Below, piece by piece: positions 1-58,420 of a stretch of DNA of 58,420 nt. This stretch comes from Thermoanaerobaculum aquaticum (GTDB taxonomy: Bacteria; Acidobacteriota; Thermoanaerobaculia; Thermoanaerobaculales; Thermoanaerobaculaceae), in the NCBI RefSeq assembly GCF_000687145.1, contig NZ_JMFG01000020.1, forward strand, positions 1 to 58,420, in the 5' to 3' direction. The position numbers and the translations under genes are program-made. Within the stretch, counting starts at the first letter, position 1. The number at the start of each line of letters is the position of its first letter. Under the pieces are notes generated by a model. It saw only the letters and a program-made list of their open reading frames with translations, was not told the origin of the DNA and searched no databases.

Positions 1-990
1 CCCCGCCGCCGGCTCACCCCTCCCCCACGAGCTGAAACCGTTGACAAGCCAATTGGCACGTTTTCCAGTTCGGGTGCGCTGAGCTCCGAAATTTACGCTC
101 ATCTGCACCTGCGCGGTGTCCTGATTCGCACGAATTGGGCGAGCGTCGAGCCGATACCCGGCGTGTTTGACTTTTCATCGCTGGAGTTTCAAATCGCCAG
201 TGTGAAGTCCCACGGGCTGTCATGGTCTCTCGCAGTTGCGGGCGGCGGCGTTGGCAGTCCGACGTGGCTTGTTGATCCGCCAAGTTCCGGCGGATTGGGT
301 GTGCCCTACGTCAGCTACAGCTTTCGTGGCCAACCCGGTTACCGATTGCCGCTGTTTTGGAACCCAATCGTCCAGGATCGGTTGAGGATCCTGCCAAATG
401 CTTTGGCGGCGCAGTACAACCAAGACCCGAGCCTCAAGCTGGTTTACGTCACGCAAATGACGGCCAATGGCATCGAAGGGCATCTTCAAGGAGTAGATAT
501 GGCGGATCTGGTGGATGCTGGCTACTCGGACGCGGTTTGGGTTGAAGCCTGTGAAGACGCTGCCAGGAGTTTTGCGTACGCCTTTAGCGACAAAGCCATC
601 GCCTTCGAGGTGCATGAGGTGAACAGCTCTGCCGCGGTGCCAGCCAAGGTCATCTACGATCTTTGGAACGATCCGAGGTTGGGACACCGCGTTGGTGCCG
701 CCGTGTGGTGGCTTTCCGGCAAGGTGTCGTATCAGCCCGGTCTTATTGCCCAGCTCATGGCTTACCCTGGTGACATCTACGGTCAGGTCATCGGCCGGTC
801 GGACCAAACGACCCGGTTTGAGAAGGGCGACTACACCACCGTATTCACCCAGGCGATGGCACTGGGGATGCGCTCCATTGAGGCGTGGGAGTACGAATTT
901 AAGTACGGTCCGGACGGCGCCAATGGCATTTGGGATAGCATTTTTGCCAGCTACAACGCCCGGGCTGACGCGACGTTCGGCTCCCGTTGA
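1..990 (+). CDS. Glycosidase-like (clan GH-A type) protein, 5' end outside the window
   Basis: The frame is open from base 1 to the TGA at 988-990, so the gene starts left of the window and about 329 residues are visible. The stretch GVLIRTNWASVEPIPGVFDF near the start resembles the strand-beta1 region of GH42/GH5-like TIM-barrel glycosidases, where the protein follows a pattern of the type 'GV.(I/L)R..W..(V/I)EP..G.(Y/F)D(F/W)'. Later segments include aromatic-rich strands such as AVWWLSGKVSYQP and SIEAWEYEFKYG, which suit a sugar-binding barrel. A GTG at 163 lies inside the conserved segment, so it is not the real start. I cannot place the two catalytic glutamates with confidence (E547-region codons and the EAWEYEF segment are candidates). 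The substrate is unknown. No terminator is obvious after the stop. Confidence 0.55.
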   Translation, partial: PRRRLTPPPRAETVDKPIGTFSSSGALSSEIYAHLHLRGVLIRTNWASVEPIPGVFDFSSLEFQIASVKSHGLSWSLAVAGGGVGSPTWLVDPPSSGGLGVPYVSYSFRGQPGYRLPLFWNPIVQDRLRILPNALAAQYNQDPSLKLVYVTQMTANGIEGHLQGVDMADLVDAGYSDAVWVEACEDAARSFAYAFSDKAIAFEVHEVNSSAAVPAKVIYDLWNDPRLGHRVGAAVWWLSGKVSYQPGLIAQLMAYPGDIYGQVIGRSDQTTRFEKGDYTTVFTQAMALGMRSIEAWEYEFKYGPDGANGIWDSIFASYNARADATFGSR

Positions 991-1562
991 CCTTTGTCCT
1001 CGCGGCCAATACCCACTTCAGATGGTAACCTACCAATTCCCATATGCCACGCGTGAAAATCACAGGCGTGTCTTGCACAGCGGTGCTGGACACCGGCAAG
1101 TGGTAGCTTAATCCTGCAAAACCGGTTATTGCCTTTGCTAATGCAAGCAGGACCGCCCCCCCCTGCGTCCTTGACGGCTAGACCCTGGGGTTGTGCCGGA
1201 GATCCCCTGAATTGCCGGGAGGGCGGCGGAAAAACGGTGCTGGTTTGGGATTTACCGCTACCCTTCAGCCTCGAACAGCGGCGTGCGTGGCGTTTAGCAT
1301 GGGGGCATTCTTAGCCGGCGCAGGCCTAAGCTTGCCCGTTTCGCATACCGCCCTTTCTTCCCCGCAACCGCAAAAGGAAATGGGACCTCCCTGTTGCCCA
1401 GGGTGGTGTCAACCTTGGGAGCGGTTCCACCGTCTTTGCAGGTGTGGTGGCACCGGACGCGCAGCCTGCGGGGGTGCCCCAGAGGAGGAAGGAAAAAACA
1501 CCAGCTTTTCGGAAGGAGAGCTGGAAATTACCGGAGCGTACCTCCGGAGAAAGGAGCAGGGA
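991..1562 (+). other. 572-bp non-coding stretch with hairpins ahead of the Spy-like genes
   Basis: No convincing gene is seen. An open frame running into the next gene from 1191 has atypical low-complexity content and no ribosome site. The last 70 bases hold two small inverted repeats: CCAGCT...AGCTGG (about 1502-1525) and CCGGAG-CGTAC-CTCCGG (about 1531-1547). They lie just upstream of a GAAAGGAG ribosome site for the gene at 1563. These could form a structured 5' leader, but I do not recognise a known riboswitch class. Confidence 0.4.
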
Positions 1563-2045
1563 ATGAAAAGACACGGGTTGGCGGTGTTTGGACTTACGTT
1601 GGCGGCAGGATTGGGGGCTCAGGGGCTTGGGGGACCGCCCTTCGATGTACCCCCTGGGCGTTGGTGGGAGCGCCCGGTGGTGGCTGAGGAGTTGGGCCTT
1701 TCTCCAGAGCAAAAGGCCAAGCTGGAACAACTGACCGCCGAGCGGGTGAAGGCCATGATTGACGCCCGGGCAGCGGTGCAAAAAGCGGAAGTGGAACTCC
1801 GGCTTTTGGCAGAAAAGGAGCCCCTGGACGCCCGTAAGGTGCGGGAAGCCTTTGCCGCGTTGCAGCAAGCCCGGCAGCGGTTGGAGGTGGAGCGCTTTGA
1901 GCTGCTTTTGGCCGTGCGGCAAACCCTCACCGGCGAGCAGTGGAGGAAACTCCACACGGTGGTGCGAGAACGCCTTCAAGAACGCCGGGAACGGCGGCAA
2001 GGGCGGGGGGTGGAACCTGGCCCGCACCGTCCGGAGCGTTTTTAA
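1563..2045 (+). CDS. Spy/CpxP-like periplasmic protein (LTxxQ family)
   Basis: This 160-residue protein begins with a short signal-like segment (MKRHGLAVFGLTLAAGLGAQG) and is then almost entirely helical and charged. The segment EELGLSPEQKAKLEQL near residues 40-55 and a second LTGEQWRKL near residue 130 are the paired LTxxQ-type motifs of the Spy/CpxP/ZraP family. In enterobacteria these act as periplasmic chaperones or metal- and envelope-stress sensors. The ATG at 1563 is chosen because AAGGAG lies at the right distance and the signal segment begins there. The longer in-frame extension back to 1191 has no ribosome site and looks non-coding. A second family member follows 21 bases later. 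Which stress it serves cannot be told from the sequence. Confidence 0.7.
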   Translation: MKRHGLAVFGLTLAAGLGAQGLGGPPFDVPPGRWWERPVVAEELGLSPEQKAKLEQLTAERVKAMIDARAAVQKAEVELRLLAEKEPLDARKVREAFAALQQARQRLEVERFELLLAVRQTLTGEQWRKLHTVVRERLQERRERRQGRGVEPGPHRPERF

Positions 2046-2066
2046 CCGAGGAAAGGAGGAACTACC

Positions 2067-2513
2067 ATGAGACGGACGCTTGGTGCAACTTTGGCTTTGC
2101 TTTTCCTGGCATTCCCCGTTGCTGCCCAGGAAAGCGAGGAGCTCCCCTTCCCCCAAGCGCGGGAGGCGGTGGCGCGTTTTCTCCAGCTCACGCCTGAGCA
2201 AGTGACGCAGTGGGAAGCCCTGCTCACCACCCTGCGGGAGACAGTGGCGCCGCTGGAAGAGCAGTTGCGGGGCTTGGAAGGGCAATTGGCTGAGCTCCTA
2301 AAGCAAGAAAACCCCGATGCCGCGGCGGTGGGGGCGTTGGTCATTCAAATCAAAGGGGTGCGAGAAGCCATCGCTCAAGCCCATCGGCAGTACGTGAACG
2401 GCTTTGAGGCCATGCTTACCAGCGAACAAACCGCCAAACTGCGCTTCATTCGCCAAGCGGAAAGGGTGATGCCCCTGATTCCCGCTTTTCGCGCCGTACA
2501 GCTGGTGCGGTAA
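2067..2513 (+). CDS. Second Spy/CpxP-like periplasmic helical protein
   Basis: This 148-residue protein has a clear signal peptide (MRRTLGATLALLFLAFPVAAQ) followed by a helical, Glu/Gln-rich body. LQLTPEQVTQWEALL near residues 40-55 and LTSEQTAKL near residue 117 match the paired LTxxQ pattern of the Spy/CpxP family. It follows the previous family member by 21 bases with an AAAGGAGGA ribosome site. The two are therefore probably co-transcribed and may be paralogues. A strong terminator follows the stop. Alternative: a generic periplasmic coiled-coil protein; the two motifs argue for the Spy-like family. Confidence 0.68.
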   Translation: MRRTLGATLALLFLAFPVAAQESEELPFPQAREAVARFLQLTPEQVTQWEALLTTLRETVAPLEEQLRGLEGQLAELLKQENPDAAAVGALVIQIKGVREAIAQAHRQYVNGFEAMLTSEQTAKLRFIRQAERVMPLIPAFRAVQLVR

Positions 2514-2532
2514 AGCCTCGCCAAAAAGTTCA

Positions 2533-2560
2533 GGCCGGCGCCCAGCGCCGGCCTTTTTTT
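2533..2560 (+). terminator. Intrinsic terminator after the Spy-like pair
   Basis: A perfect 9-bp GC stem (GGCCGGCGC / GCGCCGGCC, loop CCA) is followed by seven T residues. It lies 19 bases after the stop codon of the gene ending at 2513. The porin gene ends just beyond it on the other strand, so it may also act weakly in that direction. Confidence 0.9.
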
Positions 2561-2565
2561 AACGC

Positions 2566-3666
2566 TCAAAAGATCAGCTGGTACTGGGCGCGCAGTTCCC
2601 AAGTTTTTTTCCCGCTCCGTTGGTCCTCCACACGACGCACATCGGCTTGCAGCTTGTGGGCGTGGTGGTTGAAGAAGTAGTTGACCGCTAGGCCTTTTTC
2701 GTAACGGTGGTCTTTTGAGGCAAGGTTGGAGGGCTCCAGCACGGCATAGCGGAGGGCCATTTCCAACTTGGAGGGGAGCAAAAAATAACCCCCTTGCACG
2801 GCAACACCCCGTGACTTTTCGGGCGCGGAGCGCACTGCCACCTGTTCACGCTGAAAGTACTCAGCAAAACCAAAAAAACCTCGCCACACAACGGTGACAT
2901 CGCCGCCCCAGGTTTCTTGCCAAACGTTTAAGGTGGGCACCCCACCTCGGCGGTCGTTGCGCTCGTACTGGCCGGCCAGGGCCAAAAGCGGCTTTGGGCT
3001 GGAAGCAAAATCGCTTTCGCTGTACTTGACTTCGCCCCAGGGTTGCCAGGTGACCCTGGCGTCGTACTGCAGCTTGGAGTTGTCGTTGGTGGTGGCGTTG
3101 CGGCCGGAACCGTTGAAGGCGCCCACGCGCCAATCGAGCTTGCCCCCCAGGGCCAACCCCGAAAGCTGCACGCCAATGTCCCGCCCTCTGGCAAACTCGG
3201 TGGAAACCAGGGAGCGGTCCACAAACTGCTGGCTTCCGGAAGAGGTGAGCTCCTGCCGCCCAAAGGGAACCTTGAACTGGCCGCCCTTGAGCACAAAAAG
3301 CTTTTTTCCGTGGGAAAAATCGTAGGCCACGTTGGCGTCCTCTAGGGGCTTGTCATCGGCCCAGTTGAGTTGCAGCTCAAAGGTCAGGTCCTTGCTATAG
3401 GCCCAACCTTCAAGCTTGGTCTTGAAGCGGCGAATGCGGAAGCTGCCCACGGTGGGCTTGGAGCTCTCATCCGAAAGCGCAAACCTGATCTGCAGGCGGT
3501 TGGAAAGCTCCAGGTGGGCCTTTTCCAGGTCAAAGGATGTCTTTCCGTCCTTCCAGGACACCGAGAATTTAGGCTGCGCCTTGTCGGCTGGAGTGGGGTT
3601 TTGCTGCCCAAACCCCAGCTCGGCAAACACCAGCAAGAGGCAAGCAAACACCCAACGTTTACGCAT
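2566..3666 (-). CDS. Phosphate-selective porin O/P-like outer-membrane protein
   Basis: This 366-residue protein has a signal peptide (MRKRWVFACLLLVFAELGFGQ) and a body of alternating amphipathic strands. It ends in an aromatic (AQYQLIF), the typical C-terminal signal of outer-membrane beta-barrels. Segments such as RRFKTKLEGWAYSKDLTFEL, GGQFKVPFGRQELTSS and VDRSLVSTEFARGRDIGVQL are characteristic of the phosphate-selective porin O/P family (OprP/OprO, PF07396). Trimeric 16-strand porins of this family admit anions or small substrates. Substrate preference cannot be read from the sequence. Upstream, the terminator of the CHRD gene separates it from the TonB operon, so it is probably transcribed on its own. 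Length is slightly short for the family. Confidence 0.8.
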   Translation of the reverse strand: MRKRWVFACLLLVFAELGFGQQNPTPADKAQPKFSVSWKDGKTSFDLEKAHLELSNRLQIRFALSDESSKPTVGSFRIRRFKTKLEGWAYSKDLTFELQLNWADDKPLEDANVAYDFSHGKKLFVLKGGQFKVPFGRQELTSSGSQQFVDRSLVSTEFARGRDIGVQLSGLALGGKLDWRVGAFNGSGRNATTNDNSKLQYDARVTWQPWGEVKYSESDFASSPKPLLALAGQYERNDRRGGVPTLNVWQETWGGDVTVVWRGFFGFAEYFQREQVAVRSAPEKSRGVAVQGGYFLLPSKLEMALRYAVLEPSNLASKDHRYEKGLAVNYFFNHHAHKLQADVRRVEDQRSGKKTWELRAQYQLIF

Positions 3667-3705
3667 CCTTCCTCCCCGCCCTTTCGGGCAAACGCGGCCA
3701 ATTAT

Positions 3706-3730
3706 AAAAAAACCCGGCCTTGCGGCCGGG
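3706..3730 (-). terminator. Intrinsic terminator after the TonB/beta-helix/CHRD operon
   Basis: On the minus strand CCCGGCC / GGCCGGG forms a 7-bp stem with a 4-base loop followed by seven T residues (plus-strand A at 3706-3712). It lies 23 bases after the stop of the CHRD-domain gene. Confidence 0.88.
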
Positions 3731-3753
3731 TGCGAGGCGGGGAGGACTGACTT

Positions 3754-4872
3754 TTAAGACTGCGGCCAGATCGTCACGGCGTCACCGGTGATGTTGTCCA
3801 CCACCGAGCCGAACACCACGGCCGAACCGCCGCTTACGGTAAAGCGCACGAAAAACTCCGATTGGGTGTTCAAGGCAGCCCCAAACAGCTCGCTTACGCC
3901 TTTAATATCGTTAGCCTTGGGAGGCAAGACCACGCTTTTGGCGGCAAGCAACTGGTTATCGCTGGAGTAGGCGGCCAAATGCAGGGTGACGGCGCTGTCG
4001 TTGGGGTTGAAGTAGCCCAGATTGGAGCGGAAACCTTGCCCTGTGGCTGCCGGTTGGTTGGAAAGCCCTAAAAGCACGCCGCTGGTGGACAGGTCCTCCA
4101 AGGAAGTGAGCGTGAAGAACTGGCTGAAGGTTCCCGGCAGGGGAAAAGAAGTGCTGCCGCGCTGGTCGTTAAACACCCGCACTTGCCCCACCAGCGCGCC
4201 GGGGGCTTGAAGGATTGCTGCCCCCCTTCCGGAGGCGGCAAAGAGCGTGCCCAGGGCATCCTGCACCACCCTTTGGCCCCGGGCAGGAACGGTAATTTGC
4301 GCACTTTGGCTTGCCGTGCCGCTGGACGGGAAGTACTGAACGGTCACCGAAAGCTCATTGTTGGTGAGGTTCGCCACCGTCAAATCGGAAAGGAAGTTGG
4401 TCCCCACTTGCCCGGCCACCTTGGCCAACACCGGGGCAATGAGCATGCGGCTGCCGGAAAGCGCTTCCCCTTGCAGTTGCCCGCGGATGGCGCCGGTGGG
4501 TTTGCTGGCGGTTGCCACCTGCAGGTAGTACCCGCCGGGGTTGGCAAGGATGGCGGCTACTTTAGCCTCGGGCACGTTGCTCACGGAGCCGGTGGCGAGG
4601 TTGGAGGTAAAGCTTGCGGCCAAATCTACCTGCACCGTTCCGGTTTGTCCGGGGTAGCCAAGGTAAAGGGTAGCACCGGTGGGCTGGCTTAAGCCGTTGG
4701 TGAGGATGGTGTAGTTCAAGGTTGTGCCTTGAAACTCCAGGGTGGCAAAGCCCGAGGCATTGGGCTCCCCACCACCTACCACCCTGTCACCGGAGAGGCT
4801 CACGGTGAGGGTTTGTGCCCCCAGGGTGGCGGCGGCCAAAAACGCGAGGGCAAAGAACACTTGCTTTTTCAT
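3754..4872 (-). CDS. Secreted CHRD-domain protein with C-terminal beta module
   Basis: The 372-residue product has a signal peptide (MKKQVFFALAFLAAATLGAQ). Residues about 25-135 form a CHRD domain: GFATLEFQGTTLNYTIL, ATLYLGYPGQTG and NPGGYYLQVATASKPTGAIR are hallmark segments (PF07452, named after chordin). The remaining ~230 residues form a beta-rich module beginning FLSDLTVANL and ending VVFGSVVDNITGDAV. The same module occurs at the C-terminus of the subtilase at 16950-19703. The ATG at 4872 is preferred over an upstream start because GGAGGG lies just before it and the signal peptide begins there. It is the last gene of the operon with the beta-helix protein (14-bp gap) and TonB receptor. 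It probably acts in the periplasm or at the cell surface; function unknown. Confidence 0.75.
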   Translation of the reverse strand: MKKQVFFALAFLAAATLGAQTLTVSLSGDRVVGGGEPNASGFATLEFQGTTLNYTILTNGLSQPTGATLYLGYPGQTGTVQVDLAASFTSNLATGSVSNVPEAKVAAILANPGGYYLQVATASKPTGAIRGQLQGEALSGSRMLIAPVLAKVAGQVGTNFLSDLTVANLTNNELSVTVQYFPSSGTASQSAQITVPARGQRVVQDALGTLFAASGRGAAILQAPGALVGQVRVFNDQRGSTSFPLPGTFSQFFTLTSLEDLSTSGVLLGLSNQPAATGQGFRSNLGYFNPNDSAVTLHLAAYSSDNQLLAAKSVVLPPKANDIKGVSELFGAALNTQSEFFVRFTVSGGSAVVFGSVVDNITGDAVTIWPQS

Positions 4873-4886
4873 GGTTTTTCCCTCCT

Positions 4887-6734
4887 TTAGTTGTCGGAAA
4901 AGACGGCCCAACCGGAAAGCACCCAGTTGTCGCCGGGGCAAACCCCACCGATGCAGGAGACGTTGGTGTCAAAAAAGCCGTCGTCAGGCGGGGTTTGCAC
5001 GAAGTTGGCATCCAGGGCCGGTGAGTTGGCCAGCGGCTCCAGGTTGGGGTAAAGCAGCTTGCTGGCGCTCCACGCCCCGAGCTTCAGCTGCGGGTCCACG
5101 TTGCGGTTGAACTTCATGTCCTCAAACAGGAACTTGCGGGTCAAGGCCGGGTTGGCCCCCGATTTGAAGGCAGCGTCGGCAAAGTTGCCGTAAAGGATGG
5201 AGTTGTCGAAGATGAGCTCGGTTCCCGCCAGGTTTTGGCTTTGCGTGCTTTCCACCGTAACCGGAGCGAACTGGCTGCCGGTGATGATGATGTTGTGATA
5301 GGAACCCGCAGCCCCCCGGCGGATGCGGGCGCCGTACAAACCCTTGCCGCCAGCACTTACCGGAGGTGCCACGGCGGTGACGTTGTAAATCTGATAGCGG
5401 GTCCTGGGGGTGAGGTCGAAGTTTTGGGGGTGGTTGTCGGACTCAAAGCCCACGTTGGAGTCGGGCTCGTCGTTGATGGGCGAATCGAGGATCACCACCC
5501 ACTGGATCTTCCCCTGGTAGCCAAGGTCGGTGTCCACGCCATCGTCCGCCGCGGCCACCAGCAAGAGGTGCTTGGCGTTGACGGTGCCGCCGAAAAACTC
5601 GACGCCGTCGTCCTTGTTGTAGAGCACCTGCACGTAGTCAATGACCGTGCCGTCACCAACCCCGGCGAGGGTGAGTCCGTTGATTTCCTGGTTAGCCTCG
5701 ATTTCAAAGCCACCGAACTCCAGGCGCACGTAGCGCAAAACGCCCGAGCTGTCGTGGGGATCGTTGCCGCCAAAGGCGTAATCGGGCTGGGAGGGAAGGC
5801 CTTCCAGGTAAGCCTGGCCGCCCGGTTCGTTGATGGGGGCGTTGCCCAGAACCACCAGGCTGCCCCAGTCCCGCTGTGCCCGCCGACCCACCCGGTTGGG
5901 GGAGGTGAAGATGATGGGGCGCATGGCGGTGCCGTCGGCGATGATCCTGGCGCCGCGGGTGATGAACAGCGTGGCACGGGCGTCCCCGCCGTAAATCACG
6001 GTTCCCGGCTCGATGGTGAGGGTGGCGTTGCGTACCGCCACAAAGTCCCGTAAGCGGTAAGCCTTGCTGGCCTGCCAGGTGGTGTTGGTGGTAATGGCCC
6101 CCGAAACCTCCACGGTTTGGGTGACGAAGCTGTACATGGCGTTGGATTTGGCCAAAACCCTGCGGCCTTCAGCGTCACGGACTTCCATGACGAACTGAAA
6201 CAAGCCCGGGCTGGAAGGTGCGGTGAAGGAGGGTCCCAAGGCACCGTCCAAGCCGAAGCCGTTATCGCTTCCGTCGCTGGCCGAGCCAAAGAGCACGAAG
6301 TCCTCAAGGGCGGGGAGATAAACCGCCATCGGCTCGCTTTCGCTGCCAAAGAGGTCGCGGGGTTGGCTCTGGAAGCTGCCGGTGCGCAGCGAGTAGTACT
6401 CCTTGGCGCCGGTGGTGCGGTCCTGGCGGTAGAGGTAAAGGGTCACCGGCCACACCCAGCCGTTGGGGTAGAGGCTTACCCGCAGCTGGAGCCTTTGCCC
6501 CGGCTCAAAGGTGTAGTAGTTGGTTTCCAGAAGCACGATGGGGTACGCCTGAACATCCTCCGGTGGGGTAAGACTCGTGGCACCGGCTGAAATTTCCGCC
6601 GCTTGCACCCAGCTCACCCCGGGCAGCGTCACACCCCTTTCCAACCCCTCGGGCTGCTGCTGGGGCGGCAGGGCCCAGCCGGTGAGCGCCGAAAGTCCAA
6701 ACGTTGCCAGAAAAAAGCCCAAATACCTACGCAT
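4887..6734 (-). CDS. Secreted right-handed beta-helix protein linked to the TonB receptor
   Basis: This 615-residue protein starts with a signal peptide (MRRYLGFFLATFGLSALTGWA). Residues about 60-200 look like an Ig/beta-sandwich region. From about residue 220 the sequence becomes repetitive beta-helix type: RNATLTIEPGTVIYGG, GARIIADGTAMRPIIFTS, RDWGSLVVLGNAPIN, GVEFFGGTVNAKHLLLVAAA and DDGVDTDLGYQGKIQWVVIL. Asp-rich turns suggest calcium sites. A CxxxxC pair sits near the C-terminus. Such proteins are often encoded beside TonB-dependent receptors, and here the gap to the receptor gene is 21 bp, so co-transcription is very likely. It could be a surface-exposed or periplasmic partner of the receptor; the ligand is unknown. 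No catalytic polysaccharide-lyase motif was recognised. Confidence 0.72.
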   Translation of the reverse strand: MRRYLGFFLATFGLSALTGWALPPQQQPEGLERGVTLPGVSWVQAAEISAGATSLTPPEDVQAYPIVLLETNYYTFEPGQRLQLRVSLYPNGWVWPVTLYLYRQDRTTGAKEYYSLRTGSFQSQPRDLFGSESEPMAVYLPALEDFVLFGSASDGSDNGFGLDGALGPSFTAPSSPGLFQFVMEVRDAEGRRVLAKSNAMYSFVTQTVEVSGAITTNTTWQASKAYRLRDFVAVRNATLTIEPGTVIYGGDARATLFITRGARIIADGTAMRPIIFTSPNRVGRRAQRDWGSLVVLGNAPINEPGGQAYLEGLPSQPDYAFGGNDPHDSSGVLRYVRLEFGGFEIEANQEINGLTLAGVGDGTVIDYVQVLYNKDDGVEFFGGTVNAKHLLLVAAADDGVDTDLGYQGKIQWVVILDSPINDEPDSNVGFESDNHPQNFDLTPRTRYQIYNVTAVAPPVSAGGKGLYGARIRRGAAGSYHNIIITGSQFAPVTVESTQSQNLAGTELIFDNSILYGNFADAAFKSGANPALTRKFLFEDMKFNRNVDPQLKLGAWSASKLLYPNLEPLANSPALDANFVQTPPDDGFFDTNVSCIGGVCPGDNWVLSGWAVFSDN

Positions 6735-6755
6735 GACTGCCCTCCTTTCTGAGGT

Positions 6756-9512
6756 TCATTGCAGGGCGTATCCGAAGCTCACGCTTACGGTCCGCCCGGT
6801 TTTGGCTTGCCTTTGCAGGCGGGGGCCTTGCATGTACTTTTCGCGGTTATCGGTGAGGTTGGAAGCGGACAGGCTCACCTCCAGTCCCGGCGCAAGGAAG
6901 CGCAGTTGCTGGCGCAGGAAAAGGTCCCAGGTTCCGTTTTCCTCTTCGTAAATGTCAGGAAGACCGTAAGCCCCTACTTCCGAGACGCGACGGCCGGTGA
7001 AGTTGTAAAGCACCCGGACGAGGCTTTCCCAGCGCGGGTAGTAGTACTCCAGGATGCCGTTGAGCACGTGCCGGGCTTGGCCCTGCAGGGGGCGGCTGGT
7101 GCTGGTGACCACCGAAAGGGCCCGCCGCGGCACGGTTACCTGGGAGTCCACGAAGGCGTAGTTGAGGTTGAGGGTGAGGTTTTGCAGGGAGGGATGGAAA
7201 GCGGCTAAGGAGCGGCGGTACTCCAGCTCCAGGCCTTTGAGGTCGGCGCTTTTGGCGTTGGTCCAGGAGCTCCTCAGCTCGGTGGTGGGCTGCACGATGC
7301 GCTCGATGGGGTCGGTGATGCGCTTGAAAAACACCGAGGCCGCCATGACCTCCCCGGGATTGGGGAAGGTTTCCCAGCGCAGCTCCAGGGCGTCCAACAC
7401 GCTGCGGCGGAGGTGGGGGTTGCCCACCACTGAACGGCCACCGGTGATTTCCACGAAGGCAAAGGGGGAGAGCTCGCGAAACTCCGGGCGGTTCACCGTG
7501 CGGCTGGCCGCCAGCCGCAGGATGGTGCGGGTGGAGAGGGTGTAGGTGAGGTTGAGGGCGGGGAGCCAGTCGCGGTTGGAGAGGCGAGCAACCTCGGGGT
7601 TGCGGGTGTCAAAGGGGTTCACCGTCACCACCTCGAGCTGGGAGTCCTCCAGCCGCAAGCCCAAAAGGGCCCGCACCGGACCCCAGGTGATGTCACCCTG
7701 GGCGAAAAAAGCCGTGAGGTCATGGGTGCCGCTGTAGCCGTCGTTGACCCCGGTCACCTCCCGCAGCTCAAACCCGTCGGGGCGGATGTTGTCCCGTTGA
7801 AACAGCTGGTCCGGGGGTAAGGAGAGGTCGAACTGGATGGGGTTGGTGGCCACAAACTTGAAGCGCCGGGCTAAGAACTCCCGGTCCCTCTGGGTGATTC
7901 CGGCGCCCACCTTCAGCGACCCGTACACGCTTGGACCCATTTCAAAAAAGCTGGTAGCGGAAAGCGATCCGTCCCAAAGCTGGTCTTGCAGGCGGTGGAA
8001 CTCGATCTTGCCCACCTCCGGGAAGCCCACCAGCAGGCGAAACACCCCGTCGGCACCCAGGCCGTAAATGTTTTCCCGCAAATCCCCGAGGTTACGGGCC
8101 TTGCCGTAGGAGGCCCGCCACTCCAGGGAGAAGCCGCGGCCCAAGCCGGAAAAGAAGTGCTCACCGGTGAGCTGGTGGGTGGTGAGGTCCTCCTTGGTGT
8201 AGCGGGCTCGCAGGTCGCGGATGTAGTTGCCGGAGTTGCTGCTGTAGCCTTCCTGCACCCGATCGGAAGCCCGGGCGTTGCGGGAAAGCATGGAGGTGGC
8301 CCGCACGCTGTGCTGGGGCGAGATCTTCCAGGCCAGGGACCCGAACAACCCCCACCGCACGTTTTCTCCGTAGGTCACCAGGTTGTAGTCGTTGATGGGG
8401 ACCATTTGGCCGCTGTCCAAGCCGTAAAAGGTTTGCGTTTCCTCGGTGCGGGTGAAGCCGTGGGATTGTGTGGCGGAGAGCACCACACCCAGGGAGCCGA
8501 AGGAACGGCCGTAGGAAAGGGCAAAGGAGCGGTTGGCAGGAGATGAGGACGTGGGTTTACCGGTCCAGTTGCCGCTCAAGCTGCGCCCGAGGTTCTGGAG
8601 CTGTTCGGGGGTCAATCCCTGGGGGTTGAAGCGGGTGGCCCGGGTGATGAAGGAGGAGGGGAAGCCCGCCGGTAGCCACTGGCCTCCGGAGCCGTCAAAG
8701 GCGAGCCCCCCGGCGTAGCGGGAAAAGCTGTGCCCGGCCACCTGGGAGTTCTCTCCGGAACCCACCCGCACGGTCATTACCGTTCCCTCCGGCCAGGGGG
8801 AGGTGTTGAGCTGCACCAGGCCACCCCCAAATGAACCGGGGAGGTCGGGGGCGTAGGACTTCACCACCGTTACCTGGTCCAACAGCTTGGTGGGGAAAAG
8901 GTCGAGAGGGATCACGCGCTTTTCGGTTTCGGTGGAGGGGAGCTCCGAGCCGTTGAGCAGCACCGCAGCGTAGCGCTCCCCCAAACCCCGCACGTACACG
9001 TAGCGGTTGCCCACCGTGGAAACCCCGGTGACCCGCTGCATGGCAGCCGCAGCGTCACCATCGGGGGACTTGGCCATATCCTCCTTGGCCAGCGCTTCGG
9101 AAACCACCGGTCTCGTGCGTCTTTCCTCCAGCACCTGGACGGTGCCCGAAGTTGGTTTTTCGGCTTTCACCTCCACTTGCTCGGAAAACTGGGTTGGCGC
9201 CAAGGTCACCTCCACCTCTTGCTTGCCGGTTTCTTTAAGCTCCACGGGCGTGGTGACCTCGCCAAAGCCATCGAGGCTGGCCCGGAGCTGGTAAGCGCCG
9301 GCGGCCACCGAGGTGAAGGCGAACGCTCCGTTGGCGTCGGCCCAGGTGGTTTGCACCGGCTCTCCCTGCTGGATCAGGGCCACGGTGGCTCCGGGAAGCG
9401 GCTGCCCTTGGGCATCCAGTACCTTCCCCGAAAGCTCGGCGCCGGTGGCGGCACCTCCCAGTGGCCCTATGCTTAACGCAAAAAGCAGCATGACCACTTG
9501 TCTCAACTGCAT
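6756..9512 (-). CDS. TonB-dependent outer-membrane receptor with N-terminal carboxypeptidase-regulatory-like domain
   Basis: The 918-residue product has a signal peptide ending near ATGAEL. A carboxypeptidase-regulatory-like beta domain follows (GKVLDAQGQPLPGATVALIQ, about residues 28-110). The plug domain covers about residues 125-250: VTGVSTVGNRYVYVRGLGER, LLNGSELPSTETEK and DLPGSFGGGLVQLNTS. The rest is a long beta-barrel, with segments typical of late barrel strands such as NLTYTLSTRTILRLAASRTV, FRELSPFAF and LEVSLSASNLTDNREKYM. The last residues are FGYALQ rather than a terminal aromatic. This architecture is common in Acidobacteriota and Bacteroidota transporters importing siderophores, glycans or other large ligands with TonB-ExbBD energy. 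No TonB box was identified. It heads the operon with the beta-helix and CHRD proteins. Confidence 0.87.
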   Translation of the reverse strand: MQLRQVVMLLFALSIGPLGGAATGAELSGKVLDAQGQPLPGATVALIQQGEPVQTTWADANGAFAFTSVAAGAYQLRASLDGFGEVTTPVELKETGKQEVEVTLAPTQFSEQVEVKAEKPTSGTVQVLEERRTRPVVSEALAKEDMAKSPDGDAAAAMQRVTGVSTVGNRYVYVRGLGERYAAVLLNGSELPSTETEKRVIPLDLFPTKLLDQVTVVKSYAPDLPGSFGGGLVQLNTSPWPEGTVMTVRVGSGENSQVAGHSFSRYAGGLAFDGSGGQWLPAGFPSSFITRATRFNPQGLTPEQLQNLGRSLSGNWTGKPTSSSPANRSFALSYGRSFGSLGVVLSATQSHGFTRTEETQTFYGLDSGQMVPINDYNLVTYGENVRWGLFGSLAWKISPQHSVRATSMLSRNARASDRVQEGYSSNSGNYIRDLRARYTKEDLTTHQLTGEHFFSGLGRGFSLEWRASYGKARNLGDLRENIYGLGADGVFRLLVGFPEVGKIEFHRLQDQLWDGSLSATSFFEMGPSVYGSLKVGAGITQRDREFLARRFKFVATNPIQFDLSLPPDQLFQRDNIRPDGFELREVTGVNDGYSGTHDLTAFFAQGDITWGPVRALLGLRLEDSQLEVVTVNPFDTRNPEVARLSNRDWLPALNLTYTLSTRTILRLAASRTVNRPEFRELSPFAFVEITGGRSVVGNPHLRRSVLDALELRWETFPNPGEVMAASVFFKRITDPIERIVQPTTELRSSWTNAKSADLKGLELEYRRSLAAFHPSLQNLTLNLNYAFVDSQVTVPRRALSVVTSTSRPLQGQARHVLNGILEYYYPRWESLVRVLYNFTGRRVSEVGAYGLPDIYEEENGTWDLFLRQQLRFLAPGLEVSLSASNLTDNREKYMQGPRLQRQAKTGRTVSVSFGYALQ

Positions 9513-9590
9513 CTTTTCCTCCCCGCGGCATGTGCCGCACAGCGATGGTGGGAGTGCGGTGTGAGGAGTTGGGAAAGGCCAGGTGAAGGT

Positions 9591-9618
9591 TTGGTGAAGG
9601 GGTGGGGTCGGTTATACT
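9591..9618 (+). promoter_or_regulatory. Candidate promoter for the rhomboid gene
   Basis: TTGGTG (9591-9596) and TATACT (9613-9618) are spaced by 16 bp. The ATG of the rhomboid gene is only 9 bases beyond the -10 box and has no ribosome site, so the transcript may be leaderless or nearly so. This is prediction by consensus only. Confidence 0.5.
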
Positions 9619-9627
9619 GCCGGCGCT

Positions 9628-10338
9628 ATGTTTCCGCTCCGTGACTCGATTCCCTCAGCAAGACCCCCCGTCATCAACGTCATCATCATCGTGGCCTGCG
9701 TGGTGGCTTTTTTTTACGAGCTGCTGCTGGGTCGCTACCTGGAGCCGTTTTTGCGGGCTTACGCCTTCGTCCCCTTGCGCTTCTTTCACCCCGATCTTTT
9801 CGATGTGGGTGTGTCGTTTAACCTCTGGACCATGGTGTTTTCCATGTTCCTGCACGGGGGATGGCTGCACCTTATTGGCAACATGTGGTTTTTGTGGGTT
9901 TTTGGTGACAACGTGGAGGATGCACTGGGTCACGGGCGGTTCTTGGTTTTTTACCTTTTCTGTGGGGCGGCCGCGGCGTTAGCTCAGGCGGTTGTTGATC
10001 CGCTTTCCAAAGTCCCCATGATTGGGGCTTCCGGGGCCATTGCCGGGGTTCTAGGGGCGTACTTCGTCTGGTTCCCCTGGTCGCGGATCAAGACGCTGGT
10101 TTTCCTGGGCTTTTTTATGACGATGGCCGAGCTGCCAGCGCCGGTTTTTCTGGTGCTCTGGTTTGTAATTCAGTTTTTTTCCGGTACGCTTTCCCTGGCC
10201 GCAGCCGGTGGAGCTGCCGGTGGCGTGGCGTGGTTTGCCCACATCGGCGGTTTTGTGGCTGGGGCTTTTGTGGCGTGGTGGCTGCGGAAAAGCGGTCGGG
10301 TACGCCCGGCCCCGAGGTACTTCGCTTTTTGGGAGTAA
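9628..10338 (+). CDS. Rhomboid-family intramembrane serine protease
   Basis: This 236-residue integral membrane protein has six or more hydrophobic segments. The rhomboid signatures are all present: HGGWLHLIGNMWFLWVFG in helix 2, GASGAIAGVLGAY carrying the catalytic serine (GxSG), and HIGGFVAGAF carrying the catalytic histidine. Rhomboids cleave transmembrane substrates within the inner membrane. The ATG at 9628 is kept because the N-terminus MFPLRDSIPS.RPPVINVIII is typical of this bacterial subfamily. The next gene follows 3 bases after the stop. That coupling with a sugar-aminotransferase-like gene has no obvious functional meaning. The natural substrate is not predictable. Confidence 0.9.
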   Translation: MFPLRDSIPSARPPVINVIIIVACVVAFFYELLLGRYLEPFLRAYAFVPLRFFHPDLFDVGVSFNLWTMVFSMFLHGGWLHLIGNMWFLWVFGDNVEDALGHGRFLVFYLFCGAAAALAQAVVDPLSKVPMIGASGAIAGVLGAYFVWFPWSRIKTLVFLGFFMTMAELPAPVFLVLWFVIQFFSGTLSLAAAGGAAGGVAWFAHIGGFVAGAFVAWWLRKSGRVRPAPRYFAFWE

Positions 10339-10341
10339 ATC

Positions 10342-11466
10342 ATGAGCCAAACCCAAATCCCCCTGTTTACCCTTGCTCGTCAATGGCCTACCGTGGAAAA
10401 AGACGTTCGCCAGGCGCTGGAGAGGGTTTTTGCCAGCCAGCAATTCATCCTCGGTCCAGAGGTGGCGGAGTTTGAAAAGGAAATCGCCACGTTTTTGGGT
10501 GTGAAGTTTGCAATTGGGGTTTCTTCCGGCACCGATGCGCTTCTGGCGGCGCTTATGGCTTTGGGTGTGGGCTCGGGAGATGAAGTGATTACCACGCCGT
10601 TTACCTTTTTTGCCACTGCCGGGACGGTGGCGCGCCTGGGGGCCCGCCCGGTTTTCGTGGACATCTCCCCGGTGGATTTCAACCTGGATCCGGAAAAGCT
10701 TCCGGATGCCATTACCCCCCGCACCAAGGCGATCCTGCCGGTGCACCTTTACGGCCAAGCCGCCGATATGGATGCCATCGGAAGCGCTGCTGGTGCAATC
10801 CCCATCGTGGAGGACTGCGCCCAGGCCATCGGCACCACCTACAAGGGTCGGAAGGTGGGCGGTCTGGGGGCGGTGGGCTGCTTTTCCTTTTTCCCCACCA
10901 AGAACCTCGGTGCCTTTGGCGATGGCGGTTTGGTCACCACCAACGACCCCAAGCTTGCTGAGCTTTTGGTGGACCTGCGGGTGCACGGTATGCGGCCCCG
11001 TTACGTGCACCACACGGTGGGGGGCAACTTTCGCCTGGACGCCATGCAGGCCGCGGTGCTGCGCGCCAAGCTGCCGTACCTGGAAAGGTGGAACCAGGCC
11101 AGGCGGGAAAACGCCCAGCGCTACCGCAAGCTTTTCACCGAGGCGGGGCTTACGGAAACCGTCAAGCTCCCGGAGGAGCTTCCCGATCGCGGCCACACCT
11201 ACCACCAGTACGTGGTGCGGGTACCCAAGCGCGACCAGCTGCGGGCGTTTTTGGCCGAACGGGGCATTGGCACCGAGGTGTACTACCCCATTCCGCTGCA
11301 CCTGCAAAAGTGCTTCGCGGGCCTGGGGTACGGGCCGGGCGCTTTTCCCGAAGCCGAAAAGGCAGCGGCGGAGGTTTTGGCTTTGCCCATTTTCCCCGAG
11401 CTCACGGCGCCAGAGCAGGAGCGGGTGGTGGCCGCCATCGCCGAGTTTTTTGCCACCCAGGGCTAA
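10342..11466 (+). CDS. DegT/DnrJ/EryC1/StrS-family PLP aminotransferase
   Basis: This 374-residue protein is the usual length for the family. It shows GVSSGTDALLAALMALG (cofactor-binding start), ITTPFTFFATAG, PVHLYGQAADMDAI, VEDCAQAIG (the Asp contacting the PLP pyridine nitrogen) and FSFFPTKNLGAFGDGG, which contains the Schiff-base lysine. These enzymes transaminate keto-sugars of nucleotide-linked sugars for lipopolysaccharide, glycoprotein or antibiotic sugars. The closest style is the WecE/PglE/FdtB group, but the sugar substrate cannot be assigned. It begins 3 bases after the rhomboid stop and is probably in the same transcript. No other nucleotide-sugar gene is adjacent; a UDP-glucuronate decarboxylase lies 27 kb away. 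Confidence 0.88.
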   Translation: MSQTQIPLFTLARQWPTVEKDVRQALERVFASQQFILGPEVAEFEKEIATFLGVKFAIGVSSGTDALLAALMALGVGSGDEVITTPFTFFATAGTVARLGARPVFVDISPVDFNLDPEKLPDAITPRTKAILPVHLYGQAADMDAIGSAAGAIPIVEDCAQAIGTTYKGRKVGGLGAVGCFSFFPTKNLGAFGDGGLVTTNDPKLAELLVDLRVHGMRPRYVHHTVGGNFRLDAMQAAVLRAKLPYLERWNQARRENAQRYRKLFTEAGLTETVKLPEELPDRGHTYHQYVVRVPKRDQLRAFLAERGIGTEVYYPIPLHLQKCFAGLGYGPGAFPEAEKAAAEVLALPIFPELTAPEQERVVAAIAEFFATQG

Positions 11467-11508
11467 CTCCTATTTCTTTGACGTGGATGTGCGGGCCAGC
11501 GCTCCGCG

Positions 11509-11571
11509 TGTGGGGCCGGCGCTCCTGCGCCGGCAAAGAGAAAAGCGACCTGCGACGGAGCGCAGGTCCCA
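11509..11571 (+). repeat. 63-bp intergenic two-hairpin repeat, copy 1
   Basis: This copy and the one at 11624 match at 59 of 63 positions with no gaps. Each contains two inverted repeats: one of the type GCCGGCG..CGCCGGC and one of the type ACCTGCG-acgga-GCGCAGGT. The stretch between them, AAGAGAAAAGCGA, is conserved. Shorter fragments of the same sequence (GTGGGGCC plus AGCGC or CGCCGCTCC) lie at about 11490-11507 and 11583-11623, so the region is a cluster of related elements. It sits between convergent genes. Confidence 0.85.
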
Positions 11572-11623
11572 CATCTTTTTTCGTGGGGCCAGCGCGAGAG
11601 AAATGTGGGGCCGCCGCTCCACA

Positions 11624-11686
11624 TGTGGGGCCGGCGCGCCTGCGCCGGCTAAGAGAAAAGCGACCCGCGACGGAGCGCGGGTCCCA
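11624..11686 (+). repeat. 63-bp intergenic two-hairpin repeat, copy 2
   Basis: Second copy of the 11509 repeat. Of the four differences, two lie opposite each other in the second hairpin (T to C in the 5' arm and A to G in the 3' arm), so the stem CCTGCG/CGCAGG becomes CCCGCG/CGCGGG and pairing is kept. That is a compensatory change. It resembles REP-type palindromic elements in style; no associated transposase is in the window. Confidence 0.85.
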
Positions 11687-11727
11687 ACTTTAATGCGTGG
11701 AACCCCAATACTGCGGTCAAAAACTCG

Positions 11728-13428
11728 CTACTTTGCCGGCTTTGCTGCTGTCGCCTGCTGCCCGACGAACTGCTGGGCAAACACCTGCGGGGAAAGCGGG
11801 GAGCCGGTGGAGAACTCCACAAACTTCGGCCACGGCAGCGAAGCTCCAGGACCGAAGACCCGCTTTTTGAAAAACTCCCCCACCTTGGGGTTGGCCACGT
11901 AAACCACGTTCGCAGGATCGGCCCCCGGGTAAAGCTCCCTGACGATGGCAGCGTGGAGCTGGGAGGCGTAGAGATCGCCCAGGCAGTAGTTGTGGTAGTA
12001 AACCGGTGCGGAAACGATGTGGATCTTGCTGGCCCAGGCCCCTTTGGGGGCTTCGGCCGGTCGCTTCAGGCCCTGGTACCGCTCCACCAGGGACCACCAA
12101 AGCGCATCCAGGTCCTGATCGGGGTTTTGGTAAAGGGATTTTTCAAAGCGCAGCATGACCTGGCACCAGCGGGAGAAGATCAGCGCCTGCGCCCGCAGCT
12201 TGTCGGTCATGGCTTTTTCGAAGGCCGGCAGCTGATCCTCGCCAATGAGGCCCATGGCCAGGTAAAAGCGGGCATTTTGCGCCAGGCGACCGAAGAGCAT
12301 GGCCACCCCTTCGGTGACGAAGATGTGGGCATCGGCGCGGAGGAAGTAGGGGAGGCTGCGATCCACGTAGTAGCTGTACACGCCGTGCGCCAGCTCGTGC
12401 AGCATGGTGTCCAGCCAGTACTGGTTGGGCTTGACGTTGGCCAGAACCCGCACGTCCCCCTGCCGATCAATGTCGGTGCAAAAAGCGTGGGGGTTTTTGC
12501 CAGGGCGCTCGAAGAGGTCCGAGCGGGCCAGGATCGGCTGCGGGTCCAAGCCTATGCCCTGGTAAAAGCTGGCCACCAGGGCAACCAGGTCCTTGTCCTT
12601 TAAGGGTGCGTCCAAATCGAGATCCGAGAGGTTAGGGGCCTCCTGGAAGAAGCGGTCGGTGTAATCCCAGGGCATGAGCTCTTCCGGCTGGACCCCCAGC
12701 CTTTGCCCTTGCACCTGATCAATGCGCGCTTTAAGTTGCCGGAAGGCCTCGGCGGTGAGCCGGTCCAGCTCGTCAAAGAGGTTGAAAAGCCAAGCTTCGT
12801 CCTGCTCATTGAGGGCCAGCTGCAGGGCAAAGAAGTCCCTGAACCCCAGTTTTTGTGCGGCCTGGTTGCGCAGCTTGACCAGCGCCACCACGTCGGGAGC
12901 AAGCGCCGCCCCCACTTGCTTGGAGGCCAGCCAGTACGCCTTGCGCTCTTCGCGGTTGCGGGAGGAGCGCAGGACCTCCTCAATTTGGTTGTCGGTGACC
13001 TCCTGGCTGTTTACCTTGCCGCGGAAGGTGGCGAACTTTTGCTCGGCAGCGGTGGCCTTGCCAATGATTTGCTTTAAAAGCTCGGGGTCCAGCTGTCGCC
13101 CCAGGTATTTGAGGTAAAGGATTTCCAGCTGGCGGCTCAACTTGGGGTCCTGCACTACCCCTTTGGCCCGCAGCTCCTTGAGGTAGGCGAAGGCTTTGGG
13201 GTCGGTGTAGACGGTTTCCAGCTTGGTTTGCAGCTCCGCCTGCTTGGCATAAGCTTCTTCCTTGCCGGTGGTGGCTGCTTCCCACCACGCTAAGTTGGCC
13301 TCCCGCTCCAGCGGGGCCACGGTCTTTTCATGCTGGCTTAAAAACTCCGAAAAACCCTGGGTCGTCAATGGGTACATCAGCTTTTCCCCTCCTTGTGCGA
13401 AGAGCAAGCTCAAAGCCAAGACCAGCAT
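11728..13428 (-). CDS. Secreted M2/M3-like zinc metallopeptidase (HExxH)
   Basis: This 566-residue protein has a short signal-like N-terminus (MLVLALSLLFAQGG). The zinc motif HELAHG has H344, E345 and H348, with a downstream glutamate in FVTEGVAMLFGRL as the likely third ligand; this is a gluzincin arrangement. The helical N-terminal half, the spacing, and segments such as YYVDRSLPYFLRADAHIF resemble peptidyl-dipeptidase A (M2) and oligoendopeptidase F-like (M3) enzymes, which trim peptides in the periplasm. I favour M2-like. The ATG at 13428 has GGGAGG six bases upstream. It is convergent with the repeat cluster and divergent from the M16 pair. The C-terminal tail (QQATAAKPAK) is low complexity. 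Confidence 0.75.
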   Translation of the reverse strand: MLVLALSLLFAQGGEKLMYPLTTQGFSEFLSQHEKTVAPLEREANLAWWEAATTGKEEAYAKQAELQTKLETVYTDPKAFAYLKELRAKGVVQDPKLSRQLEILYLKYLGRQLDPELLKQIIGKATAAEQKFATFRGKVNSQEVTDNQIEEVLRSSRNREERKAYWLASKQVGAALAPDVVALVKLRNQAAQKLGFRDFFALQLALNEQDEAWLFNLFDELDRLTAEAFRQLKARIDQVQGQRLGVQPEELMPWDYTDRFFQEAPNLSDLDLDAPLKDKDLVALVASFYQGIGLDPQPILARSDLFERPGKNPHAFCTDIDRQGDVRVLANVKPNQYWLDTMLHELAHGVYSYYVDRSLPYFLRADAHIFVTEGVAMLFGRLAQNARFYLAMGLIGEDQLPAFEKAMTDKLRAQALIFSRWCQVMLRFEKSLYQNPDQDLDALWWSLVERYQGLKRPAEAPKGAWASKIHIVSAPVYYHNYCLGDLYASQLHAAIVRELYPGADPANVVYVANPKVGEFFKKRVFGPGASLPWPKFVEFSTGSPLSPQVFAQQFVGQQATAAKPAK

Positions 13429-13516
13429 AGGCGCCTCCCGGCCGGCGAGTATAGCCCAACAGGGCCGCTTATAATGGCCCCTTGATGGTGGATCCTATTT
13501 CGGGAAGGAGCCTTTT

Positions 13517-15262
13517 ATGAGCAAGCGAGCTGGGCTGTTGCTGGTTTTAATTTTGCTGCCGCTTCTGGCATGGGCGCAAAAGGTGGAGGTGCGGGAGGAG
13601 GTGCTGCCCAACGGCATGAAGCTTTTGATGGTGGAGCGCCACGATTCCCCTACCGTGGCCTGCGGGTGGGTAGCGAAGGTGGGCTCGGTGAACGAGTCCC
13701 CTGGCATCACCGGCATTTCCCACCTTTTCGAGCACATGATGTTTAAGGGGACAAAGACCATTGGCACCAAGGATTACGAAAAGGACCGGGAAATCCTGGC
13801 GCGCCAAGATGCGGTTCGTGCGGAAATGGAGAAGGAATACTCTCTGCTGCGGGAAAAGCTGCGGAAAGGGGAAATTTCCGGCTCCATTTACGATCCGGAA
13901 AACGCCACGCCCCGTTTGAAGGAGCTTAAGGCCGAGCTGGAAAAGCTCTACGCCCAGGAAAAAGAAAACATCGTGAAGGACGAGCTGGACCAAGTTTACA
14001 CGCGGGAGGGGGCCTCGGGGCTCAACGCCTTCACCACCGAGGACCAAACGGTGTACTTCGTGACGGTTCCCGCCAACAAGCTGGAGCTGTGGTTCTGGTT
14101 GGAGTCCGACCGCTTGGCCAACCCGGTCTTTCGGGAGTTTTACTCGGAACGGGATGTGGTGCGGGAGGAACGGCGTCTGCGGGTGGAGTCCACACCCCTG
14201 GGCAAGTTCGAGGAGCAGTTTGACGCTATGTTCTGGCAATCCACCCCGTACCACCACCCGGTCATAGGTTGGCCGGCAGACGTGGAGTCCATTAGCCGCA
14301 AGCAAGCTGAAGCTTACTTCGGAACCTACTACGCCCCCAACAACATCACGGCGGTGCTGGTGGGCGATTTCGACCCGGAAAAGGCTTTGGCTTTGGCACG
14401 CACGTACTTTGGCCGTATCCCCCGGGGGCCGCAGGAGCCGCCGGAGGTGATTTCCGAGGAAATCCCGCAGCTGGCGGAAAAGCGCTTCCTGGCCGAAGCC
14501 GATACCAACCCCGAAGTGCAAATTCGCTTTCACGCCGTGCCCTTTGGCCACAAGGACATGTACGCCTTGCAGCTGGCGGCCGACCTGTTAAACCGGCGCA
14601 CCGGCCGGCTTTACAAGAGCCTGGTGGAAGACAGGAAGGTGGCCGTGGGTGAGCCCTACGCCCAGTTCCGTCCCATGAAGTACGCGGGCTTTTTCGAAGT
14701 TGGGGCGGAGGTCAAAGAGGGTGTGGAGCCCGCGGCGGTGGAGGCAGCGCTTTTGGCGGAGCTGGATCGGCTGGCCAAAGAACCGGTGGGGGAGAGCGAG
14801 CTGCAAAAGGTGAAAAACCAGCAGCTGGCCAACTCGTTCCGGCGCTTGCAAACCAACTTCTTCTTGATGCTGCAGCTGGCCCTTTACGATTCCTTTGGGA
14901 ACTGGCGCTTCATCAACGAGGCTCCCGCCAAGGTGCAGGCGGTGACCGCACAGGACATCCAAACCGTGGCGGCCCGTATCTTCACCAAGGAAAACCGCAA
15001 CGTGGCCATTTACACCCGAAAAGCCGGCACAGCTGAGGATCCTGAGTTGGCAGCTTTGCCCTCCGAGCTGAAAGGCATGGTGAAGCAGCAGCTGGCTCAA
15101 ATCGAAAAGATGAAGGATGCGGAAAAGCTGGGGATGGCCATTGCGCAAATGCAGCAAATGGCCGCCAAGGTACCTCCGCAAATGAAGCCGGCCTTTGATT
15201 TTCTGCTCAAGAAAATGGAGCAGCGCTTAGCCCAACTGCAAGGGGAAGGGAAGGAGGAGTGA
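13517..15262 (+). CDS. M16 family zinc peptidase, catalytic member
   Basis: This 581-residue protein has a signal peptide (MSKRAGLLLVLILLPLLAWAQ). The inverted zinc motif HLFEH has H69, E72 and H73 within GISHLFEHMMFKGTKT, and GLNAFTTEDQTVYF is another family segment. The family's third ligand is probably the glutamate in SDRLANPVFREFYSERDVVREE. An insertion of about 50 mostly charged residues (about 95-145) between the zinc motif and GASGLNAF is longer than in compact M16B enzymes. GGAAGGAG precedes the ATG, and TATAAT at 13470-13475 is a possible -10 box. The next gene, one base after the stop, encodes an M16 partner without HxxEH. Such pairs form heterodimeric periplasmic peptidases (M16B style). 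Confidence 0.88.
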   Translation: MSKRAGLLLVLILLPLLAWAQKVEVREEVLPNGMKLLMVERHDSPTVACGWVAKVGSVNESPGITGISHLFEHMMFKGTKTIGTKDYEKDREILARQDAVRAEMEKEYSLLREKLRKGEISGSIYDPENATPRLKELKAELEKLYAQEKENIVKDELDQVYTREGASGLNAFTTEDQTVYFVTVPANKLELWFWLESDRLANPVFREFYSERDVVREERRLRVESTPLGKFEEQFDAMFWQSTPYHHPVIGWPADVESISRKQAEAYFGTYYAPNNITAVLVGDFDPEKALALARTYFGRIPRGPQEPPEVISEEIPQLAEKRFLAEADTNPEVQIRFHAVPFGHKDMYALQLAADLLNRRTGRLYKSLVEDRKVAVGEPYAQFRPMKYAGFFEVGAEVKEGVEPAAVEAALLAELDRLAKEPVGESELQKVKNQQLANSFRRLQTNFFLMLQLALYDSFGNWRFINEAPAKVQAVTAQDIQTVAARIFTKENRNVAIYTRKAGTAEDPELAALPSELKGMVKQQLAQIEKMKDAEKLGMAIAQMQQMAAKVPPQMKPAFDFLLKKMEQRLAQLQGEGKEE

Positions 15263-15263
15263 C

Positions 15264-16733
15264 ATGATCAAGAAAAGCCAGTTTTTCCTGGTGTTGTTGC
15301 TTGCTGCGACGGCGGGCGCCGGTGAAATTCCGGCGCGTCCGGAAATGCTTTCCTTCCCTCCTTTAGCTTTTGCCGTCCCCCGGGCGGAAAGCTTTAAGGT
15401 TTCACTTCCCGGCAACGTTCCCGCTTATGTGGCCGAGGATAAGCTCCTGCCGCTGGTAACGGTGCAAATCTCCTTCCGCGGTGGCCGCTACCTGGAGGAA
15501 AAAGGCAAGGAAGGCACAGCCGAGCTTTTGGGCACCGTGTGGCGCACCGGCGGCGCAGGGGTCCTCTCCCCCCAGGAGCTAGACGAGACCCTGGATTTCC
15601 TGGCGGCGCAGCTGGCCACCTCGGTGAGCGGTACGTCTTCTTCCGTGACGCTGAACCTGTTGGCCAAGGACTTGGACCGGGGCTTGCAGCTCCTCTTCGA
15701 TGTGCTCCTCAAGCCGCGTTTTGACGAAGCGCGCCTGGCCAAGGCCAAGGAAGACCTTATTGCCGAGCTCAAGCGCCGCAACGACGATGCCGCGGACATC
15801 GAAAGCCGCGAATGGCAACGCCTCATCTACGGGGATGAATACTGGCTGTGCCGCCTGCCCACAAAAGCTTCGGTGGACGCCATTTCCCGGGAGGATCTGG
15901 TGGCCCTGCACCGCCGCATCGTGAACCCCGCCAACTGCGTGGTGGCGGTGGCTGGCGATGTGGACAAGCAGGCGGTGGTGCGCAAGCTCAAGGCCTATTT
16001 TGAGCAGTGGAAGGTCAAACCCCAGCCGGTACCGCCGGTGCCCCAACCCACCCATAAGCCAAAGCCCGGTGTTTACCTGGTGCACAAGGCCGATGTGAAC
16101 CAGGGGCGGGTGTCCATCGGTCATCTGGGGGCCAAAAGGCCGCTGCCGGAGGAGTTTGCCATTACCGTGGCCAACGACATCTTGGGTGGGGGCGGCTTTA
16201 CCGCCTGGATGATGTCGCGCATTCGCTCGGACGAGGGGCTGGCCTACGGCGCGTACTCCTCCTTTGGAATTTTGGATGCGTACCCGGGCACCTTCCGGGC
16301 CGGTTTCCAGTCCAAATCCTCCACCTGTGCCCGGGCCGCGTTTTTGACCCTGGAGCTGGTGGAGAAGTTGCGCCGCGGCGAGATCACCGAGGCCGAGCTT
16401 ACCACCAGCAAGAACTCCTTTATTGAAACCTTCCCCCGCAACTTCGAAACCAAGCTCCGCACCGTGCAGCTTTACGCCATGGACGAGCTGACCGGTCGCC
16501 CGCACAGCTACTGGGTAAATTATCGGGACAACATCCGCCAGGTGGATGTCCAAGCGGCCCAAAAAGCTGCGCAAAAGCTCATCCGGCCCGAGGAGTTTGT
16601 CATCTTGGTAGTGGGCAACGTGGATGAAATCCTCAAAGGGCACCCGGACTACCCCGAGATCCAATTGGCCAAGCTTGGACCCATGACCCGCTTACCCCTC
16701 CGGGACCCGCTCACCCTTAAGCCGTTGGAGTAG
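15264..16733 (+). CDS. M16 family non-catalytic partner subunit
   Basis: This 489-residue protein has a signal peptide (MIKKSQFFLVLLLAATAGAG). It is homologous in fold to M16 peptidases, but where HxxEH would lie it reads EGTAELLGTVWRTGG, so it lacks the zinc ligands. It retains the second-half segment MSRIRSDEGLAYGAYSSFG, with the Arg/Tyr pair that in M16B heterodimers positions substrate for the catalytic subunit. Its start lies one base after the stop of the catalytic gene, and GGAGG overlaps that end, so translation is coupled. Together they probably form one periplasmic peptide-degrading enzyme. A terminator follows the stop. Confidence 0.87.
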   Translation: MIKKSQFFLVLLLAATAGAGEIPARPEMLSFPPLAFAVPRAESFKVSLPGNVPAYVAEDKLLPLVTVQISFRGGRYLEEKGKEGTAELLGTVWRTGGAGVLSPQELDETLDFLAAQLATSVSGTSSSVTLNLLAKDLDRGLQLLFDVLLKPRFDEARLAKAKEDLIAELKRRNDDAADIESREWQRLIYGDEYWLCRLPTKASVDAISREDLVALHRRIVNPANCVVAVAGDVDKQAVVRKLKAYFEQWKVKPQPVPPVPQPTHKPKPGVYLVHKADVNQGRVSIGHLGAKRPLPEEFAITVANDILGGGGFTAWMMSRIRSDEGLAYGAYSSFGILDAYPGTFRAGFQSKSSTCARAAFLTLELVEKLRRGEITEAELTTSKNSFIETFPRNFETKLRTVQLYAMDELTGRPHSYWVNYRDNIRQVDVQAAQKAAQKLIRPEEFVILVVGNVDEILKGHPDYPEIQLAKLGPMTRLPLRDPLTLKPLE

Positions 16734-16761
16734 AAGTCCCTGGCCAAGGGGCTTCCGAAAG

Positions 16762-16788
16762 GGGCGGCCGCTTGGCCGCCCTTCTTTT
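16762..16788 (+). terminator. Intrinsic terminator after the M16 pair
   Basis: An 8-bp stem GGGCGGCC / GGCCGCCC with loop GCTT is followed by TTCTTTT. It lies 28 bases after the stop at 16733. Confidence 0.82.
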
Positions 16789-16863
16789 CTGGGCCTCTTC
16801 CAGGTTTGGTTTGCTTTTCGTTTGCCCAGACGCCGGGGCGTGGCAAGCATGTGTACAGGGCGC

Positions 16864-16891
16864 TTGACAAGGCCTTGCTTTGACCTAGATT
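16864..16891 (+). promoter_or_regulatory. Candidate sigma-70 promoter for the subtilase gene
   Basis: A perfect TTGACA (16864-16869) is followed after 16 bp by TAGATT (16886-16891), in a locally AT-rich patch of an otherwise GC-rich sequence. The start codon lies 58 bases downstream behind an AAGGAGG ribosome site. Confidence 0.65.
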
Positions 16892-16949
16892 AAATTTAGG
16901 GAGGGTTTCCTCAGCGTTTGGGGGGACGGAAAAAAGGAGGGTATTTACC

Positions 16950-19703
16950 ATGGTGCGCGGAAGGCGGTTTGGGCTGGCGTCCTTGTTTTTCGCGTTATTG
17001 AGTGGCTTCGTGGAGGCCGAGGTGCCTCTTTACGAGGCGAAGGCTCGCTTGGGTCCGGTGGCATCTCCGCCTGTTAAAAAGGCGCGGTGGGCCAAGCTAG
17101 ACCGGACACTGAACGCTTGGCTGGAAGCCCAGGAGGCCCGCAAGTTCGCCCAGCAGGCGGGTCTGCGAAGCGACGGCGATGCAGTGCAGGTCTACGTGGT
17201 GGCTGCCCAAGGAGCTGAGGAGAAGGTGCAAACCTTTTTGACAGAGCGAGGGTGCACGAAGCTTTTGCGTGCGGAAAACATCTTCCAGTGCTTTGCTGAC
17301 GCGCCACTGGTCCGGGCCGCAGCTGAGCAACCGGAAGTCCTAGTCGTCCGGGTCCCCAGCTACTACCGGCCTGCCCCTTGGGAAACGCAAATCGGCCTTC
17401 GGGCTTTGACGGGCTCCATGACCACCGAAGCGCTCACGGCCATGAATGTGCCGGCGTGGCACAGTGCCGGTATTCAAGGGCAAGGCGTGAAGGTGGGGAT
17501 CATTGACGGGGGCTTCACGGGTTACCAGGCGCTTCTGGGGAGTGACCTGCCACCCGCGGACCGCTTCATGATTTGGCCTGACGGCACGGCGAACATGGCC
17601 GACACGGAACACGGTACCATGTGCGCGGAGATCGTGTACGACATCGTGCCCCAAGCCACCATGTACGTGGCTGCCATAGCCACCGAGGTGGATATCGTCA
17701 ACGCCATTCAGTGGATGCAAAGTCAGGGCGTCAAGGTGATCACCATGTCTTTGGGCTGGCTTTCCTGGGGTCCCGGGGATGGGACGGGAGCTTTGGCTAC
17801 AGCGGTCAACAATTTCGTGAGCTCCGGGGGCTTTTGGGCCAACTCTGCGGGGAACTCCCGCCTTGCTCACTGGCAGGGCAACCTGGTGGATAGCAACGGC
17901 AACGGCTTTTTGGAGTTTGATGGCGCCGGCCTTGAGGTGAACTACATTACCGATGGTGCGGGAAACTGTGTAAACATTCCGGCTCAAACCAGCATTAGTG
18001 CCTCCCTTGTGTGGAACCAGTGGAACGCCCCGCAAACCGACTTGGACTTTTACATCGTTAAATGGGATGCGGCCGGCTCCCAGTGGGTTGTTCTCGGAAA
18101 ATCGGAGGATACGCAAAACGGCCAAGTGGGGCAGCGGCCGGTGGAGGAAAACTTTGATGTTGCCACCACCAACGAGGAAACCTGTTACGGCTTTGCCATT
18201 AAGTACTACTCCGGCCCCACCAATGTCCAGCTGGAGTTTTTCAACAGGTTTGACAATAATCCATTGGCCGTTAACGTTCAAGAAGGGTCACTCACACCCC
18301 CGGCGGATGCCTCGGGAGCCGTGGCCACTGCCGCTTTGCACGTGGCCACGTTGGACTTGGAGCCATACAGCTCCAAGGGGCCCACCAACGGCCCAGGTGG
18401 GGCTTTAAACGGTGGGAGCGTGAAGCCGGACCTTTCAGGCTACGCTAAGGTTTCCTGCAACGCCTACGGTGCCAACCGGTGCTCGGGCACCTCGGCAGCC
18501 TCACCCCACGTGGGTGGTGCGGCGGCGTTGGTGCTGTCAGGCTACCCGACGTACTCGGGAAGCCAAATCCGCAGCTACCTGGAGAGCAACGCCCAGGATA
18601 TGGGCCCCGGCGGAAAGGACAACGACTTTGGGTACGGGCGCCTGCGTTTGGGGACCCCGCCGGCGTCAACCTGCACGATGCCCGGAACCCCCTCGGGTCT
18701 TGCGAGCTCCAAGTCCAGCGTGGTTTCGGGAGAAACCTTTACGCTTTCCTGGGCAGCCGCTTCCCTGGCCGACAGCTACGAGCTGCAGTTTGCCAACAAC
18801 AGCGGCTTTTCGGGAGCGCAAAGCTACGACATTGCGGGTACCAGCACTGGCTTTCAGGTCACTACCACCAGCGCCATGACCGCCTACTTCCGGGTACGGG
18901 CCAAGCGCACCTGCGGAGCCACCGGCAACTGGTCCAACACCGTGCAGGTAAGCGTGAGTCCCAGCGGCGGAGGTGGCGGGGGTAGCAACGTCTACTGGAT
19001 TCCAGTGGTGGCCAACGCTCCCGGCCAAGGGAGTTACTTCTACTCCGACGTCATGGTGCTCAACGTGGGCACGGCTTCGAGCGCCGTGGCCTTTACCTAC
19101 TACCCGGCAGGACAGACGGCGGTGGGCGCCAACTCGGCAACGCCGATTCCGGCCGGGGGGCAAGGCATCTTCCGCGACATCGTGGGCCAGCTCAACAAAG
19201 CGGGGACCAAAGGCGTGCTCAAGGTCGAAGCGCCGCAACCTTTGAAGGTGTTCTCCAGGACATACAACAAGCTGGCAGCTGGGAACAGCCTAGGACTTAC
19301 GGCTGGCACAACGTTTGGTCAGGGGATGGAAGCCTATTCGCTGGCCGATACCTTAAGTGCCGGACAATCGGCGTACCTCGTGGGTCTCACACAAAATGCC
19401 TTCTACCGCACCAACATTGCCGTGGCTAACTTCGGCACTGCGGTCGCCAGCGTTACGGTGACACTTTACTCCGGTAGCGGTGCCCAGTTGGCCACCTACA
19501 ACGTGAACCTGAACCCCGGCGAGCTCAAACAGGAAGACCAGGTGTTTGTGAGCAAGGCCGGACAGAGCAACCTGGAATCCGGGTGGGCCAAGGTCACGGT
19601 TACCTCGGGAAGCGGCGTGGTGGCTTACGCTTCGGTGCTGGACAACGTGGCCACCGGCGGGCAAAAACCCTCTGACCCCACTACGGTGCCTTTCAAACGG
19701 TAA
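16950..19703 (+). CDS. Secreted S8 subtilisin-like protease with C-terminal beta modules
   Basis: This 917-residue protein has a signal peptide near residues 1-24. The catalytic triad is D186 (VGIIDGG), H221 (TEHGTMCAEI) and S515 (GTSAASPHVGG), with the oxyanion-hole asparagine in ANSAGNS. A beta-rich insert of about 150 residues (about 330-480) lies between the Asn and Ser blocks, unusual in small subtilisins. A fibronectin-III-like domain (about 575-670: SYELQFANNSGFSG...) and a glycine linker follow. The end is a ~230-residue module (YFYSDVMVLN ... YASVLDN) also found in the CHRD protein at 3754-4872. The ATG has an excellent AAGGAGG site. It is probably exported and acts outside the cytoplasm. 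It is monocistronic, with its own promoter and terminator. Confidence 0.9.
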   Translation: MVRGRRFGLASLFFALLSGFVEAEVPLYEAKARLGPVASPPVKKARWAKLDRTLNAWLEAQEARKFAQQAGLRSDGDAVQVYVVAAQGAEEKVQTFLTERGCTKLLRAENIFQCFADAPLVRAAAEQPEVLVVRVPSYYRPAPWETQIGLRALTGSMTTEALTAMNVPAWHSAGIQGQGVKVGIIDGGFTGYQALLGSDLPPADRFMIWPDGTANMADTEHGTMCAEIVYDIVPQATMYVAAIATEVDIVNAIQWMQSQGVKVITMSLGWLSWGPGDGTGALATAVNNFVSSGGFWANSAGNSRLAHWQGNLVDSNGNGFLEFDGAGLEVNYITDGAGNCVNIPAQTSISASLVWNQWNAPQTDLDFYIVKWDAAGSQWVVLGKSEDTQNGQVGQRPVEENFDVATTNEETCYGFAIKYYSGPTNVQLEFFNRFDNNPLAVNVQEGSLTPPADASGAVATAALHVATLDLEPYSSKGPTNGPGGALNGGSVKPDLSGYAKVSCNAYGANRCSGTSAASPHVGGAAALVLSGYPTYSGSQIRSYLESNAQDMGPGGKDNDFGYGRLRLGTPPASTCTMPGTPSGLASSKSSVVSGETFTLSWAAASLADSYELQFANNSGFSGAQSYDIAGTSTGFQVTTTSAMTAYFRVRAKRTCGATGNWSNTVQVSVSPSGGGGGGSNVYWIPVVANAPGQGSYFYSDVMVLNVGTASSAVAFTYYPAGQTAVGANSATPIPAGGQGIFRDIVGQLNKAGTKGVLKVEAPQPLKVFSRTYNKLAAGNSLGLTAGTTFGQGMEAYSLADTLSAGQSAYLVGLTQNAFYRTNIAVANFGTAVASVTVTLYSGSGAQLATYNVNLNPGELKQEDQVFVSKAGQSNLESGWAKVTVTSGSGVVAYASVLDNVATGGQKPSDPTTVPFKR

Positions 19704-19722
19704 GCCGCAAGCTTTGCCCTTG

Positions 19723-19758
19723 GCGGGCGCCGCGGTCCACCGCGGTGCCCGCTTTTTT
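19723..19758 (+). terminator. Intrinsic terminator after the subtilase gene
   Basis: A long GC-rich stem (GCGGGCGCCGCGG with CCGCGGTGCCCGC, one G-T pair, loop TCCA) is followed by six T residues. It starts 20 bases after the stop. Confidence 0.88.
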
Positions 19759-19775
19759 CTTGCTATATTCCCGCC

Positions 19776-20189
19776 GTGGAAGGAAAAGCTTTGGTGTTGC
19801 TGCACCGTCTTTCGGGAAGCAAGAAGGCGCTGGATGCCTGCCGGCTGGTGGAAAAGCTTTACCTTGCCGGTGAAAAGGTGGTGGTTTGGTTTCAGGATCA
19901 AGGCCGGGCGGCCATTTTCGATCAGTACCTTTGGACCTTCAGCGACACCTCCTTCGTGCCACACCGGCTGGTGGTGGAGAAGGGCGAGGTGGAAGAGCCG
20001 GTGGCCATTGTGGTGGGGGAGCTCGTAAACCCGAATCAAGCCTCTCACCTGGTGGTGGTGGAGCCACCCAAGAACTACAAAGGAATCCGCGGGTTTACCC
20101 AGGTGCACGATTTGCTTTTAGCCGGCGAAGAACGTAAGGACAAGTGGGAAGCGGCGGGGTTTCAGGTGGAGGAGGCCAGGACCAGGTAA
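19776..20189 (+). CDS. holC: DNA polymerase III chi subunit
   Basis: This 137-residue protein matches the length of chi. The segment YLWTFSDTSFVPHRL (about residues 51-65) is the family hallmark, followed by PVAIVV and then GIRGFTQVHDLLL. Chi links the clamp loader to single-strand binding protein in the replisome. The GTG at 19776 is the only start near the conserved N-terminus. A TATATT box (19764-19769) lies just 6 bases upstream of it, so the mRNA may be leaderless. The next gene is convergent with a 20-bp gap. Chi is a sequence-divergent subunit, so its detection here is fairly distinctive. Confidence 0.82.
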   Translation: MEGKALVLLHRLSGSKKALDACRLVEKLYLAGEKVVVWFQDQGRAAIFDQYLWTFSDTSFVPHRLVVEKGEVEEPVAIVVGELVNPNQASHLVVVEPPKNYKGIRGFTQVHDLLLAGEERKDKWEAAGFQVEEARTR

Positions 20190-20209
20190 GCTCCACTGCC
20201 AGGCTTCTT

Positions 20210-21169
20210 TTAGCTTCCAAAAAACGGCTGCACGTACGTGTTTTCCGAGCGGTTGGTGCGGTCCAGTGCGGCCAGTGCGTTTCGGTACTCGTCGGCGGTG
20301 ATGCGGCGGGCAAGCTGTGGGTAGCGGCTGCGGGCGGCCCAGTGGCAGGGGCGGTACTGGCTTAAGAGGCTCACCGCCACATGGGGTGAGAGCTCTTGGG
20401 CGATCCAAGCCAGGGACCCTTCGGCGCCCTCCAGGTTGTGGGGCAGAACCAGAATGCGCACCAAAAGCCCCCGCCGTAACACTCCCCGCTCGTCGGTGAG
20501 CCACGAGTCCCCTACCTGGCGGTACATTTCGGCAATGGCCGCGCGGGCGGCCTGGGGGTAGTTGGGGACGCGGGAGCAAAGTTCGCCCGCCTTTTCGTCG
20601 GCGTACTTGAGGTCCGGCATGTAAATGTCCACAATGCCATCCAGCAAGCGGAGGGCCTCCACCGAATCGTAGCCGTTGGTGTTGTACACAATGGGGATGG
20701 AAAGCCCCCGCTGAGCCGCCAGGAAAAGCGCCTCCACCAGCTGTGAGAGCTGATGTGTGGGGGAAACCCAGTTGATGTTGTGACAGCCGGCGTCCTGCAG
20801 CTCCAGCATGACCTCCGCCAGCTCTTCCGGCTCCATGGTTTGGTGCAAGAACGCTTTGGGCCGCTGGGAGATGTCCCAGTTCTGGCAAAAGACACAACGC
20901 AGGTTGCAGTTGGCGAGAAAGATCGTTCCCGAGCCGCGGATGCCGGAAATGGGTGGCTCTTCGCCAAAGTGCGGGTGCCAGGAAGCCACGTGCAGCTTGC
21001 TGGAGGTGGCGCAGGTTCCCAGCTGGGTGAAGCGGTCCACGCCGCAGCGGCGGGGGCAGAGCTGGCAAGGGGAGGCTAAAGCCCAAAGCGCCTCCACTCT
21101 CTTGGCAAAGAGGCCTTCGGCCAAAAGCCTGCGGTAGCCGGGTTGCCAGCGCTCGTCGGAGCTTGTCAT
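20210..21169 (-). CDS. Radical SAM protein, pyruvate-formate-lyase-activase-like
   Basis: This 319-residue protein carries the radical SAM cluster motif CNLRCVFCQNW (CxxxCxxC). An N-terminal CQLCPRRCGVDR segment suggests a further metal-binding site. Other family segments are GSGTIFLANC, GCHNINWVSPTH and DIYMPDLKYAD. This subgroup is usually annotated as PflA-like (COG1313) and its substrate is mostly unknown. No glycyl radical enzyme is nearby. The start overlaps the stop of the upstream alcohol dehydrogenase by 4 bases (ATGA), so the two are translationally coupled. The end is convergent with holC. Confidence 0.85.
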   Translation of the reverse strand: MTSSDERWQPGYRRLLAEGLFAKRVEALWALASPCQLCPRRCGVDRFTQLGTCATSSKLHVASWHPHFGEEPPISGIRGSGTIFLANCNLRCVFCQNWDISQRPKAFLHQTMEPEELAEVMLELQDAGCHNINWVSPTHQLSQLVEALFLAAQRGLSIPIVYNTNGYDSVEALRLLDGIVDIYMPDLKYADEKAGELCSRVPNYPQAARAAIAEMYRQVGDSWLTDERGVLRRGLLVRILVLPHNLEGAEGSLAWIAQELSPHVAVSLLSQYRPCHWAARSRYPQLARRITADEYRNALAALDRTNRSENTYVQPFFGS

Positions 21170-22161
21170 GGCACCAGGACCAAAGCCCCCCGCACCTGGG
21201 AACGCTTCACCCGCAGGAGGGCTTCGTTGGCTTCCGAAAGCGGCAGGCGCTCCACGTTGGTGCGGATGCCGATTTTGGCGGCCAACTTCAAGAGATCGTG
21301 AGCATCCTCGCGGGTGGCGTTGGCCACCGAGGTGATCCGCCGTTCGCGGTACAAAAGCTGGTAAGGAAAGCTAGGAATGTCGCTCATGGTGATCCCCGCG
21401 CACGCCACCGTGCCTCCGGGGGCCAAATGCTCAAGTGCCAGCGGCACGTGCTCGCCGGCGGGGGAAAACACCACCGCGCAGTCCAAGCTGGTCCCGGGGC
21501 TATCACCCGGTGCCCCAGCCCAGCGCGCACCCAGCTCCAAGGCGTGCTGCCGGTGGTGCGGGGCGCGGGTGAAGACGAACACCTGCGCCCCAAAGGAGAG
21601 GGCCACTGGCAAAGCCACGTGGGCGGAGGCCCCAAACCCGAAAAACCCCACCTTTACCGGAGCCAGAGCCCCGGCCAGACGCAACGCCCGAAAGCCAATG
21701 ACCCCTGCACACAAAAGGGGCGCCGCTTGTTCCGGGGGCAGGTGGGCGGGCAAGGGGTAGGTAAAGTCGGCCCGGGCCACCATGCGCTGAGCGTAGCCGC
21801 CCCAGCGGTGAAGCCCGGTGAACTGAGCGTTGGGGCACAGGTTTTCCCGACCGCTCTGGCAGTACGAGCAGCTCCCGCAGGTCCCGCCCATCCACCCCAC
21901 GCCCACCACGGCTCCCAGCAACGCCCTGTCCACGCCGCGTCCCAGCGCCACCACGCGCCCCACCACCTGGTGCCCGGGCACTACCGGCAGACACGGCAGG
22001 GGGATGTCGCCTTCCACCGTGTGCAGGTCGGTGCGGCAAACACCACAGGCCAAAACCTCCAGCGCCACTTCGCCTGGCCCAGGTTGGAGATCGGAGAGCT
22101 CTTGCAGGTGCAGCGGGTGGGATTCTGCGGGCGCCGGAGCGTGAAGAACCATGGCATTCAT
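21166..22161 (-). CDS. Zinc-dependent alcohol dehydrogenase family protein
   Basis: This 331-residue medium-chain dehydrogenase/reductase has CGVCRTDLHTVEGD with the catalytic-zinc cysteine, PGHQVVGRVVALG, and the four-cysteine structural zinc lobe (CGSCSYCQSGRENLC). The nucleotide-binding segment is degenerate (FFGFGASAHVALPVA). The closest style is the AdhP/zinc-alcohol-dehydrogenase group acting on small alcohols and aldehydes. The ATG at 22161 is chosen because it begins the conserved N-terminus (MNAMVLHAPAP); an upstream extension would cover the divergent promoter region. It is coupled by a 4-base overlap to the radical SAM gene, a partnership I cannot explain. Confidence 0.82.
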   Translation of the reverse strand: MNAMVLHAPAPAESHPLHLQELSDLQPGPGEVALEVLACGVCRTDLHTVEGDIPLPCLPVVPGHQVVGRVVALGRGVDRALLGAVVGVGWMGGTCGSCSYCQSGRENLCPNAQFTGLHRWGGYAQRMVARADFTYPLPAHLPPEQAAPLLCAGVIGFRALRLAGALAPVKVGFFGFGASAHVALPVALSFGAQVFVFTRAPHHRQHALELGARWAGAPGDSPGTSLDCAVVFSPAGEHVPLALEHLAPGGTVACAGITMSDIPSFPYQLLYRERRITSVANATREDAHDLLKLAAKIGIRTNVERLPLSEANEALLRVKRSQVRGALVLVP

Positions 22162-22204
22162 GGGCCTTCCCCCAGCGCCTATTCTACGGCCCAAGGGCCT
22201 GCCA

Positions 22205-22213
22205 TGATAGAAT
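22205..22213 (+). promoter_or_regulatory. Possible extended -10 box for the skp-bcp run
   Basis: TGATAGAAT (TGn plus TAGAAT) lies 34 bases before the ATG at 22248 in the short divergent intergenic space. No good -35 box is seen, as allowed for extended -10 promoters. Speculative. Confidence 0.35.
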
Positions 22214-22247
22214 CCCTCGCCGCTTGAAGCGGTCCGGAGGCTTGAGG

Positions 22248-22796
22248 ATGCGAGCAAAACCCCTGTTTTTTTCGGCTTTGCTTTTGGCCCTGGGGGCGGG
22301 GCGCGTGTTGGCCCAGGAGGCGCCTACCAAAATTGGCTTCGTGGACGTGCAGAGGGCGCTTTTAACCATTGAAGAAGGCAAGGCCAAGCGCAAGGAGCTG
22401 CAGGACTGGGCCACTCCCAGGCAGCAGGAGCTTCAGCGTCTGGACCAGGAAATCCAAGCGCTCCAGCAGGAGCTGGCCTCCAAGCAGCAATCGGCAACCC
22501 TGGAGCAGCTTTCCGAGCTGAACCGGCGGCTTACCGCCAAGAAACGGGAGTTTGAGGACAAGCAGCGGCAGTACTCCCGGGAGCTTGAAGAAAAGCAAAA
22601 CGAGGTGCTGCGGGCTTTGGGGCAAAAGCTCGAACAGCTCCTCAAGGATTACGCCACCCAACAAAAGTTCACCGCGGTTTTTATCCTGCAGCCGGACCAG
22701 GTGGCTTTTGTGGCCAACTCCGCGGACATTACCGACACGCTTATCAAGCTTTACAACGAAAAGTACCCCTATCCGCCCAAGGGAGGGAACAGGTAA
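22248..22796 (+). CDS. OmpH/Skp-family periplasmic chaperone
   Basis: This 182-residue protein has a signal peptide (MRAKPLFFSALLLALGAGRVLAQ). KIGFVDVQRALLTIEEGKA is the typical start of mature OmpH/Skp proteins. A long charged coiled coil (about residues 55-130, Glu/Gln/Lys/Arg-rich) forms the tentacles, and the C-terminus returns to strand (FTAVFILQPDQVAFV) to complete the trimer core. Skp holds unfolded outer-membrane proteins in the periplasm. The ATG at 22248 is favoured because GGAGG precedes it; a TTG at 22224 is an alternative. Usual neighbours (bamA, lpxD) are absent; here it leads a run with bcp one base later. Confidence 0.82.
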   Translation: MRAKPLFFSALLLALGAGRVLAQEAPTKIGFVDVQRALLTIEEGKAKRKELQDWATPRQQELQRLDQEIQALQQELASKQQSATLEQLSELNRRLTAKKREFEDKQRQYSRELEEKQNEVLRALGQKLEQLLKDYATQQKFTAVFILQPDQVAFVANSADITDTLIKLYNEKYPYPPKGGNR

Positions 22797-22797
22797 G

Positions 22798-23274
22798 GTG
22801 ACGCTGGCTGTAGGCTCTCCGGCACCGGACTTTTCGTTGCCCTCCACGGAAGGAGGGGAGTTTCACCTGGCCGCCCACCGCGGGCGGTGGGTGGTGGTCT
22901 ACTTTTACCCCAAGGACATGACCCCGGGGTGCACCACCGAGGCTTGCGAGTTTCGCGACGTAAGCGGCGAGCTTGCGGCCATGGGTGCGGTGGTGGTGGG
23001 GATCAGCGCCGATCCGCTTTCCCGCCACCAGAAGTTCCGGGAAAAGCACGGGCTGAACTTCCCCTTGCTCTCCGATAGCGATCACACGGTGGCGCAAGCC
23101 TACGGAGCCTTTGGCGAGAAAAGCTTCATGGGCAAAAAGCGGCTGGGCATCTTGCGCACCACTTGCCTCATTGACCCGGAGGGGAAGGTGGCGCGGGTTT
23201 GGAAAAACGTAAAAGCGCAGGGACACGCCGCCCAGGTGGTGGCGGCGCTGCGGCAGCTTCTGGCGCAACGGTAA
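22798..23274 (+). CDS. bcp: Thiol peroxidase of the BCP/AhpC-TSA family
   Basis: This 158-residue peroxiredoxin has the peroxidatic cysteine C45 in DMTPGCTTEAC and a resolving cysteine C50, the same spacing as E. coli Bcp. VVVYFYPKD precedes them, with LLSDSD and TCLIDPEGKVARVW further on. It reduces hydrogen peroxide and organic hydroperoxides in the cytoplasm using thioredoxin. The GTG at 22798 is chosen because the protein then begins with the canonical LAVGSPAPDFSLP. The same frame is open far upstream inside skp, but that part is a shadow. It is one base after the skp stop and 12 bases before the next gene. Confidence 0.92.
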   Translation: MTLAVGSPAPDFSLPSTEGGEFHLAAHRGRWVVVYFYPKDMTPGCTTEACEFRDVSGELAAMGAVVVGISADPLSRHQKFREKHGLNFPLLSDSDHTVAQAYGAFGEKSFMGKKRLGILRTTCLIDPEGKVARVWKNVKAQGHAAQVVAALRQLLAQR

Positions 23275-23286
23275 CGGGAGGTTGAG

Positions 23287-23997
23287 GTGGGACGGCGACT
23301 CACACGCAAGCAAATCAAAAAGGACGAGTTCATCACCTTCATGGACCGCGCGGTCCACTGGCTCACCGCCAACTGGCGCCAGGCGGTCATGGGGCTTGGT
23401 GGCGCTTTGGCGTTGGGGCTTTTGTGGTGGGTGTTCACCATGATCCTGGGAAGCCGCACCGTTGCCGCCACCCGCGCTTTGGATGAGGCCATTCAAATTC
23501 TGGAAGCGCCGGTGGGGGCTTCGGCGCCGGCCGACGCCAAAGTCAAGTTTGCTTCAGAAAGCCAGCGCCAGGAAGCGGCCGCCAAGGCTTTGGCCAAGGT
23601 TCGCCGTTTTTGGTTTACCCCCCAGGCCCGCATGGCGCGGGTGCTGCAGGCGCGCCTGGCTGCCGAAAAGGGGGATTTGGAGGGCGCTGTGCGGGAGCTG
23701 GCGGCGGTGGCTTCCCACCGCTCGCCCGATCCCGCGGTCCGGGCAGCCACCCTGGATTTGATTCGCTTGCGGTTGGCCTCCGGCCAGGTGGAAGCGGCCA
23801 TTCGGGACCTGGAGGTCATGGCTTCCGGGAAGGACAAGCGCCTGCCGCAGGATATGGCCATGTTTGAGCTGGCCGGGGCCTATGAGCGGGCGGGAAAGGT
23901 AAGCCAAGCCCAGGAGATCCTGCGCAAGCTGGTGGAAAACTTCCCCGATTCCCCGTACCGGGTGGAGGCCCAGCGCAAGCTGACCTCTCTGAGCTAA
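23287..23997 (+). CDS. Membrane-anchored TPR protein (YfgM/TPR_21-like)
   Basis: This 236-residue protein has an N-terminal cytoplasmic stretch (RRLTRKQIKKDEF), one transmembrane helix (about residues 35-57: AVMGLGGALALGLLWWVF) and a periplasmic region of TPR-like helical repeats (ARMARVLQARLAAEKGDLEG, DMAMFELAGAYERAGKVSQA). It ends with PDSPYRVEAQRKL. The layout matches YfgM-type SecYEG ancillary proteins and related tetratricopeptide anchors that receive exported proteins. The GTG start follows GGGAGG. The neighbouring skp gene makes an envelope-protein role plausible but not proven. Confidence 0.7.
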   Translation: MGRRLTRKQIKKDEFITFMDRAVHWLTANWRQAVMGLGGALALGLLWWVFTMILGSRTVAATRALDEAIQILEAPVGASAPADAKVKFASESQRQEAAAKALAKVRRFWFTPQARMARVLQARLAAEKGDLEGAVRELAAVASHRSPDPAVRAATLDLIRLRLASGQVEAAIRDLEVMASGKDKRLPQDMAMFELAGAYERAGKVSQAQEILRKLVENFPDSPYRVEAQRKLTSLS

Positions 23998-23998
23998 C

Positions 23999-25288
23999 GT
24001 GAACTTCACGGAGGTTATTGCCAAAAAGCGGGACGGGCTGGCACTTTCGGCCGAAGAGATTGGCCGCTTCGTGAAGGGTGCCACCGACGGCAGCATCAGC
24101 GATGTGCAGCTGGCGGCCATGCTCATGGCCATCTGCATCCGCGGGGCCAACTCAGCCGAAACCCAGGCGCTGGTGCAGGCCATGGCCGCCTCGGGCGAGC
24201 AGTGGCACCTCCGGGAAAGCTTTCCCGATGCGGTGGACAAGCACTCCACCGGCGGCGTGGGCGACACAGTGTCCTTGGTCTTTGCCCCATGGGTGGCGGC
24301 GTGCGGGGTGCCGGTGGCCATGATGGCCGGTGCCGGCCTCGGTCACACCCAGGGAACGCTGGACAAGCTGGCGGCCATTCCGGGTTTTGTGCCGGCGGGC
24401 CAGCGTGGGCAGGCTTTCGCCAGTTTGGAGCGTTGCGGCGTGGTCTTTGCTCGCCAATCGGAAAGCATTGCTCCGGCCGACCGCAAGCTTTACGCCCTGC
24501 GGGACGTGACCGCCACTGTCCCCTCGCTGCCTTTGATCGTTTCCTCGATCATGTCCAAGAAGCTGGCGGTGGGCGCCGGCAAGCTGGTGTTGGACGTCAA
24601 GTGCGGCAAGGGGGCTTTCCGCAAAACGCTTGCGGAGGCCCGGGAGCTGGCCGAAGCCCTGGTGAGCGTCGCCAAGGGGGCCGGGGTGGCCGTGAGGGCG
24701 GTGATTTCCGCCATGGACGAGCCTCTGGGCCCGGTCCTGGGGTGCGCCGAGGAAGTGCGGGAAGCCATCGCTTGCCTGGAAGGCCGGGGGGATGCCCGCC
24801 TTTTGGCCTTAACCCGGCAGCTCGCCCAGCACGCTCTGGAGCTTTCCGGTAAAGGCGCAGAGGAAGCCTTGCAGGTGCTGGATCAGGCCCTGGTTTCTGG
24901 CCGGGCACGGGCCAAGTTTGAGGAGCTGGTGGTGGCCCACGGCGGCGACCCCGACCCGGCGGCTCTCCCGCAATGCAAGAACCGGCTGGAGGTGACAAGC
25001 CCCGCCGAAGGTTTTATCACCGCGGTGGACGGGGAGCTGTTGGGTTGGGTGGCGGTGGAAGCCGGCGCCGGGCGCCGTTACCCCGGGGATGAGGTGGACC
25101 TTTCGGCGTTCGTGCGCGTGCTGGTGCGGGTGGGGGAGCGCGTGGAAGCCGGGCAGCCGCTGGCGGTGGTGGGCTGGTCCTCCCGCCCCTTGGACCGCGA
25201 GGGTTTGGAGCAAAGGGTGCGCCGGGCCTTCACCCTGGGACCGGAACCGGTGATTCCCGGCCCGCTGGTGCTGGCCGAGCTGGCGTAA
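23999..25288 (+). CDS. Pyrimidine-nucleoside (thymidine) phosphorylase
   Basis: This 429-residue protein has the full domain order: helical N-terminal domain (IAKKRDGLALSAEEI), the KHSTGGVGDTVSL phosphate-binding loop, GAGLGHTQGTLDKLAAIPGF, SIMSKKLAVGAGKLVLDVK (the family signature region) and a C-terminal lipoyl-like domain (LGWVAVEAGAGR). It cleaves thymidine, uridine or deoxyuridine with phosphate to free base and (deoxy)ribose-1-phosphate. Whether it is DeoA-like (thymidine-specific) or Pdp-like (broad) cannot be decided by eye. The start is a GTG one base after the previous stop. Confidence 0.93.
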   Translation: MNFTEVIAKKRDGLALSAEEIGRFVKGATDGSISDVQLAAMLMAICIRGANSAETQALVQAMAASGEQWHLRESFPDAVDKHSTGGVGDTVSLVFAPWVAACGVPVAMMAGAGLGHTQGTLDKLAAIPGFVPAGQRGQAFASLERCGVVFARQSESIAPADRKLYALRDVTATVPSLPLIVSSIMSKKLAVGAGKLVLDVKCGKGAFRKTLAEARELAEALVSVAKGAGVAVRAVISAMDEPLGPVLGCAEEVREAIACLEGRGDARLLALTRQLAQHALELSGKGAEEALQVLDQALVSGRARAKFEELVVAHGGDPDPAALPQCKNRLEVTSPAEGFITAVDGELLGWVAVEAGAGRRYPGDEVDLSAFVRVLVRVGERVEAGQPLAVVGWSSRPLDREGLEQRVRRAFTLGPEPVIPGPLVLAELA

Positions 25289-25291
25289 GGC

Positions 25292-27196
25292 ATGCTGTAC
25301 CGGCTGCAAGACGTGGTGGTGGAGTTCGGTGGCCACAGGGTGTTTGGTCCCCTTTCTTTCCAGCACAACCCGGGGGAAAAGCTGGTTTTGGTGGGCCGCA
25401 ACGGCAGCGGGAAGAGCACGCTTTTAAAGGTCATCGCCGGCGATTTGGAGCCCAGTGCCGGCAGCATCGTTAAGGCCAAGGAGCTCGCCATTGCGCGGGT
25501 GGAGCAGATCCTCTCCGCCCCACCGGGCACACCGGTTCTTACCTTTGTCCTGGAAGCGTTTCCAGGGCTTCTGGAGCTAGAAGCCCAACGGCAAAGCCTG
25601 GCGGAAAGGCTCAGCGATCCCCAGGCTCTTGCGGCTTACCAGAAAGTGGAAGACGAGCTGGCCAAAATGGAAGCCGATCGGGCCCGACCACGAGCCCAAG
25701 CCTACCTGCAAGGTCTGGGCATTCCCCAGGAGCTGCACCACCTGCCTCTGGGTCAGCTTTCGGGGGGACAAAAGACCCGGGTGGCCTTAGCTCGGGCGCT
25801 CCTCTCCCCGGCGGAGCTTTTGCTTTTGGATGAGCCTTCCAACCATTTGGACCTGGTGGGCACCGAGTTTCTGGCCGAAGCCTTGCGGGAACGGAAAAAG
25901 GCGGTGCTGGTGGTAACCCACGACCGCGCGCTCATGGATGCGGTAGGGGGCGACATCCTTGAGCTGGCGGGAGGCATGCTGGAACGCTACCGCGGGCCCT
26001 TTGCCCGTTACCAAAAGGAACGGCAAGCCCGCCGGGAGCAGCAGAAGAAAGCCTTTGAGCTGCAGCAGGCGGAAATTGCCCGGCAGGAGGAGTTCATCCG
26101 CCGGAACATTGCCGGCCAGAACACCCGTCAAGCGCAAGCGCGCATCAAGCTCCTGGAAAAGCTGGAACGGGTGGCGCCGCCGCCTCCGGACCCTCAACCC
26201 ATCAAGCTGCGCTGGCCGGCGGTGGCCCGCAGCGGGGACCGGGTGGTGGAAGCCCGGGGTTTGGTGGTGGGCTACCAAAATCCGGTCCTCAAACAGGTGG
26301 ACCTGACCCTCGGCCGGGGGGAGCGGCTGGCGCTGGTGGGGCGTAACGGCTCCGGCAAAAGCACGCTTTTGAAAACCCTCGCTGGGGTGCTGCCGCCTTT
26401 GGCCGGTTCCCTTCGCTGGGGTACCGGAGTGGTGTGCGGGTACTACGACCAGGAGCAGGACCTGTTGGCTTCGGGAGGCTCGGTCTTGGGCTATCTGGAG
26501 TCACTGCGCCCGGACTGGTCGCCCCTGGAGGTGCGAAACTGGGCCGGTGCCTTTGGGCTTTCCGGAGAAGCCGCGGAAAGGCCTCTTGAGGTTCTCTCCG
26601 GTGGCGAGCGCTCCCGGGTGCAGCTGGCCGGGCTTTTGGCGCAGGCGCCCAACCTCTTGCTCTTGGACGAGCCCACCAACCACCTGGACTTGCCCACCTG
26701 CGCAGTCTTGGAAGAAGCGCTGAAGGATTTTCCCGGTGCCGTCGTGTTCGTGAGCCACGACCGCGCCCTGGTGGAAGCGGTGGCCACAGGCGTGGTGCTG
26801 GTGGCTGAAGGATCGGTACAACCGGTGAACTCGGTGTCCGAGGCCTTTGCCTCCCTGGGGCTGGAAAAACCCAGGACCAAGACCCCAGCAGCCCCGGGCC
26901 GCCGCCGCAGCCCGCAGGAGGAGGAAAGACGCCAGCTCCAGCGGGAGCTTACGCGCATGGAGCAGGCGCTGGCCGAGGTGGAAGGGGAGCTTTTGGCCAT
27001 CGAAAAGAGCATTGGTGAGCTGGAAGCGGAGCTCACCCACCCGGAGGTGATCGCCGACCCCCAGCGCTTGGCTTTCCTCGCCTCCAACCTGCAAGCCCTC
27101 AAGACCAAACAAGAATCCCTCTGGCAGCGCTGGTGCCAGGCAGCGGAAGCGGTGGAGAGCTTTCGGACGGTCCTCCGCGCTGCGACCCTGCAGTGA
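25292..27196 (+). CDS. ABC-F family ATPase (Uup/EttA-like)
   Basis: This 634-residue protein has two ABC ATPase domains: Walker A GRNGSGKSTLLKV, signature LSGGQKTRVALARALL and Walker B LLLLDEPSNHLDL in the first; GRNGSGKSTLLKT, LSGGERSRVQLAGLL and LLLLDEPTNHLDL in the second. The charged inter-domain linker (about residues 230-295) is the P-site tRNA interaction motif region of ABC-F proteins. A C-terminal coiled coil (about 545-620) is typical of Uup. ABC-F proteins act on ribosomes and have no membrane domain. It starts 3 bases after the phosphorylase stop, ending this gene run. Subfamily assignment is tentative. Confidence 0.9.
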   Translation: MLYRLQDVVVEFGGHRVFGPLSFQHNPGEKLVLVGRNGSGKSTLLKVIAGDLEPSAGSIVKAKELAIARVEQILSAPPGTPVLTFVLEAFPGLLELEAQRQSLAERLSDPQALAAYQKVEDELAKMEADRARPRAQAYLQGLGIPQELHHLPLGQLSGGQKTRVALARALLSPAELLLLDEPSNHLDLVGTEFLAEALRERKKAVLVVTHDRALMDAVGGDILELAGGMLERYRGPFARYQKERQARREQQKKAFELQQAEIARQEEFIRRNIAGQNTRQAQARIKLLEKLERVAPPPPDPQPIKLRWPAVARSGDRVVEARGLVVGYQNPVLKQVDLTLGRGERLALVGRNGSGKSTLLKTLAGVLPPLAGSLRWGTGVVCGYYDQEQDLLASGGSVLGYLESLRPDWSPLEVRNWAGAFGLSGEAAERPLEVLSGGERSRVQLAGLLAQAPNLLLLDEPTNHLDLPTCAVLEEALKDFPGAVVFVSHDRALVEAVATGVVLVAEGSVQPVNSVSEAFASLGLEKPRTKTPAAPGRRRSPQEEERRQLQRELTRMEQALAEVEGELLAIEKSIGELEAELTHPEVIADPQRLAFLASNLQALKTKQESLWQRWCQAAEAVESFRTVLRAATLQ

Positions 27197-27474
27197 TGCA
27201 ATTCCTTGTTAGGTGCGTCCTGGCGGCCGCAAGATCAATAATGTTTCTCCACTTTCATCGGAGTGACAAAAGTGGTAGTGCGAAACCCGGGCCGGTGACC
27301 GAAGGCTAGTGTAAGCTCTTGAAAGCGTTCAAATTATGATGATGTCTGTCGTGAAAGCGATTGGCATCGTACTTGCAAAAGGCTAGAAGCGGAGGCCTTG
27401 GGTGGCGAACCGCCCAAGGGAGACGATACAATAAAAGTGTACCGGAAAATTCCGGTGCAAGAAAGGAGAGGGAT
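27197..27474 (+). promoter_or_regulatory. 278-bp structured upstream region of the chaperone-usher-like operon
   Basis: No gene is seen. It is AT-richer than its surroundings. It contains TTGAA-AGCG-TTCAA (27319-27332); the octamer TGAAAGCG twice (27320 and 27352); a 10-bp hairpin CCTTGGGTGG-CGAA-CCGCCCAAGG (27396-27419); a possible -10 box TACAAT (27427-27432); and the palindrome ACCGGAA-AA-TTCCGGT (27441-27456) just before the GAAAGGAGAGG ribosome site. It is longer and more structured than most leaders here and may hold operators or an RNA switch. I could not match it to the c-di-GMP or any other named riboswitch. Confidence 0.5.
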
Positions 27475-28080
27475 ATGAAGAGGGTTGTGCTATTGGCGGT
27501 GCTTTTAGGGCTATTGACGGCGCCCGGTCTTTTTGCCCAGGCCACGGGGAACACCAGCATATACGTCCAGTTCCCGCGGATTGCCATTCTTTACTACCGC
27601 TCCAGCATCACGCTCGCGCCCAGCGCCAGTGACCTCATTACCGCTTTTGCAGGGGCTAACCCCGTGAACACTGGAACCACCACGATCAACACCTTCACCG
27701 CCGGTTTGGGAAGCCTGGAAGGAGATGCTACGACGCCGGCGACGCCGTTTAACCAAAACGTGCTCACCACCATCAACAACTTCTACCAGGTGCGCGCGAA
27801 CTACCAGTTCCAGGTCACTGTGTCTATTACCGATGGCACGCTTCAAGGCGACGGTACCACGGGTGGCGGCAACATTTTGATGGCCAACGCGCAAACCGAG
27901 CTCAACGACAGCGGGACGTGGGCTGCTACAGTTCAGCAAACAACTCCTGGTGGTCTAGGGACGGTTCACAAGGGCGATGTGCGGTTCGATTTGGACTTTT
28001 CTGGGGCTACGCTCATTCCTCCTGCTGCCACGGCCACCTTCGGCGACGGGGTAGTGCAAACGCAGGTGGCGTTTTTCTGA
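27475..28080 (+). CDS. Secreted subunit-like protein heading a chaperone-usher-like operon
   Basis: This 201-residue protein has a clear signal peptide (MKRVVLLAVLLGLLTAPGLFAQ). The mature part is Thr/Asn/Gly/Ala-rich, predicted all-beta, without cysteine, ending in TQVAFF. That composition suits a self-assembling surface subunit, such as the cysteine-free major pilins of alpha-type (CS1-like) fimbriae, but I do not recognise the family. The ATG has an excellent GAAAGGAGAGG site. A strong terminator follows within 20 bases of the stop. The downstream genes encode a second subunit-like protein, a PapD-like chaperone and an usher-like barrel, so I infer this is the abundant structural subunit. 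Function is inferred from context only. Confidence 0.6.
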   Translation: MKRVVLLAVLLGLLTAPGLFAQATGNTSIYVQFPRIAILYYRSSITLAPSASDLITAFAGANPVNTGTTTINTFTAGLGSLEGDATTPATPFNQNVLTTINNFYQVRANYQFQVTVSITDGTLQGDGTTGGGNILMANAQTELNDSGTWAATVQQTTPGGLGTVHKGDVRFDLDFSGATLIPPAATATFGDGVVQTQVAFF

Positions 28081-28097
28081 ACGTGGAACGGGAAAAA

Positions 28098-28124
28098 GGG
28101 GGGCCGCAGAGGCCCCCCTTTTTT
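28098..28124 (+). terminator. Intra-operon terminator/attenuator after the major-subunit-like gene
   Basis: An 8-bp GC stem (GGGGGGCC / GGCCCCCC, loop GCAGA) is followed by six T residues. The next start codon is only 14 bases further on, leaving little room for a separate promoter. The terminator therefore probably lets a fraction of transcripts through, giving high output of the first gene and low output of the assembly genes. Confidence 0.85.
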
Positions 28125-28137
28125 GCTAAACTCTACG

Positions 28138-28572
28138 ATGGTGCTCGCTCTTGTCCCCCTTTTGGCCCTGGCTGCCGGTGCACCGGTACGGGTGGAGCTT
28201 CCCCGGCAATTGGTGCTTGAGCCTCTTTCTGCCGTGGAGCTGGCTGGCTCTTCCGCGGTGCCGTGGGAGGGGCACGGCGCCCCTCCCTTGTGGCCGGTGA
28301 GTCGCCGGGTGCCGGGGGCGTTTCGCCTTTTCCTGCCCCCAGGGGTGGCGGTAGACTCACTGCGCGTGGAGGTTCAGGCTGAGGGCTTGCAGCCAGGGCG
28401 AAAGGAGGGTCAGGCCATTCCGGTTCAGGTCAACCTCCTACCCCTTCGCTTGGTGCAGGAAACACCTGAAGGCGCGGTGTGGGAGGGGGACCTTCTGGTG
28501 TTTTTGGACCCCGCCAGGGCGGAGGCGGGGGAGTTCCAGGGGAGCCTTACCGTAACCGTCACCCCGAGGTAA
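28138..28572 (+). CDS. Second small secreted, subunit-like protein
   Basis: This 144-residue protein has a short signal peptide (MVLALVPLLALAAGAP) and an all-beta mature part without cysteine. Its end, AGEFQGSLTVTVTPR, has the look of C-terminal strands of pilus subunits of the form 'AG.Y.G.(V/L)...(M/V)T'. The ATG at 28138 is chosen for the signal peptide; a TTG at 28123 inside the terminator tail is unlikely. No strong ribosome site is visible, which fits low expression. It is followed after 2 bases by the chaperone gene. I infer a minor or tip subunit; the family is not recognised. Confidence 0.5.
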   Translation: MVLALVPLLALAAGAPVRVELPRQLVLEPLSAVELAGSSAVPWEGHGAPPLWPVSRRVPGAFRLFLPPGVAVDSLRVEVQAEGLQPGRKEGQAIPVQVNLLPLRLVQETPEGAVWEGDLLVFLDPARAEAGEFQGSLTVTVTPR

Positions 28573-28574
28573 CG

Positions 28575-29426
28575 ATGGGGCGGGGGCCGGCTTTTCTACT
28601 GCCGCTTGTGCCCGGGTGTGCGCTGGCGGGGGCCATCGCCATTTCTCCACCCCGACTTGACATTACCCTGACGGGTACTCAAGCGGCGGAAGCCGTGAAG
28701 GTTGTTAACCTCGATACCAATCCAATTCGACTCAAGGTAAGCGTGGCGCACTGGCGTCTTGACGAGCACAACCGCGTGGAGGTAATCCCCCCTACGCCTC
28801 AGTCGGCGGACCAATGGCTGCTCATTACCCCGCTGGAGTTTGTGGTGGAACCGGGGAAGTTTCAGACGTTGCGCATTTTGGTTCGTCCCCGGGTTAAACC
28901 GGAGGTGGGCGAGCACCGGGCCATGATTTTCTTGGACGAACAGCCCCCGGACACCAAGGAGTTTGCCACCCGCAACCTGGCGCGAATTGGGGTGGGGGTG
29001 TACGTGTGGGTTCCGCCGGTGGAACGAAAGGCCATTTTTCACTGTGCCGATGCAGGTTATTTTCAAAAGCCCATGGCGCTTTTGGATTTGGAAAGCACCG
29101 GCAACGCTCATGTCCGTCCTGCTGTACAGTTTGTAGTGTGGCCGAAGGAGAAGTTTCCGGGCAAAGCGGGGACCGTTAAGGTACAGGAATCGCCTTCCTC
29201 GCCGGTGGTGGTCCCCGCAGGGGCGGTGGCGGCCGGCCTGGTGCCCGATATCCCGGTGCTCCCGGGAACCAGAAGGAAAATCGTTTTCCCTTTGGCCGAA
29301 AGCCTTCCCGCCGGAGAGTACTGGTTGGACCTTTCGGGCCAGGTGGACTCACTTCCTATTGCCGAAGTCGTTCCCTTCATCGTGCCTGAACTTCCCTCGG
29401 GAGATGCCCGTGATGGGGCCCATTAG
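28575..29426 (+). CDS. PapD-like periplasmic pilus chaperone
   Basis: This 283-residue protein has a signal-like N-terminus ending near CALAGA. It then reads IAISPPRLDITLTGTQAAEA, VVNLDTNPIRLKVSVAHW, FVVEPGKFQTLRILVRP and GEHRAMIFLDEQ. These correspond to the first immunoglobulin-like domain of pilus chaperones, including the strand-G region that is followed by an Arg-rich subunit-binding strand. A second beta domain (about 155-275) completes the two-domain layout; length is near the upper end for the family. It lies between a subunit-like gene and an usher-like gene. The usher start overlaps its 3' end by 14 bases. It most likely caps subunits in the periplasm. Closest to the alternate (CS1-like) or archaic chaperones rather than classical FimC. 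Confidence 0.7.
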   Translation: MGRGPAFLLPLVPGCALAGAIAISPPRLDITLTGTQAAEAVKVVNLDTNPIRLKVSVAHWRLDEHNRVEVIPPTPQSADQWLLITPLEFVVEPGKFQTLRILVRPRVKPEVGEHRAMIFLDEQPPDTKEFATRNLARIGVGVYVWVPPVERKAIFHCADAGYFQKPMALLDLESTGNAHVRPAVQFVVWPKEKFPGKAGTVKVQESPSSPVVVPAGAVAAGLVPDIPVLPGTRRKIVFPLAESLPAGEYWLDLSGQVDSLPIAEVVPFIVPELPSGDARDGAH

Positions 29427-31968
29427 TGGCAGATCGCGGGGATCTTCAAGACGCGGGTTAAAAATCGCTTCTTTTTGCCAGGTTGTCAGGACAACCGTGG
29501 CGCTGCTTTTGGGGTTAGGTGGAGCGCACGGTGGGGCTTTGGACTGGGATCAGGCGCTGCCCTCCCAGGCTTCCCTGGTGGTTCTGGTGACAGTGGGCGG
29601 GCGGGAGGTGGGAGCAACCGAGGTGCTGCGGTGGGAACAGGAGATGTGCCTCCGGCTGGCGGATTTTGCACAGTTTACCGGGGCCACCGTCGAGGCCATT
29701 GCCCTTGGCTACCGGATCAAGACCCCTTTGGGGGAAACCACCATCCCGCTGGATGAGATCCGCCAGGTGGAGGGTGAGCCTTACGTTTGCCAGGGGGTGC
29801 TGAAGGCAAGGCTCGGCACCGATGTGGCCTTTGAGCCTGCCACGGTGACGTTATCGCTTGATGTTCCGTGGTCCCTGCCCACAGCCGTTCGGATGGCCGC
29901 TCCTCTTGTACCGGAAATTCGCGCCCCAGCCTGGAGCCTGGGCACGGTTCACCTGGACGTGAGCGGAATTTCCGAGGGGAGGGGGTTTTCTTCCACCGGC
30001 AACGCGTGGGCCACCGGAAGGGCGTTGAACGGCGAATGGCGGATTTTGGGGGAGCGGGGGAACGATGGAGAAGCGAGGTTACGGGAGCTCCTCTGGGTGA
30101 CCCGCAAGCCTCGGTGGTTTGCTTTTTTCGGCCGCAACTACGTGCAGCTTTCCCCGGTGCTTGCCGGCTTTGACCTGGTGGGTGCCGGGGTGGGTTGGAG
30201 CAACCGGCCGTTGCCGAGCCTGGGAGCTTGGAGCTCGCTTACCGGCTTTTCCACCTCGGCCACGCGCAACTTCCGCGGAACTGCGCCCCCGGGATCTTTT
30301 GTGAAGTTGCGCATCAACGGCGTGGTGGTGGCTTCCCAGCAGGTGGGCCTTTCCGGTCGCTTTGAGTTTTTGGATGTTCCCGTTACCGGCGGGCGAACCA
30401 GCGTGCCGGTGGAAATTGAAATTTACGATCGGCACAACCTCTTAGCACCCCTGGAGGTGCGCCGGCTGGCCACGCCCACCTCGTGGTGGCTTTTGCCACG
30501 AGGTTCGCTGGAGCTGGTCATGGGCGGGGGTATGGGAGGGCAACTGGGTCGCAGCTTGCTAGGGGACGACAGTAGCCTCCGTAAGGGTGCGGCCTATTCG
30601 GCCATCCGCTGGGGCCTGGGGGAAAACCTCACGGCGGAAGCCATGGTGCAAACCGTGGGTAACCGTTGGCAAGCGGGTGCAGGGCTCGCTTGGCAGGCCT
30701 TTCCCGAAGCCTTCACGGCGCTGACCTTAGCTCAAGCCGATGGGCAATGGGCCTGGAACTGGGAAGGCACGCTTCAGAAGAACGAGTGGGCCGTTCTGGC
30801 CCGTGCCTTTGAACAACCGCAAGCGTTTCGCCTGCAACCTGTTGGCAGCGTGCGGCGGGATTACTCCCTGGAGCTGCGCTACAACCCTGCTTCCTGGCTG
30901 GAGTTGGGGCTGTGGAGCCGGAAGCTGGACTTTGAGCCCGAGCACGTTCAGTGGGTTCGCCCCACGGCGGTGGTGTCGCTGGGGAGCGCGCTTTTCTTGC
31001 GCATTGCTCCCGACCAGTGGGGGGATTACGTCATCACCGCCACCTCGCAACCCCACCCCCGCCTGCGGCTGTCCGCAAGCTACTTCCACTCGCAGCTTTA
31101 CGATGTGGGCTGGGATATGCCCACCTCCTGGCCCCTGGAGCTACGGGGCACCTGGGAGCGAGGGGGGGAGGGCAGTGACCGCCTCACATTGACCGTAGGG
31201 AACCGACCTGAGAGCTTTCGCCTGCCAAGGCTTCGCGTGGGGATTCAGACTTCCGGGGGCTTTTCAGCTGCATACGCTGAGGCGTCGGCGCCGGTGTGGT
31301 CGGGGCTTTGGTTTCGGGCCCAGTACATGGGCATTCCCTCCCGGGTGCTGGGGGGAGAAAAACCGAAGCCGCGACTTTTCCTTGCTCTTACCGCGGATTT
31401 TGGCTACGCCATGGGCAGGCTGGTGGCCGCAGACCAAACCACCCTGCGCCGGGAGCTGGGTGGTGTTGCGGGACGTTTGTTAGTAAGAGGAAAAGCGCCG
31501 GCTGTGAGCCTTGCGGGTGCCCGGGTGCAGGTCGTTGGCTTCGGTGGCACTGTGACTTCCGCCGATGGGAGCTTCTTTGTCGGGAACGTTCCGCCAGGGG
31601 TCTACGAGGTGGAGCTGGATCCCGAGCGGTTGCCCCTAGAGCTTGTTCCCGTGCAACGCCGGTTCGTGGTGGAAGTCGCTGCTGGCACCATCACCCGGGT
31701 GGATTTTCCCCTGCGGCAACTGTACGGTTTTGCCGGGCAGGTGCGCACCACCGACGGCGTTGGCGTTGCTGGGGCACGGGTGGTTCTCCTTTCCAGGGGC
31801 ACCGAGGTAGCCTCCCAGGAGACCGACGCTTTCGGTTACTTCCGGTTCGACCAGCTGGAACCCGGCACGTACCTCCTCCAGGCCTGGCGCGGGGAGCAGA
31901 AGCTCGGCGAACGCCCTGTGCTCCTGGAGGGGTTCCTCTTTGACCAGGACATCGTGGCGAACCCCTGA
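29413..31968 (+). CDS. Divergent usher-like outer-membrane protein with two C-terminal carboxypeptidase-regulatory-like domains
   Basis: The product has about 851 residues with a signal-like segment (RTTVALLLGLGGAHGGA). An usher-style N-terminal domain follows (VVLVTVGGREVGATEVL, then CLRLADFAQFTG). A long beta-barrel follows, with the inserted plug-like domain around residues 285-345 (FVKLRINGVVVASQQVGLSG, FLDVPVTGG). The barrel ends near residue 690. Residues about 690-850 form two carboxypeptidase-regulatory-like beta-sandwiches (AGARVQVVGFGGTVTSADGS; GVAGARVVLLSRGTEVASQE) in place of the usual usher C-terminal domains. ATG 29413 is chosen because GGGAG lies nine bases upstream; ATG 29404 is an alternative. 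It overlaps the chaperone gene. Ushers translocate and assemble pili. Confidence 0.65.
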   Translation: MGPISGRSRGSSRRGLKIASFCQVVRTTVALLLGLGGAHGGALDWDQALPSQASLVVLVTVGGREVGATEVLRWEQEMCLRLADFAQFTGATVEAIALGYRIKTPLGETTIPLDEIRQVEGEPYVCQGVLKARLGTDVAFEPATVTLSLDVPWSLPTAVRMAAPLVPEIRAPAWSLGTVHLDVSGISEGRGFSSTGNAWATGRALNGEWRILGERGNDGEARLRELLWVTRKPRWFAFFGRNYVQLSPVLAGFDLVGAGVGWSNRPLPSLGAWSSLTGFSTSATRNFRGTAPPGSFVKLRINGVVVASQQVGLSGRFEFLDVPVTGGRTSVPVEIEIYDRHNLLAPLEVRRLATPTSWWLLPRGSLELVMGGGMGGQLGRSLLGDDSSLRKGAAYSAIRWGLGENLTAEAMVQTVGNRWQAGAGLAWQAFPEAFTALTLAQADGQWAWNWEGTLQKNEWAVLARAFEQPQAFRLQPVGSVRRDYSLELRYNPASWLELGLWSRKLDFEPEHVQWVRPTAVVSLGSALFLRIAPDQWGDYVITATSQPHPRLRLSASYFHSQLYDVGWDMPTSWPLELRGTWERGGEGSDRLTLTVGNRPESFRLPRLRVGIQTSGGFSAAYAEASAPVWSGLWFRAQYMGIPSRVLGGEKPKPRLFLALTADFGYAMGRLVAADQTTLRRELGGVAGRLLVRGKAPAVSLAGARVQVVGFGGTVTSADGSFFVGNVPPGVYEVELDPERLPLELVPVQRRFVVEVAAGTITRVDFPLRQLYGFAGQVRTTDGVGVAGARVVLLSRGTEVASQETDAFGYFRFDQLEPGTYLLQAWRGEQKLGERPVLLEGFLFDQDIVANP

Positions 31969-32003
31969 GGAATAGGAGTTTCCGCTCTCTCCTCCGCCTC
32001 CCT

Positions 32004-32095
32004 GTGTCCGAAAATCGTTCATTCTTCAGCTTCCAAAGAGGCGCCAGCGCTTCACTGTTTTCCTGGCCCCTGAAGTATGTTTGAAAAACGGACAC
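32004..32095. repeat. 92-bp nested inverted repeat between the usher-like gene and the next gene
   Basis: GTGTCCG (32004-32010) pairs with CGGACAC (32089-32095). After exactly 13 bases on each side, CTTCAG (32024-32029) pairs with CTGAAG (32070-32075). Inside, GCCAG (32043) pairs with CTGGC (32063). The two 26-base arms match at 18 positions. It could be an mRNA structure or the remains of a small mobile element. There is no T-run, so it is not a typical terminator. Confidence 0.6.
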
Positions 32096-32210
32096 TATCA
32101 CCCCGACGTTGAACGCCTGACCTATCGGTAACTTACTGCTGATCAACATGTTGTGATGTCTGTCCCGATGGCACGCTTTTCGCTTCTACCTCCAGCGGGA
32201 GGATGGGGCA

Positions 32211-32525
32211 ATGGTAGGCTTTGGAAGGAAAGCGTTGGTGGCAGGAGTGCTGGCGGTAGCGGCGTGGGTGGGCGAGGTGTGGGCTGGACAGACCGCCATT
32301 GCCATCAAAATCCCCGTCACTCCTGAGCTGGTGGCGCTGTTTCAAAAGAAAAACGTAGCCACTACCACATCGGCGAGCGTATCCCCGGCACCGACGCTGG
32401 TGGTCACCTGGGATGGGGAGCGCTCTTCCGTTCAGGGCTTTACCGCGCAAGGGGAGCGAACCCGTCAATGGCGAAGCGTCGAACTGAACCGCGACGGCGA
32501 ACTCCACACGGTGGTTAGCTTCTAA
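32211..32525 (+). CDS. Small secreted protein downstream of the usher-like gene
   Basis: This 104-residue protein has a signal peptide (ALVAGVLAVAAWVGEVWAG) and a short beta-rich, Thr/Val-rich mature part without cysteine (IKIPVTPELVALF, TLVVTWDGERSSVQGF) ending in VVSF. I do not recognise it. GCGGGAGGA precedes the ATG at 32211. It lies 242 bases after the usher-like gene with a nested inverted repeat between, so it may have its own promoter. It shares the 11-mer TGATGTCTGTC upstream (32154-32164) with the leader of the first operon gene. By position and export it may belong to the surface-structure locus. Confidence 0.5.
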   Translation: MVGFGRKALVAGVLAVAAWVGEVWAGQTAIAIKIPVTPELVALFQKKNVATTTSASVSPAPTLVVTWDGERSSVQGFTAQGERTRQWRSVELNRDGELHTVVSF

Positions 32526-32561
32526 CCGCAGCTTCTTTCATCACTATCGCCCGCTCAGCCG

Positions 32562-34208
32562 CTACCGTTGGCCCGCTGGAGCCCGGCGTGCCGGGCCGCC
32601 CACATGCTGCACGCCGGCCTGGGGGTTGTTGTCGCCGGGGGTGTTTTCCGAAAGCGGCAAAATCACACCAAAGATACCGCGCTCGCGAATAAACGTGGCC
32701 TGCACCAGGGTGAGCCATGGCGTTGCTAGGGCAGAGCCTCCGGTCCGGTAGGTCCTATCAACGCTCCCCAACCTATGAAACAGCAATTTCACGGTAGCGT
32801 GAGGGCAAGGCACGTTGAAGCGCACCAAACCCAGGGGGAAGTCGTAGTCCCGGTCGGGGACGGAAAGCGCCGTCTCTAAAAGGGTGGCTACCGATTGCAG
32901 TTGCCCGCAACCTTGCATAATTTCCACGGTTAAATACCCCTTGCCGGAAGCCAGTGGCAGCGTGGCCACGTGGGGTTGTTGGCTGTCCGGAATGCCATCG
33001 CCGTTGCCGTCCCCTGGGGCAAAGGGAGGCCTGCCGTCTCCACCGGGGTAACTGTTCTCGACCTCCCGGGCCACTCCATCGCCGTCATCTGCCACCGGCA
33101 CCTCCACCTGCACCGCGTTGTTGGCAGCATTGGGGTCGGCAGCGGTGGAGCTGGCGCTGAAGGTGACGGTGCCGCCGGCGTTGTTGACCAAAGAAACGGT
33201 GCAGGTAACCCCTTGGCGCTCGGAAAGCCACCCCACCTCCCAGGTCCCATCGGAAAAGGTGCCGCCGCAGCTATCGCCGGCATAGCTCACACCGGAAGGC
33301 AACGTCAAGGTAACCGCGGTGCTTTCCGCCGGGGATGGACCGAAGTTCCCCAAATGCAGCGGCACATCAAAGGGGCCGCTTTCCGGAGGTGGGGAAGGCA
33401 TACTCTGGCTGAGCTCCAAATCCGACATCGGACCTCCGGGGGGAAAGCGCGGGGAGAAAAAGCAAACGCCAAGCCCAGGGGCAAGGCCACCGGCGGCGTT
33501 GAAGTGGTAGCCCAGACCAACCTGGGCGTGGTGGTCCTGAAGGCCCACCGTGGCGGAACCGCCCCCGCTGGCGTCCACGCTTTGGTACTGGAGGGCCATT
33601 TGCCCGCTTTGGTGGTAAAGCACCAGCTCAAAGGAAAAACTCTCGCTGGCTCCAACCCGCCGCATGCCCTCCCAGCTCACCACCGTGCAGGGTTCTACCC
33701 CCAGACTTTCGGAAACCCGCGGGCAGGTGGGGAAGAAGCCTGTGACGACTTGGCCGGCAGGGCCTACCTCCAGGTCGTCGTGGTAGACGAAAACCCTTGC
33801 GGGTGTGGCAAACCGCGGGGAACCAGAAGCGAACTGAAAGGAAGGGACGGATCCTACCGGATCGTTGCTGAAGTCCCGCCCGTCCTCCTGCTCCAGCGCG
33901 CCGGCAAAACCCACATACCCGTTGGGTGAAACCACCACCGACGAGTAGGAGCGACCGTAAAACTCAAAGGGAGCAGAAAGGGGAACCACGGCACCGCCGT
34001 CGTCGAAAGCCTGGGGATCCCCGGGGGAAGCGTAAGGAGCGGCGAAAACCAGAGGCGAGCCGGAAACCACCACCCATTGGTAGCTGCAGTAAGAGGTGGT
34101 GGTGTCCTCCACCCGGTAGCCAAAGCTGTCCCGTTGCCCGTTGGGGGATCGCGCCCCCAGGGGAACTGCAATAGCCAGCAAGGCCAGCGAGAGGGCAAGC
34201 CTTTTCAT
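32562..34208 (-). CDS. Secreted protein with DUF11-like and choice-of-anchor-U-like domains
   Basis: This 548-residue protein has a signal peptide (MKRLALSLALLAIAVPLGA). An N-terminal region (about 25-265) contains SYSSVVVSPNGYVGF and VVSWEGMRR, like nidogen/adhesin-type beta domains. A DUF11-like segment (about 275-370) reads ADPNAANNAVQVEVPV. An Asp/Gly-rich calcium-type stretch (DDGDGVAREVENS, DGNGDGIPDSQQP) leads to a C-terminal domain resembling 'choice-of-anchor U' (SVPDRDYDFPLGLVRFNV). Such proteins sit at or are released from the cell surface. The ATG at 34208 is preferred for the signal peptide and GGAGGCG site. It begins 8 bases after the stop of the partner gene upstream on the same strand. 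No catalytic motif was seen. Confidence 0.62.
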   Translation of the reverse strand: MKRLALSLALLAIAVPLGARSPNGQRDSFGYRVEDTTTSYCSYQWVVVSGSPLVFAAPYASPGDPQAFDDGGAVVPLSAPFEFYGRSYSSVVVSPNGYVGFAGALEQEDGRDFSNDPVGSVPSFQFASGSPRFATPARVFVYHDDLEVGPAGQVVTGFFPTCPRVSESLGVEPCTVVSWEGMRRVGASESFSFELVLYHQSGQMALQYQSVDASGGGSATVGLQDHHAQVGLGYHFNAAGGLAPGLGVCFFSPRFPPGGPMSDLELSQSMPSPPPESGPFDVPLHLGNFGPSPAESTAVTLTLPSGVSYAGDSCGGTFSDGTWEVGWLSERQGVTCTVSLVNNAGGTVTFSASSTAADPNAANNAVQVEVPVADDGDGVAREVENSYPGGDGRPPFAPGDGNGDGIPDSQQPHVATLPLASGKGYLTVEIMQGCGQLQSVATLLETALSVPDRDYDFPLGLVRFNVPCPHATVKLLFHRLGSVDRTYRTGGSALATPWLTLVQATFIRERGIFGVILPLSENTPGDNNPQAGVQHVGGPARRAPAGQR

Positions 34209-34216
34209 AGCGCCTC

Positions 34217-36493
34217 CTAGTTCAGTTGAAACGCCAAACACCAACGCTGGAGGGTGCCGTTTTCCTTTTTGGCTTGGTCAGACACCCTCAAAGTCCAGTT
34301 TCCGCTGGCGTTTTGGCCGTCAAAGCTGGAAAGGGGGTTGTTGGGCACCAGGTAGCCGGAAAGGGCGGGAAGGTTCAGGCACTGAGTCTCGGCCGGCTGC
34401 GTAGCTTCATCGTCCAACACCGCGTCCACGTTGTCACCGTTGCACCCAGCCCCGGGGAGGCCCGGCCGGTCCACCAAGAGCACCGTGGTGCCGGCGGGGG
34501 AGGTGAGCTGCACCTGCAAATCCGAAACCCTGGTGTGGGTGATTTGCACCCACAGGTCCAAATCGGCCACGGTGCCGGTGAGTGCCGAGGCTATGGTGTC
34601 GGTAACGCCGTTGACGTTGTTATCGGGGATGGCGGTATCAGGTTGGGCGCAGAGGATGCGCCGATAGGCCCCGCTGGTGGTTACCTCAAAGACCTCCACA
34701 TTCCCATCTGGATTGCCGCCGGTGAGGTTGCTTTGGGATTGCAGGGCAATGCGGCGAATATTCGCGCCGGCGGCGATGGTGGGCAAAAGCGGATCCGTGG
34801 CCGAAAAAACCGGGTTTCCGTTCCCTAGCGATGACATATAGAAAACCCGCGTTTCAAAGCTAAAGGTTGTGAAATCCAACCGCTCACCTACGGCCCAAAC
34901 GCCAGCATCGTCCAGCTTCCCGGAAATGTAGGCCACGGTATTCGGCTCGTTGGAAACCTGGGTGATGGTGGCGGGGCTTTGCCATTTGAAGAGTTCATAA
35001 CTACCGTCGGCGTTGCTCCCCGCAAAGTTGCCGTTGGAGGCAAACAGAACAGCGCTCCCGCTGCTGGCAATGCTGGGAACATCCTGAGCTACCGGATCGG
35101 CGGTGTTGGTAATTTGCAGGAAGCTGTTGGTTTGCCGGTCCCGCCGGAAAACCTCCGGGTTGCCATCGGCATTGGTGCCGCTGAGGTTGCAGGTGGAAAT
35201 AAAAGCCACGTACCGGGACTGCTGTCGGGCCACCGCTGGCGCGTAGTTTTGGCATCCGCTGGTGCTGGTCCCGGCAAAGGAAGCCCCGTCCCACGCCACC
35301 AGCTCCACGTTCCCATCGGGGTTGGCAAAACCGGGCAGGGAACAGGTGGTGGTGAAGGCAATGACGTCGCCAGCTGCATCTCCGGCAATGCTGGGGGCAC
35401 GGTTCTCACAGGGTGGGGAGGTGTTGGTGATTTGGGTGGTGGCCAGGGTTTGCCGGTCCACCCGAAAGATTTCCCAGTTGCCATCGGCGTTTTGGCCGGT
35501 GAGGTTGGCAGTGGAAGCAAAAGCAACGAAGCGGCCGTTGGCTGTGAGGGCAGGGTGGGAAAAGCTCCCCGAGGTGGCGCTGGTAAGCCTCTGGTAGCTC
35601 AAGCCATCGTGGACAAAGATCTGCTCTTGGGCGCCGGGGTTGTCGCCAGTGATGTTGCCCGACGAAACGAAAGCCATCACCGGCGGGCTGTCGGCAAGAG
35701 CAGGTTCGCGGCTATCCACAGGGGTGTACTGCAGGCTCCCACCTTTCCATTCGGTAACTGCACCGCTGGTAGAGGTGAGCTGGCTGGACGCCAGCGCACA
35801 GGTGGAAGGCACCTCCACCGCGTCCACCAAAAGCGCCGAATCGTAAAAGGCATCGCCTTGGTCCGCCACCCGAAACTGCAGGGTGTAGGTCCCGGGCAGG
35901 TCAACGGTGACGCAAACCTTGGTCCAAGCGGTGCGGCCATCGTCGACCACGGTGTTGGTGATGGGTCCACCAGAGGTGAAGGTGTACGAAACGCCATCGT
36001 AAGGACCAAAGTCAGACCATGGGGAGTTACCGGTCACGGGCTTGAGCACGCTCCCCCGCACGAGGGGAAATCCGGTACTTGCCGGGGTCGCTTCACGCCG
36101 TAGGGTAACATCAAAAAGATCGTCATATTGGGGGCCCCAGTTTTGCTCGCTGGTGAGAAACGCAAACGCAAAGGAGAGGCTCACCGGAGCCGTGGTCACG
36201 GTAAATGAGGTCGAAAGCGTTGCCAGATCGTCCTCGTTGCTCCCGCCGTACCCATCTAGAGACGTGAGCGCGCCACCCGTGCTTCCGGGACCAGTGGACA
36301 GCACCGCAAAGTACGTGCCCTCGTAGGGCGCGATGTTGGGAGTAACGCCGGTGGCGGCAATGACACCCACCCGGTTGGTGCCTCCGGTGGCCCAGCCGGT
36401 AAGGTTGCCGGCTTCAAAACCGCCGTTGGTGATAAGCTGGGCCCAGCTGGAAGCCGAACAAGCCAAAGTGAGGAAGAAAAGCACACGCTTCAT
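34217..36493 (-). CDS. Secreted PD40-type beta-propeller protein with C-terminal P-domain
   Basis: This 758-residue protein has a signal peptide (MKRVLFFLTLACSASSWAQ). An N-terminal jelly-roll-like domain follows (LITNGGFEAGNLTGW, about 20-240). TolB/PD40-type blade repeats cover about 260-560 (HPALTANGRFVAFASTANLT, EIFRVDRQTLATTQIT, APSIAGDAAGDVIAF). The C-terminus is a proprotein-convertase-like P-domain (about 620-758: VADLDLWVQITHTRVSDLQV, GNWTLRVSDQAKKENG, WCLAF). P-domains usually accompany proteases, but no protease domain is present. The ATG at 36493 is chosen for the signal peptide; the open frame continues upstream into the acyl-CoA dehydrogenase region as a shadow. It is probably co-transcribed with the gene ending at 32562. 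Confidence 0.72.
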   Translation of the reverse strand: MKRVLFFLTLACSASSWAQLITNGGFEAGNLTGWATGGTNRVGVIAATGVTPNIAPYEGTYFAVLSTGPGSTGGALTSLDGYGGSNEDDLATLSTSFTVTTAPVSLSFAFAFLTSEQNWGPQYDDLFDVTLRREATPASTGFPLVRGSVLKPVTGNSPWSDFGPYDGVSYTFTSGGPITNTVVDDGRTAWTKVCVTVDLPGTYTLQFRVADQGDAFYDSALLVDAVEVPSTCALASSQLTSTSGAVTEWKGGSLQYTPVDSREPALADSPPVMAFVSSGNITGDNPGAQEQIFVHDGLSYQRLTSATSGSFSHPALTANGRFVAFASTANLTGQNADGNWEIFRVDRQTLATTQITNTSPPCENRAPSIAGDAAGDVIAFTTTCSLPGFANPDGNVELVAWDGASFAGTSTSGCQNYAPAVARQQSRYVAFISTCNLSGTNADGNPEVFRRDRQTNSFLQITNTADPVAQDVPSIASSGSAVLFASNGNFAGSNADGSYELFKWQSPATITQVSNEPNTVAYISGKLDDAGVWAVGERLDFTTFSFETRVFYMSSLGNGNPVFSATDPLLPTIAAGANIRRIALQSQSNLTGGNPDGNVEVFEVTTSGAYRRILCAQPDTAIPDNNVNGVTDTIASALTGTVADLDLWVQITHTRVSDLQVQLTSPAGTTVLLVDRPGLPGAGCNGDNVDAVLDDEATQPAETQCLNLPALSGYLVPNNPLSSFDGQNASGNWTLRVSDQAKKENGTLQRWCLAFQLN

Positions 36494-36537
36494 GTGCACC
36501 CCCAACGCGCAATGTAAAACCCCCAGCAGCGATTTGC

Positions 36538-36565
36538 AAAAATCACGCCCGCTTGCGCGGGCGTG
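36538..36565 (-). terminator. Intrinsic terminator after the acyl-CoA dehydrogenase gene
   Basis: A 9-bp stem CACGCCCGC / GCGGGCGTG with a 4-base loop is followed on the minus strand by A and then five T residues. It lies about 32 bases after the stop at 36597, upstream of the PD40 gene start. Confidence 0.8.
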
Positions 36566-36596
36566 GCAGTAAAACGTGTGAACAAAACTGTCACTG

Positions 36597-38438
36597 CTAT
36601 AAGACGGCCTCCATGGGGCCCATTTCGCCGGCGCGGATGGCCACCGCCCGAGCCGTGACGTTGGGCAGCACCCGGTAGGCAAAGTGAATGGCGGCCTGCA
36701 CCTTGTTGTGGTAGAAAGCCGCGTCGGCGTTGTCGGCCAAGAACTGCTTGTAGGCCACCTCGTCTTTGGGGTCCACCCCCGCCTCCTTGCACAGGGCCCA
36801 GAGCTTTTCCCGGGCAATGCTGGCTTGGTCGAGGAGGAAGTGCCCACCCAGCACGTCGCCGATCATGTCCAAAAACGGCACCGAGTTCAAAAGCACAACC
36901 ATGACCGCATCGGGGCGCTTGGTAAGGCCCTTGGAGATGTCCTCAATTTGCTTGAGGGCGGCGCCCAGCATCCAGGCCGGCTCCATGAACTGGGGGTCGT
37001 TGCGCAGCTTCTTGAAGGTGGCTTCCGCTTGCCCCAAAAGCTCGCGGATGGGCTTGCCGCCCTTGGCCGGCAGCTTGCGGGCCACCAGGTCCAGGGCCTG
37101 GATGCCGTTGGTGCCCTCGTAAATCGAGGCAATCTTGGCATCCCGCAGGTACTGCTCCGCCGGGTACTCCTGGGTGTAGCCGTAGCCGCCAAACACCTGC
37201 AAGCACCATTCGGTAACCCTGAAGCCCCAGTCGGAAGCCCAGGCCTTGCAAATGGGGGTGAGCACCTCCACGTAAGACTGATAGCGCTCCTGCTCTTCCC
37301 CTTCGGTGACCCGGGTCATGTCAATGTAGTACGAAGTTTGCATCAAAAGGGCCCGCATGGCCTGCACGTAGGCGTAGGACGTAAACAGCATGCGGCGCAC
37401 GTCCGGGTGCTCAATGATTGGCACCTGGGGGGCGTCGTGGTCCTTGAGGCGGGTCCAGTGCCGGCCCTGGAGGCGGACCTTGGCGTACTGCCAGGCTTCC
37501 TGGAAGGCGGCGGCAGCCAGGGCCTCCCCTTGTAACCCCACCTCAATACGGGCGGGGTTCATCATGTGGAACATGAGCTTCATCCCTTGCAGCTCTTCCC
37601 CAAGCAAAAAGCCCTCGCACTGGTTGTTGGGGCCGAAGACCAGCGAGCAGGTGGGGGAGCCGTGGAGGCCCAGCTTGTGCTCAATGCCGGCGGTTTGCAC
37701 GTCGTTGGGTTGGCCCAGGGAGCCGTCGGGGTTGACGCGGATCTTGGGCACCACAAACAACGAAAGCCCTGCAGTGCCGGCGGGAGCGCCGGGGGTACGG
37801 GCCAGGACCAAATGGATGATGTTTTCGGTGAGGTCCTGGTCGCCGGAGGTGATGAAGATCTTTTCGCCGGAAATCAGGTAGCGGCCGTTTTCTTGCTTCA
37901 CCGCCCGGGTTTTGGAAGCGCCCACGTCGGAGCCGGCCTGCGGCTCGGTGAGGCACATGGTGCCGCCCCACTGGCCCGAGTACATCTTTTCCACGAAAAG
38001 CTGCCGCATCTCGCCGGTACCGAACTTTTCGATGAGGTAACCGGCGCCGCGGGTGAGGAGAGCCGTGAGCGAAAGGGAAATGTTGGCACCAAAGAAGAAC
38101 TCGTTGATGGCGGTGCCCACCACTTCCGGCAGCCCCATGCCGCCAAACTCGGGGGAGTTGATGCAGGAAATCCACCCGCCTTCGCACAGCTTCTGGTAGG
38201 CGTCGCGGAAGCTGGGTGGCATCACCACCTTCCCGTCCACAAACCTGGCCCCCACACGATCGCCTTCCTTGTTGGTGGGTGCCAGCACTTCGGCGGCAAG
38301 CTTGTACGCCTCCTCCAGGACCATTTCCAGGTCCCCTTTAGCCCACTGGGAAAAGCGCTCGGTTTGCAAAAGCTTTTCCGTAGGCAGCCACTCGAAGAGC
38401 TGGAACTTCACGTCCCTCATGTCCACTTGGTACGCCAC
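36597..38438 (-). CDS. Acyl-CoA dehydrogenase (large, C-terminally extended type)
   Basis: The product has about 613 residues, longer than the ~380 of classical enzymes, matching the extended AcdA/VLCAD-like or AidB-related type. Key segments are CLTEPQAGSDVGASKTRA (FAD/substrate region), YLISGEKIFITSGDQD, GYGYTQEYPAEQYLRDAKI, and IYEGTNGIQALDLVARKLP with the likely catalytic-base glutamate. It oxidises acyl-CoA to enoyl-CoA, passing electrons to ETF; chain length cannot be told. I choose the GTG at 38438 because GGGAGG lies six bases upstream; the ATG at 38489 has no ribosome site. A CCCGCC-AA-GGCGGG hairpin (about 38461-38475) lies in the leader. It appears monocistronic. Confidence 0.88.
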   Translation of the reverse strand: MAYQVDMRDVKFQLFEWLPTEKLLQTERFSQWAKGDLEMVLEEAYKLAAEVLAPTNKEGDRVGARFVDGKVVMPPSFRDAYQKLCEGGWISCINSPEFGGMGLPEVVGTAINEFFFGANISLSLTALLTRGAGYLIEKFGTGEMRQLFVEKMYSGQWGGTMCLTEPQAGSDVGASKTRAVKQENGRYLISGEKIFITSGDQDLTENIIHLVLARTPGAPAGTAGLSLFVVPKIRVNPDGSLGQPNDVQTAGIEHKLGLHGSPTCSLVFGPNNQCEGFLLGEELQGMKLMFHMMNPARIEVGLQGEALAAAAFQEAWQYAKVRLQGRHWTRLKDHDAPQVPIIEHPDVRRMLFTSYAYVQAMRALLMQTSYYIDMTRVTEGEEQERYQSYVEVLTPICKAWASDWGFRVTEWCLQVFGGYGYTQEYPAEQYLRDAKIASIYEGTNGIQALDLVARKLPAKGGKPIRELLGQAEATFKKLRNDPQFMEPAWMLGAALKQIEDISKGLTKRPDAVMVVLLNSVPFLDMIGDVLGGHFLLDQASIAREKLWALCKEAGVDPKDEVAYKQFLADNADAAFYHNKVQAAIHFAYRVLPNVTARAVAIRAGEMGPMEAVL

Positions 38439-38584
38439 GGCCGACCTCCCTTCCGGTTCTCCCGCCTTGGCGGGCGAATGAACCGTCATTCAGTTTGCAC
38501 CCATGGCGGGCGAAAGGCAAGGGGTTACCCGAAGTCGGCGCCTGGCCTGCAGGTGCTCGGAAAAAAGCACCGACAGCTGCCCAT

Positions 38585-38614
38585 CCTTGGGTGGGCCCAA
38601 GGTTGAGGCATAAT
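38585..38614 (+). promoter_or_regulatory. Candidate promoter with palindrome before the UDP-glucuronate decarboxylase gene
   Basis: TTGGGT (38587-38592) and CATAAT (38609-38614) are spaced by 16 bp. The -35 box lies within the inverted repeat CCTTGGG-TGGG-CCCAAGG (38585-38602), which could be an operator. The start codon follows 19 bases later behind a GGAGG site. Confidence 0.45.
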
Positions 38615-38633
38615 CCTAGCCCGGAGGCGTAGC

Positions 38634-39581
<948 letters not shown>

Positions 39582-39635
39582 TGGGTTTGTGCCGCAATCA
39601 CAAGCAAAAACTGGGCACCTTGGCTTTCTAAAAAG

Positions 39636-40124
39636 CTACGGCTCGGCGGGGGAGGCAGCTGGCGGTAGTGCTCTCCTCCGGCGGGCGGCGAGAAAACGCA
39701 CGGCCAGGTAAACGGCGGTCCCGCCTACCAGCGAGCAGAGGGAAGCCCCCACCGTCCAATTGAGGAGCAGGGGTGCCACCGCCGCCTCCTGCGCCCGCCA
39801 GAAGGACCCGTCCAGGAGGTCCGTGGGGTGGGGAAGGTGGGTGGTGAAGGGCATGGCTTTTCCGGTGATGAGCTTTCCCAAGGAAACCGCCACCAGCGAG
39901 TAGGGCGCCAGCGTCCAGGGGTTGATGAGCAGTGTGCCGAGCAGAACATCCACCTTGTTGAGGCGAAAGGCAAAGGCCAAAGCCAGAGCCAGCACGGTGT
40001 GCAAGCCCAAAAACGGCGAAAGACTGATGGCCACCCCGCAAGCCCAGGAGGCCGCCAGGATGTTCGGGGATTGGTGGTGACCCAGGGCGTGGGCAAGTCT
40101 TTCTTTGATTGCTTGCCAGCTCAT
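39636..40124 (-). CDS. DUF2062 family membrane protein
   Basis: This 162-residue protein has three or so hydrophobic helices. The segments SPNILAASWACGVAISLSPF, GLHTVLALALAFAFRLNK and LLGTLLINPWTLAPYSLVA match the DUF2062 pattern (pfam family of small inner-membrane proteins, sometimes fused to glycosyltransferases). The tail is Arg/Ala/Pro-rich. The start overlaps the lon stop by 4 bases, making it the last gene of the flippase-nrdR-hsp20-lon run. The function of the family is unknown. Confidence 0.75.
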   Translation of the reverse strand: MSWQAIKERLAHALGHHQSPNILAASWACGVAISLSPFLGLHTVLALALAFAFRLNKVDVLLGTLLINPWTLAPYSLVAVSLGKLITGKAMPFTTHLPHPTDLLDGSFWRAQEAAVAPLLLNWTVGASLCSLVGGTAVYLAVRFLAARRRRALPPAASPAEP

Positions 40125-42544
40125 GGGGTGCTTTCGGCTCCCGGCTGGGAAGCCTCAGTTGCCGGGGCAGCCACCGGGACCTGAGGGGCCTCGGGGCGGG
40201 GGAGCAGGGCCAGCTTGAGCACCTCCCCGGCTTCCTCCACCAGGTGGACGGTGAGCTTGCGGCGCAAGGGCGGGGGAAGCTCGGTGAGGTCCCGCTGGTT
40301 TTCCTTGGGGATGCAAACCTCGAAAATACCGGCCCGAAGAGCGGCCAGGAGCTTTTCCTTAATGCCCCCCACCGGCAGAATTTGGCCACGGAGCGTGATC
40401 TCCCCGGTCATGGCTAAATCCCGGCGCACCGGTCTTCCCGAAGCCACGGAAGCCAGGGCTGCCAGCACGGTGATGCCGGCGGAAGGGCCATCCTTGGGGA
40501 TGGCTCCGGCGGGCACGTGTACGTGGAAGGAGTGGTTTTCGAAAAACTCAGGGGGAATGCCAAAGGTGGCGGCGTTGGCACGGAGGTAGGAAGCGGCCGC
40601 TTGCGCCGATTCCTTCATCACCTCCCCCAGATGGCCGGTAAGCCGCAGCTCCCCTTTGCCGGGGAGGGCCAGGGCTTCCACGTGGAGGATGTCCCCGCCC
40701 ACCGGTGTCCAGGCAAGCCCGGTGGCCACCCCCACCTGATGGTCCCGGAGCTGGGTTTCGGGGAGGAACTTCACCGGCCCCAGGAACTTTTCCACCTGCC
40801 TGGGGGTCACGCGCACCCGCACGGGCTTTCCCTGCGCCAGCTTGGTGGCCACCTTCCGGCAGATGGCGCCGATTTCCCGCTCCAGGTTGCGCAACCCGGC
40901 TTCCCGGGTGTAGCGGCTAATGAGGAACTGCACGCCCTTCTTGGTGAAGACCACAGCTTCGGGGGGGAGCCCGTTTTCCTCCAGCTGTTTGGGGATGAGG
41001 TGGCGGAAGGCAATGTGCAGCTTTTCTTCCTCGGTGTAACCGGAAAGCCGCAGCACTTCCATGCGGTCCAAAAAGGCCGGGTGGATGGTTTCGGTGACGT
41101 TGGCGGTGGCAATGAAAAGGACCCGGGAAAGGTCGAAGGCCACGTCCAGGTAGTGATCGCGGAAGGAGGAGTTTTGTTCGGGGTCCAAAACCTCCAAGAG
41201 GGCAGCGGAGGGATCACCCCGAAAGTCGGCGCCGATCTTGTCAATTTCATCCAGCATGAACACCGGGTTGGCGGTGCCGGCCTGGTTGATGCCTTGAATG
41301 ATGCGGCCGGGCAGCGCCCCCACGTAGGTCCTGCGGTGGCCGCGGATTTCCGCTTCGTCGTGCACCCCGCCCAGGGAAATGCGCACGAACTTGCGCCCCA
41401 AAGCCCGGGCGATGGAGCGGCCCAGGGAGGTTTTCCCCACCCCCGGTGGGCCCACAAAGCAAAGGATCGGGCCTTTCCCTTCCGGCTTGAGCTTGCGCAC
41501 CGCCAGGAACTCAATGATCCGCTGCTTGATCTTTTCCAGGTCGTAGTGGTCCTGGTCCAGCACCTCTCGGGCGTTTTCCAAATCCAGGTTGTCTTCCGAG
41601 TAAATCCCCCAGGGCAGGCCCAAAAGCCAGTCCAGGTAGGTGCGAATAACCGAAGCCTCCGCCGACTCCGGGGAGGTGATGCGCAGGCGCCGCAGCTGCT
41701 TTTCCGCCTCCTGCCGGGCCTCGTCGGAGAGCTTTTTTTGCGACATCATTTCCTGGTAGCGGGCAATTTCCGCTTCCACATCGTCGGTTTCGCCCAGCTG
41801 CTTCTGGATTTGCTTGAGCTGCTGGCGGAGCATGTACTCCCGCTGGGTTTTGTCCATTTCCCCCTGCACTTGCGAGGCGATCTGCCGTTGCACTTCCAAA
41901 AGTGCGATCTCGTGCTCCAGAAACTCGTTGACGATGCGCAAGCGGGCCTTCAGGTCCATGGCCTCCAGGACCTTTTGCGCATCGGCGGGCTTCAAGTTGA
42001 GGTTGGAGGCCACCAAGTCCGCCAGGCGGGCGCCATCCTCCAGCTGCGCGGCAATGAGCATGACCTCCGGGGAAATTTGCTTGCCCAGCTCCGCCACCTT
42101 TTCCAGGTTGGCGCGAATGGTGCGGATGAAGGCTTCCACTTCCAGGTCGTTGTGATCGGTGGGTGGCTCGTCCAGCCTGGTGATGCGCACCCGGAAGAAG
42201 GGGTCTTCCTCCACGAAGTACTCCACCTGGGCCCGGGTGACCCCCTGCACCAGGATGCGCATGGAGCCGTCGGGGAGCTTCACCATGCGGGTAATGGCCA
42301 CCACCGTTCCCACCCGGTAGAGGTCGTCGGGGGAGGGGTTTTCCTGGGTGGGGTCCTTTTGGGTGAGCACCACGAAGAGCCGGTCGGAAGCGGCAGCCAC
42401 GTCCACCGCCGCCACCGACCGGGGGCGGCCGATGGAAAGCTGAATCATGACGTAGGGGAAAAGCACCACGTCCTTCAGCGCCACCGCGGGCAGCACGTCG
42501 GGAATGGGGATGGTCTCTTCGGGTTTAGGGTTTTTCTCGCTCAT
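40121..42544 (-). CDS. lon: ATP-dependent protease Lon
   Basis: This 807-residue protein is full length. It has an N-terminal LON substrate-binding domain (LPAVALKDVVLFPYVMIQLS), a long coiled coil (about 210-270), Walker A GPPGVGKTSLGRSIA, LGGVHDEAEIRGHRRTYVG, Walker B NPVFMLDEIDKIG, and the catalytic dyad S688 (PKDGPSAGITVL) and K731 (second Lys of GGIKEK), spaced 43 residues as in E. coli Lon. It degrades damaged and short-lived regulatory proteins in the cytoplasm. The C-terminal ~30 residues are an Ala/Pro-rich extension. It overlaps hsp20 upstream and DUF2062 downstream by 4 bases each. The coupling with a small heat-shock protein fits protein quality control. Confidence 0.97.
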   Translation of the reverse strand: MSEKNPKPEETIPIPDVLPAVALKDVVLFPYVMIQLSIGRPRSVAAVDVAAASDRLFVVLTQKDPTQENPSPDDLYRVGTVVAITRMVKLPDGSMRILVQGVTRAQVEYFVEEDPFFRVRITRLDEPPTDHNDLEVEAFIRTIRANLEKVAELGKQISPEVMLIAAQLEDGARLADLVASNLNLKPADAQKVLEAMDLKARLRIVNEFLEHEIALLEVQRQIASQVQGEMDKTQREYMLRQQLKQIQKQLGETDDVEAEIARYQEMMSQKKLSDEARQEAEKQLRRLRITSPESAEASVIRTYLDWLLGLPWGIYSEDNLDLENAREVLDQDHYDLEKIKQRIIEFLAVRKLKPEGKGPILCFVGPPGVGKTSLGRSIARALGRKFVRISLGGVHDEAEIRGHRRTYVGALPGRIIQGINQAGTANPVFMLDEIDKIGADFRGDPSAALLEVLDPEQNSSFRDHYLDVAFDLSRVLFIATANVTETIHPAFLDRMEVLRLSGYTEEEKLHIAFRHLIPKQLEENGLPPEAVVFTKKGVQFLISRYTREAGLRNLEREIGAICRKVATKLAQGKPVRVRVTPRQVEKFLGPVKFLPETQLRDHQVGVATGLAWTPVGGDILHVEALALPGKGELRLTGHLGEVMKESAQAAASYLRANAATFGIPPEFFENHSFHVHVPAGAIPKDGPSAGITVLAALASVASGRPVRRDLAMTGEITLRGQILPVGGIKEKLLAALRAGIFEVCIPKENQRDLTELPPPLRRKLTVHLVEEAGEVLKLALLPRPEAPQVPVAAPATEASQPGAESTP

Positions 42545-42969
42545 GGCTCTCCTGTTTGTACCGGAATGGGGATGGGTTGGGGCGGGAGCTCCTGCTCCTT
42601 GGGCAGCCGCACCTCCAACACCCCACTTTTGAAGCTAGCTCGCCCTTTCTGGCCTTGCACCTTCTCGGGAAGCGCCACCTCCAGCAAAAACGGCCCGTAG
42701 GAGCGCTCCACCTGGAAGTAACGGCGACCGGGTGCCGGTGCCGGTTTTTCCCCGGAAATCTTCAGCTCTTTGCCTGCAACTTCAACCCTCAGCGAGCTGG
42801 GTTCTGCGCCGGGGAGGTCTACCCGCACCACGATTTCGTGATCGGTGGCAGCCACGTCCACTAGCGGGTAAAAACCCCCCGTGGGGACGGCAGCCACCTG
42901 CTCCAGAACTTCCCGCAGCTGCCGGCGGAAGTGAACCAGCTCCACGCCAAAGGAAACCCTTCGCTTCAT
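42541..42969 (-). CDS. Hsp20/alpha-crystallin small heat-shock protein
   Basis: This 142-residue protein has the alpha-crystallin domain (about residues 35-125): PLVDVAATDHEIVVRVDLPG, LRVEVAGKELKISGEK and the late strand FKSGVLEVRLPK, in which the usual 'A.(Y/F)..GVL' consensus is recognisable. The tail contains IPIPV, an IxI-type motif used for oligomer assembly. Small heat-shock proteins bind unfolding proteins without ATP. It overlaps nrdR upstream and lon downstream by 4 bases each. No CIRCE element was found, and the start of the whole operon lies upstream of the flippase gene. Confidence 0.93.
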   Translation of the reverse strand: MKRRVSFGVELVHFRRQLREVLEQVAAVPTGGFYPLVDVAATDHEIVVRVDLPGAEPSSLRVEVAGKELKISGEKPAPAPGRRYFQVERSYGPFLLEVALPEKVQGQKGRASFKSGVLEVRLPKEQELPPQPIPIPVQTGEP

Positions 42970-43427
42970 ACCTCTTCAAGCTTCCGCAGGCGTTCCAGCT
43001 CCTGATGGAACTCCTCCAGGTCTTGAAAGCGCCGGTACACCGAAGCAAAGCGCACGTACGCCACCTGGTCTCGCTTACGCAGCTCTTCCATCAGCACCTC
43101 GCCAATTTCCCGCGAGGAGATCTCCCGGTTGTTCTTGCGGTTGATGAGCGCTTCCACCTTGTCGGCCATGGCTTCCATATCGGCCATGCTCACCGGCCTC
43201 TTTTCGCAAGCTCGAATCAAGCCAGCAATGACCTTGGCACGGTTGTAAGGTTCCCGGCGGCCGTCGCGCTTGACCACCAGGGCCGGGGACTCCTCGATGC
43301 GCTCATAGGTGGTGTAGCGCTGGCCGCAGGCCAGGCATTCCCGCCGGCGGCGCACCTGGGTGCCGTCCGCCAGCTCCCGGGAGTCTACCACCCGATCCTC
43401 CCCATGGCCGCAGTAAGGACAACGCAC
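42966..43427 (-). CDS. nrdR: Transcriptional repressor NrdR
   Basis: This 153-residue protein matches NrdR length. An N-terminal zinc ribbon (MRCPYCGHGEDRVVDSRE, then RRRECLACGQRYTTYERIE) is followed by an ATP-cone domain (VVKRDGRREPYNRAKVIAGL, EIGEVLMEELRK, YVRFASVYRRF). NrdR senses ATP/dATP and represses ribonucleotide reductase genes through NrdR boxes. The GTG at 43427 is chosen because the zinc ribbon begins immediately; the longer frame upstream runs into the flippase gene. It lies 8 bases after the flippase stop. No reductase gene is in the window. Confidence 0.95.
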   Translation of the reverse strand: MRCPYCGHGEDRVVDSRELADGTQVRRRRECLACGQRYTTYERIEESPALVVKRDGRREPYNRAKVIAGLIRACEKRPVSMADMEAMADKVEALINRKNNREISSREIGEVLMEELRKRDQVAYVRFASVYRRFQDLEEFHQELERLRKLEEV

Positions 43428-43435
43428 GCTCCACC

Positions 43436-44422
43436 TCAGGGCTTGTCCCGGCGCAGCTCTCGCCAGGAAAAGCCCACCACCAGCATATACCCGAAACCCA
43501 CTAAGGTCACGGGAACAAAGCAAATAGCGTGATGCAGGAGGGCAAAGGCCGTGGCTTGCGGCAACGGCCAAACGGCAATGGTCACCAGGGCAAACTGGGT
43601 GGCGGCGTGAAAGCCGCCCACCCCTCCAGGGGTGGGCACCGCCAAACCCACCACGCTAACCGCAAGAACCAGGGTGGCTTCCCGCAAACTCAAGGTGTTG
43701 CCAAAGGCCTGGGCGGTCACCGCCACTTGCAAAATGGCCAAACCCCAGGTCAAAAGGCTTGCAAAAACCAGGCTCAGAGCGTGCCGCAAATCGCCCCAGA
43801 AGGAAAGGCCCAGCAAGACCTCCCGGGCAAAGCTCACCAACCGCTCGCCCCAGCGCCCTGTTGCCCGGGCTGAAAGCCAGGCGACGATGGTTTCTCGGGC
43901 CTTAACGAGGATCACTAAAGCTGTTCCTAACGCTGCCACCGTGGCCAAGGTCCACAAAAGCGAGGGCAGCAGGGCCTCTTGCCCCTGCCTTCCTGTTAAA
44001 AGCGCCAAGGCAAAAAGAAAAACCACCGTGAGGAGATCCAAAAGCCTTTCCGCAACGATGGAAGCTAAGGTGGCCGCGGGAGGCAAGCCTGCCCGGGCGG
44101 AGAGCAGCAGGGGGCGCACCAGCTCGCCCAGGCGGGCGGGCAGCACCGTGGACGTGGCAAAGCCGGCAGCAGTGCAACCAGCCAGCGTGGTGTAGCGAGG
44201 CTTGCCCACGCCCCGCAGCAGCAAACCCCAACGCCAGGCCCGGGCCCCGTACGAGATCAAGGCCAGGCTCACCGCTGCCCAAAGGGGCCCGAGTCGCACC
44301 GCCGCCAAAACCTCGCCAACGTCCCGCAGCGAGACCTTGCGGAAGAAAAACCACAGGAGAAGCACGGCCACCAGCAGGCTGGCGACAACGCGAAGGGCGT
44401 TTTGGGACTTGGTCCCCGTCAT
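43436..44422 (-). CDS. Lysylphosphatidylglycerol-synthase-TM / flippase-like membrane protein
   Basis: This 328-residue polytopic protein has about 7-8 hydrophobic helices. Segments YGARAWRWGLLLRG, ATSTVLPARLGELVRP (the conserved 'P.R.GE..R' signature), SIVAERLLDLLTV and VPTPGGVGGFHAA match the UPF0104/YbhN family (LPG synthase transmembrane region). Members flip or modify lipids, or are glycolipid-transport partners. There is no catalytic aminoacyl-transferase domain, so it is not a full MprF. It heads the five-gene minus-strand operon. Function is inferred at family level only. Confidence 0.82.
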   Translation of the reverse strand: MTGTKSQNALRVVASLLVAVLLLWFFFRKVSLRDVGEVLAAVRLGPLWAAVSLALISYGARAWRWGLLLRGVGKPRYTTLAGCTAAGFATSTVLPARLGELVRPLLLSARAGLPPAATLASIVAERLLDLLTVVFLFALALLTGRQGQEALLPSLLWTLATVAALGTALVILVKARETIVAWLSARATGRWGERLVSFAREVLLGLSFWGDLRHALSLVFASLLTWGLAILQVAVTAQAFGNTLSLREATLVLAVSVVGLAVPTPGGVGGFHAATQFALVTIAVWPLPQATAFALLHHAICFVPVTLVGFGYMLVVGFSWRELRRDKP

Positions 44423-44505
44423 GGGGCCTTAGGGTAACCGATGGTGGCGACTATCGGAAGGGAGGCGCCTTTAGCTTGCAGCGCTGGCGTGCTAGCTTAA
44501 GGGCC

Positions 44506-45429
44506 GTGAGCGGATTCGGGCTTTGTTTGACCCATCCTGACTGTCGAGGCCACGTGACCACCTTTGGCCATCCGGAAAGGGTGGCGCGTTTGGATGCGGC
44601 CCTGGCCGGCTCCCGCCGGGCGGGGTTCCGGGAGGAAACTCCAGAGGTCAACGAGGCGGCGGTTTTGCAAGCGGTCACCCGCATTCATGATCCCAGCCTG
44701 CCGGAACGGTTGCGAAAGGCTTGCGAGCGCGCCCCGGCCTTCTTTGACTCCGCCGACAACCCCATTTCCCCGGGCACCTACCGTGCGGCGGTGGCAGCGG
44801 TAGCTTGCGCGCTGGAGGGCCTGGAGCGCCTCCGGATGGGAGAAGCCTCCCGCGTTTTTGCAGCCATCCGCCCACCGGGGCACCACGCCACCCGTTCCCA
44901 GGCCATGGGGTTTTGCTTTTTCAACAACGTGGCGGTGGTGGCCGAGGCCGCCTGCTCGCGGGGTCTAGGGCCGGTGGCCATTGTGGACTTCGACGTCCAC
45001 CACGGAAACGGGACCCAGGAGCTTTTCTACCGCCGTGACGATGTGTTTTACCTCTCGGTGCACCGCTACCCCTTTTACCCGGGAACCGGCGGAGCTGACG
45101 AAGTTGGCGTGGGCCAAGGGCGCGGCTTTACCCGCAACTTTCCCCTTGCTGCCGGAGCCGATGACGACACCTACGTGGGGGCGCTCAGCTACGGTTTGGA
45201 AGAGCTCGCGAAAACCATGACCCCTGAGCTCTGGCTGGTTTCCGCGGGCTTCGATGCCCATGAACTCGATCCCTTAGGGGGAATGGCCGTGACCACCGCT
45301 GGTTTTGCGCGGATCGGCAAGCTTTTGGCGGAGGCTGCTGCCGGAAAGCCCCTCCTGGCCGTGCTGGAAGGGGGTTACCACCTCAAAGCGCTGGAGGACA
45401 GCGTGGCGGCGTTTCTCGGAGCGCTGTAA
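44506..45429 (+). CDS. Histone deacetylase-family (HDAC/AcuC-like) amidohydrolase
   Basis: This 307-residue protein has the family blocks LTHPDCRGHVTTFGHPERVA, RPPGHHATRSQAMGFCFFNN (paired active-site histidines), AIVDFDVHHGNGTQELFY (zinc Asp/His), LSVHRYPFYPGTG and VSAGFDAHELDPLGG (zinc Asp). The family removes acetyl or related groups from lysines, acetyl-polyamines or acetoin-linked substrates. The GTG at 44506 is preferred; a TTG at 44476 would add ten unconserved residues. The last 60 codons (45247-45426) are repeated at 49426-49605 at about 89% identity, and Rhs-tip DNA begins right after the stop. So its 3' end looks like the junction of an insertion. The gene itself appears intact. 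Confidence 0.9.
   Translation: MSGFGLCLTHPDCRGHVTTFGHPERVARLDAALAGSRRAGFREETPEVNEAAVLQAVTRIHDPSLPERLRKACERAPAFFDSADNPISPGTYRAAVAAVACALEGLERLRMGEASRVFAAIRPPGHHATRSQAMGFCFFNNVAVVAEAACSRGLGPVAIVDFDVHHGNGTQELFYRRDDVFYLSVHRYPFYPGTGGADEVGVGQGRGFTRNFPLAAGADDDTYVGALSYGLEELAKTMTPELWLVSAGFDAHELDPLGGMAVTTAGFARIGKLLAEAAAGKPLLAVLEGGYHLKALEDSVAAFLGAL
45247..45426 (+). repeat. Deacetylase 3'-end direct repeat, left copy
   Basis: These 180 bases, encoding the last 60 residues of the intact deacetylase, align without gaps to 49426-49605 with 20 mismatches. Ten codons differ synonymously and five change the residue. The two copies bracket the ~4-kb Rhs-tip island. Confidence 0.93.
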
Positions 45430-45481
45430 ATTGCCCCTGGGTCAGCGCGGATTGGGGAGGAGTTTCGGAGCCAGAGCCCCG

Positions 45482-46309
45482 GTGGGAAACTTTGACTCCC
45501 GGGATGCGCGGGACTACAACCCGAACGTGGGGCGTTTTTTGGGACCCGATGTGCGGGGTGGTGAGCCAGCCAGTCCGCAGAGCTTTAATCTCTATGCTTA
45601 CGTGCGCAACAACCCGGTGAATCGCATAGACCCTACGGGGATGGTGGACGAGATGGGGACGGCGGTAACGGATGCGAGCGCTACGAGCGCTGGGGCTAAG
45701 AACCGCGCTGACAGCCCGGAAGCGCGGAAGGCCGAAGAAGCGGCAAACCTTGCCAAGCTGCAGGGGCTTGTCGGGGTCATTCCAGCTTTGCAAACACCGA
45801 TCCTTTTCCCCACCCCTGCGCCTCCCAGCATGCGGGCAGCGACGCCAGAGGAACTGCGGTGGCGGCCCGAGGCAGCGAGGGAAGGTGCGGCGATATTTGT
45901 CTTCGCCGGTTTTTTTCTTGGGAGCCAAACGTTGGTATTTGCCGAGACTGGTCTCTATTTAAGCTTCTCGCCCTTTGATCTACGGATTTACCTGCAGACC
46001 GGAATTGGCGGCGGGCTTGGCGCTGGAGTTGGTATTTCGGATGGAGTTGTCGTGCCAGGTGTTCCATTTATGTCGCTGTTGCACCAACTGGGCGTGTACC
46101 CTCTTGTGGGAGGAACCGAGCTTTTACTGCTAGGGGAGCGTCCCTCGGGCGTCCTCCTTTTAGGGAAAGGCGAAGGTGTTTACATGCTGGAGAGGAAGGC
46201 GTACACTTCGTTTTCGATACGGCGGTTTCTGGGAGCATTCGCAAAATCGGTCTATACGGCGGTGAGGCATGGCTACCAGGATCAATTCCATTTTCTCCTC
46301 TATTGTTGA
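45482..46309 (+). pseudogene. 5'-truncated Rhs tip (core end plus variable C-terminal domain)
   Basis: The frame begins close to the deacetylase stop. It reads NFDSRDARDYNPNVGRFLGP and FNLYAYVRNNPVNRIDPTG, the conserved end of Rhs/YD-repeat core domains, but there is no upstream repeat domain. The variable region follows: an Ala/Glu-rich linker (45644-45781), then about 170 residues with a hydrophobic Gly-rich stretch (YLQTGIGGGLGAGVGISDG) and a C-terminus HFLLYC. Rhs C-termini are usually toxins. This one I do not recognise. There is no good start codon; GTG 45482 is the only candidate, so it is probably a displaced orphan tip rather than an expressed full protein. It overlaps the next gene by 41 bases, the usual toxin-immunity order. 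Confidence 0.7.
45644..45781 (+). repeat. Rhs-tip linker repeat, copy 1
   Basis: These 46 codons (VDEMGTAVTDASATSAGAKN onward) align without gaps to 47187-47324; 34 of 46 residues are the same. In this copy they directly follow the Rhs core end. Confidence 0.85.
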
Positions 46310-46736
46310 AGACACCAGCGCGTGGCTTCGCGCCACTGCACGAACCGAACGCGGAGAGCTGTGGCTGGCACATTTGGTCGTACCTTTTTTCGTCCTCGTT
46401 TACTTTGTCGCTACTGCCACCGCAATTTCTTTGTTTGGGCAGCCACACGTCCCGTGGTTTCCTTATTTGTGGGGTGGGATTTACCTGGTGATTGGTTTTG
46501 GCGTGCTCATGCTGCATCAGCGCCTTATCAATAACATTCGTTGTCGATCGTGCGGGGAGCCGGTTTTTCGCCCCGGTCTCTTCGCTGTGCACTGGTTTCG
46601 CTACCACTGTCCCTCCTGCGGCCATTGTTTTATTGAGGAAGTGGAGGGGGACGTGGGCGAGTCGAGCACGCCCACCCAGGACGAGAAAACTGAGATCAAC
46701 GGGGGGCGCTTTCGGGAGGAGGGAAGGAGGTGGTAG
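46269..46736 (+). CDS. Membrane protein with zinc-ribbon; candidate Rhs immunity protein
   Basis: This 155-residue protein has two predicted transmembrane helices (LAHLVVPFFVLVYFVATATA and LWGGIYLVIGFGVLMLH). A zinc-ribbon-like pair CRSCGEPVF and CPSCGHCFIEE follows, then a polar tail. It begins inside the end of the Rhs tip (41-base overlap), where immunity genes of polymorphic toxins are normally found. GGTGAGG precedes the ATG. The family is not recognised, and the immunity role is inference from position only. Base composition is slightly AT-richer than flanking housekeeping genes. Confidence 0.55.
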   Translation: MATRINSIFSSIVEDTSAWLRATARTERGELWLAHLVVPFFVLVYFVATATAISLFGQPHVPWFPYLWGGIYLVIGFGVLMLHQRLINNIRCRSCGEPVFRPGLFAVHWFRYHCPSCGHCFIEEVEGDVGESSTPTQDEKTEINGGRFREEGRRW

Positions 46737-47186
46737 AAACGGTTTGTTTGGGGGCCTGAGGAGCCCACGAATCTTGAATTTTTCCGTCAGGCGGTGAACG
46801 CCTGATGCGGAGAACCTGTTGGCGCTTCCTTCGGAGTCGGGCCGGACGCTGAGGAAGTGGAATCCTGGTACATTCTAGCGCGATGGCTCTGGGGTCTCTC
46901 AGACTCTTCAGACGTCTTGGAACGCATGGTCCCTTTTGCTGGCGGTACCGCGGATCTCTTCGCGGATCGTACGAAGGGTTTGGGAAGCACCTCCTCTGCG
47001 TGGAGAGTTCGGCTACACTTCGGATTTGGCCAACCAAATGATTGCGCTGCAAAGCAACGGGTTGGATCGGAGGCTTGCGTCCACGGCCGGAGACCGACAG
47101 ATCTTGGAGTGGCAACAAAGCGCCGGGGATTTGGATCGTTTTGCCCCCGTGCAAGATTCTCAACGCCACTGCTTCACCGCGCGTCG
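46737..47186. other. Degenerate stretch inside the island
   Basis: Overlapping short frames exist but none has a convincing start, composition or family signature. A hairpin TCAGGCG-GTGAA-CGCCTGA lies at about 46787-46805. The stretch probably holds decayed coding DNA leading into the second Rhs-tip remnant. Confidence 0.45.
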
Positions 47187-47324
47187 GTGGACGAGATGGG
47201 GAGGGCGGTAGCGGATGCGAGCTCTACGAGCGGCGGGGCTAAGAACCGCCCTGACAGCCTGGAAGCGCGGAAAGCCGAAGAAGCGGCAATCTTTGCGAGG
47301 GTGCAAGAGCTTGTGCAGGTCATC
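47187..47324 (+). repeat. Rhs-tip linker repeat, copy 2
   Basis: This is the second copy of the 46-codon linker at 45644-45781. It lies ahead of a stop codon instead of a full toxin domain. Confidence 0.85.
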
Positions 47325-47678
47325 TAAAACAAGCCCGGAACTCCCCGTCGGCAAGCAGGCATTACGGGAAGACCCGACCTAGCTAGCCTGAAGGGGCTAC
47401 GTGAAGGTAGAGTTGCTATCGGTAGGATGAGGCTTAACATCGAACCGGCAAACAGCCAGAACACTACGGCATCTTCGGCAGTGGGTGATTTCGACAGAGA
47501 GACCGCTGCGTTCGGGGGTTCAATCAAGGCCGCAATGGAAGCGATAACAGCGGGTGGTGACCCAAATGGTCCCCTGAACTTTTTCATTCGGGTCGGTCCT
47601 CTGAGCGGCGCGAACCGGATTGCGCAACCCAGATACTTGAACGGGAGGACCCCTGTTGCGAGTTACGGTCCATTTTGA
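47187..47678 (+). pseudogene. Second, decayed Rhs tip
   Basis: Codons 47187-47324 repeat the linker of the first Rhs tip. An in-frame TAA (47325-47327) then interrupts the frame. The same frame continues open to 47678, ending DPNGPLNFFIRVG ... ASYGPF, a style seen at the ends of some Rhs toxin domains (weak recollection). No Rhs core precedes it. I read it as a tip remnant broken by at least one nonsense mutation and a 5' truncation. Confidence 0.6.
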
Positions 47679-47756
47679 AACCTGGTTAGGCTGGGTGACG
47701 TTCCCGGTGGCGCCGACGTGTGGATCCCCATCTACAATGTAAGGTGAGGAGACCTT

Positions 47757-48389
47757 ATGGACTGGCAACGCAGGACGTGGATGCTCTGCTTGCTGCTGGT
47801 CACTGTTCTTGGCTGGCCGTGTAGGTTGACCGGGGGAGGGCCTGATGGGACCGCTTCCGGTCTCAGTGCGCCGCCAGAGCCTCAGCGGCAAGTTGTTTCT
47901 TGGATTGTGCAGGCAATTGAGGACGAGGTTGCAGCGGCGCGCAATTATGACGAAAAGCGGATCCGCGACGCTCGCTCGTACGAGAGCTTGTTCTTTGGGG
48001 TCCAAGGGGGGCAAGAACTTTTGGTCGAGCCGTTTAAACAGCCTACGACCGTAGCGACCATCCGCGTCATCTACCGGCTTCCCGAATTTGGGTGGGTCAT
48101 ACGTGAGGCAACTGTGTGGCCCGACTACCGGCTCGCCATGTTTTGGCTCGGCTATTCGGTTGCCGGGCCTGGTTTAAACACCGGCTTCAACTGCACCCAT
48201 GCGCTGTCGAATTGCAAGCTTCAAGATGTGGATTTCGAGTACATACGGAAAGCGTTTGGGTCCTGGTGGCTTGCGCGTTCCCGCCCTTTAGGTCCTACAA
48301 CGGAGAAACTTGGCAGTGAGCTTGAGAAAGCCAAGCAGCGGAATCTTCTGCGGCTTCAATTGAGGTTGCAGTCACAGAACCAGCGTTAG
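47757..48389 (+). CDS. Secreted orphan protein in the island
   Basis: This 210-residue protein has a signal peptide (TWMLCLLLVTVLGWPCRL; a cysteine nearby could allow lipidation, but no clean lipobox is seen). The mature part is mixed alpha/beta, with two cysteines (FNCTHALSNCKL), and a helical Lys/Gln/Arg-rich end. GGTGAGGAG precedes the ATG. No family is recognised. It lies directly after the decayed Rhs tip, so it could be an orphan immunity-type periplasmic protein; that is inference. Confidence 0.55.
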   Translation: MDWQRRTWMLCLLLVTVLGWPCRLTGGGPDGTASGLSAPPEPQRQVVSWIVQAIEDEVAAARNYDEKRIRDARSYESLFFGVQGGQELLVEPFKQPTTVATIRVIYRLPEFGWVIREATVWPDYRLAMFWLGYSVAGPGLNTGFNCTHALSNCKLQDVDFEYIRKAFGSWWLARSRPLGPTTEKLGSELEKAKQRNLLRLQLRLQSQNQR

Positions 48390-48515
48390 GATGACGCCGC
48401 AACCACCTACGCGTTGGCGATCGGTTACCATTCCAGTGAGATGATTAACGAGTTTATTTTTGGCAACGGAGCGGGCTACCCATTTGCCAAAGATTTGAAA
48501 AGAGCGGGAAAGGTC

Positions 48516-49151
48516 GTGAAGATAAGCTTCTTGGCCGTTGTTCTACTCTTTTTCGCAGGTTCTCCGGCGGTTTTGGGTGGCCAGGGAGACGCCGTCGGGA
48601 AGCCGGGGGGAGCCCGGGAGGCCCGACCCCCGCTGCCGGGTCTTGAGTGCGCGGGCCGCTGGTCCCCGGACTCTCACATTGATCTCGTATTTACAGTTCG
48701 CCGGTGGGAACGGGGCGGAGAAATTGGGAGTGAGTTGGTCGTTTGGGATGCCAGAAAGCCGTTATCACCGCCGCTGGCGGCTGTGGTGATGCCCCTGCAG
48801 TTGCCGTTGGCTTGCTTTCCGATTCAAGGCTCCGGTGATCTCATGACGGTGTGGTCCACTGGCACAGCTTCCGTTGAGGTTATTGTGTTTTCGTTTAACT
48901 CGGGCTCCGTGCGGGAGGTCATGAACGCAAGTTGCGATTGGTTTCCGGAGGTGGTTTATGGCGCTGCCGGGGAGCCTTATATCGTCCTCACTTTCCTGGG
49001 ATGGGCCGAAACCCCTGACGGTTGTCATGTCAAATTTCCCGAGGAGGCCATGGTTTACAGACATAATGGCCAGGGTTATGAACCCCTGGGTCGCTTCCCG
49101 TTTTTACGTCGCTTTGAGTTCCTTGAAAAATCGAGGCCGACGGGACGCTAA
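48516..49151 (+). CDS. Second secreted orphan protein in the island
   Basis: This protein has about 211 residues when started at the GTG 48516, which gives a clean signal peptide (MKISFLAVVLLFFAGSPAVLGG). Longer starts at 48414 (TTG) or 48441 (ATG) would put the hydrophobic segment 30 residues in. The mature part is beta-rich with segments SELVVWDARKPLSPPLAAVV, VEVIVFSFNSGSVREV and EPYIVLTFLGWAE, and four cysteines. No family is recognised. Like its neighbour it may be a periplasmic immunity-like or cargo gene of the island. It ends about 260 bases before the deacetylase tail copy. Confidence 0.5.
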   Translation: MKISFLAVVLLFFAGSPAVLGGQGDAVGKPGGAREARPPLPGLECAGRWSPDSHIDLVFTVRRWERGGEIGSELVVWDARKPLSPPLAAVVMPLQLPLACFPIQGSGDLMTVWSTGTASVEVIVFSFNSGSVREVMNASCDWFPEVVYGAAGEPYIVLTFLGWAETPDGCHVKFPEEAMVYRHNGQGYEPLGRFPFLRRFEFLEKSRPTGR

Positions 49152-49407
49152 TAGCCTTTATCTGTGTTGCCGCCACCAAAAAAAGCCAGGATGCATGACG
49201 AGACACCAGACCTGGCCCTTCCCCGCGGTTCCAAGAGCTCGGTTTCCGGGAAGGCTGGGGGAAAGCCAGCGATTGCCGGGCATCAGCAGGACCGCAGAAC
49301 CGTGGGGAAGAACAACAACGATCCTGGTTTCCACCGTGGTGGGGTATTGCGCCCCGAACCTGAGGTTTTTTGGCTTCCAATGCACGGAATGGTCAGCTGG
49401 TAACGGG

Positions 49408-49632
49408 CTCTTGCTGGTTGGCGGGGGCTTCGATGCCCATGAACTCGATCCCTTGGGGGGACTGGCGGTGACCACCGCTAGCTTTGCGCAAATTGGCGAG
49501 CTTTTGGCAGAGGCAGCTGCCGGGAAGCCGCTCCTGGCCGTGCTGGAAGGGGGATACCACCTCAAAGCGCTGGAGGACAGCGTGGCGGCGTTTTTGTCCG
49601 CGCTTTTGGGTGGCGAAGCGCCAAAGGCGTGA
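49408..49632 (+). pseudogene. Orphan 3' end of a histone deacetylase-family gene
   Basis: Only the last ~75 codons are present: LLLVGGGFDAHELDPLGGLA onward, ending LLGGEAPKA and TGA. The rest of the enzyme, including the active-site histidines, is absent. It matches the end of the intact gene at 44506-45429 but carries a different, longer C-terminus. The differences are mostly at third codon positions. I infer it is the displaced original tail, or the tail of a related strain's allele. Confidence 0.85.
49426..49605 (+). repeat. Deacetylase 3'-end direct repeat, right copy
   Basis: Right-hand partner of the 180-base repeat at 45247-45426 (20 mismatches, no gaps). It marks the right boundary of the island. 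Confidence 0.93.
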
Positions 49633-49745
49633 TGTGGATCACGGAACAAGCAAGCCCAGCAAAGGGCTGGCGGGCCTCGCAAGCTATACTGGCAGCGTTG
49701 CGAGTGGGCGGAACCCGAATGGGAGGGCGGCAAACCTTGCTTGGC

Positions 49746-49774
49746 TTGACTTTCCGGGGAACGGCCCCTAATGT
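49746..49774 (+). promoter_or_regulatory. Candidate sigma-70 promoter for the Ig-repeat protein
   Basis: TTGACT (49746-49751) and TAATGT (49769-49774) are separated by 17 bp. The ATG lies 46 bases downstream behind AAGGAGGAG. Confidence 0.6.
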
Positions 49775-49819
49775 AGAAGCAAGATGCAGAGGGAAGCGGG
49801 ACCGCAAGGAGGAGCAGCC

Positions 49820-51595
49820 ATGAAAGCATGGGGTAAGTATGCGGCTTTAGCTGTGTTCCTGCTGGGCTTTTCAGCGGTGGAAGCCTCGACGGTGCGCCGC
49901 CGGGCAGCGACCGCTGGTCCACCAACGGAAACCATCTTTGCCATTGAAACCCCGGCCCCCGGCGCCACGGTTTTTGGCATCGTGGAGGTGAAGGGCTTTG
50001 TGTTGGACCCCAGAGGGGTCTCCAACATTCGGCTGGTCATTGATGGGGTGGTGGGGAACGCGGTGGATATGAACCAGCCCCGGGAGGATTTGCGACGCAA
50101 GTACCCTGGGTTTTTCGGCGATGCCGGGCCGGCGGAACCTGGTTTTCGCGGGTCCTTTTTGGCATCTGCGTTGAGCAACGGTGAGCACACCCTGGCCATC
50201 GAGGTGACCTTTGCCGGCACCACCGCCCCCGGCGGGGAGCCGGCCAAGGCGATCTTGGGCGCGCGCACCATCGTGGTGGACAACACCCGCAACCAACCGC
50301 CTTTGGGCGGACTCGACAACCCCGGCGATCCCTTCACCGGTGGCATGCAGGTTTACCTTTCCGGCATTTACCCCATCACCGGTTGGGCCTTGGACGATCA
50401 AGGTATCCGCCAAACTACGGGTGCCGATGGGAAGGTGCGGGCGGACATCGAGGTGCTGGTGGATGGCCGGGTGGTGGGGCAAGCCATGTACCCCCTGCCG
50501 CGGCCGGATATTGCCAACGCCTACCCCGATGTGCCGGGCTCCGGTAGCTCTGGCTTCCAGCTGAACCTGGATACCACCCGCTTTGCCAACGGCATGCACC
50601 GGGTAGCGGTGCGGGCCTGGGATACCTCGGGTGAGTCGCGGGTATTGGCCGAGCGGGAGGTTTACTTCCAAAACCACGAAGGCACCAGCCGGGCTTTTGG
50701 AGCGGTGGATTGGCCTCCAGCTGGTGGCGTTTTCTATGCCATTGGCTGTGGCGCGCCGCAATATGTGACTGAGGAATACAAAGCCTACTACCACCACATG
50801 GATTGGATTTCCGGCTGGGTGCTGGACGTGAACGAAAACAACGCGTTTGAAGGGGTAGTATCTGTGGAGTTGCTCCTCAACGGGGTTTCGGTTAAAAAGA
50901 CCGATGCGACGGGTAGCCGAGGTCCGCAGTCAGTCTTCATAAACTCACCCATTACGGATCCGCGCAACCGTGTGGACGCCAACATTTACGGCATTGAGCG
51001 GCCGGATCTCCTTTACCAGTTCCCCAACTTGCCTTACGACGCCCAGCGGGCCGGCTTCCTCTTCGTAATTGACACAAACTACGAGCTCTTTTACACCAAC
51101 CGCTTGCACCCGGGTTTGAACTACATCAGCGTCATTGCCCACCGCAAGAACTCCACCACGCCGTTCACGCTTTTGGCTAACCGGCCGGTGTTCGTGGGCT
51201 GCGACCACAACGCCAACATCCCCACCATCGGCAACCTGGACAAGCCCGGATGGCTTGAGCCGGTGAAGGGGCTTTACACGGTGAAGGGTTGGGCGGTGGA
51301 CACCAACGCCTCCACCGGCAACTACGGCATTACCAGGTTGAACTTCTACGTGGATGGCATTCTGGACGGCTCCCTGGTCATCGGCGATCCAACGTTGGCC
51401 ATGGATAGCCCGGACGTGAAGGCGCTGTACCCCTGGTTGCCCGCTCCTTACGTGGAGCACGCCCGCTTTGAGTACGTGTTGGACACCAGCAAGTACACCG
51501 ACGGGATCCATACCCTAGTGGTGGAAGCGGTGGATGGGCAGTCGTTTAAGAACCAATTCATCCAGCGCCAGGTGGTTTTTGACAACCTGAACTGA
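49820..51595 (+). CDS. Secreted protein of repeated Ig-like beta domains
   Basis: This 591-residue protein has a signal peptide (MKAWGKYAALAVFLLGFSAVEA). It contains four related units, each ending in the pattern 'RPD(I/L)...YP..P......GF.F.(L)DT..(F/L).(N/D)G.H.L.V.A.D'. They lie at about residues 90-145, 225-280, 390-450 and 525-580, for example RPDIANAYPDVPGSGSSGFQ and SPDVKALYPWLPAPYVEHAR. Between them lie strands of the type GWALDD, GWVLDVN and GWAVDTN. This fits a chain of bacterial Ig-like domains on an extracellular or surface protein. No catalytic motif was seen. The ATG at 49820 has a strong AAGGAGG site. It has its own promoter and terminator. Confidence 0.75.
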   Translation: MKAWGKYAALAVFLLGFSAVEASTVRRRAATAGPPTETIFAIETPAPGATVFGIVEVKGFVLDPRGVSNIRLVIDGVVGNAVDMNQPREDLRRKYPGFFGDAGPAEPGFRGSFLASALSNGEHTLAIEVTFAGTTAPGGEPAKAILGARTIVVDNTRNQPPLGGLDNPGDPFTGGMQVYLSGIYPITGWALDDQGIRQTTGADGKVRADIEVLVDGRVVGQAMYPLPRPDIANAYPDVPGSGSSGFQLNLDTTRFANGMHRVAVRAWDTSGESRVLAEREVYFQNHEGTSRAFGAVDWPPAGGVFYAIGCGAPQYVTEEYKAYYHHMDWISGWVLDVNENNAFEGVVSVELLLNGVSVKKTDATGSRGPQSVFINSPITDPRNRVDANIYGIERPDLLYQFPNLPYDAQRAGFLFVIDTNYELFYTNRLHPGLNYISVIAHRKNSTTPFTLLANRPVFVGCDHNANIPTIGNLDKPGWLEPVKGLYTVKGWAVDTNASTGNYGITRLNFYVDGILDGSLVIGDPTLAMDSPDVKALYPWLPAPYVEHARFEYVLDTSKYTDGIHTLVVEAVDGQSFKNQFIQRQVVFDNLN

Positions 51596-51618
51596 CGTTT
51601 GCTTTGGGCTTTAACACG

Positions 51619-51643
51619 AGCGCCCCTTCGTGGGCGCTTTTTT
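51619..51643 (+). terminator. Intrinsic terminator after the Ig-repeat gene
   Basis: A 7-bp stem AGCGCCC / GGGCGCT with a 6-base loop is followed by T residues to 51643. It lies 24 bases after the stop. Confidence 0.85.
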
Positions 51644-51682
51644 GTGCCAAAATGGCGCTACAATGCACGGCGGAGGGAAAGG

Positions 51683-52719
51683 ATGCGCGCCCTGTACTTT
51701 GAGGAGCACGGCAGCTTCGAAAACCTGAAGGTGGGGGAAAGGCCCAAACCCCAGGCCGGTTCTGGCGAGGTGGTGATTGCTTTGCGGGCTGCTGCCTTTA
51801 ACCACCTGGACCTCTTTGTGCTGCACGGCTTGCCGGGGATTCCCGTTCCGCTGCCCCACATTGGTGGTGCCGATGGGGCCGGGGTGGTGGTGGAGGTGGG
51901 TCCCGGGGTGGCCAACGTCAGGGAAGGGGACGAGGTGGTCTTTAACCCCGGGATCTGGTGCGGCCAGTGCGAGTTTTGCCGCAAAGGGGAGCATTCCCTG
52001 TGCGTTTCCTACGGCATCGTGGGTGAGCACACCGACGGCACGTTTGCCGAGTACGTGAAGGTCAAAGCCGAGGCCTGCTTTCCCAAGCCGTCGCACATGA
52101 GCTGGGAGGAAGCCGCGGCTTTTCCTCTCACGTTTCTCACCGCCTGGCGCATGCTCTTCACCCGCGCTCGCCTGCAGGCGGGGGAAACGGTGCTCATCCA
52201 CGGCATTGGCGGGGGCGTAGCGCAAGCCGCCACGATTTTGGCCCGCCAGGCCCAGGCGGCGGTGATCGTCACCTCCAGCGACGATGCCAAGCTGGAAAAG
52301 GCCAAAGGTTTGGGCGCGGAAATCACCATCAACTACACCCTCGAGGACGTGGCGCGTAAGGTGCGGGAGCTCACGGGAAAGCGAGGGGTGGATGTGGTGG
52401 TGGAAACCACCGGCAAGGCCACCTGGATGACCAGCTTGCGCTGTGCGGCCAAAGGTGGCCGCATCGTCACCTGCGGGGCCACCACCGGACCGGATCCAGC
52501 CGAGGAGATCCGGTTGATTTTCTGGAACCAGCTTTCCATCTTGGGCTCCACCATGGGCAACCAGAAGGAGTTTGCCGACATGCTTTCGATGGTGTGCGAG
52601 AAAAAGCTGCGGCCCCTGGTGGACAAGGTTTTCCCCTTGGCGGAAGGGATCGCGGCGTACCGTTACTTGGCCGAAGGGCGGCAGTTTGGCAAGGTCGTCC
52701 TGGGCGTTAGGGACGGAGC

Positions 52720-52723
<4 letters not shown>
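51683..52723 (+). CDS. Zinc-binding dehydrogenase (MDR superfamily)
   Basis: This 346-residue protein has AAAFNHLDLFVLHGLPGIPV, PHIGGADGAGVVVEVGPGV, the structural-zinc lobe WCGQCEFCRKGEHSLC, VLIHGIGGGVAQAATILARQ (Rossmann glycine motif) and GRIVTCGATTG. Typical members oxidise alcohols or reduce enones with NAD(P). The catalytic-zinc position has NHLD instead of the Cys of classic alcohol dehydrogenases, so it resembles the quinone-oxidoreductase-like/AdhC-intermediate group. The ATG at 51683 follows GGAGGGAAAGG. Its stop overlaps the pcnB start by 4 bases. Confidence 0.85.
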
Positions 52724-57391
<4,668 letters not shown>

Positions 57392-57410
57392 AATGAGCTA
57401 AGGAGGGGGC

Positions 57411-57626
57411 ATGGAACTTCCGGCTAAGGTTTTGGTTTACAACCAGCTTTTGAACCTCAACGCCACCGTGGGCACGCTCATGGCCATCCGCCCGGAAGGC
57501 TTTTACGAGCTACGTCTGACCAGCCAGGGCAAGCTCCACACGGTGTTGGCTCCGGTGGCTTCCACCGCCATCGTTTTTGCCGATCCCGAGCCTGAGGTGC
57601 TCCCCGAGGACCTCATCGAGCGCTAG
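57411..57626 (+). CDS. Small protein of unknown function
   Basis: This 71-residue protein has a strong AAGGAGGGGG ribosome site 19 bases after the regulator stop, so it is probably translated and co-transcribed with the regulator. The sequence is beta-rich (KVLVYNQLLNLNATVGTLMA, YELRLTSQGKLHTVLAPVAS) and ends in an acidic tail. It has no signal peptide, membrane helix or cysteine. I do not recognise the family. Its 3' end overlaps the nudix gene on the other strand by 14 bases. Confidence 0.6.
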   Translation: MELPAKVLVYNQLLNLNATVGTLMAIRPEGFYELRLTSQGKLHTVLAPVASTAIVFADPEPEVLPEDLIER

Positions 57627-58032
57627 GCTCGCGATTTCCCACGGAAAAGCCTGCGTCCTGCAAGATGCGGGCGTGGTCGAAGGCCAGCAGGACCCCTTCC
57701 AGCTCGGGGAAAAAGCGGGCGGCAGCAGCATCGTCTCCCCCCGCCGGCTCACCGCCCACCACCTGACAGAGGTACACCACCGAAACCGTGTGGCCGCGGG
57801 GATCCCGGCCAGGCTGGGAGTAAACCCCAAACAGCGCAACCACCCGCACGGAAAGCCCGGTTTCCTCGGCCACCTCCCGCACCACCGCTTGCTCGCAAGC
57901 TTCGCCTTCCTCCACAAACCCGCCGGGCAGCGCCCAGTAGCCGGCAAAGGGCTCGTTTTTCCTTTGCACTAAAAGCACTCCCTGCTGCGGGTGCACCACC
58001 AGAGCGTCCACCGTGAGCTTAGGTCCGGTCAT
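57613..58032 (-). CDS. Nudix hydrolase
   Basis: This 139-residue protein has the complete Nudix box, GGFVEEGEACEQAVVREVAE followed by ETG (GX5EX7REUXEEXGU), within WALPGGFVEEGE. The N-terminal LTVDALVVHPQQGVLLVQRK and the later VSVVYLCQVVGG match the ADP-ribose-pyrophosphatase-like/MutT group. It hydrolyses a nucleoside diphosphate linked to another moiety; the substrate is not determined. The start overlaps the mutY stop by 4 bases, so the two are coupled. Pairing with MutY suggests sanitising of oxidised nucleotides, which is inference. Confidence 0.88.
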   Translation of the reverse strand: MTGPKLTVDALVVHPQQGVLLVQRKNEPFAGYWALPGGFVEEGEACEQAVVREVAEETGLSVRVVALFGVYSQPGRDPRGHTVSVVYLCQVVGGEPAGGDDAAAARFFPELEGVLLAFDHARILQDAGFSVGNREPSAR

Positions 58033-58420
58033 GGCTTTTGATCCTCCAGAGGTTTTTTCCTCGCCAGTCGGGCAAGCTTGGCGGCCAGGGAGGAGGTGGG
58101 CAAGAGCGCCCAGGGCAGAAACCAGCGGAAGCCGTCGGCCGTCTCCCGAACGGTGAAGCCCGGCTCGGTGCGGAACAGCATCACCGTGATGCGGCGGTGG
58201 GTGATGTGGTGCGACACCGTGCCCAGCAAGGTGGGATTTCCCGGCAAACCAGCCTCCCGGGCCAGCAGGGAAGCGCGCTCGTGGGGGTCGCCTTCGCCGC
58301 GGTCCAGCGGCGGCAGCCAGAGCCCTTCCAGCGGCGGCCCGGTGATCCTGCGGAGCAGCACCTCCCTGGCGTGGTTTTCCACCCAGAGGGCTACCCAGGT
58401 GGGGGTTTCCCGGGGGCGGG
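58029..58420 (-). CDS. mutY: MutY-like adenine glycosylase, C-terminal part only
   Basis: The frame is open to the window edge, so the N-terminal glycosylase and iron-sulphur domains lie outside. The visible ~130 residues are the Nudix-like C-terminal domain that recognises 8-oxoguanine: ETPTWVALWVENHAREVLLR, GPPLEGLWLPPLDRG, GTVSHHITHRRITVMLF and FRWFLPWALLPTSSLAAKL (the last is very typical of MutY ends). MutY removes adenine mispaired with 8-oxoG. A GTG at 58382 is internal, not the start. It overlaps the downstream nudix gene by 4 bases. Confidence 0.87.
   Translation of the reverse strand, partial: RPRETPTWVALWVENHAREVLLRRITGPPLEGLWLPPLDRGEGDPHERASLLAREAGLPGNPTLLGTVSHHITHRRITVMLFRTEPGFTVRETADGFRWFLPWALLPTSSLAAKLARLARKKPLEDQKP

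Follow-up and report, generated by a model that had tools for sequence, protein, structure and literature searches.

The locus lies in a window of 58,420 nucleotides, the whole stretch of Thermoanaerobaculum aquaticum DNA that was analysed. The window is the start of contig C20 (280,121 bases) in a genome of 2,660,928 bases and 68 contigs. Five genes are read from the plus strand. The first, sub1 (27475..28080), encodes a 201-residue protein with a signal peptide and no cysteine. It is separated from sub2 by a gap that holds a terminator-like hairpin with a T tail (28095..28124, plus strand). The sub2 gene encodes a second pilin-like secreted subunit, also free of cysteine, and runs from ATG 28138 to 28572, with TTG 28123 as an alternative start; its product ends in ...AGEFQGSLTVTVTPR. 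The gene for a PapD-type periplasmic chaperone (28575..29426) begins after 2 bp. The usher gene spans 29413..31968 when read from ATG, and its frame is open back to TTG 29359, from which it would encode 869 residues. Judged by the sequence, ATG 29413, which stands behind GGGAG, is most likely the start, and with it the chaperone and usher genes overlap by 14 bp. A gene for a small, cysteine-free secreted protein follows (32211..32525). Two genes for secreted proteins lie beyond it on the minus strand. One encodes a DUF11 protein (32562..34205; PF01345, E 2.2e-10), and the other a protein with a choice-of-anchor-L-like N-terminus, a weak PD40 signal, and a P-domain (34217..36490; PF01483, E 3.3e-17; NF038133, E 1.4e-7). 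The promoter scan found no promoter, and the Rfam and tRNA scans gave no matches. A preliminary description of this DNA had listed the five plus-strand frames, their tight spacing (2 bp, then an overlap), and a cysteine-free secreted protein at the head, and all of these were present where it had placed them.

The chaperone-usher (CU) pathway is the route by which Escherichia coli builds its pili, and CU pili rank among the most studied bacterial fibres. The genes had been taken for such a system, with an usher-barrel fold of the large protein as the test. AlphaFold2 models were obtained for the usher and sub1. The usher model (pLDDT 76, from a 19-row alignment) starts with an N-terminal domain and ends with two C-terminal beta domains. 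Between them lie six strands, the plug as an inserted beta domain (241-300), and then a further 18 or so strands; the strand count was taken from DSSP and is therefore approximate. In a Foldseek search against the PDB, the top 19 rows were all FimD/PapC, with E-values down to 1.6e-28, identities of 11-14%, and TM-scores to known ushers of about 0.5. VIA-align gave Z-scores of 16.1-19.1 to ushers, and the next best match was a porin (14.8). At the profile level, hhalign aligned the new usher with PF00577-positive acidobacterial ushers over 708 columns (probability 99.7, E 2.8e-26), and the usher barrel alone gave E 1e-25. With the decoys LptD, FhuA, and BamA, none of three usher profiles gave a match (best E 0.35). 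The new-usher profile found neither of the single sequences FimD and EcpC; the link to known ushers runs through structure and through the Pfam-positive acidobacterial ushers, a set that finds single FimD at 2.8e-33.

The Pfam scan of the usher matched neither PF00577 (Usher) nor the TcfC model, and the sole matches were two CarboxypepD_reg-like stretches at the C-terminus. Sequence searches of the PDB, run with the usher alone and again with its profile, returned transthyretin/CarboxypepD-like domains only. The Pfam matches would suit a barrel other than an usher that carries peptidase-regulatory domains, for example a TonB-dependent or porin-like protein. That identity is contradicted by the FimD/PapC matches and the hhalign result, and with fold, profile, operon, and decoys all speaking against it, we consider it hardly credible. 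By fold and profile, the large protein is an outer-membrane usher whose plugged barrel is flanked by periplasmic domains at both termini. We read the missing PF00577 match as a limit of the Pfam model because the fold and profile tests were positive. The five genomes with the new usher or a DUF4402-type relative that were checked for PF00577 likewise gave no match.

The chaperone scores 24.1 bits with PF00345 (PapD_N; cut-off 23), and its relative in a Nostoc locus (L017) scores 35.2 bits. Compared with acidobacterial CU chaperones, its profile matches with a probability of 99.3 and E 2.4e-20; a PDB search with the same profile gave marginal FaeE/PapD matches only. In the chaperone CsuC, three residues (Arg89, Tyr196, and Arg174) grip the carboxylate of the subunit; Arg89 is diagnostic of non-classical chaperones, and one proline is invariant throughout the chaperone superfamily (PMC4654587). 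Three residues conserved in our alignment, P86, R100, and R181, align with the superfamily proline, Arg89, and the domain-2 Arg174 of CsuC, respectively, and the Tyr196 position is Pro/Val; this equivalence runs via an archaic chaperone alignment and is to that extent indirect. For the Arg8/Lys112-type anchor of classical CU systems (beta, gamma, kappa, and pi), a basic residue in strand A1 of domain 1 is conserved, and the G1 basic residue aligns inconsistently. The protein is a PapD-type chaperone with the superfamily proline and, from its alignment, a non-classical carboxylate arginine. Two Ig domains with a conserved Arg/Lys pair had been proposed as the mark to look for. The conserved proline and the non-classical arginine speak for the assignment, but the pair itself marks classical chaperones only and does not serve as a general criterion.

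Neither sub1 nor sub2 had a significant Pfam match or a match to a pilin family, and sub2 also lacked an NCBIfam match. Mature sub1 begins at about Q22. In its model (pLDDT 75; residues 37-70 of low confidence), the first ten Foldseek rows were CfaB, CS17, FimG, CS20, and PapG pilins. CfaB was the best match (E 2.7e-3, probability 0.97), and the list was dominated by CU pilins. VIA-align gave Z-scores of about 6 to PapG/FimG pilin domains with model residues 13-180 aligned. The majority of its listed rows were CU pilins, and most alignments started near residue 13 and left Q1-F12 free. This stretch (QATGNTSIYVQF) contains the donor-like strand TSIYVQFP, with the hydrophobic residues I8, V10, and F12 before proline; the donor residues of CsuA/B are Val8, Leu10, and Ile12 (PMC4654587). 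A related motif ending in proline was present in 13 of the 13 sub1 N-termini examined, with a one-residue shift allowed and a varying register in some. From the model, whose matches are weak but dominate the list, sub1 is predicted to be an incomplete-Ig pilin-like subunit with an N-terminal extension. The sub2 gene is kept in place across loci. The profile of sub1 picks up sub2 proteins of the Nostoc family at E-values as low as 2.6e-11, so sub2 is considered related to sub1 and, on this sequence relationship, a likely pilin-like subunit.

The CfaB match touches on a leaning of the preliminary description towards the alternate (alpha, CS1/ECP) branch. The cysteine-free subunits, the presence of two subunit genes only, and the best PDB matches of the sub1 model (CfaB, CS17, and CS20 pilins) agree with that placement. 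The gene order does not: it is not specially CS1-like, as had been claimed, because the subunit genes precede the chaperone gene, as in archaic Csu operons. In addition, PF16967 was unmatched in the source genome (its matches elsewhere were mostly background, archaeal and Thermotoga controls included), the usher profile misses EcpC, and alternate systems are described as restricted to beta- and gamma-proteobacteria (PMC4654587). The fold match thus lends the CS1-like claim some weak support, and membership of the alternate branch seems rather improbable.

The hairpin behind sub1 (-34.2 kcal/mol, z -6.2) was not listed by the consensus terminator scan. Hairpins of other sequence occupy the same place in L011 (z -3.7, without a T tail), L013 (z -4.0), and L012 (z -1.7, with a T tail), and a pattern search of L025 and most Nostoc-family loci revealed no clear terminator-like hairpin. 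The element is likely a partial terminator that would trim expression downstream of the main subunit gene. Gene position and this hairpin make sub1 the probable main structural subunit.

The arrangement is more than a chance one: two other Thermoanaerobaculum genomes have kept all five genes, with usher identities of 67% and 46%, and the order of the first four is found more widely. A survey of gene order in related genomes had been suggested. The order sub1-sub2-chaperone-usher recurs in Thermoanaerobaculum, another family of its order, further Acidobacteriota, Nostoc, Mastigocoleus, and a Xanthomonadales MAG and its class; the exceptions are L048, without a sub2 match, and L045, which begins at sub2. 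Among 20 further Nostoc-family loci, 19 have the four genes complete and in order, and one has a gap in place of a detected sub2. At 1e-20, the usher search matched 64 of 145 genomes of the family of Nostoc sp. FACHB-280, 58 of them (about 40% of the 145) with E <1e-160. A class-wide cyanobacterial sample yielded five ushers in 291 genomes, all five within the Nostoc-family sample. Elsewhere the usher is scattered: 5 of 37 genomes in the order of Thermoanaerobaculum, 9 of 396 in Acidobacteriota (at 1e-10, some partial), and 5 of 369 in the class of the Xanthomonadales MAG. The Nostoc and Mastigocoleus ushers (L017-L024) have a long, low-complexity N-terminal extension, about 300 residues or more in length, ahead of the usher domain.

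In the usher tree, whose root is not known and in which some rows are long, a branch supported at 100/99 separates the 14 new-type rows from the DUF4402-type ushers (100/100) and from the PF00577 ushers with FimD and EcpC. This separate clade and the unmatched Usher and TcfC models bear out the view that the system is far from the studied proteobacterial ones. Because the Nostoc rows sit among acidobacterial rows, the tree suggests horizontal transfer. Two other divergent usher groups were noted. One, a second clade that Pfam Usher also leaves unmatched, occurs in Sphingomonadales, Phenylobacterium, and a Deferrisomatales MAG (L026, L027-L033); in L026 and L029 its subunits were seen to be of the DUF4402 type. 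The other is a third, more distant usher-like family in roughly 18 Nostoc-family genomes, which matches profile A6 at E-values of about 1e-21 to 1e-28, with frames mostly of about 880-1110 aa (for example, G521:C4:162154-163950 and G496:C62:4653-6512).

The operon could also have drifted within the archaic CU branch already known (sigma, spore-coat-U type), whose gene order and non-classical chaperone arginine it resembles; its chaperone profile, moreover, matches acidobacterial CU chaperones. PF05229 and PF00577 are nevertheless unmatched, sub1 and sub2 have no cysteine, and the ushers form a separate clade in the usher tree. The acidobacterial genome G037 has an archaic SCPU system in addition to a new-type one, which also counts against archaic membership, and we regard this reading as unlikely. 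The archaic operon of G037 (L079, G037:C1:1349500-1356500), the usher of which is in two frames in the stretch read, has the SCPU (PF05229) subunits with conserved cysteines that the new operon lacks. The preferred reading is that the locus is a complete chaperone-usher fibre-assembly operon (27475-31968), as had been proposed, and very probably one of a separate, poorly recognised branch.

Among the neighbouring genes, the small secreted protein (P0005) has no significant Pfam match. Within the genus it is conserved at 41% and 26% identity, and a possible relative with 26% identity lies on the opposite strand in L013. Among the 37 genomes of the order, full-length relatives of the DUF11 protein occur only in the five that bear the usher, and those of the P-domain protein in the same five; partial matches to the linked pair were seen in G001 and G014 and in G009 and G010. 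The chance of one set agreeing is 1 in 435,897 by genome and 1 in 560 by genus, the latter being the fairer figure because three of the genomes are congeners. In the Xanthomonadales MAG class, DUF11 and P-domain genes stand directly behind the usher gene in L132 and L135. They are absent from three other loci of that class (one contig ends at the usher) and from the Nostoc loci. The pair is not oriented alike in all groups, and inherited synteny alone therefore does not fully account for the linkage. From this co-occurrence, the two proteins probably act as partners of the fibre at the cell surface. Another possibility is that the usher exports them instead of building a fibre. A P-usher is cited in PMC4793230 as exporting a TpsA protein, and the pair, found in the same 5 of 37 genomes, adjoins the usher in seven loci, which come from two unrelated groups. 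Nearly all loci, however, have both subunits, whereas the pair is missing from the Nostoc loci and most others, and no POTRA or TpsB part was seen. Dedicated export is thus very unlikely.

For the fibre-assembly reading, the following scheme is proposed. The subunits would be exported by Sec. The chaperone would cap each one by lending its G1-strand motif (NLARIGVGVYV), with R100 gripping the subunit C-terminus, and the usher would receive the chaperone-subunit complexes. The N-terminal strand of sub1 (I8, V10, and F12 before proline) would then displace the chaperone strand in the preceding subunit, and the fibre would grow through the usher pore. A surplus of sub1 would be set by the hairpin behind its gene, and sub2 would probably serve at the tip, at the base, or as a minor component. 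Fold, profile, motif, and context together give good support for CU assembly; that a fibre forms, that donor strands are exchanged, and what the system does are inferred. The function would most likely be adhesion or biofilm/mat formation. More tentatively, the operon may represent a further major CU lineage, frequent in the Nostoc family of cyanobacteria and of scattered occurrence in Acidobacteriota and the Xanthomonadales MAG class; in some hosts, its two-subunit fibres would bear or anchor the co-inherited DUF11/P-domain pair as displayed cargo or adhesin.

In the open-access literature, we found no CU system of this type for Acidobacteriota or heterocystous cyanobacteria, an absence that the scope of the search makes weak. 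No experiment on, or report of, pili in T. aquaticum was found, and a comparison of 24 acidobacterial genomes does not mention pili or ushers. What is new here is the DUF11/P-domain pair tracking the usher and the terminator-like hairpin behind sub1. Surveys that rely on Pfam Usher overlook this branch, present in about 40% of the sampled Nostoc-family genomes. The analysis names a candidate surface fibre for these cyanobacteria and for a cultured thermophilic (hot-spring) acidobacterium. It also provides a two-subunit system for testing the reach of the assembly rules (the donor strand; a carboxylate anchor without tyrosine), and the linked secreted pair offers a new clue to what fibres of this kind display.

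Compared with archaic CU systems such as Acinetobacter Csu, the new operon shares the order subunits-chaperone-usher, the Arg89 and Arg174 positions of the chaperone, and a donor-like N-terminal strand with hydrophobic residues at 8, 10, and 12. It differs in having Pro/Val at the Tyr196 position and in lacking the SCPU (PF05229) domain, cysteines, a PF00577 match, and a two-domain tip gene behind the usher. With alternate systems (CFA/I, CS1, and ECP), it shares cysteine-free subunits, two subunit genes, and a sub1 fold nearest to CfaB, but it differs in gene order, phyla, and the absence of a TcfC/CooC match. The DUF4402 loci of Sphingomonadales and Phenylobacterium (L026-L033) are linked to it by usher profile matches (E 1e-23 to 1e-24), pilin-like subunits, and a CarboxypepD-like C-terminus; their ushers nevertheless form a separate clade (100/100), their subunits are of the DUF4402 type, and L026 has another subunit gene behind the usher. 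In cyanobacteria, the CU pathway as such is common to the new operon and the CccS/CccP/Slr0019-type genes, the latter with PF05229 subunits and PF00577 ushers (PMC4390875).
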